In this document: piece after piece, positions 1-34,549 of the stretch | Numbering within the stretch: the stretch's first letter is position 1 | How the letters are laid out: each line of letters begins with the position of its first letter | Assembly (NCBI GenBank): GCA_002842265.1 | Contig: PHCO01000009.1 | Coordinates: 1-34,549, forward strand | Source: Betaproteobacteria bacterium HGW-Betaproteobacteria-18 | Lineage (GTDB): Bacteria; Pseudomonadota; Gammaproteobacteria; Burkholderiales; Burkholderiaceae_C | Length of the DNA stretch: 34,549 nt | Direction of reading: 5' to 3' | Notes under the pieces: model-generated | The model's input: only the letters and a program-made list of their open reading frames with translations | Databases searched by the model: none | Told to the model about the DNA's origin: nothing | Made by a program: the position numbers and the translations under genes

Positions 1-1372
1 GGTGGCCAATGCCGCGCTTGGGCGTGGTCACGGCGCGCAAGAATGCCGGGTCGTCGTTGTTGTTGATCCACAGGCGAAACCAGGCGCACAGGTCCTTGAT
101 TTCGGCACGATCAAAAAAGCTGGTGCCGCCCGACACCTTGTACGGAATCGCCGCCTTGCGCAGCGCTTTCTCGAAGGTCTTGGCCTGGTGGTTGGCGCGG
201 TAGAGCACGGCGAAGTCCCTGTAATTGACGGCTCCCACGCTTGTCGCTTCGCGTACTGCGCTGCCCCCCGAGGGGTCGGCGCCTTGCTTGGGGCGGCCCG
301 GCGCGGCGGCGCTGATCGTTCTGGGAGTTCCTGTGACGCCACCAGCAGCGCGCAGGCTCTGGATGCGCGCCACGGTGCGTTCGGCCTCGTGTTCTTCGGA
401 ATCGGCATCGACCACCCGCACCGGTTCGCCTTCGCCCAGGTCGCTCCACAGGTTTTTGGGATACAGCTTGGGGTTGGGGCCAATCACGTTGTTGGCGGCA
501 CGCAATATGGCCGACGTGGAGCGGTAGTTTTGCTCCAGCTTGATGACCTTGAGCGCCGGGAAATCAATGGGGAGTTTTTTCAGGTTGTCCAGCGTGGCAC
601 CGCGCCAGCCGTAGATGGACTGGTCGTCGTCGCCCACGGCGGTAAAACGGGCCTGCGCCGGATCCTTGCCGCCCACCAGCAGTTTCAGCAGATCGTATTG
701 GGTGGCGTTGGTGTCCTGGTATTCGTCCACCAGAATGTGCCCGACCTGCTTTTGCCACTTTTGCCTGACATGTTCGTGGTTTTGTAGCAATTTGAGCGGC
801 AGGCTGATCAGGTCGTCGAAGTCCACGCTCTGGTAAGCCGTGAGCCGTTCCTCGTAATGCGCCATCACGCGCGCCACGATGCGCTCGCTGTCGGTGCTGG
901 CCTGGGCCGCAGCGGCAGCGGCGTTAAACCCCTGGTTCTTCCACAGGCTGATGGTCCATTGCCAGCTGCGTGCGGTGGCGGCATCGACACTGCCGCCGGC
1001 GTCTTTGAGGATACTGGTCACGTCGTCGCTGTCCAGAATCGAAAACTGGGATTTGAGGCCCAGCGCCGCGCCATCCTCGCGCAGCAGGCGCACCCCGAGG
1101 GCGTGAAAGGTGCAGATCACCGCGTCTTTGGCGGCCTTGCCAATCAAGCCGCGGGCGCGTTCGCGCATCTCGGTGGCGGCCTTGTTGGTGAAGGTGATGG
1201 CAAAGATGTTTTTGGCCGCCACCCCGGACTGAATCAATCGACCGATCTTGTGGGTGATGACCCGGGTTTTGCCCGAACCCGCGCCGGCCAGCACCAGGCA
1301 GGGGCCGTGCATGAAGTTCACGGCTTCTTGCTGGGCCAGGTTCAAGCCGGTGGTGGGGGAGGGGGAGGACAT
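1..1372 (-). CDS. Rep/UvrD-family ATP-dependent DNA helicase, partial (C-terminus beyond left edge)
   Basis: My own reverse translation from ATG at 1372: MSSPSPTTGLNLAQQEAVNFMHGPCLVLAGAGSGKTRVITHKIGRLI (Walker A), ITFTNKAATEMRERA, DEYQDTNATQY, GDDDQSIYGWRGA, LEQNYRSTSAIL, YKVSGGTSFFDRAEIKDL. The frame stays open to the window edge. The ORF track lists only out-of-frame ORFs here because no stop is present. Confidence 0.93.
   Translation of the reverse strand, partial: MSSPSPTTGLNLAQQEAVNFMHGPCLVLAGAGSGKTRVITHKIGRLIQSGVAAKNIFAITFTNKAATEMRERARGLIGKAAKDAVICTFHALGVRLLREDGAALGLKSQFSILDSDDVTSILKDAGGSVDAATARSWQWTISLWKNQGFNAAAAAAQASTDSERIVARVMAHYEERLTAYQSVDFDDLISLPLKLLQNHEHVRQKWQKQVGHILVDEYQDTNATQYDLLKLLVGGKDPAQARFTAVGDDDQSIYGWRGATLDNLKKLPIDFPALKVIKLEQNYRSTSAILRAANNVIGPNPKLYPKNLWSDLGEGEPVRVVDADSEEHEAERTVARIQSLRAAGGVTGTPRTISAAAPGRPKQGADPSGGSAVREATSVGAVNYRDFAVLYRANHQAKTFEKALRKAAIPYKVSGGTSFFDRAEIKDLCAWFRLWINNNDDPAFLRAVTTPKRGIGH
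232..352. repeat. GC-rich palindromic repeat-like insertion inside the helicase ORF
   Basis: Contains GCTTGTCGCTTCGCGTACTGCGCTGCCCCCCGAGGGG..GCGCCTTGCTTGGGGCGGCCCGGCGCGGCGGC. Encodes about 40 low-complexity residues (AAGGVTGTPRTISAAAPGRPKQGADPSGGSAVREATSVGA) between conserved EEHEAERTVARIQSL and VNYRDFAVLYRANHQ. Confidence 0.7.
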
Positions 1373-1430
1373 CAGAGACAACTTTTGCGAAGGGGCGAAT
1401 CATACCCAGTGGCGGCCGGAGGCCGCGGCA

Positions 1431-2903
1431 TCAATCGGTCGTCACAAAGTCAATAAAACCGCGTTCCACGTCGGTGGCGACCAGCTTGACCCGGATTTGG
1501 TCGCCGACCTTGAGGCTGGTTTGACTGCGTACCAGCTTGCCCTCGGCGGGGGGCGTGAAAATACGCACCCAAATGCCATCGGTGGTACTGCCGGTCACGA
1601 TCGCGTCATAGCGCTGGCCGATGTGTGCCTCCAGCAGCAGCGCGGCATCGGACTTGCGCATGCGCCGTTCGACTTTCTGGGCGGCATCTTCCTGGCGGGT
1701 GCAGTGCAGGGCCAGGTCGGCCAGTTCAGCGTTCGAATAGGGCTGCGGCTGGTCGGCCAGCGCCGCCTTGAGCAGCCGCGAGGTGATCAGGTCGGGGAAG
1801 CGCCGGTTCGGCGCGGTGGAGTGGGTGTAGTCACGCACGGCCAGGCCAAAGTGGCCGGTGGGCGCACCGCTGGGCGTCTCCACCACGTATTCGCCCGAGC
1901 CCATGAGCCGCACGATGACCAGCGACAGATCGGAGAAGCGCAGCGGGTCGGCCAGGCGGCGCTTGGCCAGGAACGCTTCGAGTGCTTTGGAATCGGGCTC
2001 GGTCGGCAGGGTTTCGCCGTACTCCTGAGCGACTGCCACAATGCGCTGCCAGCGCTCGGGCGAGCGCACCACGCGCCGCAATGAGGCGCCGCCACGCCCT
2101 GCCAGGTAACGCGCGGTACAGCCGTTGGTGGCAATCATCACTTCCTCGATCAGCTGACGCGCGCGGTTTTGCACCTGCTGGCGAATATCGACCACCTGCT
2201 CGCCTTCAAACACGGCGCGCGGTTGAAAGGTCTCCAGCTCCAGCGAGCCCTCGGCACGTCGGCGCAGCCGCAAGCGCTGGGCCAGCGCATCCTGTGTGCT
2301 CAGTTGCGCCGCCATGCCTGGCATCGCCGCCGCTGCGGCTGGCAGTGCGCCCTCGCCTTCAATCCAGGCACTGACCGCGTCATAGTCCAGCTTGGCCTTG
2401 TTGCGCACCCGGGCGCGATAGACCGTGGCGCCCGCCAGCGAGGCGTCAATGTTGAAGACCATCTCGGTCACCAGCACCAACCGATCCTGTGCAAAGTTGA
2501 GCGAGGTCAGGTCGGTGGACAGGCGCTCGGGCAGCATCGGGAAAATGCGGGCCGAGGTGTACACCGAGGTCGTGTTGGTGAGCGCATGCTCGTCGATGGC
2601 GCTGCCTTTTTTGACCAGCGCGTCCACATCGGCAATGGCCACCCACAGCCTGACCACGCCTTGGTCCAGCAACTCGCAGACCGTGAGCTGGTCCAGATCG
2701 CGCGAATCCTCGTTGTCGATGGAGCACCACAGCAGATCAGTCAGGTCGTGGATATCCGGACTGTCCTCGCGCCCGGGGCCGGTGATGGTTGCCAGCTCGC
2801 GCTCGACTCGCGCCGGAAATTCAGGTTCGAGTCCGCGCTCGGACATGGCGAGGGTGGCAATGCGGACCAGGTCGGAGCGGTGGTGTGGATGCTTTGGGTT
2901 CAT
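1431..2903 (-). CDS. RNB-domain exoribonuclease (RNase II/R family)
   Basis: 490 aa; SPDIHDLTDLLWCSIDNEDSRDLDQLTVCE (RNB catalytic Asp region), LRVWVAIADVDALV-like segment, DYTHSTAPNRRFPDLITSRLL; C-terminal S1-like segment. Start overlaps the gshB stop. Confidence 0.88.
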   Translation of the reverse strand: MNPKHPHHRSDLVRIATLAMSERGLEPEFPARVERELATITGPGREDSPDIHDLTDLLWCSIDNEDSRDLDQLTVCELLDQGVVRLWVAIADVDALVKKGSAIDEHALTNTTSVYTSARIFPMLPERLSTDLTSLNFAQDRLVLVTEMVFNIDASLAGATVYRARVRNKAKLDYDAVSAWIEGEGALPAAAAAMPGMAAQLSTQDALAQRLRLRRRAEGSLELETFQPRAVFEGEQVVDIRQQVQNRARQLIEEVMIATNGCTARYLAGRGGASLRRVVRSPERWQRIVAVAQEYGETLPTEPDSKALEAFLAKRRLADPLRFSDLSLVIVRLMGSGEYVVETPSGAPTGHFGLAVRDYTHSTAPNRRFPDLITSRLLKAALADQPQPYSNAELADLALHCTRQEDAAQKVERRMRKSDAALLLEAHIGQRYDAIVTGSTTDGIWVRIFTPPAEGKLVRSQTSLKVGDQIRVKLVATDVERGFIDFVTTD

Positions 2904-3859
2904 GGCGCCACCGCCGATTCCAGCTCTTGCACAAACATGGCGGCCACATCAAAGCCGGTCTGGTCAAAAATCTCCTGGAAACAGGTTGGGCTGGTGACGT
3001 TGATTTCGGTCAGGCTGTCGCCAATCACGTCCAGTCCCATCAGCAGCAAACCGCGCTGGGACAGCACCGGGCCAATGGTTTCGGCAATGGCGCGGTCGCG
3101 CGCGCTCAGGGGCTGCGCCACGCCCTTGCCGCCCACAGCCAGGTTGCCGCGCACTTCGCCGCCTTGCGGAATGCGCGCCAGGCAGTAAGGCACGGGCTGG
3201 CCGCCAATCACCAGAATGCGTTTGTCGCCCTCGGCAATGGCGGGCAGAAATTTTTTCACCATCACGGTTTGCGCGCCGTCCTGGTTGAGCGTCTCGATGA
3301 TGGCCCCCAGGTTCAGCCCGTCTTCCTTCACCCGGAAAATGCCCGTGCCGCCCATGCCGTCAAGTGGTTTGAGGATGATGTCGTGGTGCTCGGCATGAAA
3401 ACGTTTGATGTCCTGCGCCTCGCGCGTCACCAGCGTCGGGCCAATGAACTGGGGCCATTCCAGGATGGCCAGTTTTTCGGGGTGGTCGCGCAGCGCCCGC
3501 GGTTTGTTGAAAACCTTGGCACCCTCGCGCTCGGCCTGCTCCAGCAGATGCGTGGCGTAGAAAAACTCGCTGTCAAACGGCGGGTCCTTGCGCATCACCA
3601 CCGCGTCGAAGTCCTTGAGGGCTTGCCCCCGCGCATCGGGTGCTTGCCGGGCGATGCTGAACCAGTGCACCGGGTCACCGGTGAGGGTGATGTCGCGCAC
3701 AGCAGCGGACACCGGGGCGCCACGCTGCCACATGATGTCTTGGGGCTCACAGGCGCTGATTTGGTGGCCGCGGGCTTGCCCCTCGCGCATCATGGCAAAG
3801 GTGGTGTCCTTGTAAATTTTGAAGGATTCAAGCGGGTCGGCGACAAATAACAGGTTCAT
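2900..3859 (-). CDS. gshB: Glutathione synthetase
   Basis: 319 aa; MNLLFVADPLESFKIYKDTTFAMMREGQARGH, ILKPLDGMGGTGIFRV, LLLMGLDVIGDSLTEINVTSPTCFQEI. Confidence 0.95.
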   Translation of the reverse strand: MNLLFVADPLESFKIYKDTTFAMMREGQARGHQISACEPQDIMWQRGAPVSAAVRDITLTGDPVHWFSIARQAPDARGQALKDFDAVVMRKDPPFDSEFFYATHLLEQAEREGAKVFNKPRALRDHPEKLAILEWPQFIGPTLVTREAQDIKRFHAEHHDIILKPLDGMGGTGIFRVKEDGLNLGAIIETLNQDGAQTVMVKKFLPAIAEGDKRILVIGGQPVPYCLARIPQGGEVRGNLAVGGKGVAQPLSARDRAIAETIGPVLSQRGLLLMGLDVIGDSLTEINVTSPTCFQEIFDQTGFDVAAMFVQELESAVAP

Positions 3860-3879
3860 TCAGGGTCATCCTTCATCAG

Positions 3880-4164
3880 TTGGGGGACAGAGCCAATCTT
3901 TATTTGTTGAGGACAGGGCAAATTTGCTGCGCAAATATTGGTCTGTCCCGCAAATTCGAAAGATTCTTGGTCTGTTCCGCAAATTATTAACGTGAAATAC
4001 CGTTCGTGGTGAGCCTGTCGAACCACCTCTTCGACCCTTCGCCAAACTCTTGACAGACCAGGCTCAGCCCGAACGGAACTTAAAACATCATCGGGCCGAG
4101 TCTATAAAGAACTGTCCGGCAAGCTTAAAGTGTTGAGGACAGAGCTAAAGATCTGTCCCACAAG
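3880..4164. repeat. Composite intergenic repeat with several GGACAG/CTGTCC half-sites flanking another palindrome
   Basis: GGACAG at 3885, 3911 and 4137; CTGTCC at 3943, 4112 and 4153; CTGTTCC near 3972; repeated (T)TGAGGACAG and GGTCTGTYCCGCAAATT phrases. Confidence 0.7.
4000..4076. repeat. CCGTTCG...CGAACGG imperfect palindromic intergenic repeat
   Basis: CCGTTCGTGGTGAGCCTGTCGAACCA...TGACAGACCAGGCTCAGCCCGAACGG; complementary arms. Resembles a repeat widespread in proteobacterial intergenic regions. Confidence 0.8.
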
Positions 4165-4167
4165 GTA

Positions 4168-6036
4168 TCAGATTTCAATTTTGCTGCCCAGCTCCACCAC
4201 GGAGTTGCTGGGCAGCTTCAGGAAGTTCGCCGCACCGCTGGCGTTCAGGTGCATTTGGGCAAACAGTTTCTCGCGCCAGTGAGCCATGCCGCCGCCCAGC
4301 GTTGGCGCGATGGTGTCGCGGCTCAGGAAATAACTGGTGCTCATGGGTTCAAGCTCAAAACCCCGGCCCGTCATCAGTTGCAGGGCGCGTGGCAAATCGG
4401 GTTCGTTTTTAAAGCCGTAGTTCACCACCACCTGCCAGCAGTCGTGCCCCAGCGCTTCAAGCTCCAGGCGCTTGTTCATGCCGATCCAGGGCACTTCATG
4501 GTTCACCACCGTGACAAACAGGTTGACTTCATGCAGCACCTTGTTGTGCTTGAGGTTGTGCAGCATGGCGTTGGGCACGGTGCCGGGCGCTGCGGTCAAA
4601 AACACGGCGGTGCCTGGTACGCGGGTGGGGGGGCTGAGCAAAACAGCTTCCAGAAAGCTCGTCAAATCAATGGCATCGGCGGCCAGCTTCTGGTTCAGCA
4701 GGCGCCGGCCGTCTTTCCAGGTCAGCATCAGGGTGAAGACCCCAGCTGCAATCAGCAATGGAAACCAGCCGCCATCCACCAGCTTGAGCAGGTTGGAGCT
4801 GAAAAATGCCAAATCCACCACAAAAAAGACGCTGGTTGCCGCAAAACACAGCACCAGCGGGTAATTCCAGGCATAGCGGATCACAAAAAATGTCAATACC
4901 GTGGTGATGAGCATGTCCAGCGTGACGGCAATACCGTAGGCTGCGGCCAGGTTGCTGGACGACTTGAACAGCACCACCGCCAGCACAATCAGCACAAACA
5001 GCCCCCAATTGACAAATGGCATGTAGATTTGGCCGGTTTCCTTGACGCTGGTGTGCAGCACCTGAAAGCGTGGCAGATAACCCAGTTGAATGACCTGTTT
5101 GGTGACCGAAAACGCGCCGGTGATCAGCGCCTGCGAGGCAATCACGGTGGCCAGCGTGGCCAGGCCGACCAGCGGGATCAGGGCCCAGTTGGGGGCCATC
5201 ATGAAAAACGGGTTTTTGACAGCGTCGGGGTTACTCAGCAGCAGCGCACCTTGGCCAAAATAATTCAACGTCAACGCGGGCATGACGATGCAAAACCAGG
5301 CCAGGCGGATCGGCTTCTTGCCGAAATGCCCCATGTCGGCATACAGCGCCTCGCCACCGGTCACGCACAGCACCACCGCGCCCAGAATGATGAATGTGGT
5401 GAGTGGCTCAGTCCACATGAAGCCCAGCGCGTAGTGCGGGCTCAGTGCCCACAGGATCTCGGGGTTGTGAAAGATGTGCGACACGCCCAGCACGGCAATA
5501 CAAGCAAACCAGACCAGCGTGATGGGCCCGAAAAACTTGCCAATGTCTGCCGTACCGCGTTTTTGTACGGCAAACAGACCAAACAAAATCAGCAGCGTGA
5601 GCGGGATCACCGCCTTCTTGAAATTGGGCGACACCACTTCCAGGCCTTCGACCGCTGACAGTACGGAAATCGCGGGGGTAATGACGCCATCGCCATAAAA
5701 CAGGCAGGTGCCAAAAATGCCGACCAGCAGCAGCACACGCCGTAACCGGGGCTTGTTTTTGACCGACTGCGAGGCCAGCGCCAGCATGGCCACCAGACCG
5801 CCTTCACCATTGTTGTCGGCGCGCAGCACCAGGGTCACATATTTCAGCGAAATGATGACGGTCAGGGTCCAGAAAAAGATGGACAAAATGCCCATCACGT
5901 TGTCGGTGGTGAAGGGCACGTGACCGGCGCCAAACACTTCCTTGACGGCGTACAGCACGCTGGTGCCGATGTCGCCATAGACCACACCAATGGCACCCAG
6001 GGTGAGTGCGCGAAGTGATGATTGAGAAATTGCCAA
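4168..6036 (-). CDS. kup: KUP-family low-affinity potassium uptake protein
   Basis: 622 aa; [53 protein letters not shown]. Predicted start codon is TTG (plus-strand CAA at 6034-6036). Confidence 0.95.
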
Positions 6037-6107
6037 ATAGTCACCCGGGGGCAGCGTCGCCGGGCTCCGTGTCGTGAGGGAACGCTATTTTGCGTCAGAA
6101 ACGCAGG

Positions 6108-7403
6108 TTATTCGAAATCCTGTGCGTCGGGGTCGGTGGCTTCCAGCTCGTAACTGGCTGCCAGCATGGCCAGGCGACCCACCACACCGTACATGTAGAA
6201 GCGGTTGGGCACACTGGCACCGGGTTTGACGCCCGGCTGCGGTAATTGTGTGCTGTGCTCGAACGCCAGCGGCACGTAACCCGCACCCGGCGCATTGAGG
6301 TTTTCATCGACACCACGCCCGGCGTGCACCCGGTAGAAGCCACCCACCACGTAACGGTCCATCATATAGACCACGGGTTCGGCCACCGCGTCGTTGACGC
6401 GCTCTTGCGTCAGCACGCCTTCCTGGACCATGAAGTCATGCGGCAACCAAGGGGCCTTGCGGCCTTTGGTCAGGGTCTGGATGCGTTCTTGCAGCGCCTG
6501 CATGTCTTTGGCGTCGCGCACGGTGACGATGCCCAGTTCGTGGGTGCCGTGGTCGGCTTTGACCACCACAAAGGGTTTTTCCTTGATGCCGTACTCTTTG
6601 TACTTGCGTTTCACGCGGGTCAGAACCGTATCGACCTGGGTTTGCAAACAGTCCAGCCCCTCGCTGTCACCCATGTTGACATTGGCACAGCGGTCAAACA
6701 GGGGGTGAATCAGCCAGGGATCAACGCCCAGCAATTTGCCCAGGCGTTTGGCCACTTCTTCGTAACACTTGAAATGCGTGCTCTTGCGCCGGGTGGGCCA
6801 ACCCGCGTGCAGCGGCGGTAGCAGGTATTGCTCGTAAATTTCTTCCAGAATGCCGGGCACACCAGCGCTCAGGTCGTTGTTGAGCAAAACGGTGCAGGGG
6901 TCAAAGTCTTTGAGCCCGAGGCGGCGCTTGCCGCGAATGACCGGCTCCAGCGTCACCCGGTCACCGTTTTGAAGCTCATACGTGGTATTTTTTTTGACGG
7001 CCGGGTCGATCGAACCCAGCCGCACATTCAGGCCCGCCATGTTGAAAATGCGTTGCAGTTGCGCCAGGTTGGCCAGGTAAAAACTGCTGGGCTGGCCGTT
7101 TTCCGGGATCACCAGCAGGTTGCGCGCTTCCGGGCAAATTTTCTCGATGGCCGCCATGGCCGCCTGCACGGCCAGCGGCAGCATTTCGGGGGTCAGGTTG
7201 TTCCAGCCACCGGGGTACAGGTTGGTATCGACCGGGGCCAGCTTGAAACCGGCGTTGCGCACATCCACCGAGCTGTAAAACGGCGGTGTGTGCTCCATCC
7301 ACTCCAGCCTGAACCAGCGCTCGATGGCGGGCATGGAATCCAGCACGCGCTGCTCCAACTCGTTGATGGGGCCCGTCAGGGCAGTGATCAGGTGCGGGAC
7401 CAT
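6108..7403 (-). CDS. gshA: Glutamate--cysteine ligase (beta/gammaproteobacterial type)
   Basis: 431 aa; VDTNLYPGGWNNLTPEM, LLVIPENGQPSSFYLANL, VVKADHGTHELGIVTVRDAKDM. Confidence 0.92.
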   Translation of the reverse strand: MVPHLITALTGPINELEQRVLDSMPAIERWFRLEWMEHTPPFYSSVDVRNAGFKLAPVDTNLYPGGWNNLTPEMLPLAVQAAMAAIEKICPEARNLLVIPENGQPSSFYLANLAQLQRIFNMAGLNVRLGSIDPAVKKNTTYELQNGDRVTLEPVIRGKRRLGLKDFDPCTVLLNNDLSAGVPGILEEIYEQYLLPPLHAGWPTRRKSTHFKCYEEVAKRLGKLLGVDPWLIHPLFDRCANVNMGDSEGLDCLQTQVDTVLTRVKRKYKEYGIKEKPFVVVKADHGTHELGIVTVRDAKDMQALQERIQTLTKGRKAPWLPHDFMVQEGVLTQERVNDAVAEPVVYMMDRYVVGGFYRVHAGRGVDENLNAPGAGYVPLAFEHSTQLPQPGVKPGASVPNRFYMYGVVGRLAMLAASYELEATDPDAQDFE

Positions 7404-7480
7404 AGGAGACCTTGCATAGTGTGGCGCAGATTTTAAGGGCCTACTTGCCGCCTTCGGTCAGCCAGTGCACCAGCGCCGGT

Positions 7481-8764
7481 TCAGCCACGCACTTCACCTT
7501 CGCCCAGCACCACATACTTGAGCGAAGTCAGACCTTCGATGCCAACCGGACCGCGGGCGTGAAACTTGTCGGTACTGATGCCAATTTCGGCACCCAGGCC
7601 GTACTCAAAGCCATCGGCAAAGCGGGTGCTGGTGTTGACCATGACGCTGGCCGAATCGACCTCGCGCAAAAACTGCTGCGCGTGCATGTGGTCACGCGTC
7701 AGGATGGCATCGGTGTGGTGGCTGGAGTACTGGTTGATGTGGGCTATGGCCTCATCCACACCTGAAACCACCTTGATGCTGATGATGGGTGCCAGGTATT
7801 CTTCAAACCAGTCGGCCTCCAGCGCAGGTTGCAGCGTCATTTTTTGCGGGCAGGCTTGCAGCAGCGTCAGGGCTTCGGGGTCGCATCGCATCTCCACCCC
7901 CTTGGTTGCATAAATGGCACCGATCAAGGGCAAAAATTGGGCCGCCACGCCGCGCGCCACCAGCAGGCTCTCGGTGGCGTTGCAGGGGCTGTATTTGTTG
8001 GTTTTGGCGTTGTCGGCCACCTTGACGGCCATGGCCAGGTCGCACGGGTCATCGACATAAGTGTGGCAGTTGCCGTCCAGGTGCTTGATGACCGGCACCT
8101 TGGCGTCGCGGCTGATGCGCTCGATCAGGCCCTTGCCGCCGCGTGGAATGATTACATCCACAAATTGGGGCATGGTGATGAGTTCACCCACCACGGCGCG
8201 GTCGGTGGTTTGCACCAGTTGCACGGCATGGGCGGGCAGGCCGGAGTCGATCAGGGCCTGTTGCACCAGTCGGGCCAGCGCCTTGTTGGACTCAATGGCC
8301 TCCGAGCCGCCGCGCAAAATGCAGGCGTTGCCGCTTTTGATGGACAGGCTGGCGGCCTCGATGGTGACGTTGGGCCGGCTCTCGAAGATCATGCCGAAGA
8401 CGCCAATCGGCACGCGCATCTGGCCGACCCGGATGCCGCTGGGCTGCTGGCGCAGGGCGGTGATTTCGCCAATGATGTCGGCCATGGCGGCCAGTTGCTC
8501 GCAGCCCTGGGCACAGGTCTCGATCACTTTGGGGGTGAGCTTGAGCCGGTCCACCATCGGTGCGGCCAGGCCCGCAGCGACAGCGCGTTCCAGGTCTTTG
8601 GCGTTGTCGATTTGCAGCGCATCCACGTTGGCGCGCAGCAGCTTGGCGAGTTGGCGCAGCGCGGCGTTGCGGGTCGCTGCCGGCACTTTGGCCATCAGGG
8701 CCGAGGCCTGTTTGGCCTGCAAACCCAGGGTCTGGGTGTCGGTGGTGGCAAGGGGTGTATTCAT
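7481..8764 (-). CDS. proA: Glutamate-5-semialdehyde dehydrogenase (gamma-glutamyl phosphate reductase)
   Basis: 427 aa; [93 protein letters not shown]. Confidence 0.97.
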
Positions 8765-8770
8765 GGTAGC

Positions 8771-9328
8771 TCAGGGCCGTGGCATTGCCTCCAGCACCGA
8801 TCGACCCAACTGGCGCTCCAACTGGGTGAGCGAGATGACGCCACGAATGCGGGCCGGGCCTTGCGAAGTGGCCGATTGCACCACCAGCAAGTGGCTGTGT
8901 TTGAGTTTTTTGAAGGTGGCAATCACCCGGCCTACGTTGCTTGCTTTCAACTCGTTGTAGTCCAGTGCATCCAGCGCTGCCAGCGGTGTCATGACATCGG
9001 CCACCGACAGGTCCTGGCGCCGGATGTTGCGTTTATTGATCTGCCGCATCGGCTTTTCGCCCACCAGGTCGGCCAGCGTGATCAGGCCATCCACGCACGG
9101 GAAACCGCTCACCACGAACAGCGAGCGTACGCCTTGATGAATCATGGCTTGCTCGGCTTTGTCCAGAGACGTGTGCGGATCGATGGTGGCGGCCTTGACC
9201 CTGGCCAGGTCGGTCATGACCTCGATGCCGGGCGACTGCTCCGTCACCGCGCCTTGCTCCTTGGGTTGCGCTTGCTCGATGCAGGTGTTCTCCGGAAAGC
9301 GGAAGGTTGAAAGTGCAGTTGGGTGCAT
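8771..9328 (-). CDS. CBS-domain protein
   Basis: From MHPTALSTFRF; SLDKAEQAMIHQGVRSLFVVSGFPCVDGLITLADLVGEK and VADVMTPLAALDALDYNELKASNVGRVIATFKKLKHSHLLVV. The ORF track extends upstream to 9490. Confidence 0.85.
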   Translation of the reverse strand: MHPTALSTFRFPENTCIEQAQPKEQGAVTEQSPGIEVMTDLARVKAATIDPHTSLDKAEQAMIHQGVRSLFVVSGFPCVDGLITLADLVGEKPMRQINKRNIRRQDLSVADVMTPLAALDALDYNELKASNVGRVIATFKKLKHSHLLVVQSATSQGPARIRGVISLTQLERQLGRSVLEAMPRP

Positions 9329-9564
9329 GGGCGGTCTCCTGGCTATGGTTGGCTGAAGGTGGCGGTAAATCAGTGAAACGGCAAACAAGTTGTCGTTCCA
9401 GGACTGGCATCGTACTTGATTTGGCCATGGGGCTGTCCTGAATGCCATGGCAACAAAAAAACCCGATTTTGGGGGAAAACACCAGCACACAAGTCGGGTG
9501 AGTTGACCAATAATAAGACCACACTATTTTTTATGTGCAACTTTTTTTCCGGAGATTGATCCCC

Positions 9565-10524
9565 ATGCGTCTTATCAAGAAAATCAGCCTGGCCTTGAGC
9601 CTGGGTGTCGCTCTCGTTGGCAGCGCTGCGCTGGCCCAACAGCAGCAGTTTATCAATGTGCTCACCGGTGGCCAAAGCGGCGTGTATTACCCGCTGGGCG
9701 TGGCGCTGTCGCAGATTTACGCCAAAGCCATACCCAACGTCCGTTCCACGGCCCAGGTCACCAAAGCCTCGGCGGAAAACCTGAACCTGCTGCAAGCTGG
9801 CCGTGGTGAACTGGCGCTGGCGCTGGGCGATTCGGTGTCGGATGCCTGGAAGGGCGACGCTGAAGCTGGTTTCGCGACCAAGCTAGACAAGCTGCGTGGC
9901 CTGTCAGCCACCTACAACAACTACATCCAGATCGTCGCCAATGCCGACTCCGGCATCAAGACCCTGGCCGACCTCAAAGGCAAGCGCATCTCGGTCGGTG
10001 CCGCCAAATCCGGCACCGAGCTCAATGCCCGCGCTATTTTGAAAGCGGCAGGCCTTTCTTATGCTGATCTGGGCAAGGTCGAATATTTGCCCTTTGGCGA
10101 GTCGGTCGAGCTCATGAAAAACCGCCAGCTCGATGCCACCTTGCAATCCGCCGGTTTGGGCGTGGCCTCGATCCGCGATCTGGCCACGTCGATCAAGATT
10201 GTGGTGATTCCGGTGCCCGCTGATGTGGTGAAAAAAGTGGGCGATGAGGCCTACCAGGCCACCAGCATCCCGGCCAACACCTATGCAGGGCAAACCACCG
10301 ACATTGCCACCGCTGCCATTCCCAACTTTTTGGTGACGCACTCGGGTGTGTCCGATGAGGTGGCCTACCAAATGGCCAAGACCATGTACGACAACATTGA
10401 CACCCTGTACGCGGCCCACAATGCGGCCAAAGCCATCAAACGCGAAAATGCTGTCAAAGGCATGCCCATTCCCCTGCATCCCGGTGCAGCCAGGTACTAC
10501 AAAGAAGTAGGCTTGATCAAGTAG
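9565..10524 (+). CDS. TAXI-family TRAP transporter solute-binding subunit
   Basis: N-terminal signal peptide (MRLIKKISLALSLGVALVGSAALAQQ); FINVLTGGQSGVYYPLGVALSQIYAK; LADLKGKRISVGAAKSGTELNARAILKAAGL; HPGAARYYKEVGLIK C-terminus. Confidence 0.95.
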   Translation: MRLIKKISLALSLGVALVGSAALAQQQQFINVLTGGQSGVYYPLGVALSQIYAKAIPNVRSTAQVTKASAENLNLLQAGRGELALALGDSVSDAWKGDAEAGFATKLDKLRGLSATYNNYIQIVANADSGIKTLADLKGKRISVGAAKSGTELNARAILKAAGLSYADLGKVEYLPFGESVELMKNRQLDATLQSAGLGVASIRDLATSIKIVVIPVPADVVKKVGDEAYQATSIPANTYAGQTTDIATAAIPNFLVTHSGVSDEVAYQMAKTMYDNIDTLYAAHNAAKAIKRENAVKGMPIPLHPGAARYYKEVGLIK

Positions 10525-10538
10525 TCAATATCCAGAAT

Positions 10539-10625
10539 CGTCACTGCGAAGCGTGGCAGTCCATGCGACATGGATCGCCACGGCCTACGGCCTCGCGATG
10601 ACGGCACTGGTGCATTGCAATGACG
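10539..10625. repeat. CGTCACTGCGA...TCGCGATGACG imperfect palindromic repeat
   Basis: Outer arms 10539-10549/10593-10603 and inner arms CGTGGCAGTCCATG (10552-10565)/CATGGATCGCCACG (10569-10582), each with 2 mismatches; a further partial copy (GCAATGACGG) follows. Confidence 0.8.
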
Positions 10626-10659
10626 GACACTGCGGTCTGTTCCGCCACAAGAAATTCCC

Positions 10660-12675
10660 ATGAGTCATGACCACGAACCCCAAACCAGAACGTTGAGCCG
10701 TGCCATTTTTTGGGTGGCACTGCTGTTTTCCAGCTTCCAGCTCATCACGGCGGCGTTCAGCCCCTTGTCCAGCCAGGTGGTGCGCGCGGTGCATGTGGGT
10801 TTCGTGCTGCTGCTGATTTTTGCGCTGTTCCCGCCGCTGGAAGACAGCGCGCGCCATGCCGCCAAAGGTCGGGTGCTGGGCTGGATGCTGGGCCTCACCG
10901 GTTTTGTCTTCAGCCTCTACCATTGGGTCTTTGAGGCCGATCTGACGCAGCGCGCGGGTGAACTCATCCCCATGGACTGGGTGATTGGCGTGGTCACCGT
11001 GGCGCTGGTGTTTGAAGCCGCCCGGCGTGTCATGGGCTGGGGCTTGCCCATCATTTGTGGCGTGTTTCTGCTTTACGGTTTGTTTGGTCAGTACCTGCCA
11101 GGCGCCCTGGCGCACCGGGGTTTTGGCGTGGATCAGATTGTCAGCACGCTGGGCTTTGGCACCGAGGGCATTTACGGCACGCCCACCTACGTGTCGTCCA
11201 GTTACATCTTCCTGTTCATCCTGTTTGGCGCCTTTCTGGAGCAGGCCGGCATGATCAACCTGTTCAATGACTTTGCCATGGGCATGGTCGGCCACACGCG
11301 CGGCGGGCCGGCCAAGGTGTCGGTGATCTCGTCAGGCCTGATGGGCACCATCAACGGCTCGGGCGTGGCCAATGTGGTCACCACCGGGCAATTCACCATT
11401 CCACTGATGAAACGCTTTGGCTACAGCCCGGCCTTTGCCGGTGGCGTGGAAGCCACGTCGAGCATGGGCGGCCAGATCATGCCGCCGGTGATGGGCGCGG
11501 TGGCCTTCATCATGGCCGAGACCATCAACGTGCCCTATGTGGCCATCGTCAAGGCCGCGCTGATTCCGGCCATTTTGTACTTCATCACCGCGTTCTGGAT
11601 GGTGCATCTGGAAGCCGGCCGCAAGGGGCTCAATGGCCTGCCCAAAGACCAGTGTCCCAACCCCTGGACGGCGGTGCGCCTGCGCTGGTACCTGCTGCTG
11701 CCACTGGTGGGCCTGGTGGTGCTGCTGTTCTCGGGCTACACGCCGCTGTTTTCCGGCACGGTGGGGCTGGCGCTTACCGTGGTGCTGATTTTTGGCGCGG
11801 CGGTCATGACCGGGGTCAGTAGTCTGGCCTTGCGCGGGCTGTTCTGGGCGCTGCTGGGTCTGGCTTGTGCAGGCTTCTTCCAGTTTGGCGTTGGCACGTT
11901 TTTTGTGGTCGTGGCGCTGCTGGTGGCCCTGACCCTGATTCGCCGCGTCGGTGGTGATGCGCGCAAGCTGGCCATTCGCGCCATGGTCGATGGCGCCCGC
12001 CACGCCCTGCCGGTGGCGATTGCCTGCGCCCTGGTGGGCGTCATCATTGGCATGATCAACCTGACCGGTGTGGCCGCCGAGCTGGGCGGGCGCATTATTG
12101 CAGTGGGCGAGAGCAGCCTGTTTCTGGCGCTGCTGCTGACCATGGTGATCTGCCTGGTGCTGGGCATGGGCATTCCGACCATTCCGAACTACATCATCAC
12201 CAGCTCGCTGGCGGCACCCGTGCTGCTGAAACTGGGTGTGCCGCTCTTGGTGTCGCACATGTTTGTGTTTTACTTCGGCATCATGGCCGACCTGACGCCG
12301 CCGGTGGCGCTGGCTGCCTTTGCAGCAGCACCGATTGCCGGGGTCAGCGGTCTGAAGATCAGCGTGCAGGCGCTGCGGGTGGCCATTGCGGGCTTCATCG
12401 TGCCCTTCATGGCGGTCTATAGCCCGGCGCTGATGCTGCAAAGTGGCGACTGGATGGACACCAGCTGGATCGTCTTCAAGGCACTGGTCGCAATTGCCAT
12501 GTGGGGCGCGGGCGCCATTGGCTTTTTGATCACCCCGCTGAGCTGGACTGAACGTGTGGTGACTATTTTGGCGGCCAGCTTGCTGGTGGTGGCACTGCCC
12601 CTGACCGACGAACTGGGCTTGGGCCTGATTGCCGTTTTCATTGCATGGCATGTGTGGCGCAGCCGATCGCAGTGA
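10660..12675 (+). CDS. TRAP transporter permease, fused small and large membrane subunits (4TM/12TM)
   Basis: 671 aa; GTPTYVSSSYIFLFILFGAFLEQAGM, GLMGTINGSGVANVVTTGQFTIPLMKRFGYSPAFAGGVEATSSMGGQIMPPVMGA, LGMGIPTIPNYIITSSLAAP. Confidence 0.95.
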   Translation: MSHDHEPQTRTLSRAIFWVALLFSSFQLITAAFSPLSSQVVRAVHVGFVLLLIFALFPPLEDSARHAAKGRVLGWMLGLTGFVFSLYHWVFEADLTQRAGELIPMDWVIGVVTVALVFEAARRVMGWGLPIICGVFLLYGLFGQYLPGALAHRGFGVDQIVSTLGFGTEGIYGTPTYVSSSYIFLFILFGAFLEQAGMINLFNDFAMGMVGHTRGGPAKVSVISSGLMGTINGSGVANVVTTGQFTIPLMKRFGYSPAFAGGVEATSSMGGQIMPPVMGAVAFIMAETINVPYVAIVKAALIPAILYFITAFWMVHLEAGRKGLNGLPKDQCPNPWTAVRLRWYLLLPLVGLVVLLFSGYTPLFSGTVGLALTVVLIFGAAVMTGVSSLALRGLFWALLGLACAGFFQFGVGTFFVVVALLVALTLIRRVGGDARKLAIRAMVDGARHALPVAIACALVGVIIGMINLTGVAAELGGRIIAVGESSLFLALLLTMVICLVLGMGIPTIPNYIITSSLAAPVLLKLGVPLLVSHMFVFYFGIMADLTPPVALAAFAAAPIAGVSGLKISVQALRVAIAGFIVPFMAVYSPALMLQSGDWMDTSWIVFKALVAIAMWGAGAIGFLITPLSWTERVVTILAASLLVVALPLTDELGLGLIAVFIAWHVWRSRSQ

Positions 12676-12681
12676 ATCGGC

Positions 12682-12763
12682 TGTCATTGCGAGTGCAGCG
12701 CGGCAATCCATGGTTCCCAGAATACCTGGACTGCCGCGTCGCTGACGCTCCTCGCCGTGACGG
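12682..12763. repeat. TGTCATTGCGAG...CTCGCCGTGACG imperfect palindromic repeat
   Basis: TGTCATTGCGAGTGCAGCGCGGCAATCCATGG...CCTGGACTGCCGCGTCGCTGACGCTCCTCGCCGTGACGG; complementary halves, same family as 10539-10625. Confidence 0.8.
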
Positions 12764-12778
12764 TTGGAAGCTTGGCGC

Positions 12779-13192
12779 ATGAGCATCCTGGGCATCTGCC
12801 TGAGCCTGGCCGCTGCGCTGCACGGCAGCCCCGTGGTGTTCGTGCCGGTGACCGAGTTCACGCTGGCCTGGACCCATTCGATTGAAAAAGTGCGCTGGGA
12901 AGAAGACTACGCGGTGCGGCTGGACCCGCTGACCGGGCAGCCGCTGCTGCACGCCGTGCTGGCCCGGGTGCGCGGCTCCGCTGCGGGCATGGAGCCGCCG
13001 CCCGATGCTCTGTTGCGCCAGGGTTGGTACCAATACACCCCGGCGATCACCACCCCTGGCGAATTGCGCCTGACACGCTCGGAGTTCACGCCCGATTACG
13101 AAGCGTGTGTGCAGGGCCGCTGTCAGTCGTTGTCCGTCTGGATGGCGTCAGATGGCGGCGTCACGCTGCTCAAAGCCTGCCGCGGCCTGTAG
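12779..13192 (+). CDS. DUF1850-type protein associated with TAXI-TRAP transporters
   Basis: FTLAWTHSIEKVRWEEDYAV (characteristic W-x-HS-I-E-K), ARVRGSAAGMEPPPDALLRQGWYQYTP; next to a TAXI-TRAP permease. ATG at 12779; TTG at 12764 is an alternative. Confidence 0.8.
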   Translation: MSILGICLSLAAALHGSPVVFVPVTEFTLAWTHSIEKVRWEEDYAVRLDPLTGQPLLHAVLARVRGSAAGMEPPPDALLRQGWYQYTPAITTPGELRLTRSEFTPDYEACVQGRCQSLSVWMASDGGVTLLKACRGL

Positions 13193-13292
13193 CCCGGATG
13201 AAGCGAAGCGCAATCCGGGATGGTTGGCAACCGCACCGTCTTATCGGTCAGGAAGCCAATGCACCAAGCCCCCGGATTGGCATCCGGGCTAC
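13189..13292. repeat. GTAG-bounded REP/REPIN-like palindrome
   Basis: GTAGCCCGGATG (13189-13200) pairs perfectly with CATCCGGGCTAC (13281-13292); inner arms CAATCCGGG (13211-13219)/CCCGGATTG (13271-13279). Confidence 0.88.
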
Positions 13293-14551
13293 GGGCGCCG
13301 GGCAGGCCCTGTGTTTAGCGTCGGTAAAAAAAGCGCTTGCAGGTCATTCAAAAAGTCAAAGCCGCGCACACTGGGCTGCACGTGCTTGTCTGCTACGCTG
13401 AGCAAGCCTTGCGCCTGCGCCTGCTCCAGTCCGGCTTGCAAGGCTGACAGCGGCATGCCGGTGCGCTCGGTAAACAAAGTCAAATCAAAACCACTCGCCA
13501 GCCGCAGCGCGTTGAGCATGAACTCGAACGGCAGCTCGGCGCGCTTGACATCCAAGTCCTGCACCACACACTGCCCCGCCAGCGCCTGGGTCATGTAAAG
13601 CGCCGGGTTGCGGGTGCGCACCTGGCGCACCACCCGGTGCGCAAAACTGAGTTTGCTGTGCGCCCCGGCGCCAATGCCCAGATAGTCGCCAAACTGCCAG
13701 TAGTTCATGTTGTGCGCGCTGGTGTGGCCGGGGCGGGCATAGGCCGAAACCTCGTAGCGCTGCAGGCCCGCCATCCCGGTCATGTCGGTGATCAGGTCCA
13801 GCATGTCGGCAGCCAGGTCGTCGTCCACGGCCGGTGGCGGGTATTTGGCAAAGAAGGTGTTGGGCTCGATGGTCAGGTGGTAAATCGACAGGTGCTGGGG
13901 CGCCAGCGCCAAAGCGGTGGCGACATCTGCGCGCAACAGGTCGAGCGTCTGGCCGGGCAGGGCGTACATCAGATCCAGGTTGAAGGTGTCAAACGCCTGT
14001 GCCGCTTCTTCCACCGCCGCGATGGCCTGGGCACGGTCATGGACCCGGCCCAGCGCGCGCAAAAAATCATCGTTGAAGCTTTGCACACCCACCGACAGGC
14101 GGGTCACGCCCGCTGACCGGTAAGCTTTGAAGCGGTCCTTCTCAAACGTGCCGGGGTTGGCTTCGAGCGTGATTTCAGCGTTGGCGGCCAGCCGCACGCG
14201 CGCCCGGATGCCGGCCAGCAACTGGTCGATGGCTGGCGGCGAGAACAGGCTGGGCGTGCCGCCGCCGATGAACACGGTTTGCACGCTGCGGCCCCAAATG
14301 AGTGGCAGCGCGGCTTCAAGGTCGGCCATCAGGGCATCAATGTAGGCTTGCTCGGGCAACTCTGCGGCGCGCATTTCATGCGAGTTGAAGTCGCAATAGG
14401 GGCATTTTTTCAGGCACCAGGGCAGGTGCACATACAGCGACAGTGGCGGCAGGCTGCCGAGTTGCAGCGTGCCGGGGCGCATGTAGTGCTGGATGTCACG
14501 TGTCATGACAGGCGCATCCGTCAAAGGGGTGTCTTGCTGGATCGGGATCAT
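13289..14551 (-). CDS. hemW: Radical SAM heme chaperone (coproporphyrinogen III oxidase-like)
   Basis: 420 aa; PLSLYVHLPWCLKKCPYCDFNSHEM (CxxxCxxC), TVFIGGGTPSLFSP, ITLEANPGTFEKDRF, NLDLMYALPGQTL. Confidence 0.93.
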   Translation of the reverse strand: MIPIQQDTPLTDAPVMTRDIQHYMRPGTLQLGSLPPLSLYVHLPWCLKKCPYCDFNSHEMRAAELPEQAYIDALMADLEAALPLIWGRSVQTVFIGGGTPSLFSPPAIDQLLAGIRARVRLAANAEITLEANPGTFEKDRFKAYRSAGVTRLSVGVQSFNDDFLRALGRVHDRAQAIAAVEEAAQAFDTFNLDLMYALPGQTLDLLRADVATALALAPQHLSIYHLTIEPNTFFAKYPPPAVDDDLAADMLDLITDMTGMAGLQRYEVSAYARPGHTSAHNMNYWQFGDYLGIGAGAHSKLSFAHRVVRQVRTRNPALYMTQALAGQCVVQDLDVKRAELPFEFMLNALRLASGFDLTLFTERTGMPLSALQAGLEQAQAQGLLSVADKHVQPSVRGFDFLNDLQALFLPTLNTGPARRP

Positions 14552-14572
14552 CGGAATTTTTAGGCGTGAACT

Positions 14573-14648
14573 GCGTAGCAGCCGGATGGGGCGACCGCCT
14601 CATACTGGGGTACCAGAAATCGGCGATCACCCCATCCGGCTGCTACGC
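14573..14648. repeat. 76-nt hairpin element A (19-bp perfect terminal arms, conserved loop core)
   Basis: GCGTAGCAGCCGGATGGGG (14573-14591) / CCCCATCCGGCTGCTACGC (14630-14648); loop core CCTCATACTGGGGTACCAGAAATCG at 14598-14622. Confidence 0.9.
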
Positions 14649-14735
14649 TGATCCGGTTGATCGCTTGCAAATTTTGTCTGAATACCGTAATCCCAATGGC
14701 TGAAAGGTCATTTGGTTGACACACCTGTGCGTCTA

Positions 14736-14811
14736 GCGAGGCAGGCCCTCTGGGGGGCTGACGATTTCTGGTACCCCAGCATGAGGAAGCCGCCCAGAGG
14801 GCCTGCCTCGC
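14736..14811. repeat. 76-nt hairpin element B, inverted relative to element A
   Basis: GCGAGGCAGGCCCTCTGGG (14736-14754) / CCCAGAGGGCCTGCCTCGC (14793-14811); loop CGATTTCTGGTACCCCAGCATGAGG (14762-14786) is the reverse complement of the element A core with one substitution. Confidence 0.9.
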
Positions 14812-14873
14812 GGGTTTCGTAAAGAACGGACTTTGCCTTGGTGTCAACGTCGCTGCGTTCGCGTGTTCAATTC

Positions 14874-15473
14874 TCACAACCAGCGCTCGCGCATCAGCGC
14901 CACCATGGCAGCCGCTGCGCGTCCCCGGTGGCTGTTGGCGTTTTTCACTTCTACCGGCAGTTGGGCAAAGGTTTGGCCAAATTCGGGGATGAACATCACC
15001 GGGTCAAAGCCAAAGCCGTTGTTGCCCATGGGCTCACGGGCGATATCACCCACGACACGGCCCACCGCCACCAGCGGCTCGGGGTCGTCGGGCGAGCGCA
15101 GCGCCACCAACGTGCTGACCAGCGCCGCGCGCCGGTTGTCCATGCCTTGCATCTGTTCCAGCAGGGCGCGCACGTTGTTGTTGTCGCCCTTGGGGTAGCC
15201 GAATTGGGTGGCGTAATAAGCCGTTTGCACGCCCGGCAGGCCGCCAAACGCATCCACGCACAGGCCGGCATCGTCGGCCACGACGGGCAGGGCGCTGTGC
15301 TGGGCGGCGTGACGCGCCTTGGCCAGCGCGTTTTCAATGAAGGTGTGAAACGGCTCCGGGGCTTCCGGGATACCCAGGCTGCCCTGCGGGATCAGCTCGA
15401 AACCCAGCGGCGCAAACATGGCTTGCAGCTCAGCTAACTTACCGGGGTTGTTGGATGCCAAAACAATTTTCAT
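14874..15473 (-). CDS. rdgB: XTP/dITP diphosphatase (non-canonical purine NTP pyrophosphatase)
   Basis: 199 aa; MKIVLASNNPGKLAELQAMFAPLG, PVVADDAGLCVDAFGGLPGVQTAYYA, NNGFGFDPVMFIPEFGQTFAQL. Confidence 0.96.
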   Translation of the reverse strand: MKIVLASNNPGKLAELQAMFAPLGFELIPQGSLGIPEAPEPFHTFIENALAKARHAAQHSALPVVADDAGLCVDAFGGLPGVQTAYYATQFGYPKGDNNNVRALLEQMQGMDNRRAALVSTLVALRSPDDPEPLVAVGRVVGDIAREPMGNNGFGFDPVMFIPEFGQTFAQLPVEVKNANSHRGRAAAAMVALMRERWL

Positions 15474-15514
15474 AAGACCTTGGGCTCAAGCACTGATGGA
15501 TGGCGCGCTGGAAG

Positions 15515-16246
15515 TTATTTTTTGGAGAGTGATGCCTGTTGAAGTTGAACCAGTTCGCGAATACCCTGGTCGGCCAGCGCCAGCAGTGCATCCATCTCCG
15601 CACGGCTGAAGGCGGCACCTTCGGCGGTGCCTTGCACTTCCACGTAGTGGCCACCCGCCGTCATGACCACGTTCATGTCGGTGTCACAGGCTGAGTCTTC
15701 GGTGTATTCCAGGTCCAGCAGCGGCGTGCCCTGCACCATGCCCACCGAGATCGCTGCCACGGCCTCGCGAATGGGGGATTGGGTCAGCTTGCCCTGCGCC
15801 AGCAAACCGGTGACCGCATCCTGCGCCGCCACAAAGGCCCCGGTGATGGCCGCAGTGCGGGTGCCACCGTCGGCTTGCAGCACATCGCAGTCAAGGTGAA
15901 TAGTGCGTTCGCCCAGCAGGGTCAGGTCAAATACCGAGCGCAGGGCGCGGCCGATCAGGCGCTGGATTTCCTGGGTGCGCCCGGTTTGCTTGCCACGCGC
16001 GGCCTCGCGGTCGCTGCGGCTGTGGGTGGCACGCGGCAGCATGCCGTATTCCGCCGTGACCCAGCCCTGGCCTGTGCCTTTCTGGTGCGGTGGCACTTTG
16101 TCCAGCACCGAGGCATTGCACAGTACTTTGGTGTGGCCAAACTCGATCAGCACCGAACCTTCGGCGTGCCGGGTGTAGCCCCGGGTGATGGTCACCGGGC
16201 GCAGGGCGTTGGCGGCGCGTGCGCCAGTTCTTGAAAATTGGGTCAT
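15515..16246 (-). CDS. rph: Ribonuclease PH
   Basis: 243 aa; [87 protein letters not shown]. Confidence 0.97.
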
Positions 16247-16247
16247 G

Positions 16248-17114
16248 TCAGGGGCTCAAATTGTTTGGTTCGCCGTGCGTGTGCTTCAGCCAGTTCGGCC
16301 TTTGGGTAGAAGCAAAATCGACATCATGGCTGGACTCGGTGGCGATGTCACACTGCCCGTGCTCCAGGGGGCCGGGTGTTTGCCAGCTGAGCGCCAGACA
16401 GGTGACGTTGTCACTGTTGTCGCCCGCCTGAAGAAGTGCACGATCGACCAGGTCAGGTACCGCGGTTGCCACTGTTTTTTGACTCAATTCGCTAACGATG
16501 TCCTGCTCGGGCAGGCTGGACCATAGGCCATCAGAGCAGAGCATGAGTGTGTCGCCTTGTTGCAAAGCCAATGGCTCGACCCTGCTGAAGATGGGCTTGA
16601 CGGGCGAGCCCAGACAGGTGAACAAGACGTTGCGGTTGGGCTCGGTTGGCTCGGGGGCTGTGGTGCCCTGATGACGGTTGTGGCGACTGCGTTCCGCAAA
16701 AGAATGATCCTGGGTGCGGGCCAGCAGTTGCTGTTGGCGAACCAGATAGAACCTGGAGTCGCCACAGTGGGTCCAACACACATGGCCCGACTGGATGACC
16801 GCGATGACGAGGGTGGTGCGGGGCGCATCGCGCATGGCTTTTTCCATCGCGTACTGCAGAATTCGGTGATGCGCCGCCATCATGGCGCTCTCCAGGAAAC
16901 CAGCAACGTCGGTCAGTTTGGGTTGCGCCATTGTTTGAAACAGATTGGCCACGGTTTCGACGGCCAGATACGCAGCCACTTCGCCTTCGGGGTGTCCGCC
17001 CAGGCCATCGGCCAGCATCAGCACGGCACTGTCACGGGTGTAGCAATACCCCATGCGGTCTTCGTTGACCTTGCGTCCGCCCTGGCGACTCAGCTGGAAA
17101 ACTGAAAACCTCAT
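16248..17114 (-). CDS. PP2C-family serine/threonine protein phosphatase
   Basis: 288 aa; [70 protein letters not shown]. Confidence 0.9.
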
Positions 17115-18118
17115 GAGATTTTTTTACCCATTTCCGTTGCTTTGAGGACAGTTTTTTTGGTATTTTCCAGCACGTCATCGAATTGAAGTTTGACCTTGTC
17201 AGCCATCGTCAGCTGGGTGTAGCGCCGGGCCCCTGAGCGATTCATTTCTTTTTGCAGGGCAAAAACAGATTGCGGCCGCATCAGGGGGTCCAGTTCCATG
17301 CACCAATGCACGATTTCCACCAGGTCATCGGAATAAACACCTTGCAAACGTTTCAGGGTTTTCAATGTTTTGTCTTCGGGTACACGTTGCGGCGCATCAC
17401 TGGGAGGATAGCCGTGCATGCAGGCAAACATGCACGCGCCGATGGCGTAAATATCGGTCCATGGCCCCATGGTGGTGTCGCGCCGGTACATCTCCGGGGC
17501 GGCAAAGCCAGGGGTGTACATGGGCCGAATGAAGTTACCTTCCTTGCTCAACACTTCGCGGGCGGCGCCAAAGTCGATCAACACGGCCTTGTTGTCATCG
17601 GTGATGAAAATATTGGCGGGCTTGATGTCCAGGTGCAGCATCTTGTGCTGGTGGACGATACGCAAACCACGCAAGACTTCATCAAACAGCGAGCGTATGG
17701 TGGATTCGCGAAACACCTTGGCTTGTCCGAGATTGCGGGCCACCACAATAAAGTCCTGCAGACTGGCGCCTTCCAGGAAGTTGGTCACCATGTAAACGGT
17801 TTCGTTTTCCCGAAAAAAATTCAGTACGCTGACCACCGAAGGGTGGGAAATTTGCGCCAGTGCGCGGCCTTCTTCAAAAAAACTTTTCAGACCGAGCCGG
17901 TACAGCGACAACTTCTCAGGGGACACCTGCGGCTGCAACTGGCCCGGCTCGCGCGCGACCAGCGAGGCCGGCAGGTATTCCTTGATGGCGACCTGCTGGC
18001 CATCAGCCTGCGCTGCCAGATAAACCACACCAAAGCCACCTGCGGCCACCCGGCGCATCACCCGATAACCACCAATCAGGGTGCCAGGTGGTAGCGGGGA
18101 GGGTTTTGACTTGGACAT
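17111..18118 (-). CDS. Hanks-type serine/threonine protein kinase
   Basis: From MSKSKPSPLPPGTLIGGYRVMRRVAAGGFGVVYLA; QVAIKEYLP, MLHLDIKPANIFITDDNKAVLIDFGAAREV, TPGFAAPEMY, GPWTDIYAIGACMF. 4-nt overlap with the phosphatase. Confidence 0.92.
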   Translation of the reverse strand: MSKSKPSPLPPGTLIGGYRVMRRVAAGGFGVVYLAAQADGQQVAIKEYLPASLVAREPGQLQPQVSPEKLSLYRLGLKSFFEEGRALAQISHPSVVSVLNFFRENETVYMVTNFLEGASLQDFIVVARNLGQAKVFRESTIRSLFDEVLRGLRIVHQHKMLHLDIKPANIFITDDNKAVLIDFGAAREVLSKEGNFIRPMYTPGFAAPEMYRRDTTMGPWTDIYAIGACMFACMHGYPPSDAPQRVPEDKTLKTLKRLQGVYSDDLVEIVHWCMELDPLMRPQSVFALQKEMNRSGARRYTQLTMADKVKLQFDDVLENTKKTVLKATEMGKKIS

Positions 18119-18195
18119 ATTTTCAAATGGGCGGACATCGGTTGTCGCTGGAACCGGGTTATTCTTGACACCATTCAACACAACAGATTATTGAT

Positions 18196-19113
18196 ATGTC
18201 AGTTTACAGCATGACGGGTTACGCCAGCGCCCAGCACAGCAGTGCCGCCACTTCCCCTGCGTGCGATGCCGCAACATCGTCGGCCATGCGTCTGGGACTT
18301 GAAATCCGGTCGGTCAACAGCCGTTATCTTGATTTATCGTTCAAGCTGAGTGATGAATTGCGCAGCTTTGAGCCGGCTTTGCGCGAGTTGCTGGTGCGCC
18401 GCCTCAAACGCGGCAAAGTTGAAATTCGTGCCGTACTGGAAAGCAATGCAGCCAACTTGATGGCTGAGCCTTCCACACGTCTGTTGCAACGCCTCAATAC
18501 GATTCAGGACAGCGTCAAAGCCTGGTTGCCGCAGGCCACGCCTTTGAGCGTAGCCGATGTGATCCGCCTGACGGCGGGCACGAGCACGACCGGGCAGGAC
18601 TGGCAAGCCAGCCTTCTCGCCTTGGCTGAACAAGTACTGCAGTCGCTGCTGGCGGCGCGCGAGCGCGAAGGGGCACGCCTGGCCTTGATGCTGCAAGACC
18701 GCATGGGGCAACTGCGCAGCCTGGCGGCGCAGGCCGAGCCGCTGGTGCCTCAGTTGGTGGCGCAGCAACGCCAGCGTTTTCTGGACCGCTGGCGCGATGC
18801 CATGGGACTGGTCGAGGGTGGTGCCTTGCCGGAAGCCGCGCAAGACCGGGCGCTGGCCGAGGCAACCGCTTTTGCCATTCGCATTGATGTGGCCGAGGAA
18901 CTGACACGCCTGAGCTCGCATCTGGATGAGTTGGCGCGGCTGATCACCAAGGGCGGCGAAATTGGCAAGCGGCTCGACTTTCTGATTCAGGAGCTGCACC
19001 GGGAAGCCAACACGCTGGGCTCCAAATCGGCAGCGCTGGAGCTCACTCACATTTCGGTGGACATGAAAGTTCTGATCGAGCAGATGCGCGAGCAGGTGCA
19101 AAACATAGAATAA
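18196..19113 (+). CDS. yicC: YicC-family protein (putative endoribonuclease)
   Basis: 305 aa; [85 protein letters not shown]. Confidence 0.94.
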
Positions 19114-19147
19114 GCCCATTGCTGTCCTTTTTCATAAGAGCCCCGTT

Positions 19148-19771
19148 GTGATCGACTACCCCGGAAATTTGTTTGTTGTGGCCGCCCCGAGTGGCGCTGG
19201 CAAGTCCAGCCTGGTGAATGCACTGCTGGAAATCGATGCGCAGGTGCGGCCTTCGGTGTCGCACACCACGCGCGCGCCGCGCGGTCAGGAAAAGCATGGC
19301 CGTGAGTACTTTTTTGTCTCCGAGCCGGAGTTCGATGCGATGGTGCAGGCCAACGCTTTTGTCGAATGGGCGTACGTGCACAAGCACCGCTATGGCACGT
19401 CGAAAAGAGCCATCGAGGAGCGCATGGCGCAGGGCTCGGATGTCATTCTTGAAATTGACTACCAGGGTGCCTTGCAAATCAAGAAAATCTTTGCCAATGC
19501 CGTCACGATTTTCATTTTGCCGCCGAGTTGGGACGAGTTGCGCTCGCGCCTGGAGCGCCGTGGTGAAGATGCACCCGAGGTGATTGACACCCGGCTCGAG
19601 AATGCCGCCGCCGAGATGGCGCAGGTGGCGCAGTTTGACTTCGTTATAATCAACGAGTCGTTTGACCGCGCCGTGTTTGATCTCAAATCCATTGTGCATG
19701 CACAGCGACTCAAGTATCTGGCGCAGCGCCGCGCCAGAGCCGACACCTTTCAAGCACTGCATATTGCCTAG
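19148..19771 (+). CDS. gmk: Guanylate kinase
   Basis: 207 aa, GTG start; [52 protein letters not shown]. Confidence 0.97.
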
Positions 19772-19799
19772 TGCGCCCCCACCTGGTTTTGGAGAATTC

Positions 19800-20003
19800 A
19801 TGGCCCGTATCACTGTTGAAGACTGCTTGTTGCAGATTCCTAACCGCTTTCAGTTGGTGTTGGCGGCCTCCTACCGCGCGCGCATGCTCAGCCATGGCCA
19901 CGCGGCCAAAGTCGAGAGCAAGAACAAGCCAGGCGTGACCGCACTGCGTGAAATCGCAGCAGGCAAGGTGGGCATTGAAATGCTCAAAAAAGTGCCCTTG
20001 TAA
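19800..20003 (+). CDS. rpoZ: RNA polymerase omega subunit
   Basis: 67 aa [67 protein letters not shown]; located between gmk and spoT as in many proteobacteria. Confidence 0.96.
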
Positions 20004-20023
20004 AGCGCTGGATCAAGTTCCAT

Positions 20024-20050
20024 AAAAAGCACCGCCAGCGGTGCTTTTTT
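20024..20050 (+). terminator. Rho-independent terminator-like hairpin between rpoZ and spoT
   Basis: AAAAAGCACCGC-CA-GCGGTGCTTTTTT; 7-bp GC stem (GCACCGC/GCGGTGC) followed by a T run. Confidence 0.8.
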
Positions 20051-20094
20051 GTTTTTGGTGCGCAAATCCGCGCCCAGCACGCTATATTCATGGC

Positions 20095-22365
20095 ATGCGC
20101 AGTGCACACAATTCGAAACCACCAGAATCAGCCAAGGGTGTGCCCTTGCCTAAAGTGTCGAGTGTTGCCGAATCGAATGCCACGGCAGCCAGTTTTGCGA
20201 GTCTGACCAGCAAGCTTGATTACCTCAGCGCCAGCGACCTGGCCAGTGTCAGGTCGGCCTACCGGTTTTCAGACGAAGCGCATTTGGGGCAGATCAGAAA
20301 CAGCGGTGAGCCCTACATTACCCACCCGATTGCGGTGGCAGCCCAGTGTGCCGAATGGAAACTCGATGCCCAGGCGCTGATGGCGGCCTTGTTGCACGAC
20401 GCCATGGAAGACTGCGCGGTCACCAAGCCTGATTTGATTGAGCGCTTTGGCTCACCGGTGGCAGAGTTGGTGGATGGCCTGACCAAGCTCGAAAAATTGC
20501 ACTTCAACACCCGCGAAGAAAATCAGGCCGAGTCCTTTCGCAAAATGCTGCTTGCCATGGCGCGTGACGTGCGGGTCATTTTGATCAAGCTGGCAGATCG
20601 CACCCACAACATGCGTACCCTGTCAGACGCCCCGCGCACCAAGTGGGGGCGCATTGCCTCTGAAACGCTCGAGATTTATGCCCCGATTGCCCATCGGCTC
20701 GGGCTCAATCAAACCTATCGGGAATTACAAGACCTGTCATTCAGGTACCTGCGGCCCTGGCGCTACGCTATTTTGAGCAAAGCGGTGGCCAAGGCCCGGG
20801 GGCGCCGCCGTGACCTGATTCAAAAAGTGCAGGCCGACCTGGCGTCAACGTTTGTGCGCCATGGCATGGCGGTCAGAATCACCGGCCGGGAAAAAACCCT
20901 TTATTCCATCTACAACAAGATGGAAGAAAAAAACCTGAGTTTTGCCCAAGTAACCGATATCTATGGTTTTCGCGTCATTGTGCCTTCCTTGATTGATTGC
21001 TACACCGCGCTTGGGCTGTTGCACCAGCTCTACAAACCGGTACCTGGCAAGTTCAAAGACCACATCGCGATCCCCAAGATCAACGGCTACCAGTCCTTGC
21101 ACACCACCCTGGTGGGGCCGTCAGGCATCAATGTGGAGTTTCAGGTGCGCACCGAAGCCATGCATTTGGTGGCCGAAACCGGTGTGGCCGCGCATTGGCT
21201 GTACAAGGAAAACACCAACGAATCCAACGCCAACCCCGACCGCCTGGGGTCCAAATGGTTGCAGTCCCTGCTCGATATTGGCAACGAAACACACGATGCC
21301 ACCGAGTTTTGGGAGCATGTCAAAGTCGATCTGTTCCCCGATGCGGTGTATGTCTTTACCCCGAAAAGCCGGATCATGGCCATGCCGCGCGGCGCCACGG
21401 TGGTCGATTTCGCCTATGCGATTCACAGCAATGTGGGCGACCATGCCGTGGCGGCAAAAGTCAACAACGAGCAAGTGCCGCTGCGCACCGAAGTTCAGAA
21501 TGGCGATGTGATCGAGGTCATCACCGCCCAAGACTCCTACCCCAACCCGGCGTGGCTGGGTTTTGTCCGCACGGCGCGGGCACGCTCCAAAATCCGCCAG
21601 CATTTGCGCTCGCTGGCGCAAGACGATTCGCAAAACCTGGGTGAAAAAATGTTGACGCAAGCCTTGCGCGCCGAAGGCATTGACCACCTGCCTGACGAGC
21701 AGGGCCCGATGGCCGGTGTCTGGGACAAGTTGTTGCGCTTCAGCGGCAACCGCACCCGTTCCGAGTTGCTGGTGGAGATCGGCCTGGGCCGCCGCATTGC
21801 CAGCATTGTGGCCAAGCGGCTGGCCAAGTTGCTGTCGGATGTGGGCGAAAAGCCAAATGCCCTGTTGCTCACACGTGAGCGTTTCATGGCCGGAGAGGCT
21901 GTGGCCCAGGGCAGTGTCGCCATTGACGGCAGCGAGAACACCTCGGTGCGTTTTGCCACCTGCTGCCGCCCCATTCCAGGCGATGCCATCGTCGGTTACC
22001 TGGGCCGGGGAGAGGGCTTGACCATTCACGACAGCGCTTGCCAGGTGGCCATCAAGCTTAAAAACAAGGACAGCGAGCGCTTCATTGCGGTGGAGTGGGC
22101 CGATGAACCGGTGCGCGCTTTTGAAGCCGGCATTGTGGTGACAGTGAACAACGGCAAAGGTGTGCTGGCCAAAGTGGCAGCTGCCCTGGCTGCTGCCGAG
22201 GTTGACATTACCCAGCTCAACATGGCCGACGAATCACCGCAAGGCGCCATTGATCTGAAGTTCATCATTGCCGTGCGGGATGTGCAACAACTGGAAGGCG
22301 CGCTGCGCAATTTGCGACACACCCATGCGGTGCTCAAAGCGCAAAGAATTGGAAGTGGCAATTAG
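20095..22365 (+). CDS. spoT: Bifunctional (p)ppGpp synthetase/hydrolase, RelA/SpoT family
   Basis: HLGQIRNSGEPYITHPIAVA, ALLHDAMEDCAVT (HD motif), YSIYNKMEEKNLSFAQVTDIYGFRVIV, TGS and ACT domains. ATG at 20095; the ORF track's start at 20041 lies in the terminator. Confidence 0.95.
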   Translation: MRSAHNSKPPESAKGVPLPKVSSVAESNATAASFASLTSKLDYLSASDLASVRSAYRFSDEAHLGQIRNSGEPYITHPIAVAAQCAEWKLDAQALMAALLHDAMEDCAVTKPDLIERFGSPVAELVDGLTKLEKLHFNTREENQAESFRKMLLAMARDVRVILIKLADRTHNMRTLSDAPRTKWGRIASETLEIYAPIAHRLGLNQTYRELQDLSFRYLRPWRYAILSKAVAKARGRRRDLIQKVQADLASTFVRHGMAVRITGREKTLYSIYNKMEEKNLSFAQVTDIYGFRVIVPSLIDCYTALGLLHQLYKPVPGKFKDHIAIPKINGYQSLHTTLVGPSGINVEFQVRTEAMHLVAETGVAAHWLYKENTNESNANPDRLGSKWLQSLLDIGNETHDATEFWEHVKVDLFPDAVYVFTPKSRIMAMPRGATVVDFAYAIHSNVGDHAVAAKVNNEQVPLRTEVQNGDVIEVITAQDSYPNPAWLGFVRTARARSKIRQHLRSLAQDDSQNLGEKMLTQALRAEGIDHLPDEQGPMAGVWDKLLRFSGNRTRSELLVEIGLGRRIASIVAKRLAKLLSDVGEKPNALLLTRERFMAGEAVAQGSVAIDGSENTSVRFATCCRPIPGDAIVGYLGRGEGLTIHDSACQVAIKLKNKDSERFIAVEWADEPVRAFEAGIVVTVNNGKGVLAKVAAALAAAEVDITQLNMADESPQGAIDLKFIIAVRDVQQLEGALRNLRHTHAVLKAQRIGSGN

Positions 22366-23119
22366 GAACCAATACCCCGCACCCCGAACCAGCCGATCAG
22401 ACCCCGGATCGTCCAGGTGGTGCGGGTCCCTATCAAGCCCGTCATGACGCTGACAGGACGCACCACCGCAAAGACAAACAGCGCCAGCGCCACGACGCGC
22501 CAGCTCCAGGAATCAATAAAAAGTGAGCCACCGATCAGCAGCACGAGCATCAACTCCGAGAGCCGTTCCAGGTGCTCTTTGAAGACCAGGGATTGCGCAC
22601 TGATGGTTACCGTAGCTGCCTGTGGTTCAGTGACGGGCATGACAGATTCAATGCCATCGCCAGGCAGATGTACGTGGCCTTGCAGATCGGCGCTGAGGTG
22701 TTTGAGCTCGGTCTGTCGCAGCGCCACGGCGACAAAATGGCCCCCAGCAGAATACCGGCGCCCAATGGCAAGCCCAGCACGTAACAGGCAAAGGCAGCGA
22801 TCATCCCGACGCTGGCCATCATCGACACCGATGCCAGCAAAATTGGCGCTCGCCAGCGTGTGAGTTTGACCGGTACCGGCATCTTGACACCGGCTGAAAA
22901 CAGAGAAATCAGCACCACCACTTCGGTCAACACTTCCAGCAGCGCCGATTGCTTGAGCGGATTGAAGTGAAAGAAATTGAAGACCGTCGGGCCCACCAGC
23001 AGGCCGACCGCCAGATAGACGATGGCCGGCGTTACGGGCAGGTTTTTGAGCAATGAGACGGTCAGGCCCCGGGTCAGCAGCAGGCCACCTACCAGCAAAA
23101 ACCATTGTGCGTTAGTCAT
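22362..23119 (-). pseudogene. Remnant of a CPA-type (Kef/NhaP-like) cation:proton antiporter with frameshift/internal deletion and missing C-terminus
   Basis: N-terminal frame: MTNAQWFLLVGGLLLTRGLTVSLLKNLPVTPAIVYLAVGLLVGP...GAGILLGAILSP, then frame is lost. A second frame carries FKEHLERLSELMLVLLIGGSLFIDSWSWRVVALALFVFAVVRPVSVMTGL..GWFGVRGIGS and stops. Confidence 0.75.
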
Positions 23120-23197
23120 TTCTTTGGCTGTCCTTGAATTGACATGCAGCGTAATGGGCAGATGCGGCCAGGTCTGTGTGCCAGGCAACCGAAGGTG

Positions 23198-25066
23198 CTA
23201 TTCAACTGTCACAGACTTTGCCAGATTGCGCGGTTTGTCCACATCGGTGCCGCGCGCGCAGGCGGTGTGGTAGGCCAGCAATTGCAGCGGCACCACGTGC
23301 AGCATGGGCGAGAGTTCGCCGTAGTGCTCGGGCATGCGGATCACATTCAGACCTTCCCCGCTGGCAATGTGCGAATCAGCGTCGGCCAGCACATACAGCA
23401 CGCCGCCGCGGGCGCGCACCTCGTGCATGTTGCTCTTGAGTTTTTCCAGCAAGGCGTCATTCGGTGCCACGGTGACCACCGGCATGGCACTCGTCACCAG
23501 CGCCAGCGGGCCATGTTTGAGCTCGCCCGCCGGGTAGGCTTCGGCGTGGATATAGCTGATTTCCTTGAGTTTGAGCGCGCCTTCGAGGGCGATCGGGTAA
23601 TGCAGGCCGCGGCCCAGAAACAGCGCGTTTTCCTTGGCGGCGAAATCCTGTGACCAGGCGATCACCTGGGGCTCCAGCGCCAGCACGGCCTGCAAAGCGG
23701 TCGGCAGGTGGCGCATGGCCTTGATGTGGCGCGCTTCTTCGGCCTCGCTGAGCAAACCGCGCGACTGCGCCAGCGCCAAGGTGAGCAAGAACAAGCCGGC
23801 CAACTGGGCGGTGAACGCCTTGGTCGAGGCCACGCCAATCTCGACCCCGGCACGGGTCACGTAGGCCAGTTCGCATTCGCGCACCATGGCGCTGGTGGCC
23901 ACGTTGCAAATGGTCAGGGTGTGCGTCATGCCGAGGCTTTGGGCGTGGCGCAAGGCGGCCAGCGTGTCGGCAGTTTCGCCCGACTGGGTGATCGTGACCA
24001 CGAGCGTGCGCGCATTGGGCACCGAGTCGCGGTAGCGGTATTCGCTGGCCACTTCGACCTGGGTCGGGATTTTGGCGATGCTTTCCAGCCAGTATTTGGC
24101 GGTGCAACCACTGTAATAGCTGGTGCCGCAGGCCAGAATCAGCACCGCGTCAATGTCCCTGAAGACCCGCGCCGCGCTGGTACTGACGCCGTCAAACAGC
24201 TCCGGCATGATGCTGGTGACACCCTCCAGGGTGTCGGCAATGGCACGTGGTTGCTCGAAAATTTCCTTTTGCATGTAGTGGCGGTAGGGCCCCAGCTCGG
24301 CCGCGCCACTGTGCGCATGCACGGTTTTGACCGGGCGCTGGGCCGGTGTGAGCGTCCGGAAGGCTTTGTCCACCAGCCAGTACTTGCCCAGTTGAATGTC
24401 GGCCACGTCGCCTTCTTCCAGGTAAATGATCTGGTCGGTGACGCCGGCCAGCGCCATGGCATCACTGGCCAGGTAGTGCGACTGACCGTCTGGCCCCACG
24501 CCCAGAATCAACGGCGAACCGGCCCGGGCACCAATCAGGCGGTGCGGCTCGTCCTTGCAAAACACCGCAATGGCGTAGGCGCCGTGCAGCGAACCCAAAG
24601 CGCTTTTGACCGCTTCGAACAGGTCGCCGTCGTACAGGCTGTCAATCAGATGAGCAATGACTTCGGTGTCGGTCTGGCTTTGAAACACATAGCCTTTGGC
24701 TTGTAGCGCGGCGCGCAGTTCGTCATGGTTTTCAATGATGCCGTTGTGCACCAGCGCAATGCGACCCGGACGACTGGCTGCATCAGGCCCCGGGCCATAA
24801 CTGAAATGCGGGTGCGCGTTGTGCATGGCCGGGGCGCCATGGGTGGCCCAGCGGGTGTGGGCGATGCCGGTGCTTCCCTGCAGGTGGGTGCTGCTGATTT
24901 GTTCCATTAGTTCGGACACGCGGGCAGTGCTGCGGGTGCGCTGCAGCCCATTGGCATAGACCGCCACGCCACAGGAGTCATAGCCCCGGTATTCCAGCCG
25001 GGCCAGACCTTGCACCAGAATGGGAACAATGTTGTGATTGGATACGGCGCCGACAATGCCACACAT
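23198..25066 (-). CDS. glmS: Glutamine--fructose-6-phosphate aminotransferase (isomerizing)
   Basis: [71 protein letters not shown]-terminal NLAKSVTVE. Confidence 0.98.
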
Positions 25067-25202
25067 GGAGAACTCCTGAAGTGAAGGCTGCCATGTTAAA
25101 AGTACCAGTGTGAAATAGGTTATCAATTATGCGAAATTAATGAACTTTTATTTCTATAATTAAATTATTGAAATAAATATTTCAAAAAAAAGCAAAATTT
25201 GA

Positions 25203-26093
25203 ATGAAAACATCACTCTCTCTTCGGCATTTTCTTTTGGCTCTGGCTGTCGTCGCGGTGTGGGGCACCAACTTTGTGGTCATCAAACTGGCTTTGGGGCA
25301 GATGCCGCCCCTGCTGTTTGCCACCCTGCGTTTTCTGGTGGTGGTGTTGCCGATGGTGTTCTTTTTGCCGCGTCCAGCGGTGCCCTGGCGCAATTTGGCG
25401 GCTTATGGTTTGCTGATTGGCGTGGGCCAATTCGGCTTGCTGTTTGTCGCCATGAACGGCCACATTTCACCGGGTCTGGCTTCATTGGTGATCCAGACCC
25501 AGGTGTTTTTTACCATTGGCCTGGCGATGTTGATGGCGGGCGAATCACTGCAACGGGTGCAGTGGCTGGCGCTGGCGCTGGGCGCAGCGGGCCTGGGCGT
25601 GATCGTGTCGCACACCGACGGCAGCACGACGCCGCTGGGTCTGGGGCTGATTCTGCTGGCCGCGCTGTCCTGGGCCGGTGGCAACCTGGTGTCCCGCGCG
25701 GCCGGGCGCATCAACATGGTGGCTTATGTGGTCTGGTCCAGCCTGTTTGCGGTGCCGCCGCTGGCGCTGCTGTCGCTGTGGGTGGAGGGCTGGGACGTCC
25801 TGGCTGCGGGCTTGCAGCAGGCCGATGCCTTCACCTGGGCGGCGGTGGCCTGGCAGGCCTGGGGCAATTCGCTGTTTGGCTACGCTGCCTGGGGCTGGCT
25901 GCTGGCGCGCTACTCGGCGGCCACCATCACGCCGATGGCGCTGCTGGTGCCGCTGTTCGGCATGGGTGGTTCGGCACTGTGGCTGGGTGAGGGCCTGCCG
26001 GGCTGGAAACTGCTGGCTGCCTCGCTGGTGATGCTGGGCCTGGCGCTGAACCTGTTGTGGCCGTGGTGGGCACGCCGCTGGCAGCGTCGCTGA
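25203..26093 (+). CDS. eamA: EamA-family (DMT) transporter, possible amino-acid/metabolite exporter
   Basis: 296 aa; LALAVVAVWGTNFVVIKLALGQMPPLLFATLRFLVVVLPMVFFLPRP; repeated EamA domain with GEGLPGWKLLAASLVMLGLALN. Confidence 0.85.
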   Translation: MKTSLSLRHFLLALAVVAVWGTNFVVIKLALGQMPPLLFATLRFLVVVLPMVFFLPRPAVPWRNLAAYGLLIGVGQFGLLFVAMNGHISPGLASLVIQTQVFFTIGLAMLMAGESLQRVQWLALALGAAGLGVIVSHTDGSTTPLGLGLILLAALSWAGGNLVSRAAGRINMVAYVVWSSLFAVPPLALLSLWVEGWDVLAAGLQQADAFTWAAVAWQAWGNSLFGYAAWGWLLARYSAATITPMALLVPLFGMGGSALWLGEGLPGWKLLAASLVMLGLALNLLWPWWARRWQRR

Positions 26094-26108
26094 TGGCAGG
26101 AGCTTGAC

Positions 26109-26606
26109 ATGACCGTTCCTCAACCCGAGCTGGATGCCATCGACCTGCAACTGCTGGAACGCCTGCAAACGGATGCGTCGCTGAGCAACCAGGCGCTGGC
26201 CGAGCTGGTGCATGTGTCGCCGCCCACCTGCCTGCGCCGCGTCAAGCGCCTGCACGAGGCGGGGCTGATCGAGTGCGAAATCGCGGTGCTCAGTGTGGAC
26301 ACCCTGGCCAGCGTCATCGGCCATGGCCTGTGCGCCGTGGTCGAGATCACGCTGGACCGGCAGGATCAGGCGGCGCTGGAGGCGTTTGAACAAAAAATGG
26401 TACTGGAAGACGCCGTGCAGCAGTGCTACCGCGTGTCACCGGGGCCGGACTTTTGCCTGGTGGTGCATGCGCGCGACATGCCCGATTACCTGGCGCTGAC
26501 GCAGCGGCTGTTCACGTTTGACACCAATGTGCGCAACGTCAAGACATTTTTCAGCATCAAGCGCAGCAAATTCGGCGCGCGGGTGCCGCTGCCCGTAGCG
26601 CTGTGA
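26109..26606 (+). CDS. Lrp/AsnC-family transcriptional regulator
   Basis: LDAIDLQLLERLQTDASLSNQALAELVHVSPPTCLRRVKRLHEAGLIECEIAVL; C-terminal RAM-like domain. Confidence 0.94.
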   Translation: MTVPQPELDAIDLQLLERLQTDASLSNQALAELVHVSPPTCLRRVKRLHEAGLIECEIAVLSVDTLASVIGHGLCAVVEITLDRQDQAALEAFEQKMVLEDAVQQCYRVSPGPDFCLVVHARDMPDYLALTQRLFTFDTNVRNVKTFFSIKRSKFGARVPLPVAL

Positions 26607-26609
26607 AGA

Positions 26610-28040
26610 TTATTTGCTCGGCCGCTTCCAGTTCGGAATGCTGATCTGGCGGCCGCGTGCCACCGTCAAAGCCAGCGGCGCGGTGTCTTTGGTCAGCGTC
26701 GAGCCGCCACCGACCGTGCCGCCGGCACCAATGGTGACCGGGGCAATCAGCACGCAGTTGCTGCCAATGTGGACATCGGCTTCGATGATGGTGCGGTGTT
26801 TGAAGGCACCGTCGTAGTTGGCGGTGATGCTGCCCGCACCATAGTTGACGCGCTCGCCCACCGTGGCATCGCCCAGGTAGGCCAGGTGGTTGGCCTTGGC
26901 GCCCTTGGCCAGCGTGGAATTCTTGACTTCGACAAAGTTGCCGATGTGCACCTCGGCCCCCAGTTTGGTGCCGGGGCGCAGACGGGCAAACGGGCCGATC
27001 AGGGCACCGGCTCCGACCTCGACCGCGTCCTTGCTGCCCGGTTTGCCGCCTTCGATGTGGGTGAACGGGTGAATCACGGCACCGGCGGCAATGGTGGCGT
27101 TGCTGATGACGCAGTTGGCGCCCACGCGCACGCCTTCGCCTAATGTGACCTGGCCTTCAAACACACAGTTCACGTCAATCGACACATCCTGTGCGCATTG
27201 CAAAGAGCCGCGCACATCGAGCCGCGCCGGGTCGGCCAGGCGCACGCCCTGTTCCATCAGTTGCCGCGCCAGACGGTGCTGGTAAGCGCGCTCCAGCTCG
27301 GCCAGTTGCACCGGACTGTTGACACCTGCCACCTGGCATGCGTCAGCAATCTTGTGCGCCACCACGGGCACGCCGTCAGCTACCGCAAATTTGACGATGT
27401 CGGTCAGGTAATACTCGCCTTGTGCATTTTTGTTGTCCAAGCGTGCCAGCCAGGTCTTTAATTGGGCCGCAGGCACCGCCATGATGCCGCTATAGACCTC
27501 GGTGATGCGGCGCTGCTCATTTGTGGCATCTTTTTGCTCGACGATGGCTTGCACGGCGTCGCCCACGCGCACGATGCGGCCGTAGCCGCTGGGGTCGGCA
27601 AAATCAATGGTGAGCAGCGCCAGTTGGTTGCCCGCACAGGCGGCAATCAGTTGCTGGAGCGTGTCGGCTTGCGTCAGGGGCACATCGCCCGAAAGCACCA
27701 CCACGATGCCGTCGTCACGCAGCACCGGCACCGTTTGCTGCACCGCGTGGCCGGTGCCAAGCTGCGGCTCCTGGCGGACAAAATTCAGCACCAATTGGCC
27801 GCTGCAACTTGTACTGGTGTTCAGTGCATTTTCAACTTCATCTGCACCATGACCGGTGATCACCGTGACCTGGCGCGCTGACAAGGCTGTTGCCGTGTCC
27901 ACCACATGCTGCACCAGAGTGCGCCCGGCCAATTGGTGCAACACCTTGGGCAGTTTGCTTTTCATGCGGGTGCCTTTGCCCGCCGCCATGATGACGACGT
28001 CCACTGGCGACGTATTTGTGTTGCTTGAATTCCCTGTCAT
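26610..28040 (-). CDS. glmU: Bifunctional GlcN-1-P acetyltransferase / UDP-GlcNAc pyrophosphorylase
   Basis: VDVVIMAAGKGTRMKSKLPKVLHQLAGRTLVQHVV; left-handed beta-helix C-terminus with EVKNSTLAKGAKANHLAYLGDATVGERVNYGAGSITANYDG. Confidence 0.97.
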   Translation of the reverse strand: MTGNSSNTNTSPVDVVIMAAGKGTRMKSKLPKVLHQLAGRTLVQHVVDTATALSARQVTVITGHGADEVENALNTSTSCSGQLVLNFVRQEPQLGTGHAVQQTVPVLRDDGIVVVLSGDVPLTQADTLQQLIAACAGNQLALLTIDFADPSGYGRIVRVGDAVQAIVEQKDATNEQRRITEVYSGIMAVPAAQLKTWLARLDNKNAQGEYYLTDIVKFAVADGVPVVAHKIADACQVAGVNSPVQLAELERAYQHRLARQLMEQGVRLADPARLDVRGSLQCAQDVSIDVNCVFEGQVTLGEGVRVGANCVISNATIAAGAVIHPFTHIEGGKPGSKDAVEVGAGALIGPFARLRPGTKLGAEVHIGNFVEVKNSTLAKGAKANHLAYLGDATVGERVNYGAGSITANYDGAFKHRTIIEADVHIGSNCVLIAPVTIGAGGTVGGGSTLTKDTAPLALTVARGRQISIPNWKRPSK

Positions 28041-28096
28041 GCTTGCTCCGCTGCTCAATGAGTTAACCTGGCCAGATTATCACTACCGCATCAGAA

Positions 28097-31000
28097 TCAA
28101 TGCACGTTGCGGGGCAGATCGGAAAATAAATCCACGACGGGTTGCAGCTGGTTGGCCTTGCTGATCAGAGATACAAAGTGGGCCAGCTCCTCGTTCTGAA
28201 TAAAGCTGGCCGACGACTCGGCGGTGAGCAGTTTGTCGGGGTGCTGCGAGCGTGCCACGGCAAACCCCTGCACGTAATCGACACCAATCTCGGTCAGCGT
28301 TTGCACGGTGGCATTGTCCTCGGCCCACTCGGCAATCACCTTCATGCCCAGGTTATTGGCGAGGTTGATGATGGCCTCGACAATGGCAATGTTGGCCGGG
28401 TGCTGGTTCATGTTGACGATGAAACTGCCATCGATTTTCAGCAGATCTGCCTTGAATTCCTTCAAATAGGAAAACGAGGTGTAACCCGCGCCAAAGTCGT
28501 CCAGCGCCACCTTGGCACCGTAACCCCGCACCCGGTCAACAAAACGGCGGGTATTGTCCAGGTCGTGCAAGGCCACACTTTCGGTGATTTCAAGACACAA
28601 AAGGCCTACCAGATGCCTGTTTTGTTCCAGCATGGCGTAAATTTCACCCAGGAATTCTTCGTCGTTAAGGGATGCACCGCTCAGGTTGATGCAGACAAAT
28701 TTGGTGTGCTTCATTTGCGCGTAATGGGTGTTGAGCCAGGCCAGGGTGGTGGTCAGGACCCAGCGGTCAATCATGCCCATGCGACCACTCGCTTCGCCTG
28801 CCGCAATCAGGTGGTCGGTACGAACCAATTGGCCTTGCGGGTCGCGCATGCGCAGCAGCACCTCGAAGTTGAGCGATGCATGCGGCGCCGTGAGCGACAT
28901 GATGGGCTGCATTTCGAGGTACAAACTCTCGGTGGCAGAAGGGGTGGCGAGCAGGGCAATCAATTTCAGTTCGGCCTCATGCTGCGCAAACGCATCAGCA
29001 TTCTTTTCGTACACCACCAGGCCACCGGTATTACTGGACTTGGCCTGACGACAGGCGCGGTCGGCTGTTGACATGACGTCATTGAACTGCATGCCGGGGC
29101 TGACCTCGATCAGTCCGATCGAGCAACGCACCGTGAAGGCGTTGTCGCCAACGCGGTAGGGGCGGTTGCCAAGAACGTCAAGGAGGCCACGGCACACCAC
29201 CGAGGCCAGGGCGATTGGCGTTGCCGGAAACACGATGATGAACTCATCGCCCCCCACACGGCCAAAATGAAATTCGCGTGACAGCATGTCCGACACCCGC
29301 CCGCACACCTGTTGCAGCACTTCATTGCCGGCGCCATGGCCAAACAGGTCGTTGATGAGCTTGAAGCGGTCCAGGTCAAGGTAGGCCACCGCCAGTGCCT
29401 TGTCTTCGGACAGCTTCCCGATGGCATGGCTGAGCGCTTTTTCGATACCGCGCCGGTTCAATATCTTGGTCAGTGAATCATGGCTGGCCAGAAATTCCAT
29501 ATCTGCGGTGGCCCTGGATTTCTCGGTGATGTCCTGCAGTGAGCCCTCGATCTTGTCGCGCGCCAGTGCTGCCTTGACGAGAAAACGTTTGGAGCCAGCA
29601 GAACCAGGGTGCGCCCGGCCATTGATTTCCATCTCGTTCTGGGTTTTGTTGAAAACTATTTGATGCAACAAGGTCCAGGCACCGTCATTGAAATACTGCT
29701 GCCAGCTACTGCCCTCATTGTTCAGCACATTGGGGCCCAGCATGTCGAGCAGGGCAGGATTGGCGCTCAAAAACCGGCCGCGCTGGTCAAGGGTAAACAA
29801 GCCGATCGGCATGGCCTCGAACGTATGTGCCAGCTCGGCCTGCACTTGCAGACGCTGTTCATGCTCCTGTCGCATATGTTCAGCAATTGCCAGCGCTGTG
29901 AGCAGACTTGACGACAGCGCGGCGGTGACACTGTTGACCGATCCAATCAGTCCCTTCAGACCTAACGCCGCAGCCAGCACCTCGTAGAGACTGGCGACCA
30001 GGGTGATGCTGATGGCAGTGCCGTACAAAATGGCAACTCGCGATTTTGTTTTCCGCAGAATGCGAACCAGCAAAAAAATCAGCATGGCAATGCCGAAGCC
30101 GGCGACAACCCAAATCAACGGTAAATAGGCAGCATATGGCAAGGAAACGGACAAAACCAGCAAGGGAAAACAGGTCCATTGCGCTATGCGCACGATGAAT
30201 TTGTAGCCGACAAGTGATAAATCTTCCCTGAAAAGCGAGGTGAACAGGGTCAGGGTCAGTATGTAATACAGGGTCAAAGTCACAGACCTTGCCTGTATCA
30301 GCCATTCTTGCGGCACGGTGTTGCCTAACCATTGGGTGTCCCAGCCGGCAGAAAGCGAGGCCATCCGCAAATTCATCACCAGCCAGGCTGCGAACAAGAC
30401 GTACAGACCATTGCGGTTGATCAAGGCTGTGATCAGGATAAAACCCGCCAAAATCAGAATACCGCCATCCAGAAGGCCGGACTTGCGGTGGAACTCCTGG
30501 CTGGAAAATTGCAAATCGGCGGCCTGCCATTGGAGGACGGAAAGACGGGCCGGGCCAATGGCGCTGCTGCGGCACAGCACATGCCCGTTGGCCAACGCTG
30601 GGCTGAGTTCAAGCGCAAAACCCGCCTTGATTGTGGAGATGCTACCGGCCGTGCCCTGGTGGCTGCCGCTGCCAAGCTGATTGAGCGTGCTGGCATCCCA
30701 GCACGCGATGTCCGTGGCATGGCGGGAGGGAAATTCGACCATCAGCGGTGTCTGTTCAGCGTCTTTGGGAACCACGAAAGTAAACCAGACCGGAGACTCC
30801 GAAAGTCGGGTGTCGTGGAAGGGTTGCAGGGGGTGCCCACGCAACTGGGCCAGCGCTTGTGCCGGCTCCAGGGTGTCAGCGGCCTCCTGGGTAACCTGGA
30901 TTTGCAGTTGTTGCGGTTCAGTGACGGGGTATTGTGACTTCCAGGCAAAAAGGGCCAACAAAGACAGCAGTCCGATCGCCATTGGCAGCGCATAGGTCGA

Positions 31001-31117
31001 AAAGACATACAACAACAAATCCAGGAACTGGTTGAGTTGATCAATCCGCTTGCGGAAAAACCTGGATGGTTTTGGCATTTTGTTCATTGCTTTGTGTCTG
31101 AATTCCAACCCTGACAT
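28097..31117 (-). CDS. Membrane-anchored PAS/GGDEF/EAL protein (c-di-GMP turnover) with 7TMR-DISM-like N-terminus
   Basis: RVGGDEFIIVFPA (GGDEF); LNFEVLLRMRDPQG, FVCINLSGASL, CLEITESVAL, ALDDFGAGYTSFSYLKEFKADLLKIDGSFI (EAL domain). N-terminal TM segment, periplasmic beta-rich region, then several TM helices. Start ambiguous (31117, or later MNKM). Confidence 0.9.
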   Translation of the reverse strand: MSGLEFRHKAMNKMPKPSRFFRKRIDQLNQFLDLLLYVFSTYALPMAIGLLSLLALFAWKSQYPVTEPQQLQIQVTQEAADTLEPAQALAQLRGHPLQPFHDTRLSESPVWFTFVVPKDAEQTPLMVEFPSRHATDIACWDASTLNQLGSGSHQGTAGSISTIKAGFALELSPALANGHVLCRSSAIGPARLSVLQWQAADLQFSSQEFHRKSGLLDGGILILAGFILITALINRNGLYVLFAAWLVMNLRMASLSAGWDTQWLGNTVPQEWLIQARSVTLTLYYILTLTLFTSLFREDLSLVGYKFIVRIAQWTCFPLLVLSVSLPYAAYLPLIWVVAGFGIAMLIFLLVRILRKTKSRVAILYGTAISITLVASLYEVLAAALGLKGLIGSVNSVTAALSSSLLTALAIAEHMRQEHEQRLQVQAELAHTFEAMPIGLFTLDQRGRFLSANPALLDMLGPNVLNNEGSSWQQYFNDGAWTLLHQIVFNKTQNEMEINGRAHPGSAGSKRFLVKAALARDKIEGSLQDITEKSRATADMEFLASHDSLTKILNRRGIEKALSHAIGKLSEDKALAVAYLDLDRFKLINDLFGHGAGNEVLQQVCGRVSDMLSREFHFGRVGGDEFIIVFPATPIALASVVCRGLLDVLGNRPYRVGDNAFTVRCSIGLIEVSPGMQFNDVMSTADRACRQAKSSNTGGLVVYEKNADAFAQHEAELKLIALLATPSATESLYLEMQPIMSLTAPHASLNFEVLLRMRDPQGQLVRTDHLIAAGEASGRMGMIDRWVLTTTLAWLNTHYAQMKHTKFVCINLSGASLNDEEFLGEIYAMLEQNRHLVGLLCLEITESVALHDLDNTRRFVDRVRGYGAKVALDDFGAGYTSFSYLKEFKADLLKIDGSFIVNMNQHPANIAIVEAIINLANNLGMKVIAEWAEDNATVQTLTEIGVDYVQGFAVARSQHPDKLLTAESSASFIQNEELAHFVSLISKANQLQPVVDLFSDLPRNVH

Positions 31118-31209
31118 GATAAGGCCGACCGTGCTGTTTCTGCTTGTCATCAGGAAGCATGGGGTGGGCCGGGTGTTGCTGTGGTGAGCGAGTCCCCGGC
31201 CCCAACGGC

Positions 31210-31992
31210 TCACATGGGAAGCGTTGCACTATGCACAGGGAACGCAGACAGAGCCATCGCAGGGACGTGGTGCCAACGTTGGTCATTAATGTTGATGTCT
31301 GGATGATAGGTGTTGCACATGAAGTTGAGCAATGGGTGCTTGACTTGTGTCCAGCGATCTTGTGCGGTGTCAACATTGAATGACATCACCCGGTGCGGCA
31401 GGTTGCCGACGTGGTGAATGGGGATGTAGCCTGCGTCTGGAAAGACATCGTTGAACATCAGACGGTCATAGGTTCGGTCAACGGGCGCGCGCGCGGTAAC
31501 GACCATCCATTCAACACCGGTTTGCAGACAATATTGGAAATAGGCCTTGAACAGCACGGTGGTCACAAGGCGACCGCCTTTTTCGTTGGTGACACCCAGG
31601 CGGGTGGCCTCTGCCAATGGCCGTGCCTTGAGCCATTCGGGTAACGCGATCGACTGTTCCAGGCAAAGCGGTTTGTACTCGTTGGTTTGAATGCGCATGG
31701 TACCCAGTGGTGAGCCATCAAGCTTTGATTCCGCCAGCAACACCACCACGCCGTTTTCGGCATCATCGGTTTCGGCTGTTTTGAGTGTTTCTGCGAAGTC
31801 CGGCAGATGGCGGGCATAGGCCGCGTGGCGGATCTGTACGGCTTTGTTCAAATCGGCTTCGTTGCGTACCAGTCGGACCGTGAACGGGAGCAGCTCCTCG
31901 GGCAGGGTCGGCGCAGTTGGTGCGTCCAAACGTGATGGCAGCGTGTTGAAGTTGAAAGTCTTGGCGTCAGTGGCCGTAGCATGGTGAAACAT
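31210..31992 (-). CDS. FeeM-like N-acyl amino acid synthase / GNAT-fold acyltransferase
   Basis: FTVRLVRNEADLNKAVQIRHAAYARHLPDF, VVVLLAESKLDGSPLGTMRIQTNEYKPLCLEQSIALPEWL, AEATRLGVTNEKGGRLVTTVLFKAYFQYCLQTGVEWMVVTARAPVDRTYDRLMFNDVFPDAGYIPIHHVGNLPHRVM. Confidence 0.75.
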   Translation of the reverse strand: MFHHATATDAKTFNFNTLPSRLDAPTAPTLPEELLPFTVRLVRNEADLNKAVQIRHAAYARHLPDFAETLKTAETDDAENGVVVLLAESKLDGSPLGTMRIQTNEYKPLCLEQSIALPEWLKARPLAEATRLGVTNEKGGRLVTTVLFKAYFQYCLQTGVEWMVVTARAPVDRTYDRLMFNDVFPDAGYIPIHHVGNLPHRVMSFNVDTAQDRWTQVKHPLLNFMCNTYHPDININDQRWHHVPAMALSAFPVHSATLPM

Positions 31993-32071
31993 GGTGATAT
32001 TCCTTGCAAAAGTTGAGTTGAACAAGCCGCATGGACCGAAATGACCCATTCGACGCGTTTGAGTTTACTTT

Positions 32072-32103
32072 TGCCAAAGGAATTGGCATACCCCCATACC
32101 CCC
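32072..32103. promoter_or_regulatory. Possible operator: 6-bp palindrome plus tandem 8-bp repeat upstream of the FeeM-like gene
   Basis: TGCCAA (32072-32077)/TTGGCA (32083-32088), then ATACCCCC at 32088-32095 and again at 32096-32103. Confidence 0.4.
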
Positions 32104-32115
32104 TATTCAGGCAAG

Positions 32116-32520
32116 TTACTGAACAGCTTCTTGCACTATTACTGAAAGGCTGAAGAGTCTTTTATGCATGCAAAGCACGGCCTGATCCTTGCTCAGCAGC
32201 AGGGCCTGGTGCGAGACGGCCAGATCGATGAACATCTGGTCGTCCGGGTCGCGGCAGGTGGCGCAGGCCTTGGGCGCGGTATCGACCAAGGTGGCCTGGC
32301 CATCAAACTGGGCCAGGACATGGGCGGCGCTGACCTGGTAAAACAGCATGCGTGGCACGATTTTTGGGTAGCCCAGCACCCGCTCCAGTTCATCACGCAT
32401 GGCCTTGGTGGCGACCCATTTCAGCTGATGCGCGGCCAGAGCCAGTTTGAGCGGGCGCGAGGCGGGGTCGTCAAACACAAAGGCATCCAGCACGATGTTG
32501 GTGTCGAGAACGACCCTCAC
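32116..32520 (-). CDS. PIN-domain protein (putative toxin-type RNase)
   Basis: 134 aa, GTG start; [65 protein letters not shown] (conserved acidic residues). Confidence 0.88.
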   Translation of the reverse strand: MRVVLDTNIVLDAFVFDDPASRPLKLALAAHQLKWVATKAMRDELERVLGYPKIVPRMLFYQVSAAHVLAQFDGQATLVDTAPKACATCRDPDDQMFIDLAVSHQALLLSKDQAVLCMHKRLFSLSVIVQEAVQ

Positions 32521-33806
32521 GCCATTTTTCCTGCCACCATGTCAAAGCGGAACAGGCGGCATTCGATGGGGCCGTTCCACATCGGCACGCGGCGGCTTTC
32601 CTTGAGGCGCATTTTGCTGGGCAGCTTGAGGTCGGGTGTCAGTACCCAGGCGGTCCAGCCCGAATAGTTTTTCTTCCAGTGGCTGGCCAGTTGGTTAAAA
32701 AACTCACCTGCACCCTCGGTCTGCGGCAGTTCGCGGGCGCCAAAGCGCGGCTGGTTGGGATCGTCTTCAAAACCGCCCGCATCACCCGCATTGCGTGGGG
32801 CGCCTTTGGCCACACCGCCCACGTCAATGCGTTCGCCATAGGGCGGGTTGAGCACCATCACGCCGCCACCCGTGGTACGCACGTCAATGGGCGGCATGCG
32901 CTGCAGGGCGTCGCCACCGCGAAACTCGATCACGTCGGCTACGCCGGCGCGCTCGGCGTTGCGCTGGGCAAAATCGACCATGCGGTGCGCCACGTCGCTG
33001 CCGAAAATAATGGGTTTCTGACCGGGCGCTCTGACCGCTTCAGCCTCTACGGCTTCTTTTTTGATCGCATCCCAGACGTGTTTTTGGAAAGGCACGTATT
33101 TTTCAAAAGCAAAACGGCGACGGCTGCCGGCCGCAATGTTGCAGGCCATTTGCGCCGCTTCGATGACGATGGTGCCACTGCCACAGCAGGGGTCGTACAG
33201 CGGTTTCAAATCCTCTTCACCCTCGAACCAGCCGGTGGCGGCCAACATGGCAGCCGCCAGCGTTTCTTTCAGCGGGGCGTCGCCCTTGTCTTCGCGCCAG
33301 CCGCGCTTGAACAGGGGTTCGCCCGAAGTGTCGATGTAGAGCGAGCAACTGTCGGTGGTCAGGTGGGTGTAGATGCGCACATCGGGCCACTGGGTGTTGA
33401 CATCCGGGCGCACGCCATTGGCGGTAACGCGAAAGCGGTCACAGACCGCGTCCTTGATTTTGAGGGCGGCAAAATTCAGCGAAGTGAGCGGGCAGTGCTG
33501 CGCGGTGATTTCGACCTTGATGCTCTCACGCGGGGTAAACCAGCGCTCCCAGGCCACCTCGGAGGCGGCGCGGTACAAGTCCTGTTCGCTGCGGTACTCG
33601 GTGTAGCTCAACAGCACCAGCACGCGCTGGGCCAGACGGCTGTAGAGGTTGAGCAGCATGGCATCAGCAAAAGAGGTGCGCACCGCCACGCCGCCGCGCT
33701 GCTTGGTCACACAACCCGGCGGCAAGCCGGTGATGCGCAGCACCTCGGGTGCCAGGTAATCCTCAACGCCAGCGGCGCAGGGGAGAAAGAGTTGGAGCTG
33801 GTTCAC
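32517..33806 (-). CDS. THUMP-domain class I SAM-dependent RNA methyltransferase (RlmL N-terminal-like)
   Basis: GTG start at 33806 ([28 protein letters not shown]); [71 protein letters not shown]. Confidence 0.92.
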
Positions 33807-34549
33807 AATGATTTCCTTAAAGACGCTGGGGCAATGCGCAGGCCTTCGCGGTATTTGGCCACCGTGCGGCGGGCGCATTCAATGCCCTGTTCCTTGAGCA
33901 TCTCCGACAGCTGGTTGTCGCTCAGCGGTTTTTTCGGGCTTTCGGCCGCCACAAATTGCTTGATCAGGGCGCGCACCGCGGTGCTCGACGCATTGCCGCC
34001 CGACTCGGTGCCCAGGCCGGAGCCAAAAAAGTATTTGAGCTCGAAGGTGCCAAACGGTGTCGCCATGTACTTGGCGGTGGTCACGCGGCTGATGGTGGAC
34101 TCGTGCAGGCCCAGCTCGTCGGCAATTTCGCGCAGCACCAGCGGGCGCATGGCCAGCTCGCCGTGCACAAAAAAGCTTTTTTGGCGTTCTACGATGGCTG
34201 AACTGACGCGCAGAATGGTGTCGAAGCGCTGCTGGATGTTCTTGATGAACCAGCGCGCTTCCTGCAGGCGTTGCTGCAGGGCCGCAAAGTTGGCGGCATC
34301 GCTGCCGCCGGCCTTGTGGCCTTTAAGCGCGTTGGCGTAGATGTCGTGCACGCGCAAACGCGGCATCACATCGGGGTTCAGGCGCACCAGGAATTTGGTT
34401 TGCGTCCCCTGGCTGACAGGGACGACCAGCACATCGGGCACCACGATGTTGCGCTCGACATTGACAAATCGGCGGCCTGGTTTGGGCTCCAGGCGAGCAA
34501 TCAGGGCAATGGCCGCACGCACCTGGGCGTCGCTGGCCTCGCACAAAGG
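33803..34549 (-). CDS. rpoN: RNA polymerase sigma-54 factor, partial (N-terminus beyond right edge)
   Basis: [40 protein letters not shown] and RpoN box [11 protein letters not shown]-terminus [12 protein letters not shown]. Confidence 0.97.

Follow-up and report, generated by a model that had tools for sequence, protein, structure and literature searches.

Conserved loops and freely varying stems in a paired-hairpin repeat of Comamonadaceae, with an inherited copy between rdgB and hemW

Comparison with described repeat systems

The REP and REPIN (BIME) elements are short dispersed hairpins that are non-autonomous, occur as inverted pairs, have one special strand per hairpin, and occupy intergenic gaps between co-directional or convergent genes. 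The two hairpins that we describe here between rdgB and hemW, in a window of 34,549 nucleotides (the whole stretch of DNA that was analysed), belong to a family that resembles them in all of these respects. It departs from REP in that the pattern of conservation is reversed, the loop being conserved and the stem free, and no GTAG/GGAG-type foot was recognised in the family. It departs from REPINs in that its hairpins do not lie beside a RAYT gene, the flanks of which hold a different repeat, GGGGTCAG. Nor is copy number tied to the presence of RAYT in the genomes of the window's genus, as it is for REPINs: two genomes with a single Y1 match each (G004 and G022) have 17 and 16 hairpin hits, and four others (G006, G014, G016 and G020) possess Y1 genes and lack the element. 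The preliminary description had called the pair REPIN-like and proposed a search for copies at RAYT/Y1 transposases. The inverted-pair layout stands, but an association with RAYT has to be rejected, as Y1 genes occur with and without the element, the hairpins do not flank them, and the core is absent within 30 Y1 loci. A RAYT-like Y1 transposase of ~240 aa is present in most genomes of the genus (loci L164, L169, L173, L177 and L179), and in several genomes the Y1/RAYT gene carries GGGGTCAG and the inverse of this motif in its flanks, by the look of it a repeat of the enzyme's own.

MITEs such as the Correia/NEMIS elements of Neisseria are also similar, with inverted paired ends, a short non-coding spacer and many copies, some of them orthologous. 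The terminal inverted repeats without coding capacity that characterise MITEs are found in our composites with short spacers, in agreement with the MITE-like layout initially suggested. However, the ends differ from those of Correia/NEMIS-type elements in being themselves hairpins with variable stems, and no parent transposon came to light among the genes read between wide pairs. Integron attC sites, to which the locus had likewise been compared, are also structure-dependent hairpins in which the stem sequence varies and one folded strand is preferred. This has to be set against the fact that attC sites are arrayed and conserved at the base of the stem, whereas the copies studied here are inverted, conserved in the loop and variable at the stem base; lacking the conserved core sites at that base, an attC identity is not supported. 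The stretches that were read showed no integrase. Finally, the beta-proteobacterial repeat element (BRE) is the one named repeat whose taxonomy overlaps. It is GC-rich, mostly intergenic and 75-91 bp long in Bordetella; Polaromonas JS666 has 29 copies of it and Rhodoferax ferrireducens has 4, and it has been described as tandem, co-oriented repeats, prominent in Bordetella (Hot et al., 2011; PMC3110155).

The hairpin pair between rdgB and hemW

Both are housekeeping genes, here of a Rhodoferax-type bacterium, and lie on the minus strand, rdgB (Ham1 family, 14874..15473; PF01725, E 1.8e-52) upstream and hemW (Radical SAM with HemN_C, 13289..14551; PF04055 and PF06969) downstream, with its start 22 bp from element A. 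Coordinates, folding and an independent search for inverted repeats, which recovered both elements, bear out the original reading of A (14573..14648) and B (14736..14811) as 76-nt hairpins that share a 25-nt loop on opposite strands. A is of type II and folds on the minus strand, sense to rdgB-hemW, while B is of type I and folds on the plus strand, antisense to them (96.5 and 96.2 bits, respectively, to the covariance model). As first written, the core of A is CCTCATACTGGGGTACCAGAAATCG (plus strand, 14598-14622) and that of B is CCTCATGCTGGGGTACCAGAAATCG (minus strand, 14762-14786); they are identical at 24 of 25 positions, as had been claimed, with 0 matches expected in shuffles. Read on the folding strand, the loops are CGATTTCTGGTACCCCAGTATGAGG in A (14598..14622, minus) and CGATTTCTGGTACCCCAGCATGAGG in B (14762..14786, plus), and they are near-invariant in 218 copies. 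The folding energy of A is -63.5 kcal/mol on the plus strand and -70.1 kcal/mol on the minus strand, and that of B is -64.7 and -61.0 kcal/mol; z ranges from -7.7 to -11.1, and none of 200 shuffles folded equally well. Within the 'loop' there is a further small hairpin, CTGG-NGTA-CCAG, so that the core is better regarded as an internal loop plus an apical hairpin. On the folding strand this hairpin reads CTGG-TACC-CCAG in both A (14605..14616, minus) and B (14768..14779, plus), and its pairs (33-36/41-44) are invariant in orthologues. On the minus strand (14560-14877) an open frame of 105 aa extends across both hairpins, and similar loop-crossing frames recur at other loci, so that automatic annotation may call false genes at hairpins.

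Of the 30 rdgB loci read, 11 carry the insertion, the second hairpin being undetected in two of these 11. Filled and empty sites of the family both exist, including empty rdgB-hemW sites: most of the other rdgB loci have hardly any gap between the two genes, and several show a 4-bp overlap (GTGA). Across the nine complete orthologues, mean identity is 0.84 for rdgB and 0.83 for hemW, and reaches 0.86 for the type I and 0.89 for the type II hairpin (loops 0.92 and 0.98); it is 0.47 for the unconserved 87-bp spacer (14649..14735) and 0.31 and 0.34 for the flanks. Conservation is as clear in B, which folds on the strand antisense to the operon, as it is in A. Double changes can be counted at six and seven stem pairs from the orthologues alone. 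The stems have a mean identity of 0.81-0.91 to their orthologues, whereas the other copies of a genome reach 0.55-0.77. The pattern is one of vertical descent, with loop and pairing under constraint, and not of repeated reinsertion. At the level of sequence, these comparisons establish that the rdgB-hemW copy has been inherited vertically in a set of species and held by purifying selection. The window pair is an old orthologous insertion under constraint and more than a mobile copy; no target-site duplication is visible at this old insertion, and none was resolved. The locus also documents how a repeat came to separate two overlapping genes and afterwards fell under lasting constraint, a traceable gain of role.

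Covariation, folding strand and forms of the hairpin

The compensatory stem changes that had been noticed between A and B hold far past this pair. In an alignment of 38 copies 90.3% of the stem cells pair, and double changes occur at every one of the 19 outer stem pairs, in 198 cells versus 58.8 in shuffles and 33-50 with a slid partner. The inner CTGG/CCAG stem is almost without variation, and on the folding strand the near-invariant part consists of an internal loop, GATTT/TATGA, and the apical hairpin CTGG-TACN-CCAG. Strong covariation and selection on a structure with a sequence-constrained loop, as first suggested, are thus both supported.

The mismatches in the stem tell the two strands apart. 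On the strand first written there are 171 A.C and 26 G.T among 134 non-redundant copies (less than 90% identical to one another), and with a better registration 350 A.C versus 20 G.T in 232 copies, numbers that do not represent independent events as the repeat copies are related. Since A.C on that strand is G.T or G.U on its complement, it is the complement, with the loop CGATTTCTGGTACNCCAGTATGAGG, that is kept foldable, and not the strand on which the core had first been written. This folding strand is also the more stable one in 127 of the 134 copies. The wobble share amounts to ~7% of the stem cells, and an RNA helix would show likewise. The A.C:G.T bias is equal in left members of pairs (73:11), right members (100:13) and singles (94:12). 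Between co-directional genes it is found with the folding strand sense (72:13) as well as antisense (110:10), context counts being approximate because gene calls are heuristic, with hairpins masked. This likeness means that a mutational asymmetry tied to transcription fails as an explanation; preferential single-strandedness of the folding strand might contribute to the bias. Judged from these substitutions, one particular strand of each hairpin is demonstrably kept as a fold, with an outer stem that drifts yet remains paired, and a composite has exactly one folding hairpin on each of its DNA strands, regardless of the direction of the flanking genes. Sequence data alone can therefore reveal which strand of a dispersed palindrome stays foldable, whatever the direction of transcription. 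For bacteria that are common in freshwater, this makes a testable claim about a system of single-strand recognition. The hairpins are not intrinsic terminators: the folding strand has no U-tract following it and the flank is A-rich.

A and B belong to the same family, yet they are more than diverged copies of each other and represent two recurrent types. Type I has GGCTT before the core and TCAGCC after it, and type II has GGCCA-like and GTGACC-like neighbours. Among 81 cases of neighbours within 330 bp, the +/- order accounts for 70 and all other orders for 11. The spacers of the inverted pairs measure 29-198 bp (median 78), and 43 of the 70 pairs are mixed, with one hairpin of each type, versus 31 expected. 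There is also an 83-nt form, with TCAAAGGCC and similar sequences as apical loop, and a 102-nt form, in which an extra 22-nt module makes two additional small hairpins. In the composite behind a DEAD-box helicase gene, this module is present in both hairpins in genome G354 and in neither in G004, with an identical spacer in the two (L252 1079-1376 and L012 1501-1686). A simultaneous change of both loops by chance is unlikely, and template switching between the two inverted loops would be a plausible route to it. Within pairs, one variable loop position agrees in 57 of 70 cases versus 40.2 expected and a second in 40 versus 33.5, a value reached in 300 of 5000 shuffles; with only one variable position clearly above chance, selection for kissing between complementary loops is not convincing. 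An invertible switch acting through the two inverted cores was rejected too, because recombination at the cores would swap arms and destroy the stems, yet these are intact. Copies of the Limnohabitans type have their hairpin inside a larger palindrome that ends in GGGGTCAG, and in Limnohabitans-type genomes TGGGGTCAGATC ends surround the nested hairpin at L034, L040, L043, L051, L098, L130, L132, L133 and L138. Such palindrome ends lie on both sides of 29 single copies, and the inner part is flipped relative to them in some. One copy in this arrangement was found in a contig labelled Singulisphaera (L114), which is probably mis-binned.

Distribution, context and possible explanations

The preliminary description had predicted further copies, and a core search found them in the window's genome and its relatives. 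An 18-base core has 3 copies in the window's genome and occurs in 26 of the 61 genomes searched, nearly all in the same genus, with up to 38 per genome. The covariance model matches in 48 of 61 genomes of the genus, at 0 to 48 hits each, which is an upper figure as some palindromes matched on both strands. A scan of named genomes returned 119 stretches, mostly in Rhodoferax, Polaromonas, Limnohabitans and other Comamonadaceae; the family, with its core motif CTCAT..CTG / CAGAAATCG, was seen here only in Comamonadaceae (Rhodoferax, Polaromonas, Limnohabitans and Curvibacter). Across the order, the core pattern is found in 4 of 12 genomes of the window's family (f1) and in 0 of 388 others, and on 300 genomes of the order the covariance model matches in f1 only. 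Rfam yielded no family at gathering score, with sub-threshold miRNA-type hairpin matches only, in line with the impression that this family had no name; it is new to Rfam and has an unusual pattern of constraint, with a fixed loop, a free stem and a demonstrable folding strand. Phages and plasmids gave no meaningful match and viral contigs no core, and with nothing convincing there a phage or plasmid origin was rejected. Near-identical copies are found at unrelated sites within one genome. Using masked heuristic gene calls, 49 composites lie in co-directional, 11 in convergent and 4 in divergent gaps; when all gaps of 80 bp or more are counted, the numbers are 250, 65 and 90. The placement of REP/BIME elements relative to gene direction is similar. 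Single copies lean antisense (40 versus 25 sense).

We tentatively favour, with a probability of roughly 0.45, the reading of A and B as a composite of a Comamonadaceae-specific, non-autonomous, REPIN/MITE-like paired-hairpin repeat that is read as a folded single strand. The composite would consist of a type I and a type II hairpin, inverted around a short neutral spacer, with the loop as the recognition site of a putative protein acting on the folded single strand. As with REP and REPIN elements, the substrate would most likely be single-stranded DNA. Having two inverted hairpins may render the element independent of its orientation of insertion, and a copying process would spread copies to intergenic sites. 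Arm-to-arm template switching probably supplies the compensatory changes, which selection for folding would keep. Because the bias is independent of gene direction, we prefer recognition of a folded single DNA strand to an mRNA element. Still, with a wobble excess of this size an RNA reading retains some weight; in it, a structured RNA (a hairpin for mRNA processing or stability, or a small RNA) would be bound through GAUUU/UAUGA, the pair serving either direction of transcription. We consider this possible, if doubtful. In its favour, stems rich in G.U and poor in A.C on one strand are what RNA typically shows, and composites are scarce in divergent gaps. In the window, moreover, the type II hairpin folds on the sense strand and stops 22 nt short of hemW, and the 102-nt form resembles a branched RNA. 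However, the strand bias is equally strong with the folding strand antisense, the antisense lean of single copies and the conservation of B at rdgB-hemW point the same way, the orthologue comparison reveals no conserved promoter region in the spacer, and Rfam offers no match. A plain mRNA element is weakened, the folding strand being antisense as often as sense.

It is very improbable that the hairpins are passive repeat DNA without function, with arms kept complementary by arm-to-arm template switching. Compensatory changes are known to arise by template switching, and both loops of one composite have switched form together between two close genomes; yet such a neutral palindrome predicts neither a strand-specific wobble bias nor a loop that is still 92-98% identical at an orthologous site with hardly any similarity left in spacer and flanks. 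Identity or kinship with BRE, which we compared by description only, is unlikely, although size, GC-richness, intergenic placement and the copies in Polaromonas and Rhodoferax match (Hot et al., 2011; PMC3110155). Instead of the tandem, co-oriented organisation described for BRE, inverted pairs dominate here, and the core is absent from the 388 Burkholderiales genomes outside the window's family, a sample that may not include Bordetella, with no covariance-model match outside that family either. Returning to the paired-hairpin repeat read as a folded single strand, we would go further only with hesitation, and suggest a strand-symmetric class of such elements in which a factor reads the internal loop, with one active hairpin per strand, coupled loops and some copies kept across species. 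That factor may act on folded ssDNA or on RNA of both strands.

A single tandem same-strand array was seen, of four hairpins (L257 697-1351), and it resembles the description of BRE. A gene-cassette system was rejected as a general explanation for wide pairs, since others flank ordinary genes and their content is mixed; a BrnA gene (L111) and a GST gene (L251) also lie between hairpins. At L253 (647-1678) two same-strand 102-nt copies enclose the gene of a RelE-family toxin and an HTH gene. At L083 (5525-7399) the genes of a BglII-type restriction enzyme and an N6/N4 methyltransferase stand between two hairpins, behind a topoisomerase-like gene read as parC, and the same BglII-type enzyme seems to be adjacent to the third copy in the window's genome (L003, contig C115, about 1501-1800).
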